Assembly (NCBI RefSeq): GCF_002005165.1
Contig: NZ_CP019699.1
Span: 3,100,001 to 3,164,000 of the forward strand
Direction of reading: 5' to 3'
DNA: 64,000 nucleotides
From: Novibacillus thermophilus
Lineage (GTDB): Bacteria > Bacillota > Bacilli > Thermoactinomycetales > Novibacillaceae
Part shown: positions 1-64,000 of the stretch, one piece after another
Layout of the letters: each line of letters opens with the position of its first letter
How positions within the stretch are numbered: position 1 is the stretch's first letter
Translations under genes and position numbers: made by a program
The notes under the pieces: generated by a model
The model's database searches: none
Told to the model about the DNA's origin: nothing
The model's input: the letters and a program-made list of their open reading frames with translations, nothing else

Positions 1-428
1 TTTTGGGGTTCGGCTTCGACACCGATACCGCCCATTAATCGATCAATCATGCCAAAAGCGATCTTTGGGTTGACCTCCATCACCATGCGCCCCTCAAGGG
101 GAGGAGCTGAAAAAACATTCAAAATCGTCGTCGTCGGGATGGAACGGATAAACTCTTCGTACGGCAACTGCTCAACTGCCGCCACTTCAATTTTGACAAA
201 CGTCCGCAACTGCGCCGACAAATAAGTCGTCAACATCCGCGAATAGTTGTCGTGGATGCGGCTTAACCCGCGCAACTGATCTTTCGAAAAGCGGAGAGCC
301 CGCTTAAAATCGTAAAGTTTAACCTTTTTTTTGTCTTCTTCTTCTTTCAGTTCGTTTGCACTCATTTCGCCGGACGTAATGGCGGCGAGCAGCGAATCAA
401 TCTCAGATTGCGTTAGAATGTCCGCCAA
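1..428 (-). CDS. fliM: flagellar motor switch protein FliM (partial)
   Basis: N-terminal ~142 residues of FliM; the rest lies beyond the left edge. FliM joins FliG and FliN/FliY in the C-ring and binds CheY-P. The translation opens with the CheY-binding peptide pattern (ILTQSEIDSLL), then a charged linker and the start of the CheC-like middle domain (YDFKRALRFSKDQLRGL), with the GGIG motif near the edge. I chose the TTG at 428 because it puts the CheY-binding peptide at residue 4, as in homologues, and a GGGGTG Shine-Dalgarno lies just upstream. It follows fliL by about 30 bp in the fla/che operon. Confidence 0.93.
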   Translation of the reverse strand, partial: MADILTQSEIDSLLAAITSGEMSANELKEEEDKKKVKLYDFKRALRFSKDQLRGLSRIHDNYSRMLTTYLSAQLRTFVKIEVAAVEQLPYEEFIRSIPTTTILNVFSAPPLEGRMVMEVNPKIAFGMIDRLMGGIGVEAEPQ

Positions 429-457
429 TTCGTATCACACCCCATCATCCCCTGATG

Positions 458-910
458 CTACTGCGTGACCCGTTCCGTCACGTAAATATGCTCAATTTTC
501 CCGCCTGCCAGATAGGCATTGGCTCGCTCCTGTAAGTCGGCCTTCAGCCGGTTTAGTCCTTTTTCTCCGGCGACGTCCTCTTCAGAGCGATTTTGGAGCA
601 GGGCAATGAGGGCGTCTTTCACTTGGAACATGCGCTGGTCGAGCTCTGTTTTCGTCTCCGGGCGGTCGACTTCAAAGACGACCGCTAATTTAATGTACGT
701 GTCATCGGATAAATTGGTCGTGACTTCCAGCGGCTCCGACGTCACCTCCATTAACTGCTCCACTTCCTTTTTAGCCGCTTGTGCTTCTTTCGGCATGGCG
801 TAAAACTGTAAGACGAGAAACACAGTAACACCGACAAGGGCGATGATGAGCAGCAAAATTAACGTAAAAGGCAACAAACGAATGTGCACACTGTCAACCT
901 CCATTCGCAT
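458..910 (-). CDS. fliL: flagellar basal body-associated protein FliL
   Basis: 150-residue single-pass membrane protein, typical FliL length. A short N-terminus precedes one hydrophobic helix at about residues 12-36, followed by an extracytoplasmic domain containing the family pattern of a beta strand (YIKLAVVFEV) and a helix ending in a short strand (IEHIYVTERV). FliL surrounds the stator and supports torque. The start overlaps the end of swrD by 17 bp, suggesting translational coupling. A slightly later Met (residue 3) is equally possible. Confidence 0.9.
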   Translation of the reverse strand: MRMEVDSVHIRLLPFTLILLLIIALVGVTVFLVLQFYAMPKEAQAAKKEVEQLMEVTSEPLEVTTNLSDDTYIKLAVVFEVDRPETKTELDQRMFQVKDALIALLQNRSEEDVAGEKGLNRLKADLQERANAYLAGGKIEHIYVTERVTQ

Positions 911-1115
911 TCGACTGCAGGACGGAATGGACGCCCGACTTGGCCAAAAACTGTGTCGCGCGCTTGACGACTTCTTCCACGTCTTCCTGCACGATGTACT
1001 TCTTGTGTGTCGTGGTCGTAATCACGGTGTCGGGAGTCGCTTCCACTGTTTCAATGAGCAAAGCGTTCAGGACAAACGGCTGTCCGTTCAATCGGGTGAG
1101 GGAGATCATGGCCAT
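894..1115 (-). CDS. swrD: FlbD/SwrD family flagellar protein
   Basis: 73-residue FlbD-family protein (B. subtilis YlzI/SwrD), always found between flgE and fliL in Bacillales fla/che operons, as here. The family signature MISLTRLNG followed by ALLIETVEATPDTVIT is plain. In B. subtilis SwrD raises flagellar torque; the mechanism is not settled. Starts 6 bp after flgE ends and overlaps fliL. Confidence 0.92.
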   Translation of the reverse strand: MAMISLTRLNGQPFVLNALLIETVEATPDTVITTTTHKKYIVQEDVEEVVKRATQFLAKSGVHSVLQSNANGG

Positions 1116-1121
1116 CCCCGA

Positions 1122-1946
1122 TTAACGTTTCAAGTTGACGAGTTCCTGCAACACTTCGTCAGACGTGGTGATGATGCGGGAGTTGGCCTGAAACGCCCGC
1201 TGGGCTACGATCATTTCCGTAAACTCTGCCGCCAAGTCGACGTTGGACATCTCTAAAACACCTGTGATTAACTGTCCGGTCCCGTCTTCGCCAGGCGTGC
1301 TCAAGTTTTCTAAGATGCTGTCACTATCCGTAATGTCGGAATCGGCATTCGGCGTCGGTGAGTACAACGAATTCCCCACTTTTTGTAACCCGGCCGGATT
1401 ATCTAACTTAACTAGTGCAATTTGAGGGTTAAGTGTCGCCCCATTTGCAAGAGTAACGGTAATGGTGCCGTCCCTGCCTATTTCAAAACTTTCAATATCA
1501 ATGTCAGGATCGCCCAGTTGAATCGTATTTCCATTAGTTCCAACAACGCGAAGTCCACCGGACGTCACTAAATTGCGGTTTGCGTCAATGTAAAAGTTCC
1601 CCGCCCGAGTTAAATAATTTTGATTTCCATCTGTTACGACAAAAAACCCTTCCCCTTCGATGGCGAGGTCCGTCGGGACGTTGGTCGTCATCCAGCTCCC
1701 CGGCGTGTGCAACACATCAATACTTCCAATCGTTGTTCCCAAGCCGATTTGCCTCGGGTTCGTTCCTCCTCTGTCGTCTGCCGGTCCTGTCGCACCTGCA
1801 ACGGTCTGACTGAGAACGTCTTGAAACATGACTCGGCTCCCTTTAAACCCGACGGTGTTGACGTTGGCGATGTTGTCACCGATGACGTCCAGTTTCGTCT
1901 GAAAGCTTCGAAGTCCCGAGACACCTGAGTACAGTGAACGCAACAT
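1122..1946 (-). CDS. flgE: flagellar hook protein FlgE (FlgE/FlgG family)
   Basis: 274-residue rod/hook protein. The N-terminal motif (LRSLYSGVSGLRSFQTKLDV, then GDNIANVNTVGFK) and C-terminal motif (NVDLAAEFTEMIVAQRAFQANSR) are the paired heptad regions of axial flagellar proteins. I start at the ATG at 1946, which has GGGAGGAG 7 bp upstream; an upstream ATG at 1967 would add 7 residues without homology. The position after flgD and before swrD matches the B. subtilis hook gene, although by sequence the protein is FlgG-like and short. It is exported by the type III apparatus and has no signal peptide. Confidence 0.9.
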   Translation of the reverse strand: MLRSLYSGVSGLRSFQTKLDVIGDNIANVNTVGFKGSRVMFQDVLSQTVAGATGPADDRGGTNPRQIGLGTTIGSIDVLHTPGSWMTTNVPTDLAIEGEGFFVVTDGNQNYLTRAGNFYIDANRNLVTSGGLRVVGTNGNTIQLGDPDIDIESFEIGRDGTITVTLANGATLNPQIALVKLDNPAGLQKVGNSLYSPTPNADSDITDSDSILENLSTPGEDGTGQLITGVLEMSNVDLAAEFTEMIVAQRAFQANSRIITTSDEVLQELVNLKR

Positions 1947-2017
1947 AGTCTTTCTCCTCCCAAACAAAGTTCTTATAATATGGATTCATTTCAATAATTC
2001 CAGTCATTGTTGTTCAC

Positions 2018-2446
2018 TCAAATTGATCTCTCTGTCACTTCTTTGATCCCGACGATATCCCCTAAGAGCACTCTTTTTCCATCAACTTCTGCATATGTAA
2101 AACCTTCTCTATACACGATGGCGTCGACGATCCCGGACTTCTCTTCACTGCCGTCGACCCACGTGACGTGTTTCCCGATGAGGTGGGCGTTTAACACTGG
2201 CGACTCCCGCAACAACAGCATTTGCGTGTTTAAATTGTACATTTGCTCCAGTGAACTGAACTGCGCCATTTGCGAGATAAACTCTCGGTCCTCCATCGGG
2301 TTCGTCGGGTCCTGGTTAGCCAGCTGGGTGACGAGCAGGCGCAGAAAGTCGTCTTTGTCCAGCGTCGCTTTGTGTTCCCGTTGGTAGTCGTCACGTTTCC
2401 ATCCACTGTATGTACGGTACGCACTGTTCACCGCTTCCGACGGCAT
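2018..2446 (-). CDS. flgD: flagellar hook capping protein FlgD
   Basis: 142 residues with the FlgD N-terminal signature: LDKDDFLRLLVTQLANQDP, then MEDREFISQMAQFSSLEQM. This cap scaffolds assembly of FlgE subunits at the hook tip and is then discarded. The protein is short: it has the conserved N-terminal domain plus a small beta-rich tail (residues 90-140), and lacks the large Tudor/FnIII region of enteric FlgD, as is usual in Bacillales. A strong GAGGAGGAAGGG site precedes the ATG. Confidence 0.92.
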   Translation of the reverse strand: MPSEAVNSAYRTYSGWKRDDYQREHKATLDKDDFLRLLVTQLANQDPTNPMEDREFISQMAQFSSLEQMYNLNTQMLLLRESPVLNAHLIGKHVTWVDGSEEKSGIVDAIVYREGFTYAEVDGKRVLLGDIVGIKEVTERSI

Positions 2447-2487
2447 TTTCCCTTCCTCCTCTCATCAATCCTTTCCATCCGCGATCG

Positions 2488-3933
2488 TTATACTGTATAG
2501 TTCACTGACGAGTGTGGATAGCGCCACGATGCCACCTCAGCCGTTTCCATGTCGGAGTACGTGTCCAACACATTCACTCTGTGACCCCCTTCTGGTTGGG
2601 GCGTATGGCCCCCTTCCCCTCCGTGGGAATCTTGGGGGTGATGAAAACGCCGGGACGCGAGTCCCTGTTGCCCGACGGACACTTCCAGCTTGTCCACCTG
2701 CATCCCTTGTTGTTGCAAAGCTTGCCGCAGGTGCTCCAACTGACCCTCCAGCAATTCTTTCGCAACCCACGTATCGACGACGAGATGGGCCGTTAACACT
2801 CCGTTGTGACTCGTCATACGCACATCGACCTGTCCCAGACTCTCCGGGTAAAGGGACAGTCGGACTGCGGAGGTGCCGTTCGGGTTTACGTGCAGATGGC
2901 GGACGATCGTCTGCTGCAGCGCCTCTGAAAACTGTTGCAGCTGAACGAACGGTTTCGTTGCCGCGTTCGTGTTGGCGACGTGAGATTGGGACGCTATCAC
3001 ACTTTGGGAGGCCAACTGCATTTGCCACCCGCTTTCAGCTCGCTGCCCTTGCACCTCCACTAACTCTCCGCCCCCTTTGCCAGTTGTTACAAGGCCTCCG
3101 CCGTCGACAACAGTTCCTGGCAAACGGGAGAGGCGTGAAACTGTCGCCGGAGAAAACGTCGCTCTGCCATTCGCAACAGCTACTGCCAAACGGTCAAGTG
3201 ACGAGTGGTGTGCGTTCAACGCCGGTTTGTCGCCAGCTCCCAATTCCAGGTAACCCGACGGGACCTTTGTAGACGCACGTGTCGTCTCCGGCGACGCTCC
3301 CACAAGGAGATGCACTTTTGGCGTTTCGCCCCGACTTTCCGGTCCCCCTTGGACACGTACATGGACGTCGTGTGGAACGCTCCCCTCTTTCAAAACGGAG
3401 GGAGTGCGCTGTCCAGAACTGTCGGGATGAAGTTCTCTGAGGAGCAGCCAAACGCCCTTTGCCACCTGTAGGCGTTCTGTTTCAGCAAGTTGGCCAAAGA
3501 GTGCGACAAAATCTGACATGATGCGCTGTAACTCGTGTGTTCGTGCTGACACGTCGCGGACGTCGGGCGACCCATCACGCATTTCCCCCTGTTCGAGCCA
3601 TTGTGTCAGCTCTTCTGACAACTGTGAGAGGCCTGGGTGCTCCTGTTTCGAAGAAATGTCCTCTAAACCGTCTATTAATTGAGCGACCACCTTCTCCCAC
3701 AGCCCATTTGAACCCTCTCGTGGGTCTCCGATCCTGGCGATCGCGTCTCGTATGGACCGCGTCATTGGATCTGACGACCCGTGATGCGGCAACAACTGAA
3801 GGAAAGCGTGAAAAGTGTGCCAAAACGTCGGATGTAATTTTTCATCCTCCACACTCAGTTCCGAACCCACGAGCGACCTGTCGGTCGTTCCCTGGCGCTC
3901 CGTTTGCACCGTTGGCCACACGGCGATGTTCAA
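2488..3933 (-). CDS. fliK: flagellar hook-length control protein FliK
   Basis: 481 residues. The N-terminal two thirds is low-complexity and poorly conserved, as expected for the ruler. The C-terminal Flg_hook domain (about residues 340-430) is recognisable from RLSLYPESLGQVDVRM, then LEHLRQALQQQGMQVDKLEVSV. FliK measures the hook and triggers the FlhB specificity switch. It lies between ylxF and flgD in the usual order. Start uncertain: the ATG at 3933 has a GGGGGTGA site about 13 bp away. Confidence 0.88.
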   Translation of the reverse strand: MNIAVWPTVQTERQGTTDRSLVGSELSVEDEKLHPTFWHTFHAFLQLLPHHGSSDPMTRSIRDAIARIGDPREGSNGLWEKVVAQLIDGLEDISSKQEHPGLSQLSEELTQWLEQGEMRDGSPDVRDVSARTHELQRIMSDFVALFGQLAETERLQVAKGVWLLLRELHPDSSGQRTPSVLKEGSVPHDVHVRVQGGPESRGETPKVHLLVGASPETTRASTKVPSGYLELGAGDKPALNAHHSSLDRLAVAVANGRATFSPATVSRLSRLPGTVVDGGGLVTTGKGGGELVEVQGQRAESGWQMQLASQSVIASQSHVANTNAATKPFVQLQQFSEALQQTIVRHLHVNPNGTSAVRLSLYPESLGQVDVRMTSHNGVLTAHLVVDTWVAKELLEGQLEHLRQALQQQGMQVDKLEVSVGQQGLASRRFHHPQDSHGGEGGHTPQPEGGHRVNVLDTYSDMETAEVASWRYPHSSVNYTV

Positions 3934-3957
3934 AGCTTTTTCACCCCCTTTGCGGAA

Positions 3958-4788
3958 TTAACTGTCACCTACGAGCTGCTGCGAGAATCGGCTGGCTGTC
4001 TGTGCTTCCATACTGGATAGTATGGCCGCCCTCGTACCGGCCTCTAACTCACGCAATATGCGCAAAGCGGTCCCCTGATTCATCTCACTCAAAATGGCAG
4101 CGGCGTCGGACGGCTGCATATTCGCGAACATGAGTGCCCATTCCGCCGGATCTTCTTGCCACTCCCTCATCAGGTCTTCATACGGTGCTATCACTTCATT
4201 CGCCGCTTGGAGCAAGGGCATGTTGTTGGAGCTCTGTTCCAAGTCTTTCAGTAAAACGGTGTAAACAGCTGCTTGTTCCGGCGGCAGTTTTCCTAACAGT
4301 TGGCTCTGGGCAGTTGAATGCATGAGATGTAGGGTTAAGAGGGCTTCAGCCGGCGGCATCTCGGAAAGAATCAGCGCCGATTTGCTCGCAAACATGCCTT
4401 CCAGTTTTTTGGCAATCTGCTTGTAGCTTTTAACCGTCATTTCTTCCGCCTCTGACGCTTCCCTTTCAGCCCGTTCTCTGTTCTCCTCCATCAATTCTTC
4501 CGTCTTTTTCTTTTCTGCCTCAATTTCTTGCGTCAACTGCTCAATCGTTTCGTTCTTTTCATTCAACTCCTCAGTCAGTTGCTCGATTTTTCGCTGTGCG
4601 AGTTCCGCCGACCGATCCTTCTCGGAGAAAAACGTCCCGACGAGGGGAAGACGCTGTCCGACTTTCGCCACTTCTTGAGCCACATCCACACCGAGAAACA
4701 TTAACAGAGCAACCGTGACGACAATCGTAAACAAAAACGGCACAATTCCTAACATGAAAAATCTGGCTAATGCACGGCTCAGTTTCAC
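3958..4788 (-). CDS. YlxF/MotE-like flagellar protein with MgtE-N fold
   Basis: 276 residues: one membrane helix (about 13-33), a long Glu/Lys coiled coil (about 58-125), then an MgtE intracellular-N-type helical domain (about 140-270) with repeats such as ALILSEMPPAEA and AAAILSEMNQGTA. It corresponds to B. subtilis YlxF and to MotE-family chaperones that stabilise MotC stators in other bacteria; a stator or export role here is inference. The GTG start overlaps the fliJ stop by 4 bp (GTGA), showing translational coupling. Confidence 0.82.
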   Translation of the reverse strand: MKLSRALARFFMLGIVPFLFTIVVTVALLMFLGVDVAQEVAKVGQRLPLVGTFFSEKDRSAELAQRKIEQLTEELNEKNETIEQLTQEIEAEKKKTEELMEENRERAEREASEAEEMTVKSYKQIAKKLEGMFASKSALILSEMPPAEALLTLHLMHSTAQSQLLGKLPPEQAAVYTVLLKDLEQSSNNMPLLQAANEVIAPYEDLMREWQEDPAEWALMFANMQPSDAAAILSEMNQGTALRILRELEAGTRAAILSSMEAQTASRFSQQLVGDS

Positions 4789-5240
4789 GGCACGCCTCCT
4801 CCTGCAGTTCGCCCGTAGTGTTGCACAGCCACTTCATCAGTGAGCAACTGTTCCTTTCGTTTTTCTTCTTGACGGTATCGGGTGAAATCCGCTTCCCGCA
4901 ATTTGTTCAGTATTTCTTCAGAGATACGCCATTCTTTTAACTGCTTTTGCTCGATTTGGGCTTGTCTTCGCAGTTGGTCCCGCTCCACTTCGTACTGCCT
5001 CGCAGCCTCCCGCGTCAACGCGATGTACTGGTCGGCGTCTTGCAACTTCTGTGCCGTCACCGTTCTGTCCGCGGCAGGTTGGTTAGACCCGGCTGCCTGC
5101 TGCACTTTCTCTGCAAACTCTGCCAGCTTTGTTTCAACTTCCTCTAGTTTTTTCAATGTTTCTGTGTATTTCCACTGCGCTTGCTGTCGCTTTTGTTCTC
5201 TCAAATGACGAATACTTTCCCATTTGAAGTGAAAGGCCAT
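4785..5240 (-). CDS. fliJ: flagellar export protein FliJ
   Basis: 151 residues, almost entirely coiled coil (FHFKWESIRHLREQKRQQAQ, then LEEVETKLAEFAEKVQQA). FliJ is the central stalk of the FliI ATPase ring and helps recycle export chaperones. The ATG follows the fliI stop with no gap (TAAATG), and its AAGGAG site lies inside the fliI 3' end, so the two are translationally coupled. Confidence 0.9.
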   Translation of the reverse strand: MAFHFKWESIRHLREQKRQQAQWKYTETLKKLEEVETKLAEFAEKVQQAAGSNQPAADRTVTAQKLQDADQYIALTREAARQYEVERDQLRRQAQIEQKQLKEWRISEEILNKLREADFTRYRQEEKRKEQLLTDEVAVQHYGRTAGGGVP

Positions 5241-6572
5241 TTAAGACAACTCCTTAAACTGTTCCGTCAACTGCTGAACCGCTTCGCTCAAGCTGCTCCG
5301 TTCAAACGTGTCCTGACGGGTAAAAGCGTGAATGTTGTCAATGTACTTGAGAGCTGTATCAATGGACGGGTTGGAACCCGGTTTGTACGCACCGATATTG
5401 ATGAGATCTTCCGCTTCCCGGTAAGTGGACAACATTCGTTTGACATTCAACGCCGCCTGTCGCTGCTCGGAGGACGCGACTTGGTCCATGACCCGGCTCA
5501 CACTGTGCAAAACGTCAATGGCTGGATAGTGTCCTTTTTGTGCCAGGTTTCGCTCAAGCACAATGTGACCGTCTAATATGCCGCGTACCGCATCGGCCAC
5601 AGGTTCGTTCATATCGTCAGCGTCGACCAACACAGTGTAAAACGCCGTGATCGAACCGGTCCTCCCCTGACCGGATCGCTCCAACAGTTTTGGGAGGTTG
5701 GCAAAGACGGACGGCGTGTAGCCGCGTGTAGTAGGCGGCTCGCCAATCGCAAGCCCCACTTCCCGTTCAGCCAAGGCGTACCGAGTCACCGAATCCATCA
5801 AGAGCATCACATCTAAGCCAAGGTCGCGAAAGTATTCGGCAATGGAGGTCGCGATGATCGCACCTTTAATCCGGATGAGGGCGGGCTGATCGGACGTCGC
5901 GACGACGACGACTGAACGTGCCATTCCGTCAGAACCGAGGTCGCGTTCCAAAAACTCCATCACTTCCCGCCCCCTTTCTCCGATGAGGGCAATGACATTA
6001 ATGTCGGCTGACGTGTTGCGGGCAATCATGCCGAGCAGCGTGCTCTTCCCGACGCCGGATCCGGCAAAAATCCCGACGCGCTGACCTTTCCCGACCGTCA
6101 ACAATCCGTCAATGGCTCGCACTCCCGTACTCAACGGTTCGCGAATGCGCGGTCGCAAGAGGGGATTGATGGGCGGATTCGACGTCGAATACTTGTGCAG
6201 TCCAGCAGGGAGCGGCAATCCGTCCATCGGCTTTCCGAGGCCGTCCAAGACGCGGCCGCGCAACGCGTCCCCTACGTGAATCGTCAACGGCTCACCAGTG
6301 TTCACCACATCGCACCCCGGCCCGATGGCTCCGAGATCGCCCAAAGGCATGAGCAGAACGCGGTAGTCGCGAAATCCGACCACTTCAGCGAGCAACGGTT
6401 CGGCTCCGAAATGGGGGTAAAGTTCGCACACATCGCCGATTTTACAATCGGGGCCTTGCGATTCAACCGTGAGGCCGATCACTTGTGTCACCCGTCCGTT
6501 AACGCGCAGCGGATTCAACTGCTTCAATTTTTGCCGATATTTTGAGATTTGCAGCGTCTCGCGACTCTCCAT
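5241..6572 (-). CDS. fliI: flagellar type III export ATPase FliI
   Basis: 443 residues, F1-ATPase beta-like. It carries Walker A GSGVGKST at residues 171-178, the family signature GERGREVMEFLE, Walker B DVMLLMDS and the signature PPTTRGYTPSVFANLPKLLERSG. FliI powers unfolding and entry of export substrates. The frame overlaps fliH by 74 bp; the ATG at 6572 has AGGAAG immediately before it, so initiation may depend on coupling to fliH translation. No conserved residue is missing. Confidence 0.96.
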   Translation of the reverse strand: MESRETLQISKYRQKLKQLNPLRVNGRVTQVIGLTVESQGPDCKIGDVCELYPHFGAEPLLAEVVGFRDYRVLLMPLGDLGAIGPGCDVVNTGEPLTIHVGDALRGRVLDGLGKPMDGLPLPAGLHKYSTSNPPINPLLRPRIREPLSTGVRAIDGLLTVGKGQRVGIFAGSGVGKSTLLGMIARNTSADINVIALIGERGREVMEFLERDLGSDGMARSVVVVATSDQPALIRIKGAIIATSIAEYFRDLGLDVMLLMDSVTRYALAEREVGLAIGEPPTTRGYTPSVFANLPKLLERSGQGRTGSITAFYTVLVDADDMNEPVADAVRGILDGHIVLERNLAQKGHYPAIDVLHSVSRVMDQVASSEQRQAALNVKRMLSTYREAEDLINIGAYKPGSNPSIDTALKYIDNIHAFTRQDTFERSSLSEAVQQLTEQFKELS

Positions 6573-7368
6573 CTTCCTTCGCCACTTCCATCAATGTCTT
6601 TCTGATTTGGTTTAGTTGAACGTCAACCCGTGCATCAACGCTCCCCTGTTGTGAGCGGATGATGCATCCGTCACTCTCAATCATCCGGTCAGGGACGATT
6701 TTGAGTTCTTGATTGCCGTTCACATACCGTTTCAATTCCTCCCGGGCCCCTTGGACAAGGGGAAAGCGCTCCGGTTTGACGAACACGGTAATCGACCCTG
6801 TCGCGTTGCAGTGATCCAAAGCCCGTTGGACCATGTCCACGATGACGGTTTCGTCCAACTCCACCTGCCGAGCGATCACTTTTTCGGCAATGTCCACGCT
6901 CAGTTGAACGAGAAACGGCTCTGCTTCACGGATCACTTGTTGTTTGGCTATGTACGAAGAGTTAACAATGTCCCGCGCCTTGTCCAACTCTTCCTCGAGC
7001 TGCCGCTTCGCCTCTGCCAACCCCTTCTCGTAGCCCTCGGTGTACCCTTCGTCGTACGCTGTTTTGCGAATGTCCTCTTTGATGTGGCGATCTTGGCTAC
7101 GTTGTTCGCTCCACCACTTTTCGATTTCAGCCTTCGCCTCTCTTTTCAGACGTTCCGCTTCACGAGCGGCGTCGCGCAAGACTTCCTCAGCGTGTCGCTT
7201 CGCTTCTTCCGCCAGCCGGTCAACGTCTTCTTCCGCTGTCAGTGTCGGTTCATCTTGTGGGTCCTGACCCTCCTCCACACGCAAGGTGTGTTCACGCAGC
7301 TGAATGCGAAACGCTCCATCGCGTTCGCGGTATTTGGTATGTTTTAAGACGTTAGACAACGAGATCAT
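6499..7368 (-). CDS. fliH: flagellar assembly protein FliH
   Basis: About 289 residues. FliH is the peripheral stalk of the FliI ATPase. The N-terminal half is a long charged Glu/Lys/Arg helix (about 40-150); the C-terminal part has the FliH/V-ATPase E domain (VQLSVDIAEKVIARQVEL, then VFVKPERFPLV). The start is unclear: the frame is open to 7395, but the ATG at 7368 within GGTGGGGATG gives the usual N-terminus (ISLSNVLKH). It overlaps the 3' end of fliG. Confidence 0.88.
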   Translation of the reverse strand: MISLSNVLKHTKYRERDGAFRIQLREHTLRVEEGQDPQDEPTLTAEEDVDRLAEEAKRHAEEVLRDAAREAERLKREAKAEIEKWWSEQRSQDRHIKEDIRKTAYDEGYTEGYEKGLAEAKRQLEEELDKARDIVNSSYIAKQQVIREAEPFLVQLSVDIAEKVIARQVELDETVIVDMVQRALDHCNATGSITVFVKPERFPLVQGAREELKRYVNGNQELKIVPDRMIESDGCIIRSQQGSVDARVDVQLNQIRKTLMEVAKEDGESRDAANLKISAKIEAVESAAR

Positions 7369-8359
7369 CCCCACCGCGAACGATAATGACTTCACCGAGC
7401 TCTTCCAGCCTTCGGATCGTGCTCACAATCCGCGTTTGCGCTTCTTCGACATCCCGCAGTCGCACGGGACCCATGTACTCCATATCTTCTTGAAACGTTT
7501 CAGCCATTCGCTTCGACATGTTTTTAAAAATGACATCTTTGACTTCCTCGCTGGCAACTTTTAACGCCAATTGCAAGTCGTTGTGGTCGACTTCCCGGAT
7601 GACTCGTTGAATTGAACGGTTGTCCAAATTGACGATATCTTCAAATACGAACATGCGTTTTTTGACCTCTTCTGCCAGCTCTGGGTCCTCAATTTCCAAA
7701 CTTTCCAAAATCGTCTTTTCCGTGCTGCGATCCACGCCGTTCAAAATATTGACGACCGTCTCAACGCCGCCCGCCTCGGTGTAATCATGGCTGAAGGTCG
7801 TCGACAACTTCTGTTCCAGAACGTGTTCGACTTGTTTGAGCACTTCCGGGGAGGTGCTCTCCATCAAGGCGATGCGGCGCGCGATGTTGGCCTGCATCTC
7901 ATCCGGAAGCTCCGACAGGATGACAGCGGCCTGCTCGGGCTGCAAGTAACTGAGCACGAGTGCAATCGTTTGCGGGTGCTCGTTCTGAATGAAATTCATA
8001 ATTTGGGACGGGTCTGACTTCCGTGCTAGGTCGAACGGACGGACCTGGAGCGTGGACGTCAGGCGATTAATAATTTCTATCGCCTTTTCTTCACCGTACG
8101 CTTTTTCCAGCACATCCTTCGCGTAGTGAATGCCGCCCTTAGAAATGTACTCCTGGGCAATGCATATTTCGTGAAATTCCCGCAACACATTCTGCTTCTC
8201 TTCGTTGCTCACTTTCTGAACATTGGCAATTTCCAGTGAAAGTTGTTCCACTTCTTCTTCACTTAAGTGCTTATAGATTTCAGCTGCGATGTCCGTCCCT
8301 AACGCGATGAGCAAAATCGCTGACTTTTGCCGGCCGGACAACGTCGAAGGGAGGGCCAC
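7352..8359 (-). CDS. fliG: flagellar motor switch protein FliG
   Basis: 335 residues, full length. FliG couples stator to rotor. Three armadillo-like domains are evident: FliG-N (LSGRQKSAILLIALG), FliG-M with the EHPQTIALVLSYL motif, and FliG-C with the charged torque helix region (MFVFEDIVNLDNRSIQRVIR). The GTG start at 8359 is supported by a GGAGGATAGGT site. It sits between fliF and fliH with short spacing. Confidence 0.96.
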   Translation of the reverse strand: MALPSTLSGRQKSAILLIALGTDIAAEIYKHLSEEEVEQLSLEIANVQKVSNEEKQNVLREFHEICIAQEYISKGGIHYAKDVLEKAYGEEKAIEIINRLTSTLQVRPFDLARKSDPSQIMNFIQNEHPQTIALVLSYLQPEQAAVILSELPDEMQANIARRIALMESTSPEVLKQVEHVLEQKLSTTFSHDYTEAGGVETVVNILNGVDRSTEKTILESLEIEDPELAEEVKKRMFVFEDIVNLDNRSIQRVIREVDHNDLQLALKVASEEVKDVIFKNMSKRMAETFQEDMEYMGPVRLRDVEEAQTRIVSTIRRLEELGEVIIVRGGDDLVV

Positions 8360-8384
8360 TACCTATCCTCCTCTCTTTATTCCT

Positions 8385-9983
8385 TTACTCTTCACTCAAC
8401 CACGTACGCAACAGATTGGCGAACTCTTCCGGCTTTCTGCGCGCCAGTCCTTGCAACTGGCGGCGCATGACCGTCTCCTCGTTTTCAGGCACATCGTGTA
8501 AAGAAGGAACCTCTGGTGTAACAGGTTGTGGCGTCAGCTCTTCCTCAAATTCTTCTTCTTCCAGCAACCTACGGCGCCGAACCACGATCCACGTCACGAC
8601 ACCTCCTAACGCCAATGCCGCTACGGCACCGATAACCGTCCACCATAAAGGTGACAGACTAAATCCGTCATCCAACTGAACTCGGCCTGCTAACGGGTGC
8701 GGCGTGACGGAAATTTTGTTGGCGATTTCCTCGTCGGTCAATTCTTCATCCGTGTGAATCGAGGCCCTTACGATGTTTCCCAAGATGTTCTGTATCGCTG
8801 TGTCCAGTCCGTTCTCACTGATTGAGGCGATGTTGTTCGGGTCCGGCGGCTCGACGCCGACGTTGATCGTTAAGTCTTCGACACGATACGGCTGGGCCGC
8901 GATCTCCTTCGTAATGCGGTTTACTTCATAATTGATGCGTTCCTCCAGCCGTTCGGACTCGCTGCCACCGTCACCGCCAGCGGCTGGATACGTCGGAATG
9001 TCCGTTTCACCCGTTCCGACTGTCCCTTCACTCGCGCCTTCTCCAGAAAAGGACTCTTGGATTCTTTCAACGCTGACCGCGATTCCTTCTTGATCGTCTT
9101 CGTTTACAGGCTCCACCAGTTCTTCCACTCGCTGTTCCTGATCGAAATTCAAGTTGGCCACGACGGAGACGACCACTTTATCCTGACCGATGATCGTGCC
9201 GAGCAACTGTCGAACTTCGTGCTGAATGTCCTGTTCAAATTGCTTGCGCACGGCACGGTGATCGGCTACTTCTCGGTTATAGTTCGGCCTGTCTTTTTCC
9301 TCGTCGATGTCCAAAGGAGTGAGCAAGTTGCTGTTTTGGTCCACGATCGTAATGTTTTCTATCGGCAAGTTCGGAACGCTCTTGGAGACGAGCAAGTACA
9401 GACCGTTAATTTGATCTTGCGTCAGCATCTGGTTCGGGTCGATATCCACAATGATCGATGCCGTCGACGTCCCTTCTTCATCGGTAATCCACACCGACTC
9501 TTGGGGGAGATTAATCATTACGCTAGCGGACCTCACACCTTGGACGCGGCGGATCATCCGCTCCAACTCGCCTGCCATCGCATCTCGCTCGAGCACGCCG
9601 AATGTCTCTTCCGTCGTTCCAAACGTCATATTTTCCTGAAACAGCTCGTACCCGATACTTCCAGAAGACGGAAGCCCTTCTGCCGCCAGATCGACCCGGA
9701 CTTGGGCAGCGTCCTTGCTCGGTACGCTTATCGTTGAACCGTCTGAAGACAACTCGTAAGGGATGCCGGCTTCTTTCAACTTTTGCGTGATTTCGCCTGT
9801 ATCAGCTTCATCTAAATTCGTATAGACGACTTCGTATTCCGGACGAGAGCTGAAATAGAGAATGAGTGCCAACGCTGCCACAAACAGAACGGCTGTCCCG
9901 ACAACCAGCACTTGTTGCCGCCTGTTAAACGATTGCCAGTGCCTTAGCGCTTTCTCTTTCCACTGCTGCCATCTTTCTTTCAC
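8385..9983 (-). CDS. fliF: flagellar MS-ring protein FliF
   Basis: 532 residues. FliF forms the MS ring in the membrane. Two membrane helices flank the periplasm-side YscJ-like domain: helix 1 at about residues 26-45 (VLVVGTAVLFVAALALILYF) and helix 2 at about 450-470 (LWWTVIGAVAALALGG). Ring-building motifs (EYEVVYTNLDEADTGEI; MAGELERMIRRVQGVRSASV) are present, and the C-terminal tail for FliG ends LLRTWLSEE. The GTG start has a GAGGTGA site. Confidence 0.96.
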   Translation of the reverse strand: MKERWQQWKEKALRHWQSFNRRQQVLVVGTAVLFVAALALILYFSSRPEYEVVYTNLDEADTGEITQKLKEAGIPYELSSDGSTISVPSKDAAQVRVDLAAEGLPSSGSIGYELFQENMTFGTTEETFGVLERDAMAGELERMIRRVQGVRSASVMINLPQESVWITDEEGTSTASIIVDIDPNQMLTQDQINGLYLLVSKSVPNLPIENITIVDQNSNLLTPLDIDEEKDRPNYNREVADHRAVRKQFEQDIQHEVRQLLGTIIGQDKVVVSVVANLNFDQEQRVEELVEPVNEDDQEGIAVSVERIQESFSGEGASEGTVGTGETDIPTYPAAGGDGGSESERLEERINYEVNRITKEIAAQPYRVEDLTINVGVEPPDPNNIASISENGLDTAIQNILGNIVRASIHTDEELTDEEIANKISVTPHPLAGRVQLDDGFSLSPLWWTVIGAVAALALGGVVTWIVVRRRRLLEEEEFEEELTPQPVTPEVPSLHDVPENEETVMRRQLQGLARRKPEEFANLLRTWLSEE

Positions 9984-10085
9984 AATCTCACCTCAGCGAC
10001 TGAGCTACCCAGTGATACAGCAAGTTGTGTATCGATTGCTGTCACGTTTGCTTAATCAGCGCATTTTACTCCTTCACATCTGGTG

Positions 10086-10379
10086 CTATATTTGCATCCG
10101 CATCATTTCCTGGTAAGCTTCCACCGCTTTGTTGCGAACTTGCAAAGCGAGTTGTAAGCTGAGTGACGCCTTCTCTTGTGCAATCACGACGTCATGTAAG
10201 TTGTTCACTTCACCGGCTGCTAGCCGTGTATGTAACGCTTCTGCCTGCAGTTGTTGATCATTCACCTGTCGAATTGCATCGGCCAGGGCCTGTTTAAACG
10301 CGTCAGCAACGTGAGCTGCACGCTGCTGTTTGGACACTGTTTGCACCGATTGTGTAACGGAACCGACTGACTCAATCAT
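10086..10379 (-). CDS. fliE: flagellar hook-basal body protein FliE
   Basis: 97 residues, normal for FliE, the adaptor between MS ring and rod. Conserved C-terminal region: LHDVVIAQEKASLSLQLALQ, then RNKAVEAYQEMMRMQ. A GGAGAGG site precedes the ATG. About 100 bp of sequence without a recognisable feature separates it from fliF. Confidence 0.93.
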   Translation of the reverse strand: MIESVGSVTQSVQTVSKQQRAAHVADAFKQALADAIRQVNDQQLQAEALHTRLAAGEVNNLHDVVIAQEKASLSLQLALQVRNKAVEAYQEMMRMQI

Positions 10380-10399
10380 GCCTACCTCTCCTCACCTTT

Positions 10400-10831
10400 T
10401 TACCTTCCGATTTCCAGGGCTTTTAACGCCATTTGCTTCGACGCGTTAAACGCCGTCACGTTCGCCTCGTAAGAGCGGGTCGCCGTCACCATGTCTACCA
10501 TCTCCTTCAGCAAGTCAACGTTTGGCAGCCGGACGTACCCGTTCTCGTCGGCGTCTGGATGTTCAGGCTGGTACAGTAACTTAAACGGCGTTTCGTCTTT
10601 GACAACGCGTGTCACTTTCACACCTTCCAGTTTGCGGTTGAGCACGTCCCGGAAAGAAGACTGGGCCGGCTGCATGACGACCATCTGCCTTTGGTAAGGC
10701 ATCCACTCGCCGTCGACGCGACGCGCTCGTGTCGTGTTCGCATTGGCGATGTTCGCCGATATGACGTCCATCCGAAAGCGGTTAGCCGTTAGACCCGTAG
10801 CACTAATGTCAAGCCCTTGGAAAAGCCCCAT
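10400..10831 (-). CDS. flgC: flagellar basal-body rod protein FlgC
   Basis: 143 residues. Proximal rod protein with the N-terminal motif LDISATGLTANRFRMDVISA followed by NIANANTTR, and the C-terminal motif VDMVTATRSYEANVTAFNAS. I chose the ATG at 10831 (AAGGAAGGGGATAGG upstream); the longer open frame to 10879 lacks family similarity. Its stop is 20 bp before fliE. Confidence 0.95.
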   Translation of the reverse strand: MGLFQGLDISATGLTANRFRMDVISANIANANTTRARRVDGEWMPYQRQMVVMQPAQSSFRDVLNRKLEGVKVTRVVKDETPFKLLYQPEHPDADENGYVRLPNVDLLKEMVDMVTATRSYEANVTAFNASKQMALKALEIGR

Positions 10832-10832
10832 C

Positions 10833-11246
10833 CTATCCCCTTCCTTCCGTGATGACATGCCTGAGCTGACGAAATTCATGGTTGAGCGACTGCGCGAGCG
10901 CCTGGTACCAAAGACCGTTCTTTGCCAACAGCGCCATTTCAGCGTCGATGTCGACGTTGTTGCCGTTATTGTTCATCTTCGTTCCCGTCTCCACCGTCAC
11001 TTCAGGAGTTACAGCGCCTTGACCCGGGCGGCCGATGGGGATGTGTCTCGGATCTGTCACACGGCCTTTAAACCTTGACGCTTTGTTCAACTCCTGAAGG
11101 AGCACATCTTCGAATCGGACGCGCTTCGCCTTGTAATAAGGCGTGTCGACGTTGGCAATATTGTGGTTGATGACGTGTTGCCGCAATTGGCTGGCGTCCA
11201 TCGCCTGGGAAAGTGCGCGGACCGACATGTGATTCACAAGGGACAA
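10833..11246 (-). CDS. flgB: flagellar basal-body rod protein FlgB
   Basis: About 137 residues; first gene of the flagellar operon. Motifs: LSQAMDASQLRQHVINHNIA then NVDTPYYKAKRV at the N-terminus; MALLAKNGLWYQALAQ at the C-terminus. The TTG at 11246 is preferred (AAGGAGG 11 bp upstream); an ATG at 11228 is the alternative. The region upstream (11280-11400) is AT-rich and has a tandem 9-bp repeat ATGTAGAAT (minus strand, about 11328-11347) that could supply a sigma-A -10, but I see no clean -35 and no clear sigma-D promoter. Confidence 0.92.
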   Translation of the reverse strand: MSLVNHMSVRALSQAMDASQLRQHVINHNIANVDTPYYKAKRVRFEDVLLQELNKASRFKGRVTDPRHIPIGRPGQGAVTPEVTVETGTKMNNNGNNVDIDAEMALLAKNGLWYQALAQSLNHEFRQLRHVITEGRG

Positions 11247-11399
11247 TCGACTTAATTCCTCCTTTTTCAATTTACAGTATATAAAGACTATTAATAATCG
11301 GAAAGTCATGGAAATGTATGCACAATACATTCTACATTATTCTACATTTTTCCTGCTTTTGTCGACACAATTTGCGTAAAAAAGTATAAAAATAGTCAT

Positions 11400-11456
11400 A
11401 AAGACCTACGGTCATTTAGGTTGAGAACCGCTTTTACATATAGGATTTAGGTCTTT
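11400..11456. other. hairpin in the flagellar operon leader
   Basis: A perfect 9-bp inverted repeat (AAAGACCTA at 11400-11408 and TAGGTCTTT at 11448-11456) encloses a second 4-bp stem (CGGT 11409-11412 with ACCG 11427-11430). On the plus strand the outer stem ends in T6, so it could terminate plus-strand transcription. On the minus strand it would sit in the leader between the intron and flgB. Its role is unknown. Confidence 0.45.
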
Positions 11457-11504
11457 TTTCTCTCCTCCTCTTTTCAACGTCTCACTGAACGCATCCCGTA
11501 TCAA

Positions 11505-13381
11505 ATCGAGTAGGAGGGGCGGCTAGCCCCCGTCCTCTCACACCACCTAGCATGCGGGTCCGCACTAGGCGGTTCCAAAAGGTTGACGAAGTTCCATATA
11601 ACGAGAAAGCATACTCTTCAGCCCTTTCGCTTCCCAGTAGGAAGTCGGAAGGGCATTGTTTGTGTTCCGGGACATTTCCCATGGTCCTCGGCGGGAATTG
11701 GCCATCATGAAGCAGGCCCATTCTGGTACGCCAAGGGCCCTAAGTTCACGAAGACGGGTTCTGACCCGTTTCCATTGTTTCCATAGGCACATCCTCAGTC
11801 TGCGCCGAATCCATTGGTCGAATCTTTCACAGTGCGTCTTCATCGATGCCAGTCGAAAGTACCTGACCCAACCGATGATGTAGCGGTTGAGCCGTTTAAT
11901 TCGCTCTTCCATGGAGATCGCCCGTGAACGACTCGTCATCTCACGTATTCTATCTTTGAATCGGGAGATGGTCTTCGGGGCTAACCGAATCGTTGCTTGT
12001 TTGTCCGGCAGAAAACTGAACCCTAGGAATTTCCGGTTCCAGGGGCGGTCTACCGCACTTTTGTCTCGGTTCACTTTCAGTTTCAGCTTTCCCTCTACAA
12101 AGCGAATTACCGATTCCATGACGCGTTCCCCTGCGCGCTTGCTAGCGACAAAGATGTTACAATCGTCCGCATAACGTGCGAATTGCAACCCGCGTTTCTT
12201 TAGTTCTTTGTCCAGGTCGTCCAACAAGATGTTGGCCAGAAGCGGACTCAGCGGTCCGCCTTGCGGCGTCCCTTCCTCTGTCCGTTGGCATACTCCGTTG
12301 ACCATGACTCCGGCGTTGAGGTACGCCCGGATGAGTTTCAGGTCTCGCTTGTCCTTCACCCTTCTTGCTACCCTCGCCATGAGCATGTCGTGGTTTACTC
12401 GGTCAAAGCACTTCTCTAAGTCCAAGTCCACAACCCATCTGTATCCACTCTGGATATAGCGCTGGGCTTGAAGGACCGCATCATGGGCTCGCTTCCCTGG
12501 TCGGAAGCCGTAGCTGTCCCATGAGAAGTGAGCATCGAAGATCGGATGCATCACTTGCAGCAGGGCTTGCTGGAGGAGCCGGTCCATCGCGGTCGGGATC
12601 CCTAGAAGCCTCACGCCGCCTCCAGGTTTGGGGATTTCCACCCGTTTGACTGGCGCGGGTTTGTAGGTTCCCGCTAGGAGCTCTGCTTTCACCTGTGCCC
12701 AGTGTGTGTTCAGGTAAGCCTGCAGTTCAGCTACCGTTACTCCGTCCACTCCGGGCGCTCCTCCGTTTCGGACCACTCGCTTGTATGCGAGCAAGAGATT
12801 TTCTCTCTCAAGCATCCTGTCCAGCAAGTCGTTATGGTCTTCGCGAGAGGAAGGGGCGACTTGTGCCGGAGAAGAGCTCGGCGCTCCAACATACCCTCGC
12901 GGCTTCACCGCTGCTCTCTGTTGGCAGCTCCCTTGCGGGATATTCTGCTGTCTGCGCTCTTCTCTCGAACGCATCGGTTTCCTCTCTCCTTTCGGTTCGG
13001 CCCTTCCGCTTTCCGGCGCCCCGTACTTGCGTACTATGGCCTCTGCTGACTCCTGCGGATTCAGCGCAGCCTCTCGACTGCGGTTACGATGTTACTTCGC
13101 GTGTTCCGCAGGCCTCCCCAGATAAGAGCGTCATCTTTCCGCCCGCGATCACTGGAGTTTACAGGATGAGCCCTTGGCGGCTTTGGATTTCGTTGTGTTC
13201 TGGCAACTCATCCGACTAATCCTGCCTCAAATCCAGTTCGTGTACCTTGACCCGTGCGTTTGTCTCCGGCTTCCTTCAGATTCCGCCTCGCGACGGACAC
13301 CCTTGCCTTTGACTACGGTAGGCGCTCGCCAGCCCCCGTTCGGGACTTTCACCCTATAGATGACGCCCATGCTGGGCGTAC
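11505..13381 (-). mobile_element. group IIC intron
   Basis: About 1.88 kb, minus strand. The 5' end at 13381 reads GTACGCCCAGCATGGGCG, the form seen at group IIC 5' ends. The 3' end shows the shortened class-C domain V (GAACCGCCTAGTGCGGACC... about 11540-11576) and domain VI ending CCTCCTACTCGAT (about 11505). The ORF lies in domain IV. The element sits directly behind an intrinsic terminator (13385-13416), the typical class-C target. The 3' boundary is uncertain by one or two bases. The domain VI stem pairs G5 with C4, which may be another homopolymer undercount. Confidence 0.88.
11565..12974 (-). CDS. ltrA: group II intron reverse transcriptase/maturase
   Basis: 469 residues. Class C intron-encoded protein: RT0 start (LLDRMLERENLLLAYKRV), VRNGGAPGVDGVTV, the palm motif FARYADD (catalytic YADD), then the maturase X domain (RLNRYIIGWVRYFRLA) and a short C-terminus. 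No HNH endonuclease domain, as is normal for class C. GAAAGGAGAGAGG precedes the ATG. The first ~45 residues are low complexity, so the true start may be later. RT motifs look intact, so the intron could be active. Confidence 0.95.
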   Translation of the reverse strand: MRSREERRQQNIPQGSCQQRAAVKPRGYVGAPSSSPAQVAPSSREDHNDLLDRMLERENLLLAYKRVVRNGGAPGVDGVTVAELQAYLNTHWAQVKAELLAGTYKPAPVKRVEIPKPGGGVRLLGIPTAMDRLLQQALLQVMHPIFDAHFSWDSYGFRPGKRAHDAVLQAQRYIQSGYRWVVDLDLEKCFDRVNHDMLMARVARRVKDKRDLKLIRAYLNAGVMVNGVCQRTEEGTPQGGPLSPLLANILLDDLDKELKKRGLQFARYADDCNIFVASKRAGERVMESVIRFVEGKLKLKVNRDKSAVDRPWNRKFLGFSFLPDKQATIRLAPKTISRFKDRIREMTSRSRAISMEERIKRLNRYIIGWVRYFRLASMKTHCERFDQWIRRRLRMCLWKQWKRVRTRLRELRALGVPEWACFMMANSRRGPWEMSRNTNNALPTSYWEAKGLKSMLSRYMELRQPFGTA

Positions 13382-13384
13382 ATA

Positions 13385-13416
13385 GAAAAAAGGCCTACAT
13401 CTTGTAAGCCTTTTTC
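13385..13416 (-). terminator. intrinsic terminator after codY remnant, 5' exon of the intron
   Basis: On the minus strand AAAAAGGCTTAC - AAGAT - GTAGGCCTTTTTT forms a 12-bp stem (one T:G pair) with a T run. It lies 35 bp beyond the codY remnant, and the intron begins 4 bp after the T run. Confidence 0.85.
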
Positions 13417-13450
13417 GCATGAAACCTGTTTATCGTTTGTTCACGTGTAT

Positions 13451-13666
13451 CTATCGGTTGGACGCGTTCAACACCGGAATTAAGTTGGGATTCAACACCT
13501 TGATGTACGTGCCTTTCATGCCAAGGGACCGGGATTCTAAAACGCCGACATTTACTAGTTTCCACAACGTGTTGACGATCACAGAACGGGTGATTCCGAC
13601 TCTGTCTGCCACTTTACTTGCCACCACATCTTCTCCAACAAATTCATCCCGTCTCGCCTCCACCAT
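13451..13666 (-). pseudogene. codY: CodY remnant: C-terminal winged-helix only
   Basis: 71 residues matching only the last quarter of CodY, the GTP/branched-chain-amino-acid-sensing global repressor. The DNA-binding segment is clear ([29 protein letters not shown]). The GAF ligand-sensing domain and linker (~190 residues) are absent: the ATG is 10 bp after the hslU stop, leaving no room for them. In the recognition region the usual NALRKL is NTLWKL. The ATG lacks a good ribosome site. It occupies the normal codY position (hslU-codY-flgB), so I read it as a deletion remnant; a stand-alone DNA-binding protein is less likely. Confidence 0.75.
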
Positions 13667-13676
13667 TCTCGTCCGA

Positions 13677-15083
13677 CTACAAAATGTACTGACTTAAATC
13701 CCGGTTTTTCACGATATCGGACAGGCGCTCCCGTACGTATTCCGGCGTAATCTGAACGGTCTCCATCGTAATCTCGGGCGCCTCGAAGGACAGCTCTTCC
13801 AGCAAATACTCCAATATGGTGTGCAGTCGCCGGGCGCCGATATTGTCTGTTTCCTGGTTCACTTCTTCGGCTAACTTGGCGATTTCCCGAATCGCCTCAT
13901 CAGTGAATTCGACATGAATCCCCTCTGTCTCCAACAGCGAGGTATACTGCTTCGTGATGGCGTTTTTCGGTTCGGTCAGGATGCGGACGAAGTCGTCCAC
14001 AGTCAAATCCTGAAGTTCGACGCGAATGGGAAACCGGCCCTGCAACTCCGGTATGAGATCGGACGGCTTGGACATGTGAAAGGCGCCGGCCGCAATAAAC
14101 AGGATGTAGTCTGTCTTCACCGGTCCGTATTTCGTCATCACCGTCGATCCCTCTACGATGGGGAGAATGTCCCGCTGTACACCTTCTCTAGAGACATCCG
14201 CGCTTTTGTGGTGCTCGGCTCCGGCAATTTTGTCGATCTCGTCGACAAAAATGATCCCGCTCTGTTCCGCTCGTTCAATCGATTCTTGTATCACGTCGTC
14301 TTCGTCGATCAGCTTTTGTCCCTCTTCTTGTGTCAACACTTTCCGAGCTTCTTTGATCGTCAACCTGCGTTTTTTCTTTTTCTTCGGCATCATGTTGCCG
14401 AACAGTTCCTGCATGTTGATGCCCATCTGTTCTACGCCGGACCCTGAAAAAATTTCAAACATGTTCGGATAGTTGTCTTCGACCTCGACTTCAATCACTT
14501 CGTCTTCCAGTTGTCCGGCCAAAAGCTTTTGCCGCACTTGCGCCCTCCGCTGGCGCAACGTCGTCCTTTCCTCGCTCCCCTCGTCGACATGGTCACTCGA
14601 CTCCTGGCTGCCGAACAACACCTCTAGCGGGTTTTTAAAGTTCCCCTGTTTTTTTCCGCCGGGAACTAATATGTGGACGATGCGTTCATTTGCCATCTGT
14701 TCGGCCCGATCTTTCACTTGTTCGATTTTTTCTGCCCGCACCATGCGGATTGACGTTTCCACCAGGTCGCGCACCATCGATTCCACGTCGCGTCCGACGT
14801 ACCCGACCTCAGTAAATTTGGTCGCCTCCACTTTGATGAAGGGAGCTCCAACCAGTTTGGCCAGCCTGCGGGCAATTTCCGTTTTCCCGACACCCGTCGG
14901 GCCGATCATGAGGATATTTTTCGGGACAATTTCGTCGCGCATCTCTTCCGGGAGCTGCGACCGCCGATAGCGATTGCGTAAGGCGACCGCTACAGACCGC
15001 TTCGCTTTCGTCTGCCCGACGATGTATTTGTCCAGCTCGGCGACGATCTGTTTCGGCGTTAAGGTCGATTGTTCGTAACCCAC
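13677..15083 (-). CDS. hslU: ATP-dependent protease ATPase subunit HslU (ClpY)
   Basis: 468 residues, full length. AAA+ unfoldase that feeds HslV. Walker A GPTGVGKT at residues 61-68, pore motif GYVGRD, Walker [11 protein letters not shown], sensor region GRFPIRVEL, and the HslV-docking C-terminus ending LSQYIL. The intermediate I-domain (about 110-240) contains a lysine cluster. The GTG start at 15083 follows GGAGGAATCAC; it lies 23 bp after hslV. Confidence 0.97.
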
Positions 15084-15106
15084 GTGATTCCTCCGTTCTT
15101 CACAAT

Positions 15107-15652
15107 TTAATCCAACGTCTCCACAATGAGGCGGTCATTGGTGAAGACGCAGATTTCCGATGCGATAGTGAGTGCCTGTTCGGCAATGTCTCGCGCACCC
15201 AAGTGGGAAGCGTGACGCTTCAATGCCCGACCGGCTGCCAAAGCAAACGAACCGCCGGAACCAATGGCCATCATCCCGTCGTCTGGCTCGATCACTTCTC
15301 CGTTTCCAGAGATGAGCAACAGATGCTCCCGATCCATCGCGATGAGCATCGCCTCGAGGCGTCTGAGGACTTTGTCCGTGCGCCATTCTTTCGCCAGTTC
15401 GACAGCCGACCGCTTAAGGTGACCGTGAAATGCCTCCAGTTGCGCTTCAAACTTTTCAAACAAGGTGACGGCATCGGCGACAGATCCGGCAAAGCCGGCC
15501 ACAACCTGGTCTCGGTACAGCCGGCGCACTTTTTTGGCACTGTGTTTCATCACCAGTTGATTGCCAAATGTCACTTGCCCGTCACCGGCCATGGCCCCTT
15601 TGCCGTTATGGTGAATGGCGAAAATCGTGGTGGCGTGAAATGTATGTTCCAA
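15107..15652 (-). CDS. hslV: ATP-dependent protease subunit HslV (ClpQ)
   Basis: 181 residues, same length as B. subtilis ClpQ. Proteasome beta-like peptidase with the N-terminal HATTIFA region, GDGQVTFG, and [15 protein letters not shown] start at the TTG (15652), which has GGGAGGG 7 bp upstream and reproduces the homologues' N-terminus; an ATG at 15667 would place the start inside that ribosome site. Its transcript must begin between here and the topA terminator at 15709-15732, since topA ends upstream. The xerC gene that usually precedes hslV is absent. Confidence 0.95.
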
Positions 15653-15708
15653 ATCGGTCCCTCCCATAACTTTAACGTGTGAAAGGTGCAGCGGTTTCAG
15701 TTGTGCAG

Positions 15709-15732
15709 TAAAAAAAGCAGTATGACACTGCT
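15709..15732 (-). terminator. intrinsic terminator after topA
   Basis: Minus strand AGCAGT-GTCAT-ACTGCT followed by a T7 run: a perfect 6-bp stem, 67 bp past the topA stop. It separates dprA-topA from hslVU. Confidence 0.85.
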
Positions 15733-15798
15733 CATCTAATCGTCATCATCTTATCACAAGCGTCACCGTTATGCCAACAAAGATTCTGAATTTTTGTG

Positions 15799-17873
15799 TC
15801 ACGCGTTCGTCTCTTTGTAATCGCAGTTTACGCACTGCACTGTCGTCCCTTGTTTCTTCGATTTTTTCTCCACGAGCATCCCATTGCACTTGGGGCACCG
15901 GCGGGCGACAGGTTTGTCCCACGACACGAACTCACAATCCGGATACCGGTTGCAGCCGTAAAATTTGCGCCCTTTTTTCGACTTCCTCTCGACAATTTGC
16001 CCTTTGCCGCAATCGGGACACGTGACGCCAATTTCTTTTACGATCGGCTTGGTATTGCGGCAGTCGGGAAACGCGGAACACGCGAGAAATTTTCCGTAAC
16101 GCCCGAACTTGTACACCATCGGACTGCCGCATTTCTCACACACTTCATCCGAAACTTCGTCTTCCACTTCCACTTCCTTCATCTTTTCCTCAGCGACTTG
16201 CAACCGTTCCGAGAACTCCTCGTAAAAAGCGTCCAGCACTTTGACCCAATCCGCTTTGCCGTCCTCCACGTAATCGAGGTTTTCTTCCATGTTTGCAGTG
16301 AATTCGGTATTCAAGATCTCTGGAAAAAATTCTTCCATCAGCTCAATAACGATTTTGCCTAGTTCCGTCGGAACTAAACGGCGATCTTCCAGTGCCACAT
16401 ACCCCCGTTTTTGGATCGTCTCCAGTGTGGGAGCGTACGTACTCGGCCGCCCGATCCCCAGCTCTTCCAGCGTTTTGACCAGCCTCGCTTCAGTGTAGCG
16501 GGGCGGCGGCTGGGTAAAGTGTTGCTTGGGATCGAGGACTTCAGCCCGAAACCGCTCCCCTTCCTCCAGAGGCGGCAAAAACGTCTCTTCTTCCTGCTTT
16601 TTGTCGTCCGTTCCTTCTACGTAGACACGCATAAAACCGGGAAACTTCAGCTTGGACCCAGTCGCTCGAAACACGGCATCTCCTGCCGTCAAATCCGCCG
16701 ATACCGTGTCCAGGATGGCAGGCGCCATTTGGCTGGCGACGAACCGCTCCCATATGAGTTTGTACAGCCGGTACTGGTCACGGCTTAAATACGGTTTTAC
16801 TGTTTTTGGATCTCGCAAGACCGATGTGGGGCGAACCGCTTCGTGGGCATCTTGGGCACCCGCTTGTTTTTTTGCCTGGCGCGGCTTTTGTGGAACGTAG
16901 TCCGGGCCGTGCTTCTCTTGAACATACTGTCGGACTTCTTCTTGTGCGGACTGGGCCACGCGCGTCGAATCGGTGCGCATGTACGTAATCAGGCCGACGG
17001 TTCCTTCTTTCCCGACGTCGACGCCTTCGTACAGTTGTTGTGCCACCGCCATCGTCTTTCCGGCCCGGAAGTTCAGCTTACGGGCTGCCTCTTGTTGCAG
17101 TGAACTCGTCGTAAACGGCGGAGCCGGGTTTCGCTTGCGCTCACTTTTGCGCAGTGACGTCACGTGAAACGGTTCGTTCTCGATCGTTTTCAACAGCTTT
17201 TCCACGTCTTCCTTTGAACGGAGCTCTGTTTTGTCTTTTCCGTACCCGTGGAACTTGGCTGTAAACGTCTCTTTCCCTTTCCGGAACGTGGCAGTGACGG
17301 ACCAGTATTCCTCCGGCTGAAAGTTGTTGATCTCGTTCTCCCGGTCAATGATGATCTTAACAGCAACGGATTGGACGCGTCCGGCACTCAACCCTTTTTT
17401 TACTTTTTTCCACAGCAGCGGACTGATGTTGTAGCCGACGAGGCGATCCAGTATGCGCCGCGCCTGTTGCGCGTTGACGAGGTTCATGTTGATCGGCCGC
17501 GGGTGTTTAAAGGCGTCTTTTACCGCTTGCTTCGTAATTTCGTTAAAGACGACACGGCATTTTTCGCCTTTGTCCATGTTGAGACTGTGCGCTAAATGCC
17601 ACGCAATCGCTTCCCCTTCCCGATCCGGGTCCGCTGCGAGGTAAACGCGCTTCACCTTTTTCGCCGTTTTCCGCAGATCTTTTAAAATCTCTCCTTTCCC
17701 CGTATCGTGATGTACTTGGGGGCGAAATTGTTTTCAACGTCGACCCCCATTTGACTGCGGGGCAAATCGCGCAAGTGTCCCATTGACGCTTTCACGATGT
17801 ATTTTTTTCCTAAGTACTTTCCAATTGTTTTCGCTTTGGCTGGTGATTCGACGATTACGAGCGAGTCAGCCAA
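15799..17873 (-). CDS. topA: DNA topoisomerase I, one-base frameshift
   Basis: Type IA topoisomerase that relaxes negative supercoils. The 5' frame (Toprim: [18 protein letters not shown]) ends early at IRGKERF-stop; the 3' frame resumes at [15 protein letters not shown]. Adding one G to the GG at 17693-17694 (AAGGAG to AAGGGAG) gives the family sequence [10 protein letters not shown] and a 691-residue protein, the B. subtilis TopA length. The active-site tyrosine region is [10 protein letters not shown]; three C-terminal zinc ribbons follow (CEKCG, CPDCG, CPKCN). TTG start at 17873 with GGGAGGG. topA is essential in relatives, so a base-call error is the likely cause. Confidence 0.93.
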
Positions 17874-17959
17874 TATGGACCCTCCCATCCAAACAAACAA
17901 TCCTAATTATTTATGATGCCATCCCTCTTTGTCAAACTATGCCGCAGCATCCACAATAT

Positions 17960-19060
17960 TTACATTCGCACAAATTGCGAGCCGGGAAGTTGCTTAATCA
18001 ATTGCTTGACCTGTAATGATAGCAAAATCGGGTGAAGTTCAGCAAGGGAAAGTTCTGTGCGTGTCACTAACACGTCGATGTGAACGGGCTCCGATTCGAT
18101 GTGGACGAGGACATCCGCTTCCTCCGCCGTCAAGGGGGCAGTTTGTTCTTTTAAGGCGTCCGTTGCGCCCTCTGACTGCGGCAGTACATCTGGATACTCT
18201 TCCAAGATGTCTTCCAGCGTTGTGACACATTTTGCCCCTTGCTGAATCAAACGATGCGGGCCGACGCTTTTCCGCGAAGTGATTGGCCCCGGAATCGCAA
18301 ATACATCGCGGTTCTGTTCCAAACTCGCCTCTGCCGTGATGAGGGAACCGCTCTTCTCTTCCGCCTCGACAATGACTGAACCGCGGGATAGTCCGCTAAT
18401 AATGCGGTTGCGCTGGGGGAAATGACCGGGGCGCGGCCTCGTTCCCGGCGGAAATTCAGACACGACAGCCCCCCGCTCAACGATTTGGCGGTAGATGTCT
18501 CGTCCGCTCTTCGGGTATATGACGTCCACGCCGGAGCCGAGCACGGCGATGGTTTTCCCCTCGGCTTCTAACGCCCCGAGGTGTGCTTCGCTATCGATCC
18601 CTATCGCCATGCCGCTTACAACGACCCAGCGTCGCTTCGCCAGTTGGTAGGCCAGTTTTCGCGCCACCGTTTTCCCGTAGTGACTCGGGTGACGGGTTCC
18701 GACGATCGCCAACGCCGGTTCGCTTAACAGCGACGCATCTCCCACCACGTACAAGACCCAAGGCGGTTGGGCAATTTCCCTTAGCAGCTCCGGATAGCGG
18801 TCGTCGAAAACAGTCACAACGTCTATCCGCTTCTCTCGGAAGCGTTTCATTTTCCTCTGCCTCTCGTATGACGCCAACTCTTCAGCGATGGCGCGCCACG
18901 GGAGACGCAACGCTTCCAACTCTGCAGCGTGTTGCTTCAGCCGGTCAGGCAAGTGAGCGAACGACTGACACACTTCTTTAATTTTGTGAATCGTGTGCCA
19001 GCCGACCCCTGGAACATGGTGTAAAGCGACTAGCCATTCTGATTCTGTAATCGCACGCAT
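17960..19060 (-). CDS. dprA: DNA-processing protein DprA
   Basis: 366 residues. DprA loads RecA on incoming single-stranded DNA in transformation. N-terminal SAM-like helical domain (WLVALHHVPGVGWHTIHKIK), then the Rossmann-like DNA_processg_A domain (LAIVGTRHPSHYG; VVSGMAIGIDSEAHLGAL; GSGVDVIYPK; SEFPPGT) and a C-terminal winged helix (about 300-366). Start ATG with AAGGGG. It lies between sucD and topA, as in Bacillus. Confidence 0.95.
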   Translation of the reverse strand: MRAITESEWLVALHHVPGVGWHTIHKIKEVCQSFAHLPDRLKQHAAELEALRLPWRAIAEELASYERQRKMKRFREKRIDVVTVFDDRYPELLREIAQPPWVLYVVGDASLLSEPALAIVGTRHPSHYGKTVARKLAYQLAKRRWVVVSGMAIGIDSEAHLGALEAEGKTIAVLGSGVDVIYPKSGRDIYRQIVERGAVVSEFPPGTRPRPGHFPQRNRIISGLSRGSVIVEAEEKSGSLITAEASLEQNRDVFAIPGPITSRKSVGPHRLIQQGAKCVTTLEDILEEYPDVLPQSEGATDALKEQTAPLTAEEADVLVHIESEPVHIDVLVTRTELSLAELHPILLSLQVKQLIKQLPGSQFVRM

Positions 19061-19141
19061 ACCGACGACCCCTTGTTCATTTTTTCCAACAACTCTTTTT
19101 CGCGGTTTCGCGGTAAAATCCTTCTTTCGCCATTTAAATAA

Positions 19142-19175
19142 ACAAAAAACCTCTCCCGCTCAATGGAGAGAGGTT
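19142..19175 (-). terminator. intrinsic terminator after sucCD
   Basis: Minus strand AACCTCTC ... GAGAGGTT followed by T6: an 8-bp perfect stem with a 12-base loop, 16 bp beyond the sucD stop. Confidence 0.88.
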
Positions 19176-19190
19176 CCCATTCCCTGTTCG

Positions 19191-20105
<915 letters not shown>

Positions 20106-20167
20106 CTTATGAAACCCGCCCTTCATCCACAATGTCGTTCTTTTTGATGTCCACTTCGTTTGAGATC

Positions 20168-21328
20168 TCACTTTACAGCGGCGACGATCTTTTCAGCCGC
20201 TTCATCCATCGACGTCGCCGGTGTGATGTTCAGGTTGGAGTTAGATAAAATCTCTTTTCCAAGTTCCACATTCGTCCCCTCCAGGCGGACGACCAAAGGA
20301 CGGTCGAGGCCGACTTGTTTCGCCGCTTCCACCACACCGTTCGCTATGACGTCGCACTTCATAATGCCTCCGAAAATATTGACTAAAATGCCTTTCACCT
20401 TTTGGTCGGACAAAATAATTTTAAAGGCTTCTGTCACTTTCTCCGTCGAAGCGCCGCCTCCGACATCGAGGAAGTTCGCCGGCTCTCCACCGTGGTGTTT
20501 GATGATGTCCATCGTCGCCATCGCCAGACCCGCCCCGTTGACCATACATCCAATATTTCCATCAAGGGCGATGTAACTTAAGTCGTGTTTGGAGGCCTCG
20601 ATTTCCTTCGGATCTTCTTCGTCTTCATCCCGCAACGCCTGAATATCTGGATGACGGTACAGCGCATTGTCGTCAAAGTTTAGCTTGGCGTCGAGGGCCA
20701 TGACGTTACCATCTCCGGTGACGACGAGGGGATTGATTTCAGCGAGAGAACAATCTTTTTCCACGAAAGCCTTGTACAGCCCCATCATAAATGTAGCGGC
20801 TTTGTTCACCAATTCTTTCGGAATGTTTATGGCAAAAGCTAATTTGCGCGCTTGAAACGGCAGTAACCCGACCGTCGGATCGATCGTTTCCGTAAAAATT
20901 TTCTCCGGCGTTTTCGCCGCCACTTCTTCAATTTCCGTTCCGCCTTCTTCCGAGGCCATGATCGCCACGCGTCCGGTCGACCGGTCGACCACCATCCCGA
21001 CGTAGTACTCACTCTGAATGTCGCACCCCTGTTCGATCAAGAGGCGTTTCACTTCTTTTCCTTCCGGTCCTGTCTGGTGGGTGACCAGCTTTTTGCCCAG
21101 CAGCTCTTCAGCGTATGTACGGACTTCGTCTAAATGTTTGGCAATTTTCACGCCTCCTGCTTTCCCGCGTCCGCCGGCGTGAATCTGGGCTTTGACTACC
21201 GTCACGTCCGTGCCGATCTCTTCAGCCGCTTTGACAGCCTCCTCAACGGAAAAAGCGACTTTTCCGTCCGGCACAACAACGCCGTACTGCTTCAGCACTT
21301 CTTTTGCTTGATATTCGTGAATGTTCAT
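20168..21328 (-). CDS. sucC: succinyl-CoA ligase (ADP-forming) beta subunit
   Basis: 386 residues, typical length. ATP-grasp domain at the N-terminus ([33 protein letters not shown]), then [20 protein letters not shown], and the C-terminal ligase domain ([17 protein letters not shown]). ATG at 21328 with GGGAGGATTATC upstream. First gene of sucCD. Confidence 0.97.
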
Positions 21329-21504
21329 GATAATCCTCCCATCTTCGCAACAAAGAAAATGAACGTCTCCCTTTGCGGTACCGTCCATAAAATTACGAAT
21401 TAATTCGACAAACTTTGTCAGTCGTTGGCGATACAAAACACTTCTTGCGGTTTTTCTTATTTTTCCGGAAATAAAGGGGAGATATTCTCCCCCGTGTTCA
21501 ATTG

Positions 21505-21645
21505 CTACGCAAACAGCATTTCAGCAAGTGTCGCGATCAAGGCGATTCCCATAAAAAAGATGAAGGAAACGGCTGTTCCGACGACCATGTCCATAAAGTC
21601 GTTTTCCCTGTTCTCGCGTTTAGAAGGCTGAGTTTCTTCTGTCAT
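21505..21645 (-). CDS. small membrane protein, YqzM-like
   Basis: 46 residues: a charged N-terminus ([15 protein letters not shown]) and one hydrophobic helix (about residues 20-44). Length, SKR-plus-acidic start and helix resemble the YqzM family of Bacillales, whose function is unknown. Very strong ribosome site (GGAGGGAAGGAG) just before the ATG, which is the main evidence it is real. It reads toward sucC but is about 180 bp upstream of it. The family assignment is tentative. Confidence 0.6.
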
Positions 21646-21802
21646 GCTCCTTCCCTCCTGCGACTTTATAAAATGACATTATTAGTATACCCCTCTCTTT
21701 GTGGAAAGGCAAAGGAAAATAAGAGAGTCGACAGACAGTTTAGAATGAATAGAAGTTGGGAATCAATGGTATAAAGCTCTCACCTTCAGAAAGGAGGAAA
21801 CG

Positions 21803-22248
21803 ATGAAGTCTACGCGGCATTGGCTGTTCTTATCCGTCGTGTCCGGGCTGTTGGTAGTCGGGGCATCTTTTATCCTGACCGTGAACCCGTTTGACGGTTT
21901 AAGCAGGGAAACCGTTTCAGACACGAACACTCAGACTTTTCACATCGTAACCGGCGAGTACAAAACGACGACGAAAGACGGTCAGGAATTGGAAGCATAC
22001 CACTTTAGTCCGGGCCACATCACGGTACGTAAAGGCGACGAAGTGACGTTCAACATCCACGGTATCAACGGGGAGTCCCACCATTTCCAAATGGAAGAAT
22101 TCGGCGTCAGCGGTACCGTTGAAAAAGGGAAGACGACGACAGTGACATTTGTCGCTGACCAGGTGGGGACGTTTGAATTGATGTGTACGAACCACGCCAC
22201 GAGAGAGCACGATGGCCCATGGTCGCCTACGTGACAGTGTTGGAATAG
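21803..22248 (+). CDS. membrane-anchored cupredoxin, one-base frameshift
   Basis: Exported copper-protein fold: N-terminal signal-anchor (residues 7-26), then a cupredoxin domain with the first His ligand in GESHHFQMEE and Cys/His in FELMCTNHA. As written the frame stops at 22234 with SPT. Adding one C to CCC at 22216-22218 continues it as GPMVAYVTVLE and stops at 22248 (148 residues), restoring the Met ligand of the C-x2-H-x8-M cluster. Strong AGGAGG before the ATG. An electron-transfer or copper-binding role is inferred from fold only. Confidence 0.85.
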
Positions 22249-22260
22249 CTTCAAAAAAAG

Positions 22261-22281
22261 GCCTTCCGCTCTGCGGAAGGC
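22261..22281. terminator. hairpin after the cupredoxin gene
   Basis: Perfect 9-bp stem GCCTTCCGC-TCT-GCGGAAGGC. The T7 run lies on the minus-strand side, so it is a good minus-strand terminator and only a weak one for the cupredoxin transcript. Confidence 0.6.
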
Positions 22282-22422
22282 TTCAACATTGGGGTAATGA
22301 AGGAATTGTGCAGGTTCCCTTATACAGACGAACAAACGCGATAAAAGTTTCACTTGACGTGTGATTTTTCTTTTGCAATATGTTGCAACATGTGCTACAA
22401 AAGTTACGGGGAGGGGATATAT

Positions 22423-22851
22423 GTGCACATCCGGTTTCAAACCCCGCACCAGTATTTTTTTATTTACGAAAATGTGAAGCATTTATTGCTTTTGTGGTCG
22501 AAAGAACAACACCGGGAACTGTATATCGTTGAAGAAGAGGGCGATGTTCTGAACTTGCGTTACCCCGGAGAAACGTACCGGGAGCTCGTTCTGGAGCAGC
22601 TGGAAGACATCTTCTTTCAACGGTTGGAAACGGAAGATGACCAATTTCGCGCGGCCTTCGCCGCATCGTTCTCTCACAGAGACCGGTTGTACGGCGCCTA
22701 CTACCCAATCAGACAAGGAGAGTCTGGGCCGGTGGAGCAGTTGTATTTCTTTGAGATTCGGGGACAAAAGATCGTCGAAATCCCTGATGACGAATATGAA
22801 GACGTAGCCCAAACTTTTTTCGAGACCTTTCCTGAATACATCGGCAGGTGA
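22423..22851 (+). CDS. hypothetical protein
   Basis: 142 residues, not recognised. The GTG start at 22423 has GGGGAGGGG 6 bp upstream, better than the open-frame ATG at 22354. It is rich in aromatic and acidic residues (QYFFIYE; LYIVEEEGDVLNLRYPGE; FFEIRGQKIVEIPDDEY), with no signal peptide, membrane helix or metal cluster. Its stop overlaps the next start, so the two are probably co-translated. Confidence 0.75.
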   Translation: MHIRFQTPHQYFFIYENVKHLLLLWSKEQHRELYIVEEEGDVLNLRYPGETYRELVLEQLEDIFFQRLETEDDQFRAAFAASFSHRDRLYGAYYPIRQGESGPVEQLYFFEIRGQKIVEIPDDEYEDVAQTFFETFPEYIGR

Positions 22852-23225
22852 TGATTGTGGATCAAGAACGACAATCTGCCGATGCACTCCGCGCTTACGC
22901 TGAGACACTAGGGCGTTGGCCGAAAGTGTCTGAATGGAATCAGTACGCCAAAGAGCACAACTTGTTACTGTACCCCCAAATCTCTCGTAAACTGAAAAAG
23001 AATTGGAAGGCATTGAAGGCGTCTTTCGGGTATGACGACACGCTTCACTATATCGAAAAATCTGAACAGGCGTTGTTTGCATTGGCAGAGGAGCTGGGAT
23101 ACTGGCCCAATGTGGCAGAGTGGGATGAGTACGCAAAAAAGCACGGGTACTGTCCATACAGAATTTTACATGTCAAAACGCGAAAAGGGTGGAAAGTGTA
23201 CCGAAAAGAGTTTAACCAACTGTAG
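22851..23225 (+). CDS. two-repeat protein resembling HNH-associated repeats
   Basis: About 124 residues made of two copies of a ~40-residue unit: LGRWPKVSEWNQYAKEH... (about 20-63) and LGYWPNVAEWDEYAKKH... (about 82-124), each ending in a basic aromatic helix (KKNWKALKASF; RKGWKVYRKEF). The WP-x3-EW-x2-YAK pattern resembles the helical DNA-binding repeats found beside homing endonucleases, but there is no nuclease motif here. DNA binding is inference. Start overlaps the previous stop (GTGATGATTGTG). Confidence 0.7.
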   Translation: MIVDQERQSADALRAYAETLGRWPKVSEWNQYAKEHNLLLYPQISRKLKKNWKALKASFGYDDTLHYIEKSEQALFALAEELGYWPNVAEWDEYAKKHGYCPYRILHVKTRKGWKVYRKEFNQL

Positions 23226-23273
23226 TCCGTAAAAACGTCCATTTTCAAACAATTGCGGAAAAAGGAGCCGGTT

Positions 23274-23462
23274 ATGTACACGCTTTTGCTCATCATCGGG
23301 TTGACTGTCTGCGTGCTTTCTTTAAGCGTGACGATCTTGATCGGAGTGAAACCGAGAGATTCGCGCTACAACTACAAAGTGAGCTTGAGAAATTTGTTCA
23401 TTATTTATGCCATCATTATGATTTTAGCTGGAGTGGGAACGTATTTGTTGTTTTTTATATAG
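23274..23462 (+). CDS. small two-helix membrane protein
   Basis: 62 residues with two hydrophobic segments (about 2-22 and 41-61) joined by a basic loop (KPRDSRYNYKVSLRN). AAAAAGGAG lies 6 bp before the ATG at 23274. No family recognised. It follows the two preceding small genes on the same strand by 48 bp. Confidence 0.65.
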   Translation: MYTLLLIIGLTVCVLSLSVTILIGVKPRDSRYNYKVSLRNLFIIYAIIMILAGVGTYLLFFI

Positions 23463-23502
23463 GGGCTGTCTCGGAATATCAACCCACACGTTTAACAGCC
23501 CC
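23462..23502 (+). terminator. inverted repeat after small membrane gene
   Basis: GGGGCTGT (23462-23469) and ACAGCCCC (23495-23502), perfect 8-bp arms with a 25-base loop and no T run. Possibly a transcript end; weak. Confidence 0.35.
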
Positions 23503-23614
23503 AAGCCTCTGTTCGTTCCCTCCCGCGGATGGGTATCAGTGCAATACTGTCCCCTGAGCGTAGCCTTATTTACAAACGTGCGTGCCCTTTTCTTGAACGA
23601 TGCACCTGTTGCCT

Positions 23615-23875
23615 TTACTCGCTCGGCGGATGTGAGTTCGTCCCCCTTTGTTTAGTCATCCCTTGTTGTCCTTCACGCCTCGAAAAATCTACGAGATCGT
23701 TGTCCAAAATCACATTGATCGTATTGACCGTATGGTTCATCTCGCCTACTACCCTTCCAAACCCTACATTGGTTTTACAAGCTGTGCGCCAAAACGGCTG
23801 ATGATTGGAACCCGAAAATACGCCGGAATTATGACTCATCACGTTAATATTCAGCACATTTAAGCGGACATCCAT
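23615..23875 (-). CDS. GerPF-like spore germination/coat protein
   Basis: 86 residues. The core (LNVLNINVMSHNSGVFSGSN; NVGFGRVVGEMNHTVNT; DNDLVDF) has the small, Asn/Gly-rich, repeated-strand look of GerPA/GerPF proteins, which help germinants cross the spore coat. It follows the next-listed gene by 6 bp, so the pair is co-transcribed. It is more diverged than its neighbour and has a weak ribosome site. Confidence 0.6.
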   Translation of the reverse strand: MDVRLNVLNINVMSHNSGVFSGSNHQPFWRTACKTNVGFGRVVGEMNHTVNTINVILDNDLVDFSRREGQQGMTKQRGTNSHPPSE

Positions 23876-23881
23876 CGTGAA

Positions 23882-24127
23882 TCAAACCTGACGAGTTGGC
23901 ACTGGGTTCACACCCTCCGGCTGAACGGCAGGTGCATCTACAACGTCGCTGTCATAGATGACATTGAATATCGCACTGGTCAGAACGAGCCCTGCATGCA
24001 ACCCGTTTCCGATGTTCCACTTACCTTGAAAGTTCCACTCAGGTTGGCTGTTTTGCCCAGATGCGATCAACGCGTCGTTACTCATGGAATTGATGTTGAC
24101 TTGACCGCAATTGACTACCGCTGGCAT
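23882..24127 (-). CDS. GerPF-like spore germination protein
   Basis: 81 residues. Starts MPAVVNCGQVNINSMSND, then SGQNSQPEWNFQGKWNIGNG and IFNVIYDSDVVDAP: the GerPA/GerPF pattern of an N-terminal strand, an Asn/Gly-rich middle and a DSDVxD end. I chose the ATG at 24127 (AGGAGGTAGTCC upstream) over the longer frame to 24229. Expression in the mother cell is expected from the family; I could not identify a sigma-K promoter. Confidence 0.68.
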   Translation of the reverse strand: MPAVVNCGQVNINSMSNDALIASGQNSQPEWNFQGKWNIGNGLHAGLVLTSAIFNVIYDSDVVDAPAVQPEGVNPVPTRQV

Positions 24128-24245
24128 TTGGACTACCTCCTCGCCCAGACTAACCTCTCGCCATATCCTATTCAAGACTGGAAAAATGGACTCTTTATTT
24201 TCTTTACAGTTGATATCCCTCCATGTCATAGATCAATTCGCGTTT

Positions 24246-25100
24246 TCACCCCCGCCGCTTCATTAGAAGGTTCTTCAACTGTTCCATGCACTCTGGCCCC
24301 ACACTTTTGGAACCGATGGACGCCCCTGTGTCGCTGTAAAACCCGTGGAAATCAGATCCCCCTGTCTGTACGAGGTCGAACTGTACAGCCAGTTCTCTCG
24401 CTCTCGCTTCCTCCTTTGGGCCGTGCAGCGGGTGCTTGACTTCAATGCCCACTAAACCCACATCCACCCATTCTTCTACGGCAGCGAAATTGTTGAACTG
24501 CCCGGGATGGGCCAAAACGGGGAGGCCCCCCGCTTCTTCTATGACGCCAATGGCATCGTGTACATCTACATAATGGACCGGCACGTAGGCGATCCCCAGC
24601 TTTCTCCCCTCGCCGCCTTTGGAGAACAACTGGTGGTAAAGCTCACCGTAAATGCGATCGGTATAGCCGTTATCGAGTAAGGCGTGCATAATGTGTTGCT
24701 TGTACACCCCGGTGCTTCCAGCCGCTAACCGCTCGACGTCTTCCCACGAAATGTCGTACCCCGCGTCCTTTACTTTTTTGACCATCTCGCGCGCAACCCG
24801 TTGTCTCTCTTCCACCAGCGGCTCGCACAGTGACGCGATCGCTTTGTGCCCCGGCTCGATAAACAGCCCGAGTATGTGGGCGCGCCTGTTCCGCTTATAG
24901 TCGAATGCCGATATTTCAATTCCCGGGATAATCTCCACACCTAATCGCTTCCCGATTTGCATCGCTCTGGGAAGGCCATCCGTCGTATCGTGATCCGTAA
25001 CCGCTAAATGTGTCACGCCGTTTTGTTTCGCGATGGCAATCACTTCTTCGACGGAAAAAGAGTTGTCTGATACGTTCGTGTGACAGTGTAAATCGATCAT
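24246..25100 (-). CDS. PHP-domain phosphodiesterase, PhnPP-like
   Basis: 284 residues. PHP-superfamily metal hydrolase: DLHCHTNVSD (metal His), VTDHDTTDG, GIEISAF, PVLAHPGQ and GGSDFHGFYSD give the usual metal-binding set. Last gene of the C-P lyase operon; its start overlaps phnL by 4 bp. No metallo-beta-lactamase PhnP is present. The related PHP enzyme PhnPP of Eggerthella lenta hydrolyses the product of PhnJ, ribose cyclic phosphate, through both ester bonds. I infer the same job here: opening 5-phosphoribosyl 1,2-cyclic phosphate. A nucleotide phosphatase is the alternative. Confidence 0.85.
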   Translation of the reverse strand: MIDLHCHTNVSDNSFSVEEVIAIAKQNGVTHLAVTDHDTTDGLPRAMQIGKRLGVEIIPGIEISAFDYKRNRRAHILGLFIEPGHKAIASLCEPLVEERQRVAREMVKKVKDAGYDISWEDVERLAAGSTGVYKQHIMHALLDNGYTDRIYGELYHQLFSKGGEGRKLGIAYVPVHYVDVHDAIGVIEEAGGLPVLAHPGQFNNFAAVEEWVDVGLVGIEVKHPLHGPKEEARARELAVQFDLVQTGGSDFHGFYSDTGASIGSKSVGPECMEQLKNLLMKRRG

Positions 25101-25918
25101 TTCACTAACTCCGCCTTATAGCCGTGTCGATTTGCGATTTTTTTCAGAGACCCGTGCGACAAATGGTAATGCTCATCGGCAACCGTTTCCATGAAATCGA
25201 GGTCATGGAAGATGCCGATCATACTCGTACCGCTGTTTTTTAAGAGGAGGATCATCTCTTTCACTAACTGCTTTGAGGCATCGTCGAGCGAAGCTGTCGG
25301 CTCATCTAGCAAAAGTAACTTGGGACGCTTCGCCATCGCTTGTGCCAGATTGAGACGCAACTTCTCTCCGCCGCTGAATGTCCGCGGAAAGGAATCCCAA
25401 AGTAAGGACGGAAGCTTGAAATACGCCAACATTTCTTTTGCTTTTTCTTTCGCCGTCCCGGGCCCCTCCTCCATGTCGAGAATGGCGTCTGTGACAACTT
25501 CAAGTGCAGTCACTCTCGGCATCACATTCAGAAATTGCGACACATAACCGATCTCACGCTTGCGAATCGCCAGTATCTCCCTGTCCGTCGCTTTCGCCAA
25601 ATCGATAGGACCCAATTGGTCGGAGTCAAACAGCACCGTGCCTTCCGTCGGTGTATACGTGCGGTAAATACATTTTAAAATCGTCGATTTTCCGGCGCCG
25701 CTTTCACCTGTCAGGCCGATAAACCGCCCTTGCGGTAAAGACAGGTGGATGTCTTCACAGCCTACAATGTCTTTCCCGTGGAAGTGATGCATCGTGAACG
25801 TCTTCCGCAACGCCTCAACGACTAACAGATTCTTCATACAGCTCACCCCTCTACCGAAATCATCCAGACGTCCATTTGCCAGTTCCGGTTCTATTTCTGT
25901 TTTCAGATACTGTTCCAC
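25097..25918 (-). CDS. phnL: C-P lyase ABC-type protein PhnL
   Basis: 273 residues with ABC ATPase motifs: Walker A GESGAGKST, Q-loop YVSQFLNV, signature FSGGEKLR, Walker B LLLLDEPTASLD. PhnL is a non-transport ABC protein needed with PhnGHIJK for methylphosphonate breakdown. The GTG at 25918 has CGGAGGAGAAA upstream and lies 12 bp after phnM, so I prefer it; an ATG at 25837 would give the shorter usual N-terminus. Confidence 0.93.
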   Translation of the reverse strand: MEQYLKTEIEPELANGRLDDFGRGVSCMKNLLVVEALRKTFTMHHFHGKDIVGCEDIHLSLPQGRFIGLTGESGAGKSTILKCIYRTYTPTEGTVLFDSDQLGPIDLAKATDREILAIRKREIGYVSQFLNVMPRVTALEVVTDAILDMEEGPGTAKEKAKEMLAYFKLPSLLWDSFPRTFSGGEKLRLNLAQAMAKRPKLLLLDEPTASLDDASKQLVKEMILLLKNSGTSMIGIFHDLDFMETVADEHYHLSHGSLKKIANRHGYKAELVK

Positions 25919-25930
25919 TTTCTCCTCCGT

Positions 25931-27121
25931 TTAACGGAAGCCCCTTACTTTCGCCGGCTGTTGGTAACGCATTTGACAGACGACTTGTCCGCCTACAAAC
26001 ACTTTTTGTAAAACCGGGCGTCTGTCATCTTCACTTACAATCAAGATGTCTGCCTTTTTGCCTGGCTCCAGTGACCCGACTTCGTGATCAATCTTTAACG
26101 CTTTTGCTGGGTTCAGCGTGACCATGTTCACTGCTTTCCAGATCGCCATCCCACGGCGATACAGTTTAAAAACAGCGTGCAACAAAGAGGCTGGGTAGTA
26201 ATCGGAACAGAGGATGTCGACGACGTCGTGTTCGACTGCTTCCATCGCGGACAAGTTATGGCTGTGGGAGCGCCCAAGCAAAGCGTTGGGTGCACCCATC
26301 ACGACATACAACCCCATTTCTTTTGCTTTTTTGGCCACGTCCAGTTCAACTGGAAATTCACTGATCGTCGCTTTCAAACTTTTCACCAGCGCCAATTTGT
26401 CAATGGTGTCATCGTCATGGGAAGCGATGGGGATGCCGCGGCGGAAGGCGCACTCAGCCAGGGATCGCAGGACAGCCGGTTCCAACTTTTGCTGACGCCG
26501 GCTCTCTTCGATCAGCCGGTCGGCTTGTTCTTCAGTGTAATGCCGGTGCTCGATTAAGTACTTTTTATGTACTTCCAAGTTGCGAAACTGACCTTGTCCG
26601 GAAGTGTGATCCATGAAAGACAACTGGTCAACTTTATTCGCCTCGATGCACTCCCGTACATTCGGCACAGCTTCAACATTGGTTATTTCAAAGCGGAGGT
26701 GCGTTTTATGGCGAATGAGGTGTACACCTTTTGACAAACGGTTGATGTCATCGATGACGCGAAACACTTTGTCGTTCTGCCTCGTCCACTTTTTTGCGTT
26801 TTCTTCAAGGAGAGACAACGAGTGATAGATCGTCGTAATCCCTTGACCCGCCAGTTTTTTCTCTAACTCACGGAAGGACACTTGTATCGGAAAGACACTG
26901 CCCGGTCTCGGCTCCAGCTCCATCTCGATCGCGTCACTGTGAGAATCCACAAGGCCAGGAATGGCCCAAGAACCGGCTGCATCCGTAACTTCCACATTCT
27001 TCTCATCGGAGTGTCCTTCCTCAATCCACTCAATAGTGTCGTCTTTTATCACGATGGTGCCGTTCGGGATCACCCGGTCGGGCATCACAATCTTTGCGTT
27101 ATATATTTGACGTACTGTCAT
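25931..27121 (-). CDS. phnM: alpha-D-ribose 1-methylphosphonate 5-triphosphate diphosphatase PhnM
   Basis: 396 residues, amidohydrolase fold. PhnM removes pyrophosphate from the ribosylated phosphonate triphosphate. Metal-site motifs: PGLVDSHSDAIE, SFMDHTSGQGQ, PIASHDDDT, and DILCSDYYPASLL. Placed between phnK and phnL, so the order is K-M-L rather than the enterobacterial K-L-M. Confidence 0.96.
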   Translation of the reverse strand: MTVRQIYNAKIVMPDRVIPNGTIVIKDDTIEWIEEGHSDEKNVEVTDAAGSWAIPGLVDSHSDAIEMELEPRPGSVFPIQVSFRELEKKLAGQGITTIYHSLSLLEENAKKWTRQNDKVFRVIDDINRLSKGVHLIRHKTHLRFEITNVEAVPNVRECIEANKVDQLSFMDHTSGQGQFRNLEVHKKYLIEHRHYTEEQADRLIEESRRQQKLEPAVLRSLAECAFRRGIPIASHDDDTIDKLALVKSLKATISEFPVELDVAKKAKEMGLYVVMGAPNALLGRSHSHNLSAMEAVEHDVVDILCSDYYPASLLHAVFKLYRRGMAIWKAVNMVTLNPAKALKIDHEVGSLEPGKKADILIVSEDDRRPVLQKVFVGGQVVCQMRYQQPAKVRGFR

Positions 27122-27133
27122 CCTTACACCGCC

Positions 27134-28000
27134 TTACAATAAGGAATGAACCAGCTGCTGGGTGTACGCCCGCTGCGGGTCCTCCAAAATTTGGTCCGTC
27201 AGCCCCTCTTCCACGATCCGTCCGTGTCGCATTACCACGGTCCGGTCTGCCAGCATGCGAATCACCCCCAAATCATGGGAGACGACGATCGTGGCAACCT
27301 CAAATTCCCTTTGAATTTTGCGTATTAAATCCAAGACCCTCGCTTGTACCGACAGATCGAGACCGGTCGTCACTTCATCAAGTAACAAAATCGGCGGATT
27401 GTTGGCAAGCGCTTTGGAAATTTGTACGCGCTGCTGCATGCCGCCGCTAAAATTTTTCGGACGTTCGTCCATGCGCGAAAGCGGAATGTCCACATGCTCC
27501 AGCAGTTCTCCCGCTCTTTTACGTATGTTCCCAACGTGGTACATGCCGGATGCGATCAGCTTTTCTGCAATATTGCCACCGCTTGAAAATGACATTTTGA
27601 GCCCCATCAGCGGATTTTGGTACACCATCCCCATCAAATAGTTGCGAATATAACGCTTTTGCTGCGCCGATTCGGAGAAAATGTTCACCTTGCCGCCCTT
27701 GTACGCCGAGATGGTGGCTACGCCAGAATGAACGTCTTCGTCAAAATATAGACTTTTGACGACCGAACTCTTGCCCGACCCGCTTTCACCGACAACACCC
27801 AAAATTTCACCGGCATACAGTTCGAACTGTACGTGAATACACGCCCAAACACTTCCACAGTGCGGACAGCGGTTATCGTCGCCTGCGAGCATCTCCGGCG
27901 TCTCACAAGCGGGACAGCCTTTTCCGTAACGCTTATTTAAATCTTTGACCGTCAACAGAGGGGTTTCCGAGTTATCGTCGACTGCTGCGACACATTCCAT
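27134..28000 (-). CDS. phnK: C-P lyase ABC-type protein PhnK with zinc-ribbon insertion
   Basis: 288 residues. ABC ATPase that docks on the PhnGHIJ core: Walker A GESGSGKS at 71-78, signature FSGGMQQR, Walker B ILLLDEVTTGLD. Unusually, a four-Cys cluster (C29, C32, C45, C48: CPAC ... CPHC) precedes Walker A, where E. coli PhnK has only a short strand. A bound zinc is inference. Overlaps the phnJ stop by one base (TAATG). Confidence 0.94.
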   Translation of the reverse strand: MECVAAVDDNSETPLLTVKDLNKRYGKGCPACETPEMLAGDDNRCPHCGSVWACIHVQFELYAGEILGVVGESGSGKSSVVKSLYFDEDVHSGVATISAYKGGKVNIFSESAQQKRYIRNYLMGMVYQNPLMGLKMSFSSGGNIAEKLIASGMYHVGNIRKRAGELLEHVDIPLSRMDERPKNFSGGMQQRVQISKALANNPPILLLDEVTTGLDLSVQARVLDLIRKIQREFEVATIVVSHDLGVIRMLADRTVVMRHGRIVEEGLTDQILEDPQRAYTQQLVHSLL

Positions 28001-28842
28001 TACACAACTCTCCTTTCACGCTGTTTCTGCGCACAAAAGCCCGTATCGGAACACTGGTACACTTTGGTCCCCGTTTCTCCGTCGTAAATCTCGTCCAGAA
28101 AGGTGTCACGGCTGCCGCACAGGCGGCACGAAGCCCCGTCGAAACGTTCCACTTCAAACGGATAGTCGTCGAAAGAGAGGAGCGTGACATTCGTATAGGG
28201 AGGAATGGCGTAAATTTTCTTTTCCCTTCCGGCCCCGAAGAGATAAAGCCCATCAGCTTGGTGAAGTTTTAACAGATCGTATCGCGGGATCGGACTCGGA
28301 TTAAACACATACCGGCCGTTTGCCATGCTCGGATAGTCCGCTCCAATTGTAATCTTTCCCCACCTGACGATATCCTCGTACAGCCTCAACCACATACTGC
28401 TGTAGTCCATTTCCGCGTGCATCCGCTTCGTTTCTCGCTCTTTTGCTTCCACTCGTCGGAGCGGCTCCGGCAACGGGACTTGCAAAACCAGTATTTGATC
28501 CTCCCTGAGGGGAATCTCCGGGATGCGGTGACGGGTTTGTATGACAGTCGCCTTTCGCGAATCTTCTGTCGTGGGAATGCCTGTGCAGTCCACCACGAGG
28601 CGTTTGATACTGACGGCATTCACGCTGTCATCGTGACCTTGGTCCATCACTTTCAGGCAGTCGGACTTCCCGATGAGCGACAAAGTTAGTTGCAGCCCCC
28701 CGGTCCCCCAGCCCCTTCCGATCGGCATTTCCCGAGATGCAAACGGTACTTGATAACCTGGAATGGCCACCGCCTTCAAAGTGGCACGCCTGATTTCTCT
28801 TTTTGATCCTTCGTCCAAAAAGGCAAAGTTGTATTCGCTCAT
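28000..28842 (-). CDS. phnJ: carbon-phosphorus lyase PhnJ (radical SAM)
   Basis: 280 residues. PhnJ cleaves the C-P bond of ribose-1-phosphonate 5-phosphate by radical SAM chemistry. The four Cys C239, C242, C264, C270 have the same spacing as E. coli C241, C244, C266, C272, and the glycyl-radical residue maps to Gly29 (AIPGYQVPF). The sequence is close to E. coli PhnJ throughout (GWGTGG; IQTRHRIPE; DPSPIP-like NPSPIP). All catalytic residues are present. AAAGGAG precedes the ATG. Confidence 0.98.
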   Translation of the reverse strand: MSEYNFAFLDEGSKREIRRATLKAVAIPGYQVPFASREMPIGRGWGTGGLQLTLSLIGKSDCLKVMDQGHDDSVNAVSIKRLVVDCTGIPTTEDSRKATVIQTRHRIPEIPLREDQILVLQVPLPEPLRRVEAKERETKRMHAEMDYSSMWLRLYEDIVRWGKITIGADYPSMANGRYVFNPSPIPRYDLLKLHQADGLYLFGAGREKKIYAIPPYTNVTLLSFDDYPFEVERFDGASCRLCGSRDTFLDEIYDGETGTKVYQCSDTGFCAQKQRERRVV

Positions 28843-28872
28843 CCTTTCGCTCCTTTCCCGTTATTTGAGCCA

Positions 28873-30000
28873 TCAGGAATGGCTGAACGCCGACGTCCGG
28901 TCCAACGCCGTGCCGCTTTTTTCGCCTGCCGTCTCTCTCGTTTGCCGGATCCGGTCCAGCATCGATTGAAAGGTAATATAGTGGGGGAGTTTTAAATGGG
29001 AGACAAACCCGTGCGCTTCCACACTGTCAATGTGCAGCAGCACAAATTCTTCGTCTTGAGTCGGCGCACGCCCCGCCGTCTCCAAACTTCTTTCCAAAAT
29101 AGCCATCGCAATCGCCTTGACTTCGTTTTGCCCGAATGTTAACCCGTATCCGAGTACGAACTCGACGTTTTCCCGGTCGTTTTGGGTAAAGGAGTTGATC
29201 GTTTCGGCCTCCGTGAGCATCACTTCACCGACGTACACGGACTCCTCCCCATCACCGCCGACGGGATACGGGATGTGGACAGCTGCATATCCTACCCGCA
29301 GTTCTCCGACCGTCGGGTGCACCACGCCGTAACCGCGCATGCTGCTGTAAGCCAAAGCCGTCATCGCTCCCGTTTCTCCTCTAGCTAAAATCTGGAGACG
29401 GGCCGATCGCGGAGCGGGAAACGCGAGTTTTTCTCGCGTCACGTCAAAAGGTTCCGTCTCCCTTGCAGGGACACGGGGCAACAGTCCTTGTGATCGCAAG
29501 AGGTCCGTCACTTTTTCAAACGTAGGCACTTCCTCTCCGGGCACTTCCAGGTTGAATTCGTTTAAAAATTGTTGCACTGGCTGTGGCGCGTCGTCGCACA
29601 AATTAAAGTTTAATAACCGGTACGTGTAGTCATAGGTGGGGCCGAGGAATTGCCCTCCCGGGATGTCTTTAAACGCGGACGAGATTCGGCGGATAACCCG
29701 CATCTCGCGGGGTTCGACGGTTAAAGAGTAGTGGTTTCGCGGCAAGGTGGATCGGTACGCCCTTAACAAGAACGCCGCTTCCGCCGGGTCTCCCTCCGAC
29801 TGTTTTAACGCTAAAGCCGCATATTCAGGCGCATAGAGTCCGCCTTCTCCCATGATCCGGTCGACCAACAAACGCATCTGGTTTTTAATTTCGTCCGTCT
29901 GCAAAACGTGGCGTACATGCTTCAGCCGGTACGTTTGCACCAGTTTAGCCGCATACTCGATCGCCTGAGTTCCGCCTGTTACCGCAACGTAACCCATCAC
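28873..30000 (-). CDS. phnI: C-P lyase core subunit PhnI
   Basis: 375 residues, full length. PhnI, with G and H, joins the phosphonate to ATP ribose and displaces adenine. Motifs: YVAVTGGTQAIEYAAKL, DRIMGEGGLYAPEYAALALK, QEDEFVLLH-like TQDEEFVLLHIDSVE, and SGFVSHLKLPHY-like HGFVSHLKLPHY near the C-terminus. Overlaps phnH by 4 bp and lies 30 bp before phnJ. Confidence 0.96.
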   Translation of the reverse strand: MMGYVAVTGGTQAIEYAAKLVQTYRLKHVRHVLQTDEIKNQMRLLVDRIMGEGGLYAPEYAALALKQSEGDPAEAAFLLRAYRSTLPRNHYSLTVEPREMRVIRRISSAFKDIPGGQFLGPTYDYTYRLLNFNLCDDAPQPVQQFLNEFNLEVPGEEVPTFEKVTDLLRSQGLLPRVPARETEPFDVTREKLAFPAPRSARLQILARGETGAMTALAYSSMRGYGVVHPTVGELRVGYAAVHIPYPVGGDGEESVYVGEVMLTEAETINSFTQNDRENVEFVLGYGLTFGQNEVKAIAMAILERSLETAGRAPTQDEEFVLLHIDSVEAHGFVSHLKLPHYITFQSMLDRIRQTRETAGEKSGTALDRTSAFSHS

Positions 30001-30623
30001 AATTCCTCACTTTCGATCAAAGTCGTTCTCGGCAGGGCTAGCATATCGCCTGATTCCGTCACCAAGACGATGTCTATTCCGAGCGGAAACTCCCGGTTGA
30101 TGGATTGCCGCTCTTCTAGCCATTCCGGAAGCAACCCTTCCACGTGACACGTCCTTCGCCCCTTTATGCCCGGTCCTCTCAAGTGCAGGACCATCCCGGC
30201 GCCACCCTCAGCTTGTGACACATGCGTCACAAGCAAAAACACCGTCGCGCTTAGGTGGGGGTCAGCGAGTGTCCCACGCTTCACTTGTGCCATCACTTCC
30301 CGAACTTCTCGCCCGTTCAATCGCCTTTGAATCAAGACATAGTCTGCATCCGGCAAGGGCCGGTGTCGACTGAACGTTTTCCACTGTAAAAACTTCCTCG
30401 CATCATCGCTTCTTTCACACATAAGGTGAAACGAAACCTCCCGGTCGATCAACGTGAAGGCGACTGCGGCCAACACTGGAGAAAGCCCGTGGTCCTGTGC
30501 CGTCATCTCGAACGAGCCTCGGATATTCCGAATCACTCCCGGTTTTGCCATGCAGTCTAACAGGTGGCGGTATATGCGCTGTGTCCCGTGCACCATGTCA
30601 AACGTTCGCTCAGCTTTTGTCAT
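29997..30623 (-). CDS. phnH: C-P lyase core subunit PhnH
   Basis: 208 residues. PhnH is a structural member of the PhnGHIJ core. Family features: the start FDMVHGTQRIYRHLLDCMAK followed by PG, and LRGPGIKGRRTCHVEGL. Overlaps phnG by 14 bp and phnI by 4 bp, a tightly coupled operon. Confidence 0.95.
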   Translation of the reverse strand: MTKAERTFDMVHGTQRIYRHLLDCMAKPGVIRNIRGSFEMTAQDHGLSPVLAAVAFTLIDREVSFHLMCERSDDARKFLQWKTFSRHRPLPDADYVLIQRRLNGREVREVMAQVKRGTLADPHLSATVFLLVTHVSQAEGGAGMVLHLRGPGIKGRRTCHVEGLLPEWLEERQSINREFPLGIDIVLVTESGDMLALPRTTLIESEEL

Positions 30624-31047
30624 TGTAATCCTCCATCGTGTCGAACTGAACGCGCGAATGTTCTGCCATCACGTGTTCCCGAAAATGTCGCTGACGAATG
30701 CTCCGTTCCTCCCGTTCGAGTTCGGGAATCCATGAATCAACCAGTGGAAGACGAGCGTTAAAAGCGGCATCGACGACCGCTATTTGATAGGAACGTTCCG
30801 GATCTTCCCCCATGATCGCTCCGAAGCCGAACTTTCCTTGAATGGAGACGGCGCACTCAGTGACAAGCCCTTCACCAAGGTAAAAAGGCTGCATGGAAAT
30901 CGAGTCTCGCGCCTTTAACATGACGAGGCCCTTTCGAGGTGGCTGTTCAACCTTGACTTCTACCCTTTTTTCTACTTGTTGTGCCATTTTTTTCAGTAAG
31001 TCCCGGTTGCCTTCCACGAGAATTTTGGTCAGTCGCGCCTTTTTCAT
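30610..31047 (-). CDS. phnG: C-P lyase core subunit PhnG
   Basis: 145 residues. Core C-P lyase subunit with the motifs VMLKARDSISMQPFYLGEGL, TECAVSIQGKFGFG-like region and PLVDSWIPELEREERSIR. GGGGAGCACG before the ATG. First enzyme gene after the regulator phnF (15-bp gap). Confidence 0.95.
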   Translation of the reverse strand: MKKARLTKILVEGNRDLLKKMAQQVEKRVEVKVEQPPRKGLVMLKARDSISMQPFYLGEGLVTECAVSIQGKFGFGAIMGEDPERSYQIAVVDAAFNARLPLVDSWIPELEREERSIRQRHFREHVMAEHSRVQFDTMEDYNDKS

Positions 31048-31062
31048 CGTGCTCCCCTTTCT

Positions 31063-31785
31063 TTAGAACTCGACTAAACATTTTGTCATGTCGCCTCTGA
31101 TACGACTTATGCTGAATTCGACCGGAAACCCACCAGGGTGCTTCATCAAACTGGTGATCTCCATCACAGGAACGTTCTCGGGCATTTGCAGTATTTTCAC
31201 ATCCTGCAAGGCGGGAAGCGTCGCTTGAAAGACGGAACGCTCCCGGATGGGACGAAAATGGTAATGGTTGATTAAAATATCGTAAAGTGAGTGAAAGTTG
31301 TGAAAATAATCCGGTAAATCCGGGAATTCTGCCACAGGTAAAACGGTCGTCGTCACTGACAGCGGCTGATCTTCAATATAACGTAAAATTTCCAGCCGAT
31401 AGACGGTCTCTCCGTCATCGAGGGCTAAATTTTCCCGTTCTTCTTCCGTCGGGACCCTTTCTTCCCACTCCAGTAACTGACCTTTATGGCGAACGCCTTG
31501 GCTGTTCATGTTTTCAGAAAAACGCGTGCGCGACGAAAGGTCGTACCGAACCGGTTTGGGGATGCGGTTGACATAGCATCCTTTTCCCTGTACAGGTGTC
31601 ACCCACCCTAAACTGGCGACTCTCGCAATCGCTTGTCTGACGACGTGCCGGTTCACTTGAAACTGGAGACACAGTTCTTGTTCCGAAGGTATTTTCTCAT
31701 TTTCGGCAAAGACGCCTGTGCGGATGTTCCCAATCAAGTACTCTGCAATTTCCAAATGGAGCGCTTGTTCCTTCGCTGGCATCAT
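31063..31785 (-). CDS. phnF: GntR/HutC-family regulator PhnF
   Basis: 240 residues: N-terminal GntR winged helix (about 12-75; IPSEQELCLQFQVNRHVVRQ then AIARVASLGW) and a C-terminal UTRA ligand domain (about 95-235). It heads the phnF-G-H-I-J-K-M-L operon and is the expected local regulator. Autoregulation is likely, as for other PhnF proteins, but I see no convincing GntR palindrome; the visible operator is the PhoP-like box upstream. GGGGGTGAGAGC precedes the ATG. Confidence 0.92.
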   Translation of the reverse strand: MMPAKEQALHLEIAEYLIGNIRTGVFAENEKIPSEQELCLQFQVNRHVVRQAIARVASLGWVTPVQGKGCYVNRIPKPVRYDLSSRTRFSENMNSQGVRHKGQLLEWEERVPTEEERENLALDDGETVYRLEILRYIEDQPLSVTTTVLPVAEFPDLPDYFHNFHSLYDILINHYHFRPIRERSVFQATLPALQDVKILQMPENVPVMEITSLMKHPGGFPVEFSISRIRGDMTKCLVEF

Positions 31786-31818
31786 ACTGCTCTCACCCCC
31801 TCTTGTTCGGCTACCTTT

Positions 31819-31881
31819 AATCTAACTTATCGACAAGTGACAATGGTTAAGCGCTTGTAAATCAGGTTAAATTTGTTTTAA
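31819..31881 (-). promoter_or_regulatory. PhoP-box-like promoter of phnFGHIJKML
   Basis: Reading the minus strand, TTA-type hexamers recur every 10-11 bp: TTAAAA (31881), TTAACC (31870), TTACAA (31860), TTAACC (31850) and a weaker TCACTT (31840). A -10 candidate TAGATT begins at 31824, 16 bp after the start of the last repeat. The PhoP consensus in Bacillus is TTAACA-type repeats with 11-bp period in place of a -35. Same geometry as the site before phnD. Confidence 0.7.
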
Positions 31882-31915
31882 AAATGAAGTGCCTGATCCA
31901 CAATCGGCACTTCAT
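31876..31915 (-). terminator. intrinsic terminator after phnDCE1E2
   Basis: Perfect 10-bp stem, ATGAAGTGCC (31884-31893) with GGCACTTCAT (31906-31915), followed on the minus strand by TTTTT. It ends the transporter operon 40 bp after phnE2; its T-rich side overlaps the first PhoP-like repeat of the next operon. Confidence 0.85.
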
Positions 31916-31954
31916 GCGAAATCAGTATTTCCGCTGATTCTCGAAGAAATGGCG

Positions 31955-32833
31955 TTACGCGACTTCGCTTCTGTTCAGATTCCTTTTAATCCTCACGGCG
32001 ATCATTTCCAGGAGGATGGCCAATATCAATACGTAGAGCGTAATCGCGCCCACTTCGCGCAAGTCGTAATAGAAGCTACTGGCCATAAACATGTCGTACC
32101 CGATCCCGCCGGCTCCGGCGGCCGCTCCCATCGCAACGGCGACTCCAAAGTTAATTTCAAATCGCAAGAACGTCCACGACACGATGTATGTTATCGTCGA
32201 AGGGATAACGGCTTGAAACACGATTTGCCACCAATTGGCGCCACTCGCCCTCATCGCTTCTAGTACTCCTTTGTCCAGTTCTTCAAAGGATTCGGCGTAG
32301 GCTTTGATTAAATAACCGACCGAGTGAAACGTCATGCCGATCACAGCGGCAACACTTCCCAAGCCTGCGGCGACAGCAAAAATGAGAACCCAAAGAACGG
32401 TTGGCACCGCTCTAATAATGGCGACAAATCCTTTAATCGCAGCGGAAACTGGAGTCGAGGACAGATTGTGGGCTGCAAAAAGTCCTAAAAACAGGGAAAT
32501 GACGGCACCGAACACGGTCGTCAGCAGTGCCAGGCCGACGGTGACCATCACTTGATACAGTCCATGCCAAAAGGTGAAGTGTTCCAAGCGCGCTTCCGAA
32601 AACATCGTTTTAAAGTTGGCCAGTGTAAAGACAAGCCCCTCCCACAACGTTACCTCTTTGTCATCAAAACGGACAAACGCGTACACTGTCACGATGAGCA
32701 TCGCAGCAAGTGTCAGCCTGGTAACGAATGACGCCTTATTTAAAGGCTTCACTTTCACGCCACTCGACGCACGGGATGGCCGTTTTCCTCCGGATTTTTC
32801 GGCAACAGTTTCAGTCGCTGAGCCTTTCATCAC
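31955..32833 (-). CDS. phnE: phosphonate ABC transporter permease PhnE2
   Basis: 292 residues, about six membrane helices after a basic cytoplasmic N-terminus, with the permease coupling loop (YAESFEELDKGVLEAMRASG then ANWWQIVFQAVIPS). Forms the PhnCDE importer with PhnE1. Start overlaps the phnE1 stop by 4 bp. Confidence 0.94.
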   Translation of the reverse strand: MMKGSATETVAEKSGGKRPSRASSGVKVKPLNKASFVTRLTLAAMLIVTVYAFVRFDDKEVTLWEGLVFTLANFKTMFSEARLEHFTFWHGLYQVMVTVGLALLTTVFGAVISLFLGLFAAHNLSSTPVSAAIKGFVAIIRAVPTVLWVLIFAVAAGLGSVAAVIGMTFHSVGYLIKAYAESFEELDKGVLEAMRASGANWWQIVFQAVIPSTITYIVSWTFLRFEINFGVAVAMGAAAGAGGIGYDMFMASSFYYDLREVGAITLYVLILAILLEMIAVRIKRNLNRSEVA

Positions 32834-33642
32834 AAAATCACTCTTCTCACGTAATTTGACGTAATTTCGAGGAGCAAAATAGTGAGCACGATCGTCAAGA
32901 CGACCAAGCTGGCGCTGTTATAATCCAAACTTTTGTAGTACAAGTCAAAAGAAAATCCGATGCCTGTCCCTGTCAAAATTCCGACTAACGTTGCACTGCG
33001 TATGTTTGTTTCCACCATAAACAACAACCAACTGACCATCTGAGGGAGGCTAGAAGGTATGACAGAATGCATGACGATAGAAACATAACCGGCCCCTGTC
33101 GCTCTCAAAGCCTCTACGGAACTAGCGCTTACTTCATCGATCGTTTCCGTAAAGGCACGGGTCAAGAAGCCGAAAGAGACAAAAAACAACGCGACGTAAC
33201 CCGTCAACGCGCTCTGTCCTAACGAAAACAGCAAGATCATCGACCAGACGGACACATCAATGTTGCGGAACAGTGTTGCGATCCCTCTGCTCACGGTACT
33301 GAAAAAGACGTTGATCCGGGTCGTGTTGGATCCGAAAATGGCAAAGAGCAAAGCAAAGACACCGGCAACTGCCGCTGATGCAACTGATATCAGCAGCGTT
33401 TCCATCAGTTTGTCTAAAATGTTCGGGAGTTTTTGGATCGCCTGTGCGTCAGGATAAAAGTGGGTGACTCCCCAATTGACCGCTTCCGGAATAGATGTCA
33501 ACCCTTTCACCGCATCGTACTCGGTTACGACCATCGCACCATACGTGATTGAGATCAACAAAAAGAAAAGGAGAACGGAGTGAATACGCTTTTTTGCAAA
33601 ATAGTTATCCCGCACTTTTTTCACCCAGATCGACGATGTCAT
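32830..33642 (-). CDS. phnE: phosphonate ABC transporter permease PhnE1
   Basis: 270 residues, six predicted membrane helices and the coupling loop TIDEVSASSVEALRATGAGY followed by HSVIPSSLPQM. Its N-terminus overlaps the end of phnC by 38 bp, so a later start is conceivable, but the AGAAG site before the ATG fits. Paralogue of PhnE2; the two probably form a heterodimer. Confidence 0.94.
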   Translation of the reverse strand: MTSSIWVKKVRDNYFAKKRIHSVLLFFLLISITYGAMVVTEYDAVKGLTSIPEAVNWGVTHFYPDAQAIQKLPNILDKLMETLLISVASAAVAGVFALLFAIFGSNTTRINVFFSTVSRGIATLFRNIDVSVWSMILLFSLGQSALTGYVALFFVSFGFLTRAFTETIDEVSASSVEALRATGAGYVSIVMHSVIPSSLPQMVSWLLFMVETNIRSATLVGILTGTGIGFSFDLYYKSLDYNSASLVVLTIVLTILLLEITSNYVRRVIL

Positions 33643-34393
33643 CTTCTAAACGAGAACCGTAAATGCGACGAATCTCTTGATGGGTTATGTGTTCCGGTGA
33701 CCCGTCGTAAACGACTCTCCCTCCGTTAAGCCCGATGACTTGATCGGAGTACTTGAGTGCCACCTCGACCTGGTGCAAGTTGATCAGCACCGTGATGCCC
33801 ATGGTGGACGATATGTCTTTCAAATGCTCCATAATCACCTTCGACGCGTTCGGGTCCAAAGAGGCAATCGGTTCATCACACAACAGCATTTTCGGATTTT
33901 GAATCAACGCTCTCGCAATGCCAACTCGCTGTTTTTGTCCTCCGCTGAGCTGGTCGCACCGTTTGTAGACTTGCTCTTCCAACCCCAAAACACTTAAAAG
34001 CTCAAACGCCTGTCTTTTTTCTTCCTCTTTATAAAGCCCAAGGACACCGGCGATCGTCGACTTGTAACCGAGTCTCCCGTGCAGAACATTTTCGATCACA
34101 CTCAATCGGTTCACCAAGTTGTAATGTTGAAAGATCATTCCGATCTTCGTTCTCAATTTTCGTAAGTCTCTTTTTTTCAAGCTTTGTGTGTTGATCCCGT
34201 CAAACACGATCTCCCCGCGGCTCGCATCAACCATGCGATTAATACAGCGAAGGAGCGTGGATTTTCCGGCTCCGGAAGGGCCGATCACGGAAACAAACGC
34301 TCCCGCTTCCACCGAGAAACTGACATCCGACAGGGCAGTCGTATCGCGACCGTACTTTTTGAATACGTTGCGAAACTCTAATAACGTCGCCAT
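33605..34393 (-). CDS. phnC: phosphonate ABC transporter ATP-binding protein PhnC
   Basis: 262 residues. Walker A GPSGAGKST, Q-loop MIFQHYNLV, signature LSGGQKQR, Walker B MLLCDEPIASLD, switch His in LINLHQVE: all PhnC-type. Energises uptake of phosphonates and possibly phosphite. 36 bp downstream of phnD. Confidence 0.96.
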   Translation of the reverse strand: MATLLEFRNVFKKYGRDTTALSDVSFSVEAGAFVSVIGPSGAGKSTLLRCINRMVDASRGEIVFDGINTQSLKKRDLRKLRTKIGMIFQHYNLVNRLSVIENVLHGRLGYKSTIAGVLGLYKEEEKRQAFELLSVLGLEEQVYKRCDQLSGGQKQRVGIARALIQNPKMLLCDEPIASLDPNASKVIMEHLKDISSTMGITVLINLHQVEVALKYSDQVIGLNGGRVVYDGSPEHITHQEIRRIYGSRLEDDIVDLGEKSAG

Positions 34394-34429
34394 CGTTTAA
34401 TCCCCCTTACACCGAGAAAAGGTTTGAAC

Positions 34430-35481
34430 TTAATTTGACAATTCCCGGATCGGGTCAAACCAGGAATCTTCGACTTCCACAAATCGCTCGTCGCCCGTTT
34501 TTGTGAACAAACCTTCTCGATCCGCATCTTCTGGCACGAAAATATTCTCGTTATTTGCAACCTCGTCAGATGTAAAAGCTTCGACCAGTGCTTTCCGGTC
34601 GGCTTCACTGACCGTTTCCGTGTTAACGGCAAAAGGGGCGTTTAATACAGGCGTGACGGATATGAGGACAAATTGTTCCCCTACGACCGCATCAAACGGT
34701 TCAGCGGCACCCTCCTTCACGCTGTAGACGGCACCGGGTGTGTTCGCCTCTCCCTCAGCTAATTCAATGTAATTGTCGACACACGTATCACAGAACGCGG
34801 CAACGTCCACTTTATCTGTGAGTAAGTTAACCGCGGAACCTTGATGAGAACCTCCGTACAACACTTCACGAAAGAACTTTCCGCCCTCAAGCAAATCCTC
34901 GGGAGTTAAATCTTTGTATTCCTCTTTTTCACTGAAGTAAGAGACAATGCTGTCTGACGGCACTTTAAACCCCGACGTCGAACTGTTCGACACAAAGGAA
35001 AACGTCTTGCCGACAATGTGGTCGATGGTGTATTTGTCACCGTCTTGGTATTCGCCTTCGCTTCCTTTCTTGACAGCGAGCCAACTGTGGTAAACGGCAT
35101 CGTCCAGCGTTCCAGATTCACCGCTCGGCACGACGAGCGGAGCGACACTTTCATTTTTGGGGCTTCAATATAGCCTTGAGCTCCCATAAATGCCAAATCG
35201 GCCTGACCGTTTGCAAGAGCTTCAATGGCGATGATGTAATCCGTCGTCGTCTGGTGCTCCACTGTTTTTCCCGTTGCCTCTTCAATCACGTTCGCAATTT
35301 CATCCCGCGCATTCTTTAACTCCGCTCCCGATTCGTTCGGATACCAGGCAATGGTGAGCGTATCGTCAGCTTCTCCAGCCGAAGCAGAGCCGGTTGCCCC
35401 GGGACTCGCTCCGTCTGAACATCCCGTCACCACGGATGCGAAAAATAAAACTGCAATCATCCACGTTTTTTTCACAGTCAA
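34430..35481 (-). CDS. phnD: phosphonate-binding lipoprotein PhnD, one-base frameshift
   Basis: Solute-binding lipoprotein: signal peptide and lipobox ending SVVTGC, then LTIAWYPNESGAE and ADLAFMGAQGYIEA. The first frame then goes off; the second picks up at PSGESGTLDDAVYHSWLAV and runs to RELSN. Adding one base in the C4A5 tract (35154-35162) yields EAPKNESVAPLVVPSGESG and a 350-residue protein with the family's SNSSTSGFKVPS and DVAAFCDTCVD motifs. TTG at 35481 with GGGGAG. First gene of phnDCE1E2. A base-call error is likely. Confidence 0.9.
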
Positions 35482-35561
35482 GTCATCCCACTCCCCTTTA
35501 ATCGTTACCGTCGTCAACTCTTTCCCAGTGACAAAAAGTGCTTGACACCAAGCATGACTTA

Positions 35562-35615
35562 ATCGTAGACAAAGTAGTTTAAATGCGTATTAAGAAAGTT
35601 TAAGGAATCGGTAAA
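35562..35615 (-). promoter_or_regulatory. PhoP-box-like promoter of phnDCE1E2
   Basis: On the minus strand TTTACC (35615), TTAAAC (35603), TTAATA (35593) and TTAAAC (35582) put TTA at 11-, 10- and 11-bp steps. A -10 candidate TACGAT starts at 35567, 15 bp after the last repeat. It leaves a ~75-base leader to phnD. Matches the four-repeat PhoP core box layout of Bacillus Pho promoters. Confidence 0.72.
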
Positions 35616-35617
35616 GA

Positions 35618-36088
35618 CGTACAAATGAGATTCACGGGGAGTTGGAGGAAGGGAATTGGTGGCTACAAAAAGCGCAGCGTGGTGCTGAAAATTGGCTCAG
35701 GATTCTTATCCTGCTGCCTTTAGTGCCATTTTTACTTGCTTGTCGCTTTAGGAAAAAGGCAAATTGACCGTTTTCAAAAACAACATTCCTGAAACACAAA
35801 GTGTCTCATATACCCCTCTTTTGTCCAGGTGCAATTTGTTACTTTGCACTATCACTGCGGCTTCAAGTACGCATATTTTTTGACTTGTACGATCGACTGA
35901 GCGACTGTGTGAAAAGCTTTTGCGTCTTAACGTGTAATATCCATCTTGTGGTGAAGGACCTTCCAATGGTCAACGCGTGTGGACCCGAAGTATGCCCGAA
36001 TGACTCTGGGCCCTTTTGTATCAAGGGATCAGAGGCATTCGGTTTGCATAGCTATCGGGTTTCTGCAACTCTTCCTTGCTCCACCAAT
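35618..36088. other. intergenic region, no gene recognised
   Basis: About 470 bp between the phnD promoter and the Nudix remnant. Open frames here (for example 35801-36223 on plus) lack ribosome sites and family features. The base composition is AT-richer than the flanking genes and it may be decayed sequence. Confidence 0.5.
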
Positions 36089-36305
36089 TTAACTCTGACA
36101 AGCTTGTGTCAGATTGATAATCTCCCGACTTATAAAAGGACCCTTTTTCCCTTCAATTATTACATCTGTTGCAAATATTGGTTTGTCATCAATTTCAACA
36201 ACAATGCCAAGTTCTTCGTTTAATTCCCTTTTTAATGCTTCTACTGGGGTTTCATTCTCCTTAACGCCACCGCCCGGAGTTACCCATAACACTTTGTTTC
36301 GGTCG
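36089..36305 (-). pseudogene. Nudix hydrolase fragment
   Basis: About 70 residues holding an intact Nudix box: GGGVKENETPVEALKRELNE then ELGIV, with the preceding strand NKVLWVTP. The N-terminal strand and the C-terminal half of the usual ~140-residue domain are missing; the frame ends at TQACQS. The homology begins within a few codons of the GH92 stop, so a deletion probably fused the two. Functional enzyme unlikely. Confidence 0.72.
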
Positions 36306-39300
36306 TCACAGTTGCCATTTCCTGATCAAATAGTCGGTATCAGCCTTGAGCACACGATAGGCTGCGTCAGTCAGCCGACCATTTTCTCCATAATAATCCA
36401 GCAAGTGGTGGAACCCTTGCAAATGTTTGACGACTTTTTCCGAATCATTTTTCTTTTCGAATTGGTTCACAGCTGTTAAATGGACATTCAAGGCATATAC
36501 AGCCTGTTCATGAATGGCGCCTTCTTCCGCAAGCTGTGTGATACGTGTTTTCAGATCAGCGCCACTTTTGGGCGCTGCGTATTTGATAGCAATATCAAAG
36601 ATGTGAATTCTTCCCTTGTCGATCGTATCGGCATCCGGAAGTGTGACGCTTCTGACCATTTTATCGGGGTGATCTAACGGAACATAAGTGTAGTAAACGT
36701 AAGTGGCTAACCCGTCCTGCCCTGATGGGCTGTTCCGATACGGCATCGTTGCCACAACTTCATTGCTGTTCCCCCGCCCGAAGTCCAATCGCGGAAGCCT
36801 AACTCAAATTCCTGTACGCTTCCGTCGACGTAATAAATTTTGCCTTTGCCCGAAGATGGGCCGTGTGTCGCTGAACCGATGAAACCGATCTTCGTCCCGC
36901 TCCCTTTCAGTGGTATGGACTGTCCCGCACTGACGATGTTATCTCGTTCCCCCGGCGAGACATCTGGCCACTTAAAAGAGAGCCCGTCGTGAAAAATTGT
37001 TGTGCCCGGGACAATGCCTGCATCTTTTAGTGCTTGATAAGAATAGCTCCATCCGGCCAAATCGAAGTTCGCCCCGTCCGGCTTGTCATCATCGCTGATA
37101 CCGGCGTTGTTGAAATAGACAGACAAATCACCTGATTCAGCTACCCAGACGTTGGCCGTCATCTGTAGTTCCGAAGACTCCGACTTTAGCTGAATCGGGA
37201 TTTCATAAACACCCGGTGCCGCATTGTCAGCAGCCGCTACCGTGACGCTCGTTGTGTTCACTTTTCCAGAATCAACGGTTATTGTTCCTGCATCCGGAGA
37301 CAGGCTTAATCCAGAAGGAACAGAGGCGCTCCAATCCATCTCGAACGAATGCGGCACCCTGCTTTTGACTCCAATCTGGAACGTTGTGCGCTCTCCTGGC
37401 TCTACTACTTGTTCACCCAATGCCAAACCTGTGACCGGCACATCCCAGCTCAGCTGTACAACAGCATCGGCTGTATTTTCATAGTATTCCAACCTAATGT
37501 CATAATGTTTACCGGCTTCAAGCTTCATAAACTGGCTCTTCGTTTCGACCCCGTGATCGCCCCAGTGATCGATCACTACTTCGTCATTAATGTACAGGCG
37601 ACTCCCGTCATCACTTGTAAGAAAAAACTCGTACGTTCCCGTGACGGGTGCCGTCAGCGTTCCCGTCCACCGCACGGAAAATTGATCGCTGTTGACACCA
37701 GAGGCAGGTGAGCCCGTGCCCCAATCAAAATTGACGTGCTCATCTACTTGCGTCAAAACAGGTTCTCCTTCAAAATTCCTGTTGTTGTAATACTTTGCTG
37801 TCAGTCCGTAAGTCTGACCATCCTCAGCTCTTAAGTGGTAAGACTGGACCGGTTCGGGTGACGGCGTATAATTGTCGGGCACGACGACCTGCGGTTTTGC
37901 ACTGCCAATCTGGACCCAGTGAAAGTGCTCATCTGACAATGGATAAGTAAAAGTGACCGTTTGCGATTCACCTGGTGCGAGTGTCACGTTTTGCGAGCTT
38001 ACGGCCTCGTCGTCTACATACAGCTGAACGTCCTCCGTATGTGAATAACTGCCAACGTTCTGGATGTCAACTTCTGCCGTAATTTCGTCTTTTGAATCAC
38101 TGGTTTTCACCCGAACATCACTGTACGCAAACTCCGCAGGTTTCGGGTTGACGATGACTGTTTTAGCCGGAAGATTCCCGACAGACACGCTGTGTACACC
38201 GCCCTCGTAAAGCCTGGTCGAGAGCGTCACCTGTTTTGTTTCACCTGCATCAAGTAAAACTTCTTCCGTATCGTACGCCTTTCCGTCTACGTAAATTTCC
38301 GCCTTTGCCATACCGAGACCACCGACGTTCGTTATCGTCGCCGTCAGTTCGAGCGGTTCATTGGCGTCGACTTCTTGTTTGGTCAGTTCGAAGCTGTCAT
38401 AAGCGAGTTGCGGTTTTTCTGTTGTCATCGACGACGGTGCCGCTGCGGGGTCCGCCGCCCACTGTTTGTTTGGTTTGGCATCCATCGTAAGTGTCAACTT
38501 GCCGCCTTGCGAGACCGTTTCATGTGAGATCCACGCCCGATTGAGCGGTTCTCCATTTAATTCGGCGGAGGCGATGTAACGGATATCACCGTCATCACCG
38601 TCTGTCTCTATGACAAAGTCCTTTCCCCCGTAGTGGTACTCTGGCATGTGAATGACAACCCGGTCAAAAATCGGGCTCGTGATCTGATACTCCCCAGTGA
38701 CGGGTGCAACCGGAGAGATCCCCATCGCACTGAACACAAACCACGCGGAAAGCTGACCCATGTCTTCGTTGCCGGGAATGCCGTTAGGACCGGTCCCGTA
38801 CAGTTCATGTAAAATGCGTTGTGTCACTTCTTGCGCCTTCCACGGTTGACCGACGAAATTGTACAAGAATGGCACGTGTTGGTCTGGTTCATTCCCATGC
38901 CAATAGTGACTGATTTTCTCATTGTAAGCCGGGTAAACAAACGCCTCGAAGAAATGATCCAGGCGGTCAGTGAAAGTCTTCTCGCCCATCAGCTGGGCAA
39001 GTCCTCGCACGTCGTGGGGCACAAACCATGAATACGTCCAGGCGTTTCCCTCGGTAAATCCTGTCCAATCACCCGGGTCAAACGGCGTTTTCCAGGATCC
39101 GTCCTCATGTCGTGGACGCATCCACCTCGTTTCAGGATCGAAAACATTGATGAAAGACTTCGCCCTTTTCATAAACGTTTCGTAGTCTTCTTCTTTGTCG
39201 AGGGACTTTGCGACTTGCGCGATCGCAAAGTCGACGTAGGCGTTTTCTACTGTCCACGACACTGATTGCGAATTGAGCTCATGGGGGATGTATCCGAGTT

Positions 39301-40714
39301 CGACATACTCGGCCAAATTGGCCCGTCCCCAAGCAGCTTCGTCAGGTTCCGGTGTTTCCGTCGCGTTGTGTACCATCGCTTCATAGGCCTTCTCGACGTC
39401 GAAATCCGTGATGCCCTTCATGATCGTTTCTGCCATAACGGAAGAAGCGTGGTCGGAGATCATGTCATTTGTATAGACATTCGCCATCGGCCACCGCGGC
39501 AGCCACCCGCCTTGTTCATAATCCGCAATGAGTGACCTCACCGCATCATTTTGTACCTCCGGTTCGATTAATGTGTACAGCGGGTGTGCATGGCGAAACG
39601 TATCCCACAGGGAAAATGTGTGATACTGCGTATAACCTTCGGCTCGGTGGATCTTGTGGTCAAACCCGATGTATTCGCCGTTGGCATCGGAGAACGTATA
39701 CGGACCGAGCAGTACGCGATATAGACTCGTGTAGAATTTGACTTTATCCTCTTCGCTTCCCCCGCTCACTTCGATCCGGCTTAACCGTTCGTTCCAGGTG
39801 TTTCTCGCTTGTTCTTTGACTTGCTCGAAGTCCCAGCCAGGCACCTCGGCTTCAATGTTCGCCAGGGCGTTATCGGTGCTGACGTACGAGATCCCGACTT
39901 TGACGAGCACTTGCTCTCCTGGGTCTGTGTTGTAATTGAAGAACGCTCCAACGTCCCGTCCGGATGCAGACGGCGACCCTTCCTTCACGCGATTTCCGTT
40001 CCACGTGCCATAAGAATCAAATGGCTGGGAAAATTTTGCAGCAAAATAAATGGTGTACGGTGTTGGCCCGTGATGAAACGGACTGGGGTTCGTTTGCGAA
40101 CCGACGACCGTTTCGTTGTCGAGGACTTGGATCGTGGCATCGCTCACGGGTTCATCTTCTAAAGTGTGGGAAGCATCGAGTAAAATGTGACTCGTATCAG
40201 ATTCAGGAAATGTGTAACGCAAAAGGCCAACTCTTGTCGTGGCCGTCAACTCCGCCTGAATGTCATAGTCTTGCAGTCTGACACTGTAGTAACCAGCGGA
40301 AGCGGTTTCTTCTTCGTGGCTGAATTTTGACTTATACGTGTTCTCCGTCGTGTGAAGTTCACCTGTTGTCGCTGTTGACAGGAAATTGCCGAACCCCCAG
40401 GAACCCGTTCCAGAAAAGTGTGTAAAACTAAAACCCTCGATATGGTCGTCACTGTACAAATAACCGGCAATATGTCGCCCCGTATCCGGGCTCAATTGTA
40501 CCATGCCGTGCGGTGTAGTCGCTCCCGGAAAAACATTCGCCTCGCCCATGGCCCCCTCCGGGAAGTAAACATCCGTGCCAATGAGTGGATCTACGTACTC
40601 CACGGGCGGTTTATTTTCCGCATGGACGAAAGGTGAACCTACTGGAGTTACAACCACGCTGAACAACAGCACTGTCATTAAGAACAGCAAAAACAGTTTG
40701 TTGCTTTTCTCCAT
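36306..40714 (-). CDS. secreted multidomain GH92 alpha-mannosidase, one-base frameshift
   Basis: 1469 residues once one C is added to C5 at 36771-36775, joining ...GFRDWTSGGG to NSNEVVATMPY. Order: signal peptide (1-32); GH92 catalytic region (about 37-760; YVDPLIGTD, SFTHFSGTG); two CARDB-like domains (about 775-955); PA14 (about 975-1105, FLTSDDGSRLYIND); a beta-sandwich; a further beta domain (about 1195-1385); C-terminal FIMAH domain. GH92 enzymes are calcium-dependent exo-mannosidases. The acid motif GNEPDQH keeps Glu609. AGGGTGAGATC precedes the ATG. An extracellular mannan/N-glycan substrate is inferred. Confidence 0.92.
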
Positions 40715-41089
40715 TTGATCTCACCCTCATTCAATAAATTTTAATCACACCACCGAACCTCGCAAACTCGCAACTTCCTATCTGTCACCGTTCGGAGTGA
40801 TGGAATTGTTTAGGCTTTGTCCCTGTATGCTCAGTTTGTGCACTGATTTCACTTTGGTTTCCAAACAAACCGAAGAATTGGGTAAACACGAACATCACAG
40901 TTTATAGCAGGGCCCACCAATTCATTTGCCTCATTCTGTGCTCTGCCCTTCTCCGCCTCATGAGCCACACTCCTTCTTAATATTTTTACAGATCCCTGCA
41001 TCCGCTTTAGACCGTTATAGGTCTTCTTGGGAATCAACGTCTCTCTGATAAAATACGGCAAGTCTTGTCGCAGAGGAATACTTCCGCTA
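40715..41089. other. spacer between the GH92 genes with a possible signal-peptide remnant
   Basis: 375 bp. On the minus strand an AAGAAGGAG site precedes an ATG (about 40963) opening a basic then hydrophobic frame, MRRRRAEHRMRQMNWWALL, which meets TAA and continues in the same frame as TVMFVFTQFFGLFGNQSEI. This looks like the start of a lost secreted protein with an in-frame stop. No clear terminator or promoter was found. Confidence 0.35.
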
Positions 41090-44000
41090 TCACTCAACTT
41101 CATTCTTTTGATAGAGTTGCTGGATCTCCTTTGCACTCAGTGCCCAATTGTAGATGCGTAACGCGTCAACCGAGCCTTTCACTTTGAATGCCTCTGAATT
41201 CCACGGTGCTCCTCCGATGATGAGGGGGTGTTCGTTCCTTCCGATTGGAGCGGCACTCGCCGGAATGTTTTCAACTTCTTCACCATTTACGTAGCCAATG
41301 AGTCTACCGGCTGATTGCCATGTAAGCGCCAGATGTGTCCACTTGTCTTTCGGAATGGATCCACTGTGGAAAGTGTAGTGTGTCCCAATGGCATCCCACA
41401 ATTCGGGATAAAGCTTTCCATTCTCCACGCCTAGAATAAACCCATTGTCAATACTTGATTTCCCAACGATTTTTTGATTGGCACTCGGGTCCGTAAGGTT
41501 CACCCAAACGGACAGCGTTAATTCGTCTCCACCGTCGAGTAGCGCGTCATGCGGCACTTCAACCCGCCCCCCATTTAATCGGAGCGCGTTGCCGAACTTG
41601 CCAGTTTCCCACGTGGCCTCACCGTGCACCGTCCCTTCCAATCCATACGGTGAAGAGTCACCAGCCACAGTGCCACTGTCTTCGTCAAACTGAAGCGATA
41701 ACACGGGTTCGTCATCATGCAAGGCGAACAGCGTTCCACTCAAGTTGTTAATCTGTACTTGATGGGAACCGGCCGTGACGTTTTCTACAGTGAAGGTGAC
41801 AGTTTCACTTTCACCCGGTTTCAGCGTTAATGTTTTCGCCTCAGCCAATTCACCGTCGAAATAAAACACCACTTTCTCTTCACCCGTCGACATGCCGACG
41901 TTTTCAACGAGGGCGGATATGTGTGCGTCTTCCCCAGGCCCCACATGGTCGAACTTTAAATCCGACGCCTTAAATACGGCCACGCCACCGTGTTGCCAAC
42001 GCTCGATAAAATAATGAGCGCTGTCGTAGAGAATGCGATGAGCATCCGCGGAGATGAGCCCCTTTTCTTGCTGATGGTCGAGCAACCGTTTAAAGCTGTT
42101 CATGTGTTTGAGCACCTTGTCGGTGGCTCCTTGTTGTTCGAACTGTTCCACCGCTGTCAAATGTAATTTCAGAGCACGGGCAGCACTCCGGTTCGTAAAT
42201 TCGCCCTCTTTTTCCAAGCGTTCCACAACGGTTTGCATACCAGCACTGAGGGAACCGATCCTTTCGCCGCTGTACCCGAGCAGTTCCACTTCCGATAAGG
42301 ACGTCGAACTGTGGCCGCCGTTGTCAGTAATTTCTAAGCGGTAATAGGCGTATCTTCCCGGGTTTTCGATGGCAAAGGCACGGGTATGACGACGCCACTT
42401 GAATGATTCATGCTCCCTTTCATCCAGCACCGTCCAGTTTTCGCCGTCGTTCGACCCTTTCAACACCCAGCTTGTCGGGTCCGCCTCGTGCGAATCTGCT
42501 CCGGAAGTCAACGTATACATAGTGGCCTGTTGTTTTCCTCCGGCAAACGCATATTGGATCCAGGGCTTGTCGCTGTTCACCGTCCAGCGCGTATCGGATG
42601 TGTTGTCGAACAACTTGGCAGTATCGCCGCCTTCACTATCGGACGCGGTCCCTGCATGATCATCAGTCAAATCTTTGAGCGGTTTCGGAGCCGATAATCC
42701 GTCTGTTGCCGCAGGCGTAATTGACTTCGGCAAGTCCGTTAGGTTACTTCCCCATTTGGAAGGCTTCGGTCCCATGTCGAAGTCTAACGTCGCACCGTCC
42801 ACGAGATCGGCATGTGAGATGTAGTTTTTCGTGTAAGTTGTGCCGTTTAACTTTAATGCTTGAACGTATTTATTCTCCTTGCTGTTGTTTGGAGCGTTAA
42901 TGACAATATCCTTGCCATTTTCCAGATGGATCGTCACTTTTTTGAACAGAGGGGCACCGATGGCATATTCCGGCGTACCCATTTTGAGCGGATAGAAGCC
43001 GAGGGCACTGAAGATATACCAGGCCGACATCTCGCCGTTGTCTTCGTCACCCGGATACCCCTGTCCGATTTCGCTTCCGATATAAAGTCGATTTAACACC
43101 TCGCGAACTTTCTCCTGCGTCTTCCACGGCTGACCGGCGTAGTTATACATGTAAATGATGTGGTGAGCAGGCTGGTTACTGTGCCCGTACATGCCCATCC
43201 TGACGTCCCTGGCTTCTCTCATTTCATGAATCAAGCCGCCGTATCCGCCCGGGAACATAGCTGTCTCCGGTGTTTCGAAAAATTCATCTAGTTTTTTGGC
43301 AAGCCCTTCTTTTCCACCGTACAGATTAGCCAGTCCTTGCCCGTCCTGTGGTGCGTGGAACGCCATGTTCCAAGCGTTCGTTTCTGTATAGTCCCTGCCC
43401 CATTCGGCCGGATTGAAGTTCTCCGGTGTGGACCGCCAGGCGCCAGAGGCCGTTCGTCCGTTGAAAAATCCGATTTTCGGGTTAAACATTTGGATGTAAT
43501 TCTGGGCACGATTTAAGAAGTATGTGTAATCTTCCTCGTAATAAGGATCATAGGGATCCGTTTGGTCACCTTTCTCGGCGAGGGCCTTGGCTAAATTCGC
43601 GATACCGAAATCATTGATATACCCATCCAGTGCCCAAGACAGACCTTCACCGGTGGATGTGTTCGTATAACCGTCGAATACGGACGTAGCCATCCCTTTT
43701 CTGCCAACGTTCGCGTTAGGGGGCACGACAGCGGCATCCTTTATCGCCGACTGATAGAAACTTTTCACGTCGAAATTGGTGACGCCTTTCAGATACGCAT
43801 CCGCAAAGGCGATGTTTGCACTTGTGCCGACCATCAAATTGGCGTATCCCGGCGAAGACCAGCGGGAGATCCAGCCGCTGTCCCGGTAGTGCTGCACGAA
43901 TCCGTCAATCATCTCCCCGGCTTGTGTCGGAGTTAGCAAGGCGTACGCTGGCCATGCCGTGCGATACGTGTCCCAAAAGCCATTGTTCACGTACACCTTG

Positions 44001-46185
44001 CCGTCTTCAATTTTCGCGCACGTTTCAGTTGCTGTACTCGTCGTACACGGGTTCAAGTCAAACTGGCTCGCATATTTGTAAACGGGTTCCTCCAGCGTCC
44101 CGACATTTTCGTACGCTGAGTTGGGATACAGGAATAAACGGTACATATTGGAATACAGTGTAACGAGCTGGTCCTCCGTCGCCCCTTCCACTTCGATGAT
44201 CCCTAACTTGTCATCCCACGCTTGCTGTGCCCTTTCTTTAATCGTTTCAAAGGTGTCCTCAGCGCCGATTTCCTGCTCCAAATTTTTCTTCGCTTGTTCG
44301 ACACTGATCAGCGATGTAGCAATTTTCATCGTCACCACTTTATTTTCTGTCGTGTCAAATTTGTAGTAGGCCGTCACGTTGTCGCGGCCTTCTCCGGTCA
44401 ATCTGCCACTGTCGACGATCGGCTGATCGAATGTCGCGTAAATGAACATCCGGGTCGCTCCAGTGGAAAGACCGCTTCTCTGATCTGTATAGCCTGTGAT
44501 GGTCCTATTATCGGGATCAAGGGTAATGCCACCGTTATTGCTCACATTGTCGAATATGAGGTTAGAGGAGTTTCCCTTAAACGTAAAGCGCATCATCGCC
44601 GCGTGATCGGTCGGAGTCATCTCTGTTTGAATGCCATTTTCAAAGGTGACGCTGTAATAGTGGGCTTTGGCCATTTCGTTGTCGTGCTTGAATGGCAACG
44701 CACGTTCTTTCCGATCGGCACTCGGTTTGCCAGTTGCATCAGATGGCATCACCTGGAACGTCTGGCGGTCCCCCATCCACGGACTTGTCTCATGGCTTAA
44801 GGCAAAGGCCTGGATTTCCGGAAGATTATCTTCATTATTACTTTCGTGATATGCATAGATCCAATTGGACCCTGCGTTCGTCACCGGCGTCCAGAAATTA
44901 AACCCGTGTGGCACAGCGACTGCAGGGAAGGTATTCCCCGTGAAAACGTACCGTTTGACTGCGTGCCACGAAGTGTGTTGACATATTCGGAAAGTCTGTC
45001 ATACGTTCTCTCTTCGGGATTCGCTTCGATTTTAATATCATCGATGCTCCCCTTAAATACGGCCGGGCCTCTGGGGTTATCGTAGGCAATGAGTATGCGC
45101 TCGATCGTTTTCCCCGCTGCGACATCTCCGATCTTTGATTTTTTAAAGTTCCATTGATGCGCGTACAGAGTTTTTGAATTTCCTTGGTCTTGTGGATTGA
45201 GTTTGATCCCGTGCTGGTCGACGGCTTCAAGCTCATGCAGATAGGTCCCGTCGGAAAATGCGAGATCGACGGCTGCATACGTACTCGCGTAGTCCAAATG
45301 ATCCTTATCGGTAAATTCCGGAAAAATGTAATACGACAGTTCGGTATTCTCAGTTACCGGAATGTCGACATCAAAAATTTTATTATACGAATAAGCACGC
45401 CCTTCTGTGAGATGCGTTCCAGAATACGAGAACGCCTTCAAACCTGTCCATCCGACGTTCGTCTTAGCTGCATACGCGCTCGAAGGTCCTTTTGAGGTGA
45501 AAGATTTCATATCTGAAGGAGGTGGCGGCGGGACATCAATACCGTTGGATAGCTGGATTTCTGCTAACTGCGTCAAGCCATCCCCGGCATTTTTCGCAAT
45601 GTCAAATCGATAATATTGGTAGGCGGTTTCGTTATCAAACTCGTAGATTTTCGTTTGGAAACGCTCTTCAAAGACTTCATTTGTTCTCGTATCCAACGTC
45701 GTCCAATTTTCGCCGTCACTGGACCCGGAAAGCGTCCAGTCTCGAGGATCTCGGCCCGGGTAGTCGTTCGCTGAAGTAAAGGCGTATTTCACAACCGTGT
45801 CCGGCTCAGAAAGTTGAAGTTCAATCCAAGCCGTACGCTCAAACGCCAGCCATTTCGTATTCACGTCTTGATCCATCAACTTCTGTTCCGTTTCATTCGG
45901 TGGATTGTTGGCGCTTGCCGTCACTTGCTCAACTTTATCTGTAATGTTACCTTGAATACCGTCAAATGGAATGTTGCCATCAACGCCCTCCGTCATTTTA
46001 CGGCCTTCCGCATCCGTTTCGACCGTATTTTCCCAATCCGGTTGCGGATCACCTTCTTCAAACGAAGTGAAAAAATCGGTTGGGGCTGCATGTGCCGTCT
46101 GAACAGGTGGTGTATATAAAATCCCGGCAAGCAATGTATATCTGACGATCACTGACAAAACCCTCGTAACCCGTCCCTTCTTCAT
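41090..46185 (-). CDS. secreted multidomain GH92 protein with Gln at acid position, one-base frameshift
   Basis: 1698 residues after adding one C to C4 at 44936-44939 (FSRG-NTFPAVAVPHGFNFWTP). Order: signal peptide (to about 34, ending AHA); F5/8C/CBM32 (about 100-215); a beta domain (about 230-400); GH92 (about 410-1170); a second F5/8C; FIMAH (LKHMNSFKRLLDHQQEKGL); CARDB; C-terminal LamG/concanavalin-like domain. The acid motif is HSNQPAHH, with Gln (codon 43172-43174) in place of Glu. GH92 enzymes with that change are known to uncap mannose-1-phospho-6-mannose. AAAGGAGG precedes the ATG. Confidence 0.9.
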
Positions 46186-46286
46186 GTACGGTGAACCTCC
46201 TTTAATCCCTCTCTCTTTTTTACAACGACGATATTTACTTCTAAATGTGATGGGCTTTCCTTCAAACCTCCTTTTTTTGGCTTATG

Positions 46287-46508
46287 TTAGGTCATATTCC
46301 AACCTTTAATAGAATGCCTGTCCACTGTCAGAATGTCTGCTTCCGATTGAATTCCTAAAGTCACGCTCTCGGTTGATTCCATATTCCAGCGGTCATCCTC
46401 TGAACCTCCGTCTGATGTGTTGACATATTCGTAGTGTGTAATGACTTCTAGCGGGATCGGCATGTAAATGTGCTTACAGAGCGGGTTCATCGTCCACTCC
46501 CATCCCAA
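46287..46508 (-). CDS. hypothetical short ORF, possibly a remnant
   Basis: 73 residues, not recognised (YEYVNTSDGGSEDDRWNMES; TVDRHSIKGWNM). No ribosome site before the ATG and no neighbour on the same strand within 300 bp upstream. Could be the tail of a lost gene or chance. Listed only because it fills the gap upstream of the GH92 gene. Confidence 0.25.
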   Translation of the reverse strand: MGWEWTMNPLCKHIYMPIPLEVITHYEYVNTSDGGSEDDRWNMESTESVTLGIQSEADILTVDRHSIKGWNMT

Positions 46509-46830
46509 TTGTAGGACAAACCATAAAAAATGTGAGGAATCAATCTCTTTACTTTTATGCTAATTTCTTCAAATTTTTGTTAATAGTTCGATATTACTGG
46601 TTGTTTTCGGGCTTTGTGCTCTATCATTTTGATGTATATAGACTATTAGACATAGCGTTCTTCGAAGAAAAATTCCCTTTGTCAAACCATTTTATTCCCA
46701 GGTTAGTCGTACAACCCGGATCAAGGCATGGTCCTTTGTGTTCATTGACCTTTGGCAAATTGAAATAAGGGGTTGACAGTCGAAAAAAATATTTTTAAAA
46801 TGAGGTAAAATTAAAACAACAATACCGGAA
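46509..46830. other. AT-rich intergenic region upstream of the riboswitch
   Basis: No gene recognised. The segment just before the riboswitch (TTGACAGTCGAAAAAAATATTTTTAAAATG, about 46773-46802) offers a consensus -35 TTGACA with weaker -10 candidates about 17 bp on (TTTTTAAAAT), a plausible plus-strand promoter for the S-box transcript. Confidence 0.45.
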
Positions 46831-46943
46831 CTCTTATACAGAGAGGGGGAGGGACTGGCCCTATGAACCCTCGGCAACCATTGAATTGACTCAAACGGTG
46901 CCAATTCCAGCAGATCCTTGTGACAGGGTCTGAAATATAAGAG
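46831..46943 (+). ncRNA. SAM-I (S-box) riboswitch
   Basis: Classic S-box aptamer: P1 5' strand CTCTTATA (46831-46838) pairs perfectly with TATAAGAG (46936-46943); the conserved core reads CAGAGAGGGGGAGGGACTGG then CCCTATGAACCCTCGGCAACC, followed by GGTGCCAATTCCAGCAGA and GTCTGAAA. It binds S-adenosylmethionine and, in Bacillota, turns sulfur genes off when SAM is plentiful. It controls the monooxygenase-symporter operon that follows. Confidence 0.96.
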
Positions 46944-47010
46944 GTTCCGCTACAGAGTTACTACCCTCGTGTAGTCAGTGAGCGGCCTCTTAAACAAGAG
47001 GTCGCTTTTC
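46936..47010 (+). terminator. riboswitch expression platform: terminator and antiterminator
   Basis: Terminator: AGCGGCCTCTT (46981-46991), loop AAAC, AAGAGGTCGCT (46996-47006), then TTTT. Antiterminator: TAAGAGGTTCCGC (about 46938-46950), which includes the 3' strand of P1, can pair with GCGGCCTCTTA (46982-46992) leaving a TT bulge. SAM binding locks P1, freeing the terminator; without SAM the antiterminator wins. This is read directly from complementarity. Confidence 0.92.
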
Positions 47011-47119
47011 AATTGTCAAAAGTCTGAAAGAAGGTGATTCCTCAAAATTTGTCGTCATATAAACATATTATTCCCATTAGATTAATCTGTTTACTACACT
47101 TAAAAAGGAAGGTTGCTCA

Positions 47120-48493
47120 ATGAAAAAACAAATTCATTTGAACGGTTTTGTCCAACATTCTCCATCCCCCCATTCCACCGGACTGTGGAGCTATAAACAA
47201 CACGAAGGGCATCGCCACAATCGCTTGGCCTATTGGGAAGAAATAGCCCGAATTCTCGAGCAGGGGAAATTTGATGCCCTGTTTTTCGCCGATGTGATCG
47301 GAACTTACAGCGTCTATCAAAACAGTTATGAACCAGCTGTGACGAATGCCGTTCAAATACCTGCCCACGATCCCTTACTTGTGATTTCAGCCTTGGCTGC
47401 CTCGACTCAACACATTGGTTTTGCCGTAACCGTCTCGACGACCTATTCACAGCCGTATTTCTTGGCGCGGCAATTGTCGACACTCGATCACCTTACAGAG
47501 GGTCGAGTCGGGTGGAACATTGTGACGTCCTACCTTGAAAGCGAGGCGGTGAATCTGGGTTTAGAAAGGCGCTTACCGAAACATGTCCGGTACGATCGCG
47601 CGGATGAATTTTTAGAGGTAGTTTACAAACTGTGGGAACACAGTTGGGAGGATGATGCTGTCGTCCTTGACCGGAAAAACCGTGTGTTCGCCGACCCCTC
47701 CAAAGTCCATTTGATTAACCACCACGGTTCGTACTTCGATGTTCCGGGACCGCATTTGGTAGAGCCGTCGCCGCAACGGACCCCTGTCTTGTTCCAAGCC
47801 GGGGCATCCCCGCGTGGGCAGCGATTTGCAGCCAAACACGCCGAAGCTGTGTTCATTAAATCCCATTCCCTTGAATCGTTGAAAAACTACGTCCAGAACA
47901 TCCGGAATCTCGTGGAGGAACAAGGGCGGGACCCGCACAGTGTCCTCATTTTTCCTCTTATCTTGCCGATCGTCGGTTCGACAGAGGAGGAAGCGCACCG
48001 AAAATACGAAGAATTAAAAAACCATGTGAGCTATGAAGGGACACTCGCTTTGCTTTCTGGGCATACTGGCATAGATTTCTCCAAATTTGATCCGGATCAA
48101 TACATCGAAGACATGGAAACAGAGGCAGTCCAGGGAAATTTGAACCTGTACACGAAAGATCCGACCAGAAAGTGGACGTTGCGGGAAGCGGTCATGAACC
48201 ATGGCCTCGGAAACGGTACGGTCAAATTTGTCGGAACACCTGAACAAATCGCCGACCAAATAGAGCAATGGGCCGTTGAAGGCGATGTCGACGGATTCAA
48301 TATCGCCCACGCTCACTCACCGGGAACCTTCCAAGAATTCGTCGAATATGTCGTTCCCGAATTGCAACAACGCGGTATCTACCGGACAGAATACGAAGCA
48401 GTGACGCTGAGAGAAAACATGTTCGGAAAAGGGCGTCGGTTCTTACAGGAGGACCATCCAGCAAAACAAATCCAGGTTGCTACAAACAGCTGA
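47120..48493 (+). CDS. NtaA/SnaA/DszA-family FMN-dependent monooxygenase
   Basis: 457 residues, bacterial-luciferase fold. Family motifs: LYTKDPTRKWTLRE, HVRYDRADEFLEVVYKLWEH, PQRTPVLFQAGASPRG, and a C-terminal GTPEQIADQIEQW. Members (DszA, NtaA, SnaA, YtnJ) use FMNH2 and O2 on sulfones, chelators or S-containing amino acids. The S-box upstream says the substrate supplies sulfur, for example a sulfone or S-alkyl compound; the exact one cannot be read. AAGGAAGG precedes the ATG. A reductase partner is not in the window. Confidence 0.92.
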   Translation: MKKQIHLNGFVQHSPSPHSTGLWSYKQHEGHRHNRLAYWEEIARILEQGKFDALFFADVIGTYSVYQNSYEPAVTNAVQIPAHDPLLVISALAASTQHIGFAVTVSTTYSQPYFLARQLSTLDHLTEGRVGWNIVTSYLESEAVNLGLERRLPKHVRYDRADEFLEVVYKLWEHSWEDDAVVLDRKNRVFADPSKVHLINHHGSYFDVPGPHLVEPSPQRTPVLFQAGASPRGQRFAAKHAEAVFIKSHSLESLKNYVQNIRNLVEEQGRDPHSVLIFPLILPIVGSTEEEAHRKYEELKNHVSYEGTLALLSGHTGIDFSKFDPDQYIEDMETEAVQGNLNLYTKDPTRKWTLREAVMNHGLGNGTVKFVGTPEQIADQIEQWAVEGDVDGFNIAHAHSPGTFQEFVEYVVPELQQRGIYRTEYEAVTLRENMFGKGRRFLQEDHPAKQIQVATNS

Positions 48494-48540
48494 ATGGTGC
48501 GATAGTGTCCCATTCGATTTCATGATAAAGGAGTTCAAAC

Positions 48541-50046
48541 ATGACGGAAATCCAACTGTTTTTGTGGATCGGTTTAGCTGCTTTCCTCGTCCTTATACTC
48601 GGAATTGGAATTTACAGCGGAAAAAAGACGAAGAGTGTCCGCGATTTTGCCATCGGCGGTGGTCAATTGGGACCGGTCGTCCTTGGGCTTTCTTTTACTG
48701 GAACGTATTTGAGTGCCGCGGCTTTTTTGGGTTATCCGGGTTGGTCCTACGAATACGGGTATTCCAACCTCTGGCTTTTTTTGGCGATCATGGGTGGCGG
48801 ACCGATCGGCGTGTTGATGGTGGCCAAGCGGGCAAGAAAAATCAACACGACCCAACAATCTCTTTCTTTGCCAGATTGGCTTGGAGACTATTACTCCAGC
48901 GATTTTTTGCGAATTGCGACCAGCATCATCCTCCTTTTCAACATTTTTTACATCGCCGCCCAATTCGTCGCCGGAGCCAGGATTTTCGAGTATTTGCTCG
49001 AAATCCCCTATGGGAACGCACTGATGACGACTACTATCATTGTCATCATTTACGTCTACGTGGGAGGGGCGATCGCCGATGTATACACCGATGCGATCCA
49101 AGTCATTCTTATGGCGGTGACCGGACTTCTCGTTTTTGTCTCCGGTATCGTTCTGTTTTGGGAAGGGGGCCTCTCGGAAACCTTTTCCGCTATCACAGCT
49201 AAATTGACAGCACAAGATTCAGACTTGGGACGAGTCTTCCACCCCGAATCAGATTACTTTTACTCCCTTCCAGCAGTGATAGGCGCACTTTTGATTCAAT
49301 GGGCGTTTGCCTCAGCCCCTCACCTTTTCAACAAAGTGCTTGGGGTGAAAGACGAACGGGATCTGGGTAAAATGATTTTCGTCTACGTCGTCACGAAGCT
49401 TTGCTGTCTGGCTGTTTTCTTCGGTGGATTTTACAGCCGCGCCCACCTGGGAGACCAGGTCGTCATGAGCGATTTGGCTCTGGTCGAATACATGGTCCGA
49501 GTTTTCCCCGCCGTGATCGCTGCCCTAATGATTGTGGTGATTTTGGCAGCGGCCATGTCGACGACGGACGGGCTGTTTGTTTCCATTTCCACCGTCTTCG
49601 CCAACGATATTTTCTTAAAAGCGCTCGTTCGACGCGGAATCTTGAAGATGAGCAAAAGACGTGCAGAAAAAACAGCTCTTCTCGTGAGCCGTGTCGCGAC
49701 TGTCGGGGCCGGTATTCTGGCTTGCTTGCTCGTTTTGAATCCGCCGCGTTACATGGCTGATATCCAATGGCTGGGGATATCCGGTATCGCGGCCGGTACA
49801 CTCGGCCCCATTTTGTATGCCGTATACGGGAAGAAAAAAGCCCACGCTCGAGCGGCGGAATTTTCGATGGTGATCGGTCTTACGTCCTATCTGGTCTTGT
49901 ACTTCGGCGGTATCGAAAAAAGCGCCATGGCTGCTGGCGCCTGGGCGACCCTAATCGGTATCGGATTGATGATCGTGTTGGCGAACACTTTGAAAGTCCC
50001 TAAAAAAGTTCAACAGCATGCCGAAAAAGCGATAAAGGCAAAGTGA
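48541..50046 (+). CDS. sodium:solute symporter (SSS family)
   Basis: 501 residues, about 13 membrane helices. SSS features: N-terminal GIYSGKKTKSVRDFAIGGGQ, GLSFTGTYLSAAAFLG, the helix-8 region AAAMSTTDGLFVSIS that helps bind sodium, and a basic C-terminus. Follows the monooxygenase by 47 bp with AAAGGAG and no terminator between, so both fall under SAM control. Likely imports the organosulfur substrate; the substrate is inferred only from context. Confidence 0.93.
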   Translation: MTEIQLFLWIGLAAFLVLILGIGIYSGKKTKSVRDFAIGGGQLGPVVLGLSFTGTYLSAAAFLGYPGWSYEYGYSNLWLFLAIMGGGPIGVLMVAKRARKINTTQQSLSLPDWLGDYYSSDFLRIATSIILLFNIFYIAAQFVAGARIFEYLLEIPYGNALMTTTIIVIIYVYVGGAIADVYTDAIQVILMAVTGLLVFVSGIVLFWEGGLSETFSAITAKLTAQDSDLGRVFHPESDYFYSLPAVIGALLIQWAFASAPHLFNKVLGVKDERDLGKMIFVYVVTKLCCLAVFFGGFYSRAHLGDQVVMSDLALVEYMVRVFPAVIAALMIVVILAAAMSTTDGLFVSISTVFANDIFLKALVRRGILKMSKRRAEKTALLVSRVATVGAGILACLLVLNPPRYMADIQWLGISGIAAGTLGPILYAVYGKKKAHARAAEFSMVIGLTSYLVLYFGGIEKSAMAAGAWATLIGIGLMIVLANTLKVPKKVQQHAEKAIKAK

Positions 50047-50058
50047 GGGGATGTTTCT

Positions 50059-50160
50059 ATGTTCATTAATCCAATGCTTTCGTTATGGTTTTTTGGATCG
50101 ATTTTATTTTTGATCGTCATCTTTTTTTTGTTGTGGAAATGGTATTTTCACAAATATTAG
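50059..50160 (+). CDS. symporter small accessory protein (33 residues)
   Basis: One hydrophobic helix (LSLWFFGSILFLIVIFFLLW) with a basic end (KWYFHKY). GAGGGG lies 8 bp before the ATG; the gene starts 13 bp after the symporter stop and ends just before a strong terminator. Tiny single-helix proteins encoded directly after SSS symporters are a recurring arrangement in Bacillota and are annotated as symporter accessory proteins. Function by association. Confidence 0.75.
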   Translation: MFINPMLSLWFFGSILFLIVIFFLLWKWYFHKY

Positions 50161-50166
50161 GTTGAT

Positions 50167-50211
50167 AAAAACATCAGGGTTTCCCTCAAGATTAGGAAAT
50201 CCTGATGTTTT
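50167..50211 (+). terminator. intrinsic terminator of the SAM-controlled operon
   Basis: AAAACATCAGG (50167-50177) and CCTGATGTTTT (50201-50211) are perfect 11-bp arms, extended inward by TTTCC/GGAAA. T-rich on both sides, so it may work in both directions. Confidence 0.9.
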
Positions 50212-50403
50212 AGTTTGACAGGGACGTCATCCTTCTTCAAACGCTCTGTGTCAACTTCCTCTCGATGCTCACGGATTACTCATTGTTTAACCCCAATACG
50301 TGATCCGGAGACCCTCCCTATGGATTCTGGTCAAATGTTTAGTCAGTATGAGTTAAAAGCCAAAATTTTTCCGCACGCTTGCTAAATGACTTGATGGCTT
50401 AGT

Positions 50404-51489
50404 TCATAGGAGGCTGGAACTGATTGCATCACCGACCTCTTCTAAAAAATTGATCATAATATTGGTGAATTCATCTGGCTTATCATAATGAATGTCATGT
50501 CCAGGGGTATCCACTTTTACCAGCTTCCCATTTTGCAGCAACCTAACGACGCGATCGGCGTCCTCATCCGTAAGTGCCGCGAGCAGCAAATCGCCGTCAT
50601 AATGGGTCTGTGCCTTCACAAACACAGTGGGACATTCAATCTTCTCAAGCACCTCGGACTGTTCGTAGTCTTCAAACCAGCTGTTATCAAAAAAGGCCTC
50701 GCCGAACCTCCTGTCATGCGGATACGTTTCGGATTCGAATATTCGATTGATTGGCGGCGGCAGATAGAACAGGTGTACAGGTTCATTCGGATGCTTCTTG
50801 TGATAAGCGACTGCATCCCGCGAAAACCGATTCCACAAAAAGTCTCCGAATACCTTTTTCCAGTAGCTGTTTTTCAAGGAATACTCAAAATAGTTATCAA
50901 TTTCGTCCTGATGTTTAAAATCCTCATATTGCTGAAAGCCGTACACCCAGGCGTACGTTGTCTCTCTTCTTCCCGGCTCCGTAGCGAAGAACGGCGAGTC
51001 CTCGATGACGAGCCCGGTCACAAGTTCAGGATAATGCGCAGCCATCCAGGCCGCCACCATGCCACCCGACGAATGGCCGGAGAGAACCACCTTATCGTCG
51101 ATCACAGTCTCAATAAATTCAGCGAAATCAGCGGCCATTGCCTTTGCCGAATACTTTTTAGGGTTCCAATCGGACTCCCCATGCCCATGGCAATCGACAG
51201 CAAACACATGATACCGTTCGGACAACGCCGGTAGTGATTTTGCATAATCCTCCCAAGTCATACCTTGTCCGTGAATCAGCAGCAACGGCGGTTTCCCGTT
51301 GTCAGGACCTTCTCCGTAATTTAGCACGGTCCCGTCCTTCAGTGTCACTTGTTTTTCCGTAAAGCCTGCGTCGCGCATCGCCTTCAGCGGCTTTTCCATG
51401 TACGTCAGATTCGTATAAAAATACGACCCGATAAGAAACAGCAGGATGACGAGTACTGTGCCGAAAAAAAGCTTCTTTTTCATCATCAC
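50404..51489 (-). CDS. membrane-anchored alpha/beta hydrolase
   Basis: 361 residues: an N-terminal signal-anchor (about 7-27), then an alpha/beta hydrolase with oxyanion motif HGQG (73-76), nucleophile elbow GHSSGG (Ser140), a cap (about 170-265) and His in DTPGHDIHYDKP. Substrate unknown; an outward-facing esterase or lipase-like enzyme fits. The start may be the second or third ATG, each closer to the optimal distance from AAGGAG. About 190 bp of featureless sequence separates it from the symporter operon terminator. Confidence 0.88.
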   Translation of the reverse strand: MMMKKKLFFGTVLVILLFLIGSYFYTNLTYMEKPLKAMRDAGFTEKQVTLKDGTVLNYGEGPDNGKPPLLLIHGQGMTWEDYAKSLPALSERYHVFAVDCHGHGESDWNPKKYSAKAMAADFAEFIETVIDDKVVLSGHSSGGMVAAWMAAHYPELVTGLVIEDSPFFATEPGRRETTYAWVYGFQQYEDFKHQDEIDNYFEYSLKNSYWKKVFGDFLWNRFSRDAVAYHKKHPNEPVHLFYLPPPINRIFESETYPHDRRFGEAFFDNSWFEDYEQSEVLEKIECPTVFVKAQTHYDGDLLLAALTDEDADRVVRLLQNGKLVKVDTPGHDIHYDKPDEFTNIMINFLEEVGDAISSSLL

Positions 51490-51599
51490 ACTCCTTCTTT
51501 CTGTCTGACGGCACTATGTTCCAATCGGAAACTGATAATCGTTATGCCGCAATTTGTGATCGCGGCCAATTCTCGCTACACATCGCAAACTTGTCTCAT

Positions 51600-54500
51600 T
51601 TATTCTACAAACTGGACCTCCGGGTAATCTTCGGATGGGGAAAGCAGCAACGGCTGCTGAACTCCCTTTAAATGCAGATCAAAAAAGGACGCAATATAAT
51701 GACGCTGGGCTGCGATCGTCCGTTCCGGGTCGGCGGTCCCGATACTTTGCTGGATCACCCTCGGCGAAAGGCTGAGCTTCTCCTGCAACTGCGGCAGCAG
51801 CACCTGGTAATCCGTAAAGGTGAAATGCCCCCCGTGGGTATCGTCAGATCGAGCTTCCAGCCGCTTGAATGCTGCCAGAACATATGACGATCTTTCGCAG
51901 TAAGATGCGAATCGATCTCACCTTCGTCGTTGTATCCAGAATTCATCAGCATGAAGGGCCGATCCAGACCGTGCTCTGCCACCGGAAGCGGATTGTCGGG
52001 CATGTGGCCCATCGTGCCATCCATGTTGATACCGGCGTCGATTCGGTCGTCCTCATACATCACTTGTGCCGATGTGGCGCCTCCCGCGGAATGGCCGAAT
52101 ACGCCGATCTTGGTCAAATCCCATGCTTCCTTAAGCCCTGTCGGCAGCTGCCGGCTGCCCGGATGGCGACCTTCGTTCATGAGTTCGAGTTGATCCAGCA
52201 AAAACCGAATATCTTCCACTCTCACTTTCAACGCCTTCAGAATCGATTCTGCGCTGGATTCCGGTAGTGTCTCCACCGCCACCCGTCCGTCGGGAAACTG
52301 AACCGCAGACGTTTCATATGGGTGGTCGACCGTAACGACCACATACCCTCTACTGGCGAGTTCTTCCACCAATACCGTACCAAAGTTTCTCGGAACAGTT
52401 CCTCCCGGCGAATAAATGAGAACCGGCCATCCTTCACCGCTGTTCGCCGCAGGCACGTCCAGCCAAGCGTGCATGCCGATGCCGGACAGGTCGATTCGTC
52501 CCGGGTCGACTCCGATTGTAGGGAGGATGTTCTCGCCGTTTTCCTTTGCCGCTCCAGGTTGCATGTACAGCGCTTTTTGCCGGCCTTCCCGTTCGGCGGG
52601 GTACCAGATGCTGATCATTAATTCCCGCTTCCTGTCGTTCACCCAGGGGTCTTTCCGCTTTTCATCGATCAGATGCATCTCCACAGTCCCGACGGGATGC
52701 TCCCCTGCCGGTTCCGGAAGCTCGAGCCGTATCTTCTCTGCTTGGTTGCTCCCTTCCTGTGGCGCTGGGGACTCTAGTCCGATGACTATTCCGACCAGTG
52801 ACACAAAACTGAGAACAATGGCGACGACGGCAACCCTAACCGCAGGTGCTGACCTGACGTTGATGACCCTGCTGATGGAGTTGACCGTAAGAATATAGTA
52901 CACGGCATAAATCAGGATGAACACGGCGACGCAGAGAACGATGGGCAGCAGAAGACTGATACCGGCTATGTTGCTGAACAATCGCTTCAGCAATTGCAGG
53001 ATCACGAGGTAATGGGCGAGCCCGACCGTAAGCGGCAAAGCAAAAATAAACGCGGTTTGCTTGGCGATGGCGATACTGATTTCCTTACTGCCGACTCCAA
53101 TTTTTTTCAGAATGTCATACCGGGGTTTATCGTCCGCCGCCTCCGACAGCTGCTTGAAGTAAATCATGCTGCCGGTCGCCATTACAAAGACAAGCCCGAG
53201 AAAGCCCAAAATAAACACATTGAAGGCTGCTCCTTCAATACCCAACCGGTATTCGGTATAATAGGAGGCCAATTGCGACTCCGGCGTTTTCACGTCCGCC
53301 AGCGCGTCAGCCGTCTTTTTCGTCGTTTTCTCATCCTCTACAACGTATCCGACATAACGGGTCGGTGGCACCTGCGCTTTGATTTTGTCGTAAGTTCCGT
53401 CGGCAACGACAATCATCACATCCGGATAGCTCCAATTGACGACTCGTTCGACGGTCATGCCGGCAATCGCGAGGGTGATGCTCTGTGCGGGCAAGTCGAC
53501 AGAGACCGTCTCTCCCGCGTAATCGGACCACTCATAGTCCGTATACATCGGCCGGATCATAACGGCTTCATCTTCGTTTATCGGGTCAAGCGCAGGAAAA
53601 CCCAGCACCTCAGCCGCCCGGTTATATTGCTCGATTGATATCACTTTAAGCGGCGTGTCATCGGCTTGCAACACTTTCTCCGACAGAATGTCCGAATCGG
53701 AAGAGCTTCCCTTCGTTTGCAGCACCGGGATCGTCATTTGTGCAACGACAGGGTGCGCTTCATCCCCGCGTATGATCTCGTCCACCTTCTGGTTAAAGGC
53801 ATCGTCCTGGGCGACATACATGTAGCTGAAAGGCGCCGCCAGTCGTGTTGTTTTTTCAAATGTGAAATACATGCCCAGCCCGACGCTGAAGGCACATAAC
53901 GCCGCTGCGGACAACAAAGAAATGACGCTTAACAAACGGGCATTCCCTTTTATTCGGTACACCAGATTCGATACGCCGACCAGATTCATTCCTTTATAGT
54001 AGCTTCGCTTTCTCTTTCTGGCCGTTTTCAACAGGACGACAACCAGGGAGGAAAACAGCAGCACCGTGCCCCCGACAATACCGACGGTCATGACACCGAG
54101 ATTGAGAAGGATTTCTTCGGTAACGGAAAAATCGCGGAAGGCGAACCCGTACCCGATAAGCAGGCAGAAAACCGCTGCAACAGCCGAGAAGCGCGACGCT
54201 TTCGGTTCCTGCTCCCCTTCCTGTTCGGCGCGAAACAATTCGATAAGCTTATAGGCGTAAATCAACCGGTAGCCTTGAATGGAGGTTACGACAATCAGGA
54301 CCGTGAACACGGCGAACGTATGGATCAGCGCCTTCAGGGAAAAAACCATGCCCACCTGCACCGCCGTTCCCAGCAGCTTGATCAAGATCATGGCAAACAG
54401 CTTGGATAACAACGTGCCGATGGCGATTCCTAAGATTAGGACGATGATTCCGATGATCAGATTTTCATAGAACAGCATTTTGCCGATCGTTTTTTTGGGC

Positions 54501-54787
54501 AGCCCGAGCAAGGCGTACAGTCCGACCTCTTTCTTGCGTCTTCTAGTAAAGAAGCGGTTGGAATTCAAGATAAAAGCCGCCACGAAAACGATTAATATGG
54601 TGGACGCCACCATGAACACGGAGCGCATGCTTTCTGACGATTCTATCGCATCTGCAATTTCCGCGCTGTACTGCAGAGACACAAACGTAAAAAATATTAC
54701 GACGCTGAACAGCATCGAAATGAAGTAGACGAGATAGGTTTTGAAATTTCCTTTCAAATTTTTTTTGGCGATGTCATAAGTGGTCAC
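51600..54787 (-). CDS. BceB-type ABC permease fused to PAF-acetylhydrolase-like domain, one-base frameshift
   Basis: 1062 residues after adding one base to GGG at 51836-51838 (LTIP-HGGHFTFTDY instead of LTIPTGGISPL). Residues 1-640 are a BceB/FtsX-type permease: about ten helices and a ~200-residue outer domain (about 316-515), ending YAVYYILTVNS as BceB does. A further helix (about 650-672) leads into an alpha/beta hydrolase like PAF-acetylhydrolases (LPEPAGEHPVGT; RELMISIWYPAE; GHSAGGA with Ser900). The GTG start abuts the stop of the degenerate ATPase gene. The fusion joint is in frame and not at a homopolymer. Confidence 0.85.
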
Positions 54788-55130
54788 TTACATTTCTCCC
54801 ATCACGTTTCGAACGTCCAATATTTTTTTGGTGAACATCCGTATCGCTGTCAAGACCTTTAGGCATTCCAACAGGTTCGTCCCTAGAATCCAGCACTTCC
54901 TGTCGGCTCATCCGCCAAGCTCAGGTGAGGCCGGATATGATCGCGCAAGCAACCACCGTTCGCGTTTTGGTCCGACAAGATACCGAATTTGTCCGCGATA
55001 TCCTCTACTCGGCGTTCCAGCTCTTCCACGTTCGATCTAGCTAAGGCCAAAGGCAGCAAATCGATATCGTTTAAGGCTGAATTGACGCTTTCTTTCACAC
55101 CGAATTCCCTGATCTGTTTCACTACTTTCG
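54788..55130 (-). pseudogene. BceA-type ABC transporter ATPase remnant
   Basis: Pieces of a bceA-like gene in order: ALNDIDL (before the normal P-loop), then directly LLPLALARSNVEELERRVED (normally ~60 residues later), then LADEPTG (Walker B), then in another frame FTKKILDVRNVMGE, the usual BceA C-terminus, ending TAA exactly where the permease GTG begins. Walker A and the LSGGQ signature are gone, so it cannot be an ATPase. It explains why the permease has no partner here. Confidence 0.8.
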
Positions 55131-55225
55131 ATTCTACTAAATTCTACAAAACGAATACAAATAACAACGAAAGAACTGGCTGAAGAACTGGAAGTTTCAT
55201 AACGTTTTCAAGAAGGATTTTCAAA

Positions 55226-55269
55226 AAAAGTCTGCCTACACGCTCTAAAAAGTGAGCATGCAGACTTTT
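55226..55269 (-). terminator. intrinsic terminator downstream of GH127
   Basis: AAAAGTCTGC (55226-55235) and GCAGACTTTT (55260-55269), perfect 10-bp arms, with a T7 run on the minus strand. Lies about 110 bp beyond the GH127 stop and before the bceA remnant. Confidence 0.82.
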
Positions 55270-55379
55270 CAATTAACTTTCACTGATCGCACCTTTGTTT
55301 AGAATTGACCGTGATACCTGCTCATACCTTTTTGCCTAAGCCTTTCCATCATGCAAAAGGTCCACATTTTCCCCTCTAT

Positions 55380-57314
55380 TTATGATTCTCTAATCCAGAC
55401 AATCATTTCTCCAGGACTCCGATTGCTCCAGGTATAATATGGTACAGCTTTTATCTCCACCGGAACTTTTTCCATTTCTGTGGTTCGGTATAAGTCACTG
55501 CTACTAATTGATTTAAGCGACGTTCGAATCCCCCACCCAGTAATGACACAAACGCCGTTAAGCAATTGATCTTCAAATTGTGCGACCAGTTCGGCAGGTG
55601 CAGGCAAGGTAATATCCTGAAGATTTTTTCCATTGTCAACTTCTTCAAGACAATAGACAACTGGTCCTCGTTGTAGCGCCACTTTTCCGGCGTTTGACCT
55701 CACTTCTGGATTAGACCGAACACGTTGGAGTTCCATTGGAAAATGTATTTCTACACGATCTCCATCCCTCCAACTTCGTCTGATATGTACATACCCTTTT
55801 GATAGAAAGTCATTCGCTTCTACAGTTTCTCCATTGACCTTGATGATTCTTGTTTTTGCCCAGGACGGGACACGCAAAGCTAAGGTGAATTCTACAGGAA
55901 CTTGAGTTGATATGATCAGGTTGACTTTACCTTCCCAAGGGAATTCAGTCCTTTGGGTGATACCTAGATACTGTCCGGCCACATTAAATTTTACTTGACT
56001 ACCAACATACTGGTGAACGAATACTTCCTTGTTGTTTTCGCTTTTAGAATAAATGTACTGTCCTAAAGATAACAATAATCTAGCGATATTGGGGGGACAA
56101 CAGGCACAAGCGAACCACGGTTGTCTGCTTACTTTAACACTACTCATGTCATGTCGATGATTTGCTGTTGCAGGCCAAACTTCCAAAGGATTGACATAGA
56201 AATAACTTTTGCCGTCCAGAGAGATGCCACTTAATATTCCATTATAAAGCGCACGCTCTATCACATCAGCATATTGGCTGTCAGCTTCGATTTGGAGCAT
56301 CCGATGAGCCCAAAACACTAAACCAATGGAAGCACAAGTTTCTGCATAAGCTCTCTCATTTGGGAGATCATAGTCGACGGTGAACCTTTCCTCAAATGCC
56401 GATGATCCAATGGCTCCGGTAATATACATCCGCTTGTTGGTGACGTTTTTCCAAAGCTCTTGACATACGTTAAACAATTGGTGGTCGCCATATTCGGCAG
56501 CGAGGTCTGCCATGGCGCTAAACAGGTAGACAGCCCTTACCGCGTGTCCCTCCGCTGTTTTTTGTTGACGAACAGGAAGGTGGGCTTGATAATAATCATA
56601 TGCTCTTTTTTGCTTCTCTCCCCGTCGTTCTGCTTCTAATTCAAAAAAGTTGGGCTGTTGCCCTCGTTCCTCTACAAAATATTTGCTTAGACTTAAATAC
56701 TTCTGTTCCCCCGTTGCATGATACAGCTTAACCAGGGCCAGTTCAATTTCCGGATGACCGTCATAACCCCGTATTTTTCCTGGCTCAGTGCCAAAGATAG
56801 AAGCAATGTAATCGGCATAACGACACATGATTTCCAAAAATTTCCTCTTCCCGGTTGCTTCGTAATATGCCACGGCTGCTTCCATTAAATGACCGGCACA
56901 GTACAGCTCATGATTATCTCGTAAATTGGTCCATCTTGCATTCGGTTCCTTCACCGTAAAATAAGTATTAAGATACCCATCAGGATTTTGCGCTCTTTCT
57001 AATAAATCGATGACTTCGTCGGCCAACTTTTCTAAATGTCCATCCCGTTGTAGAGCTAATGAATAGCTGACTGCCTCCAACCATTTGGCAAGGTCACTAT
57101 CCTGAAACACCATGCCGTAAAATTCACCTTCCGCTTCGCCTGCTGCTATACGAAAATTCTCAATGGTATGACTGCGTGCTGCACCGGGAATGTTATCATT
57201 TAAGGCATCCCATTGGTAGGGAATGACCGTCTCTCTGATCAAACTTTGCCATTTGGACCAGAATGAGTCCTCAATTTGAACATTTCTGATTGAAATAGAT
57301 TCCATTTGTTTCAT
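55380..57314 (-). CDS. GH127 beta-L-arabinofuranosidase
   Basis: 644 residues, no signal peptide, so cytosolic. GH127 is a zinc cysteine glycosidase family. Mapping onto B. longum HypBA1: acid/base E322 is E309 here (FEERF); the zinc set E338, C340, C417, C418 is E325, C327 (YAETCAS), C405 and C406 (CACCPPN), with matching spacing, so the active site is complete. Releases beta-linked L-arabinofuranose from imported oligosaccharides. Next to a sugar ABC permease (44-bp gap). AT-richer than the phn region, suggesting separate acquisition. Confidence 0.93.
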   Translation of the reverse strand: MKQMESISIRNVQIEDSFWSKWQSLIRETVIPYQWDALNDNIPGAARSHTIENFRIAAGEAEGEFYGMVFQDSDLAKWLEAVSYSLALQRDGHLEKLADEVIDLLERAQNPDGYLNTYFTVKEPNARWTNLRDNHELYCAGHLMEAAVAYYEATGKRKFLEIMCRYADYIASIFGTEPGKIRGYDGHPEIELALVKLYHATGEQKYLSLSKYFVEERGQQPNFFELEAERRGEKQKRAYDYYQAHLPVRQQKTAEGHAVRAVYLFSAMADLAAEYGDHQLFNVCQELWKNVTNKRMYITGAIGSSAFEERFTVDYDLPNERAYAETCASIGLVFWAHRMLQIEADSQYADVIERALYNGILSGISLDGKSYFYVNPLEVWPATANHRHDMSSVKVSRQPWFACACCPPNIARLLLSLGQYIYSKSENNKEVFVHQYVGSQVKFNVAGQYLGITQRTEFPWEGKVNLIISTQVPVEFTLALRVPSWAKTRIIKVNGETVEANDFLSKGYVHIRRSWRDGDRVEIHFPMELQRVRSNPEVRSNAGKVALQRGPVVYCLEEVDNGKNLQDITLPAPAELVAQFEDQLLNGVCVITGWGIRTSLKSISSSDLYRTTEMEKVPVEIKAVPYYTWSNRSPGEMIVWIRES

Positions 57315-57358
57315 AAAATCATCTCCATCATTTTAATTTTATAAGGTTAAAATTTGTA

Positions 57359-58186
57359 TTACAAATCTTTTAACCCTGATAAAGTGACTCCCTTGATAAT
57401 AAATTCCTGAGCTAAGAAGAAAACAATAATAATTGGCAAAAGGCTGAGCACTGTACCAGCCATCAACACTGGCCAATCGGTTGAGTATAATCCTTGCATG
57501 TTTGCAAGTCCCAAGGGCAAAGTCATTCTTTCAACGGAATTGATAAAAATCAACGGGGATAAGAAGTCGTTCCACGTACCCATAAAAATAAAGACTCCTA
57601 AAGTAGCCAGAGCTGGCTTTGATAATGGTAAATATATTCTCCAATAAACACCAAAAGGGGTGCATCCATCTATTTTTGCTGCATCTTCAAGTGCTGTAGG
57701 AATAGTTAAGAAGTATTGCCGCAAAAGGAATGTTCCAAAAGCTGAAACTATGTTTGGCAAAATTAGTGCAGCATGAGTATCAACTAAGTCATAGAAACGC
57801 ATCAAAATGAAATTAGGAATGATTGTAACTTGGGCGGGGACCATCAGGGTTGCAAGATATATTCCAAATAATAAATCTCTAAGTCGAAACTGAAGTCGAG
57901 CAAATACATACGCAGCAAGAGAACAGGTAATTAACTGAGCAAGCACCAAAGTAAGCGTTATCTTCAAACTGTTTAAAAAAAATAAATGAAAAGGAAAACG
58001 CTCAAAAACATGCAAATAATTTTCCCAACGAATTTTATCCCCAAAAAGTGTAGGGGGAAATATAAACACTTCTCCTATATCCTTTAATGAGGTACTTATC
58101 ATCCACAAAAATGGAATAATCATTGTTAATGCACCTAAACTAAGGATAGCATGAGAAATGATGCGGGGAACCAGACTCTTTTTCAT
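57359..58186 (-). CDS. carbohydrate ABC transporter permease (MalG type)
   Basis: 275 residues, six membrane helices, with the EAA loop EDAAKIDGCTPFGVYWRIYL then PLSKPAL typical of CUT1 inner-membrane permeases. It should pair with a second permease and a binding protein encoded upstream, but 47 bp before its start the IS256 copy begins; only a few codons that may be the end of the partner permease remain (58190-58233). Probably imports the arabino-oligosaccharide used by the GH127 enzyme, and is likely nonfunctional alone. Confidence 0.9.
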   Translation of the reverse strand: MKKSLVPRIISHAILSLGALTMIIPFLWMISTSLKDIGEVFIFPPTLFGDKIRWENYLHVFERFPFHLFFLNSLKITLTLVLAQLITCSLAAYVFARLQFRLRDLLFGIYLATLMVPAQVTIIPNFILMRFYDLVDTHAALILPNIVSAFGTFLLRQYFLTIPTALEDAAKIDGCTPFGVYWRIYLPLSKPALATLGVFIFMGTWNDFLSPLIFINSVERMTLPLGLANMQGLYSTDWPVLMAGTVLSLLPIIIVFFLAQEFIIKGVTLSGLKDL

Positions 58187-58233
58187 TCTTCTTAACTCCT
58201 CTTTGCTAGTATACTGCCTGTTTTTTCAGTTAA

Positions 58234-59613
58234 GTCCTTATAATTGTGTAAAATGGATTCCTTAAAAATAAAGGAGCCAATTTCAAAATCCTCGGTTAGA
58301 ATGGAGTTGTCGGAAATACCATTCTGGAGAGGAGAATTTTGAAATGGCTCAATACCAGATTACCGTAGATCAAGAACTTTTGCAGCAACTTTTTTTAGGA
58401 CATTCAAAAGACGCTGGTGTAGCGAAATTACTGGAATCGGTATTAAACCAAATTCTCCAAGCGCAGGTGACCGAACAGCTGGCAGCTGAACGCTATGAAC
58501 GCACGGATTCCCGTCAAGGCTATCGCAATGGATCCTATCCTCATCAATTAACCACTCGGGTGGGGACCATTACGTTACGTGTTCCACGGATTCGAAACGG
58601 TCAGTTCTCCACTGAACTGTTTGCCCGTTACCAACGGAGCGAGCAAGCTTTGGTGTTGGCTTTGATGGAAATGGTCGTGAATGGGGTTTCCACACGTAAA
58701 GTGACTCAGATTACCGAAGAGCTTTGCGGCACTCATTTTTCCAAGTCCACCGTTTCAGACCTGTGCAAAAGGCTTGATCCTATTGTGGAGGCTTGGAATT
58801 ATCGTCCGCTTTCAGACCGCCGGTTCCCGTTTGTGCTGGTGGATGCCTTGTCCCTCAAAGTCCGTGAGGATGGCCGGGTACGGTCCAGAGGAGTGATGAT
58901 AGGAATCGGTGTCAACACAGACGGTTACCGGGAAGTCTTGGGGATCATGACCGGTGACACGGAATCGGAAGCCAGCTGGAGCGAATTTTTCAGTTGGTTA
59001 AAACAACGTGGTCTTGGTGGTGTCGATTTGATCACCTCTGATGACCATGGCGGTTTAGTCCGTGCCATTCGTCACCATTTCCAAGGGGTCACCTGGCAAC
59101 GCTGTCAAACCCATTTGATGCGTAATATTCTGGATGCCACACCAAAAGCGCTGAGAGACGAAGTTCATCGCCATGTCCGTGGCATCCTGGATGCAGCGGA
59201 TATCGAAACAGCCAGAATGCTTTTGAACGAAACGCTGAAAGTCTTTGAAGAGAAAGCGCCTAAAGCCATGCGTATTTTGGAAAACGGGTTTGATGATGCC
59301 ACCGCCGTTTTGGCTTTCCCTGAGAAGTACCGTAAGCGACTGCGTACCACCAACAGCGTCGAGCGGTTGAACGAAGAAATCCGCAGACGGGAACGTGTGA
59401 TTCGCATTTTTCCCAACCGCCAATCGGTGATTCGTCTGTTGGGGGCCTTACTCATGGAACAGGATGAGAAGTGGGCCAGTGGTCGGAAATACCTCGATAT
59501 GGAAGATTACTTCACCTGGCGCAAAAGCCATTCAGCAAAAACACATAGTAAGGTGACACGCATCATGTAGGCAGCTTATCTAACCGAGGAGCTTTTTACA
59601 CACAATTTTGGAC
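58234..59613 (+). mobile_element. IS256-family insertion sequence, copy A
   Basis: 1380 bp. Ends: GTCCTTATAATTGTGTAAAA at the left and, read inward from the right, GTCCAAAATTGTGTGTAAAA, imperfect terminal inverted repeats. It encodes one transposase. I find no 8-bp target duplication around this copy. Length and transposase are identical to copy B. Confidence 0.9.
58344..59570 (+). CDS. IS256-family (Mutator-type) transposase, copy A
   Basis: 408 residues. Transposase_mut domain with acidic triad in FVLVDAL, TSDDHGGL and TNSVERLNEEIRRR, plus the CxxH motif WQRCQTHLMRNIL. Intact, so probably able to move both copies. GGAGAGGAG before the ATG. Confidence 0.96.
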   Translation: MAQYQITVDQELLQQLFLGHSKDAGVAKLLESVLNQILQAQVTEQLAAERYERTDSRQGYRNGSYPHQLTTRVGTITLRVPRIRNGQFSTELFARYQRSEQALVLALMEMVVNGVSTRKVTQITEELCGTHFSKSTVSDLCKRLDPIVEAWNYRPLSDRRFPFVLVDALSLKVREDGRVRSRGVMIGIGVNTDGYREVLGIMTGDTESEASWSEFFSWLKQRGLGGVDLITSDDHGGLVRAIRHHFQGVTWQRCQTHLMRNILDATPKALRDEVHRHVRGILDAADIETARMLLNETLKVFEEKAPKAMRILENGFDDATAVLAFPEKYRKRLRTTNSVERLNEEIRRRERVIRIFPNRQSVIRLLGALLMEQDEKWASGRKYLDMEDYFTWRKSHSAKTHSKVTRIM

Positions 59614-59641
59614 CCGAGTTCGACAGTTACTAGGCAAATAC

Positions 59642-59681
59642 AATGCCCGAAACCCTAGGCAGGGCTTGGGTTTCGGGCATT
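59642..59681. terminator. hairpin downstream of the IS1634-type transposase
   Basis: Perfect 14-bp arms AATGCCCGAAACCC (59642-59655) and GGGTTTCGGGCATT (59668-59681). No long T run. Sits 22 bp past the transposase stop; could be a terminator or part of the IS end. Confidence 0.6.
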
Positions 59682-59703
59682 CAGACAGAAGGGTAGCGTG
59701 TAT

Positions 59704-61368
59704 CTAGGCTTTTGGCTGGATTTCAAGAAACCTTGGAGGTGGCTCAATCTCAAGCATAGCAAAGATTTTTCTTTGCTTCGCCGTCATTTCTGTACGCTGA
59801 TGGACGTCACCGTTTTTAGAAGAAAAATGTCCGAGATGTATCCGGTCTAAATCTTTACGAAGGACATTCCAGGTCTCGCCGGTTTTCACTTCCGCAATGC
59901 GTACCAAGAGTAAAGCGAGCCAACTCAGCAAAATATGGGAACGAATCCGGTCTTCGAGACGGTGAAACATCGGCCTTAGCTCCAGTGTCGTTTTCAAGGT
60001 CCGAAAGGCATCTTCCACATCCACCAGCTGCTTATACCCTAGCGCAACATCCTCGGCGGAAATCGTGTCATCCGACGTGCGAATTAAATATTTGCCGTCA
60101 TATTTCTCGGCATCGCGGATTGCCTGCTTGTTCAGCTTGAGTGTGCCGTCCTTCAGTTGGCGCAGGTATTTTCCATACGTCGGGTGGGAACGCAGCTGGC
60201 AAGCCGCTTTCGTATGAGCCTGTCCATTCAACTGCTTGAGCTCTGCCAGATGTGCCTGTAGTTGATCGATCGTTTGCTCACGGCGGGCGCGATCACGCTC
60301 CGCTTCTTTGGGATTGTACACCAGCACATACCGTTTTCGGGCTTCGCCATCACCGACGACGATGTCTTTCACTTGCAGGTTCTCCCGCACATGATGGTAC
60401 CGGCCTTTGCGGCTCATGGCTGCTTCTGTCGCCTCTTTGCCGGAACGCAGTTTCTCACCGGCAATGTAATGCCCGCCGGTCTTCTGCAAGGTGCGCAAGT
60501 TCTCTTCGGATACAAAACCGCGATCCGTGACGCTGATCACACGCCCCAGTTTCCAGCCGATCAAGTCTTTTTTGACTTGATCCACCACAGATAGGTCCGA
60601 GGTGTTCCCGGGCCACACCCATGAACGAATCGGAATCCCTTCCCGTGTGACCGCCAGCCCGATGACCACCTGCACAAGATCTGGGCGCTTGTCTTTTGAA
60701 AATCCGGTTTTCCGGAACGATTCTCCCTCTGGTACGTCGAAAGGATCGACTTCAAAGTAAGAAGACGTCGTGTCAAAGTATAGAAGATCGACTTCCAGAT
60801 TGAGAAGATCCGAGACAGCACAATAGACCTGGTGTTCCAACTGGGATTGAACGTCAAGCAGCTCATCCATCGCCCGGTACAACTGTTGGCTCCTGACCTC
60901 GGCAAGGTCAGGAAGAAACACCTCTTCCCGGACCCAGTCCTCCATCGCCAACTTACTGGAAGGGTTCAAGGCACGATTCGCGACCATGGAGAAGATCAGC
61001 CGTTCGATGGATGTTTGATGTTTACGGTCAGCAAACAATGTTTCCAAGATGGCATCCAGACCAATCTTATGCCACAGTTGATGTAGCATCCAAGCGCCCC
61101 CTAAGCGCTTGCTGGATTGAAACAAAAATTCCGCTGTTTCCCCAATGGCATGCTGAGCTTCAAGCGCCGCCTCGGGCGAAAGATACCGGGAGATGCTTTG
61201 AACGAGACGTTCTAAAACGGCACGATCGACTTCGTCCTCTCGGCCAAAAGAGTAGATCACCTTCGCTTTGGCATATTTGGCTTTTGGATCCCATTCATTA
61301 TGAGCTAATTGGAGATAAGCAGTGGTCGTTCCGTTTTTGTTTTTTCGAGATACGCGTCGTATGTACAT
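59704..61368 (-). CDS. IS1634-family (IS4-like) transposase
   Basis: 554 residues from the ATG at 61368 (YIRRVSRKNKNGTT). DDE features: DLLYFDTTSSYFE, VISVTDRGFVSEENL, and the C-terminal YKQLVDVEDAFRTLKTTLEL with the catalytic Glu. Lies between the two IS256 copies. Exact IS ends were not resolved; the element must fall within 59614-61499. Confidence 0.94.
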   Translation of the reverse strand: MYIRRVSRKNKNGTTTAYLQLAHNEWDPKAKYAKAKVIYSFGREDEVDRAVLERLVQSISRYLSPEAALEAQHAIGETAEFLFQSSKRLGGAWMLHQLWHKIGLDAILETLFADRKHQTSIERLIFSMVANRALNPSSKLAMEDWVREEVFLPDLAEVRSQQLYRAMDELLDVQSQLEHQVYCAVSDLLNLEVDLLYFDTTSSYFEVDPFDVPEGESFRKTGFSKDKRPDLVQVVIGLAVTREGIPIRSWVWPGNTSDLSVVDQVKKDLIGWKLGRVISVTDRGFVSEENLRTLQKTGGHYIAGEKLRSGKEATEAAMSRKGRYHHVRENLQVKDIVVGDGEARKRYVLVYNPKEAERDRARREQTIDQLQAHLAELKQLNGQAHTKAACQLRSHPTYGKYLRQLKDGTLKLNKQAIRDAEKYDGKYLIRTSDDTISAEDVALGYKQLVDVEDAFRTLKTTLELRPMFHRLEDRIRSHILLSWLALLLVRIAEVKTGETWNVLRKDLDRIHLGHFSSKNGDVHQRTEMTAKQRKIFAMLEIEPPPRFLEIQPKA

Positions 61369-61499
61369 ACCTATACTATACCATATGAACACAATAAAAT
61401 AAAGACAAAATATATAAAACGTGTGCCTATGTAAGTTTGAGTGTTTTTCTATCCCGGGAATAGGAAAACCTTAATAAAGCGGGATTCTTGGTTGATCAA

Positions 61500-62879
61500 G
61501 TCCAAAATTGTGTGTAAAAAGCTCCTCGGTTAGATAAGCTGCCTACATGATGCGTGTCACCTTACTATGTGTTTTTGCTGAATGGCTTTTGCGCCAGGTG
61601 AAGTAATCTTCCATATCGAGGTATTTCCGACCACTGGCCCACTTCTCATCCTGTTCCATGAGTAAGGCCCCCAACAGACGAATCACCGATTGGCGGTTGG
61701 GAAAAATGCGAATCACACGTTCCCGTCTGCGGATTTCTTCGTTCAACCGCTCGACGCTGTTGGTGGTACGCAGTCGCTTACGGTACTTCTCAGGGAAAGC
61801 CAAAACGGCGGTGGCATCATCAAACCCGTTTTCCAAAATACGCATGGCTTTAGGCGCTTTCTCTTCAAAGACTTTCAGCGTTTCGTTCAAAAGCATTCTG
61901 GCTGTTTCGATATCCGCTGCATCCAGGATGCCACGGACATGGCGATGAACTTCGTCTCTCAGCGCTTTTGGTGTGGCATCCAGAATATTACGCATCAAAT
62001 GGGTTTGACAGCGTTGCCAGGTGACCCCTTGGAAATGGTGACGAATGGCACGGACTAAACCGCCATGGTCATCAGAGGTGATCAAATCGACACCACCAAG
62101 ACCACGTTGTTTTAACCAACTGAAAAATTCGCTCCAGCTGGCTTCCGATTCCGTGTCACCGGTCATGATCCCCAAGACTTCCCGGTAACCGTCTGTGTTG
62201 ACACCGATTCCTATCATCACTCCTCTGGACCGTACCCGGCCATCCTCACGGACTTTGAGGGACAAGGCATCCACCAGCACAAACGGGAACCGGCGGTCTG
62301 AAAGCGGACGATAATTCCAAGCCTCCACAATAGGATCAAGCCTTTTGCACAGGTCTGAAACGGTGGACTTGGAAAAATGAGTGCCGCAAAGCTCTTCGGT
62401 AATCTGAGTCACTTTACGTGTGGAAACCCCATTCACGACCATTTCCATCAAAGCCAACACCAAAGCTTGCTCGCTCCGTTGGTAACGGGCAAACAGTTCA
62501 GTGGAGAACTGACCGTTTCGAATCCGTGGAACACGTAACGTAATGGTCCCCACCCGAGTGGTTAATTGATGAGGATAGGATCCATTGCGATAGCCTTGAC
62601 GGGAATCCGTGCGTTCATAGCGTTCAGCTGCCAGCTGTTCGGTCACCTGCGCTTGGAGAATTTGGTTTAATACCGATTCCAGTAATTTCGCTACACCAGC
62701 GTCTTTTGAATGTCCTAAAAAAAGTTGCTGCAAAAGTTCTTGATCTACGGTAATCTGGTATTGAGCCATTTCAAAATTCTCCTCTCCAGAATGGTATTTC
62801 CGACAACTCCATTCTAACCGAGGATTTTGAAATTGGCTCCTTTATTTTTAAGGAATCCATTTTACACAATTATAAGGAC
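61500..62879 (-). mobile_element. IS256-family insertion sequence, copy B (inverted)
   Basis: 1380 bp, same ends and length as copy A in opposite orientation. Outer flank TTAACT at 62880-62885 is the reverse complement of AGTTAA at 58228-58233 next to copy A, so the shared unit is 1386 bp; the inner flanks (CCGAGTTC and TTGATCAA) differ. Confidence 0.9.
61543..62769 (-). CDS. IS256-family transposase, copy B
   Basis: 408 residues, identical in sequence to copy A, indicating recent duplication or gene conversion. All three acidic residues are present. Confidence 0.96.
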   Translation of the reverse strand: MAQYQITVDQELLQQLFLGHSKDAGVAKLLESVLNQILQAQVTEQLAAERYERTDSRQGYRNGSYPHQLTTRVGTITLRVPRIRNGQFSTELFARYQRSEQALVLALMEMVVNGVSTRKVTQITEELCGTHFSKSTVSDLCKRLDPIVEAWNYRPLSDRRFPFVLVDALSLKVREDGRVRSRGVMIGIGVNTDGYREVLGIMTGDTESEASWSEFFSWLKQRGLGGVDLITSDDHGGLVRAIRHHFQGVTWQRCQTHLMRNILDATPKALRDEVHRHVRGILDAADIETARMLLNETLKVFEEKAPKAMRILENGFDDATAVLAFPEKYRKRLRTTNSVERLNEEIRRRERVIRIFPNRQSVIRLLGALLMEQDEKWASGRKYLDMEDYFTWRKSHSAKTHSKVTRIM

Positions 62880-63143
62880 TTAACTTCTCTTTCTTTACGA
62901 ACGCATGTATAAAAATATTTTCAGGAGCGTGTTATAACAATGTCCAGAAATAGGAATTGCCTAAAAAAACTTTTTTTCTTTGCTAGAGTAATTTTGACAA
63001 GAAAATCAAGAAAGGTGAAGTCCTTGTTACAGGATACCAATAATGTGCCAATACACCCAATATACTCGGGGTCTCAAGGCAAAATTGAAAAAGCAAAGTA
63101 TAGCCCTTCTCTTCCCGCATAAGGTGACCTAACACACACGATG

Positions 63144-63347
63144 CTAGCCCGTTCTGCACAGCCTAACGGCCATTTCAATCATCTCCTTTGGATTTTTAAA
63201 ATAAAAAAACGCACTCACCCTTTCTGGCAAAATGCGTTTTAAATCACCCTTGATTCGTTTCACTTCCGCGCCACGTGCAGATGAAACGAACCTCGTCTTT
63301 TCGTCAACTCCTAATCCAAGAGATGCGCCAGGGGAGATAGCGCCCCC
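63144..63347 (-). pseudogene. unidentified gene remnant
   Basis: 67 codons between stops, protein-like but not recognised: GLGVDEKTRFVSSARGAEVK, RIKGDLKRILPERVSAFFYF, NPKEMIEMAVRL. No start codon; the upstream stop abuts a G6 run (63343-63348). A hairpin with AAAACGCA/TGCGTTTT arms (63206-63213, 63233-63240) and a minus-strand T7 run lies inside it, so part may instead be a terminator. Confidence 0.35.
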
Positions 63348-63511
63348 CTATCTTTTGCTGACCATCTTTTTGAGCTTATTCTTGTCCCGATACAAAAAGA
63401 TTTTGTGGAGATTTCAGTAGACCTTTGCGTTAGTGTTGATTGATCTTTAGCGAAGATTTGCGTGATCTTTCTTTAATTGAGCATTTCCCCTTGTAAGGTC
63501 ATTAAGCAGTT

Positions 63512-63656
63512 TCAACTTCTCACTTTCTTCTCTTTAGCTTTATTAATAAAATCCCCTATTTTGGAAACAGCGCCTTCAAAGTCTTCTTTGATTTCATGTT
63601 CCCAAATTCGTAATATATTCCATTCATTTCTAACATACTCAACTTTCGCACACAGA
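63512..63656 (-). pseudogene. Vsr/DUF559-like endonuclease C-terminal fragment
   Basis: About 48 codons: VEYVRNEWNILRIWEHEIKE then DFEGAVSKIGDFINKAKEK and stop. The W-x-I/V-LR-x-W-E-H-E-I motif is the last catalytic-domain segment of very-short-patch-repair-like and DUF559 endonucleases. The rest is missing upstream (stop codon at about 63665), so it is a scrap. Confidence 0.55.
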
Positions 63657-64000
63657 AATATTTAAGCATTGCTTGATATAATTAGGCCTGAATTATTCAT
63701 AACCGCGTCTCAAATGTTTTAAAAACCAGTTTCAAGCCTGATTTTTGTAAGTTTTTGGTTTCCCTAGATGTTTTCTCAAATATATTACCTAATCTACTGG
63801 AAAAACAGCAGGAAGTCATACGCTAGCTTTCAAAATCGGCTGTAAAAGGGCACACTGATCCTGTGGTTAATGTGAATGCTATGAGATTGACTTTTCTAAT
63901 ATCATCTCATTCAACCAAGCCGTGGGAGGTGATGGATGGTTCGTAAAGTCTGCCAATAAGCCTTTTGATACAGACAACTGCTGCACAGTTTAAATGTCAG
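63657..64000. other. right-end non-coding or decayed sequence
   Basis: No complete gene. On the plus strand a short frame ending at about 63991 reads NIISFNQAVGGDGWFVKSAN then KPFDTDNCCTV, which looks protein-like but is unassigned. Together with 62886-63143 (nothing recognised) it forms a gene graveyard beside the IS cluster. Confidence 0.4.

Follow-up and report, generated by a model that had tools for sequence, protein, structure and literature searches.

A SAM-riboswitch operon pairing a DmoA-like monooxygenase with a sodium:solute symporter and a 33-residue peptide in Novibacillus thermophilus: a probable organosulfur scavenging unit

SAM-I (S-box) riboswitches usually control genes of methionine and cysteine biosynthesis, whereas the one considered here stands ahead of a putative uptake-and-oxidation unit, composed of a flavin-dependent monooxygenase, a sodium:solute symporter (SSS) and a very short peptide. 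What does such an operon provide to the cell when S-adenosylmethionine (SAM) falls, and what is the role of its smallest gene? The locus belongs to a window of 64,000 nucleotides of the Novibacillus thermophilus genome (contig NZ_CP019699.1, positions 3,100,001 to 3,164,000). Its features, in window coordinates, are as follows.

46773..46801 (+): promoter-like site, TTGACA-17-TAAAAT, assigned by consensus match only (11/12)
46831..46943 (+): SAM-I (S-box) riboswitch aptamer, complete (RF00162, 97.8 bits, model positions 1-108 of 108)
46938..46991 (+): antiterminator (partial-transcript fold in ViennaRNA; duplex energy)
46980..47009 (+): leader terminator with a 12-bp stem, 4-nt loop and short T run (ViennaRNA fold and hairpin scan)
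47120..48493 (+): NtaA/DmoA-family FMNH2-dependent monooxygenase, 457 aa, pocket subclade Q12/P17/H18 (TIGR03860, solved relatives, residue table)
48541..50046 (+): sodium:solute symporter (SSS/SLC5 type), SSF domain, 501 aa (PF00474, 162 bits; predicted fold)
50059..50160 (+): single-helix membrane peptide, 33 aa, conserved companion of the symporter subfamily (36/36 relatives; selection; no known family)
50168..50211 (+): operon-closing transcription terminator (ViennaRNA: long stem, then T run)

The riboswitch leader

The full RF00162 model is matched by cmscan at 46831-46943 (+) with an E value of 2.2e-22; the score of 97.8 bits (gathering score 44.4) is the highest among the nine S-boxes of the 3.63-Mb genome. 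Downstream, the 12-bp stem of the leader terminator spans 46980-47007 (dG -18.2 in the hairpin scan) and ends in a short U tract, CTTTTC. The P1 3′ strand (about 46938-46952), together with CCGCT, base-pairs with the 5′ half of this stem, and the resulting antiterminator, with a duplex energy of -15.4 kcal/mol, is the minimum-energy form of the growing transcript at about 46996 (ViennaRNA). The expression platform links P1 to the terminator in this way, as the antiterminator overlaps the P1 3′ strand and the terminator lies downstream. The initial annotation had described an S-box with terminator and antiterminator ahead of three genes; this description holds, since the aptamer scores highly, both structures fold and a hairpin ends the unit. 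The complete aptamer, the mutual exclusion of P1, antiterminator and terminator, and the attenuation layout are those of a SAM-I riboswitch. According to the folding predictions, plentiful SAM would cause the aptamer to close P1 and let the terminator fold, ending transcription; at low SAM, the antiterminator would form and the operon would be transcribed. A comparable published case is found in Bacillus methanolicus, where a SAM riboswitch precedes the ssuACB sulfonate uptake genes (PMC4342826).

The monooxygenase and its altered pocket

The monooxygenase reaches 574 bits against TIGR03860, for which the curated cut-off is 280. Its best solved relatives are DmoA (6ak1, E 3.5e-143, full length) and the alkane oxidase LadA (3b9n), which is nearly as close in sequence; therefore, the reaction need not involve sulfur. 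Family, length, fold and most flavin-pocket residues are common to all three enzymes. The difference concerns the DmoA binding residues M12, H17, Q18 and G366/G368 (PMC9259527): at the DmoA positions M12, H17, Q18 and G366-L367-G368, the operon enzyme carries Q12, P17, H18 and N365-G366-T367, and it thus lacks M12 and H17, which LadA and DmoA have in common. These changes (Q, P, H, N/T) are common to nearly all monooxygenases of the same gene cassette, whereas most of 20 DmoA-like Bacilli enzymes retain the DmoA residues. Because the subclade replaces these pocket residues, the operon enzyme is not considered a dimethylsulfide (DMS) monooxygenase. DMS is a natural sulfur source and DmoA is the closest solved relative, so that a true DMS (or dimethylsulfoxide) monooxygenase, with an unrelated cargo for the symporter, has to be weighed. 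However, besides the altered pocket, volatile DMS requires no Na+ symporter, yet enzyme and symporter travel together in the clade, and a set of annotated DmoA homologues, one from Bacillus megaterium included, gave no DMS turnover (PMC9259527). This reading is judged improbable.

Specific identities were also assessed. That of a DMS monooxygenase was ruled out by the changes of M12 to Q and H17 to P, that of the dimethylsulfone monooxygenase SfnG by its score (TIGR04021, 91 bits against a cut-off of 383), and those of SsuD and YtnJ likewise by scores. Cleavage of C-S bonds is established for the NtaA/DmoA-type enzymes DmoA, DszA, YxeK and CmoJ (PMC10863075), and membership in this family suggests that the operon enzyme would oxidise its substrate and cleave a C-S bond.

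Recurrence of the cassette and the S-box regulon

The monooxygenase-symporter-peptide unit was found at 20 distinct Bacillota loci, distributed over Bhargavaea, Oceanobacillus, Pallidibacillus, a Bacillus coagulans MAG, two further families and the Novibacillus thermophilus window. An S-box precedes 19 of the 20, L108 being the sole complete cassette without one, whereas none was present in the 15 scanned among 16 symporter relatives that lack the monooxygenase. The co-occurrence behind S-boxes that the initial annotation had suggested looking for is therefore real, and the comparison favours its proposal that the unit, repressed by SAM, takes up and oxidises an organosulfur compound. As regards conservation apart from sulfur-linked regulation, the trio keeps its S-box except at L108, but the symporter-peptide pair alone recurs free of it. 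Among 399 sampled Bacilli genomes, eight have a monooxygenase with 68% identity or more, and its gene adjoins that of the symporter in every one of them. In some relatives, the unit contains or is flanked by a gene for an FMN reductase, OsmC or CMD protein. The cassette is absent from the 41 other genomes of the same order covered by the near-relative search; it is therefore isolated in its lineage, and this distribution makes horizontal acquisition by the Novibacillus lineage likely. A literature search revealed no description of this gene set, although the partial coverage of the search makes the absence weak evidence.

Eight further S-boxes occur in the same genome. They include those over SfnG with an MsuE-like FMN reductase (L061; SfnG 587 bits against the cut-off of 383), SsuE with a paralogue of the monooxygenase (66%), an SsuA-type ABC transporter, MetY, MetNIQ (MetN-type), a second, distant SSS symporter (L055), and an operon (L058) encoding a betaine/shikimate-type MHS transporter, an acyl-CoA ligase and an enoyl-CoA hydratase. 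The L058 ligase matches the 3-(methylthio)propionyl-CoA ligase model, far under its cut-off. S-boxes are also found ahead of several DmoA-like relatives, often together with SsuE-type reductases. The operon therefore does not stand alone: the same S-box regulon comprises several operons for organosulfur compounds, and the SfnG/MsuE dimethylsulfone system is encoded in the genome as a separate operon. The three-gene operon itself contains no flavin reductase gene, while some relatives have one beside it; FMNH2 would be provided by a reductase elsewhere in the regulon, such as those of SsuE and MsuE type, each preceded by an S-box of its own. The genome carries sulfate-assimilation genes (two ATP-sulfurylases and one PAPS reductase), and therefore the organism probably does not depend on the sulfur route of the operon. 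The lone sulfite/nitrite-reductase domain match is a 231-aa protein.

The closeness of LadA raises the alternative that the monooxygenase oxidises alkanes or another sulfur-free substrate, the S-box serving to limit flavin or NADPH use. This is highly improbable, given the S-boxes at nearly all cassettes, over the paralogue and over the DmoA-like relatives, the loss of the two residues common to LadA and DmoA, and the fact that alkanes require no Na+ symporter. SAM-repressed organosulfur scavenging, leaving aside substrate and product, is well supported because the S-boxes of the cassette recur, the symporter is adjacent, FMN reductase, OsmC or CMD genes accompany the unit in some relatives, and other organosulfur operons are preceded by S-boxes. 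That the operon scavenges one particular kind of organosulfur compound is considered probable. Most likely, it imports a small organic sulfur compound and then splits it with the flavin enzyme.

The freed thiol or oxidised sulfur would be used to make methionine and cysteine. Should methanethiol be the product, the S-box-controlled MetY might, speculatively, combine it with O-acetylhomoserine to form methionine directly; the Corynebacterium MetY accepts methanethiol (PMC4609165). A more specific alternative takes the substrate to be a small betaine or carboxylate with an S-methyl group (methylthiopropionate, methylthioacetate or a DMSP-like compound), which would be split into methanethiol and an aldehyde, with MetY then making methionine directly. 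MetY lies behind S-boxes in this genome and an S-box-MetY gene directly upstream of two cassettes (L109 and L110), L058 shares the S-box regulon, and in other Bacilli the partner of the related monooxygenase is a transporter for short-chain fatty acids (PF02667). All of this is guilt by association, and amidase genes, which adjoin 9/16 of the symporter relatives lacking the monooxygenase, point instead to amide-type substrates; this more specific assignment is rather unlikely, though less so than DMS or alkanes.

In B. subtilis, the cmo (ytnJ/CmoJ) and yxeK operons likewise group transporter genes with an NtaA-family monooxygenase for organosulfur salvage. These are ABC transporters under CymR-type control, whereas here an SSS symporter is placed under an S-box. 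The B. subtilis monooxygenases cleave C-S bonds (PMC10863075), and CmoJ/YtnJ is a more distant relative.

The symporter and its companion peptide

The predicted fold of the symporter matches SSS structures, the top Foldseek matches being SiaT (the best, 5nv9), SGLT, CHT1 and NIS. It scores below the cut-offs of PutP (155 against 515 bits) and PanF (151 against 328) and is neither of these named SSS equivalogs. The protein would import a small polar organosulfur compound by Na+ coupling. The view that SSS symporters are not common riboswitch targets has to be revised, as L055 lies behind another S-box and the SSS symporter ThiV behind TPP riboswitches (PMC2211319).

The peptide has its own ribosome-binding site and a single predicted hydrophobic helix. 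It follows the symporter in 36/36 relatives, including 16 without the monooxygenase and symporters of unrelated, differently regulated operons, and its codons show pN<pS (non-synonymous below synonymous) in 465/465 pairs. On this comparative evidence it is a real gene and, because it follows every symporter with or without the enzyme, it belongs with the symporter subfamily and not with sulfur chemistry. The earlier idea of an obligate accessory is corrected to that of a constant companion of these symporters, outside the sulfur route. No consistent Pfam or NCBIfam match emerged among 20 members scanned, although HMMER filters may drop very short profiles. Some proteins bear the NCBI label 'symporter small accessory protein', for which the NCBIfam scan and a text search gave no confirmation in the case of the present peptide.

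In an AlphaFold2 run on symporter and peptide read through the in-frame stop (47-row alignment), the symporter was well modelled, whereas the peptide region had a pLDDT of about 46-62; therefore, no binding site is claimed. This lack of confident placement, the shortness of the frame and its position directly ahead of the terminator would suit a leader or regulatory open reading frame, but the purifying selection, the ribosome-binding site and the presence after all 36 symporters, whatever their regulation, make this very unlikely. The peptide may rather act as a bound subunit or stabiliser of the symporter. Human SGLT2-MAP17 offers an analogy in layout only: in it, the SSS/SLC5 transporter has an auxiliary subunit that is a separate protein with one helix (PMC10803289). 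The peptide described here has 33 aa, its binding is putative, and a relation in sequence is not expected. MgtS, SgrT, AcrZ and MgtU are tiny membrane or membrane-associated proteins which modify or stabilise transporters (PMC10710835), but none of their partners is an SSS symporter, whereas the present peptide is co-encoded and constant. A tentative wider proposal is that this SSS subfamily consists of two-subunit transporters with a mandatory helix of ~31-44 residues, in an SGLT2-MAP17-like layout, and that one branch was recruited with an altered-pocket DmoA-like monooxygenase under SAM riboswitches, for an organosulfur compound without a described import-and-cleavage system.

Annotation would label the monooxygenase subclade as DMS or alkane monooxygenases. 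As the unit is compact, conserved and regulated in the manner of sulfur genes, a small panel of organosulfur compounds could assign this subclade a function. The symporter-peptide pair, occurring with and without the S-box and monooxygenase, is a natural comparison for the role of the peptide, a question which bears on SSS transporters, the family of SGLT2.

The S-box leader and the operon behind it

The unit consists of a leader and three genes, and it is closed at its 3′ end by a terminator after the peptide gene:

46773-46801: putative promoter TTGACA-17-TAAAAT, immediately 5′ of the aptamer
46831-46943 (+): full S-box aptamer (RF00162, 97.8 bits)
46980-47007: leader terminator, 12-bp stem
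47120-48493: monooxygenase gene, 457 aa, TIGR03860 (NtaA/DmoA)
48541-50046: SSS symporter gene
50059-50160: peptide gene with a separate ribosome-binding site; product MFINPMLSLWFFGSILFLIVIFFLLWKWYFHKY, a single hydrophobic helix

The S-box is the best scorer among the nine of the single-contig, 3.63-Mb genome. The 3′ side of P1 (AAGAGG..CCGCT) is able to pair with the terminator's 5′ half, AGCGGCCTCTT; with ViennaRNA, the full leader folds as terminator, and a transcript ended at 46996 folds as antiterminator. As read from sequence and predicted folds, this is an ordinary SAM-off attenuation layout, in which the S-box would bind SAM and control the operon. All 18 remaining S-box-led cassettes have a comparable hairpin close to the aptamer, with pairing to the P1 3′ strand; the match is convincing for 16 of these leaders and weak for two relatives, L109 and L110.

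The solved structures closest to the monooxygenase are DmoA (6ak1) and LadA (3b9n). The predicted symporter model resembles SiaT, SGLT, CHT1, and NIS; neither PutP nor PanF identity applies.

Three other features were recorded in the window:

13000-13297 (-): two matches to group II intron structures, RF02001 and RF01998
41090-46185 (-): GH92 glycosidase and F5/8C-domain protein, overlapping in two frames at 44881-44914; may be one frameshifted gene
51755-54787 (-): single ORF with FtsX-type permease and PAF-acetylhydrolase-like domains, possibly a real fusion or a lost stop

Conservation of the cassette and its peptide

A symporter-based scan gave 27 loci, 13 of which carry the monooxygenase immediately upstream (73-76% identity), all 13 with an S-box upstream of the operon. 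In a sample of 399 Bacilli genomes, 25 had a strong monooxygenase match and 11 a strong symporter match; wherever the monooxygenase is at least 68% identical (eight non-self genomes, two of them duplicating contigs of the symporter scan), the symporter adjoins it. The three-gene S-box set singled out by the initial annotation is thus real and conserved, recurring in 20 distinct cassettes, the window's included, of which 19 are S-box-led. The single exception is L108, where a permissive scan upheld the absence. In L107, another relative, the symporter ORF is truncated. A tautomerase-family gene lies 3′ of the peptide in L108 (PF14552) and, similarly, in L109 and L110.

Sixteen symporter relatives (~50-56% identity) lack the monooxygenase, and an amidase adjoins nine of them. 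No S-box turned up in any of the 15 relatives that were scanned, as against 19 of 20 cassettes that have one; hence the S-box tracks the monooxygenase and not the symporter. Since the unit is absent from all 41 other genomes of the order, acquisition from other Bacilli is suggested.

The peptide follows the symporter in 36 of 36 relatives, starting with ATG, GTG, or TTG, with the consensus M[FW][VI]N-ML[ST]-W-YG...LWKWY. Non-synonymous change is below synonymous change in all 465 pairs. Pfam and NCBIfam have no model for it, and around the genome's other, less similar SSS paralogues (≤34% identity) a motif search turned up no comparable peptide. Given this distribution, it is best described as a companion of the symporter subfamily. 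By analogy, MAP17 is a single-helix auxiliary subunit of SGLT2, from the symporter's own transporter family (PMC10803289), and the peptide may likewise bind its symporter; in a predicted read-through fusion of the two, the peptide part folds at low confidence. Riboswitch, operon layout, conservation, and peptide coding are demonstrated at the level of sequence.

Monooxygenase subclade and substrate

At the DmoA binding residues given in PMC9259527, the alignment shows Q12, P17, H18, and N-G-T in cassette enzymes, against M12, H17, Q18, and G-x-G in DmoA itself and in most of the 20 DmoA-like enzymes from Bacilli. The Q/P/H set is common to a paralogue of the same genome (66%; L057, below). In the tree, which contains long branches and some weakly supported inner forks, cassette enzymes separate from DmoA and LadA. 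Roughly half of the DmoA-like loci carry an S-box as well, several of these together with an SsuE-type reductase. Alongside the pocket-residue differences, this favours organosulfur substrates for the group at large and a distinct predicted pocket for the cassette clade. In other lineages, a related enzyme is paired with a short-chain fatty acid transporter. Any one substrate class, taken singly, is an unlikely assignment for the operon.

The S-box regulon and the proposed route

The other S-box-linked loci of the genome are as follows:

L055 (G000:C1:1814000-1821500): distant SSS symporter, MetQ/MetN/MetI-like ABC transporter, and FMN enzyme resembling lactate oxidase; may take up a hydroxy or keto analogue of methionine
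L056 (genome 880347-880630): tandem S-boxes, two complete aptamers, over an SsuA-type ABC transporter
L057: SsuE-type reductase and the paralogue monooxygenase
L058 (G000:C1:676000-683500): MHS-type transporter, acyl-CoA ligase, and enoyl-CoA hydratase; possibly DmdB/DmdD-like methylthiopropionate salvage
L059: MetY-type PLP enzyme
L060: MetN-type operon including a CMD protein
L061: OsmC, SfnG (587 bits, exceeding the cut-off), and MsuE-like reductase

SAM riboswitches also precede OsmC and metY in Pelagibacter (PMC5069961) and sulfonate uptake in B. methanolicus (PMC4342826). ATP-sulfurylase and PAPS reductase are present in the genome; its only sulfite/nitrite-reductase domain found lies in a 231-aa protein (L137, G000:C1:1559702-1560076).

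The window operon probably serves SAM-repressed organosulfur scavenging. At low SAM, the antiterminator would form and the operon be transcribed, and the symporter would import its substrate coupled to Na+. The monooxygenase would then cleave a C-S bond with FMNH2 supplied in trans; the operon has no reductase gene, two reductases lie elsewhere behind S-boxes, and in Acinetobacter one reductase is documented to supply several monooxygenases of this type (PMC13352529). More speculatively, methanethiol would be released and captured directly by MetY, as Corynebacterium MetY uses methanethiol (PMC4609165). The operon is real and conserved, and it has a sensible explanation as a variant of organosulfur-scavenging operons already known; its most interesting parts are the monooxygenase subclade and the uncatalogued symporter microprotein.
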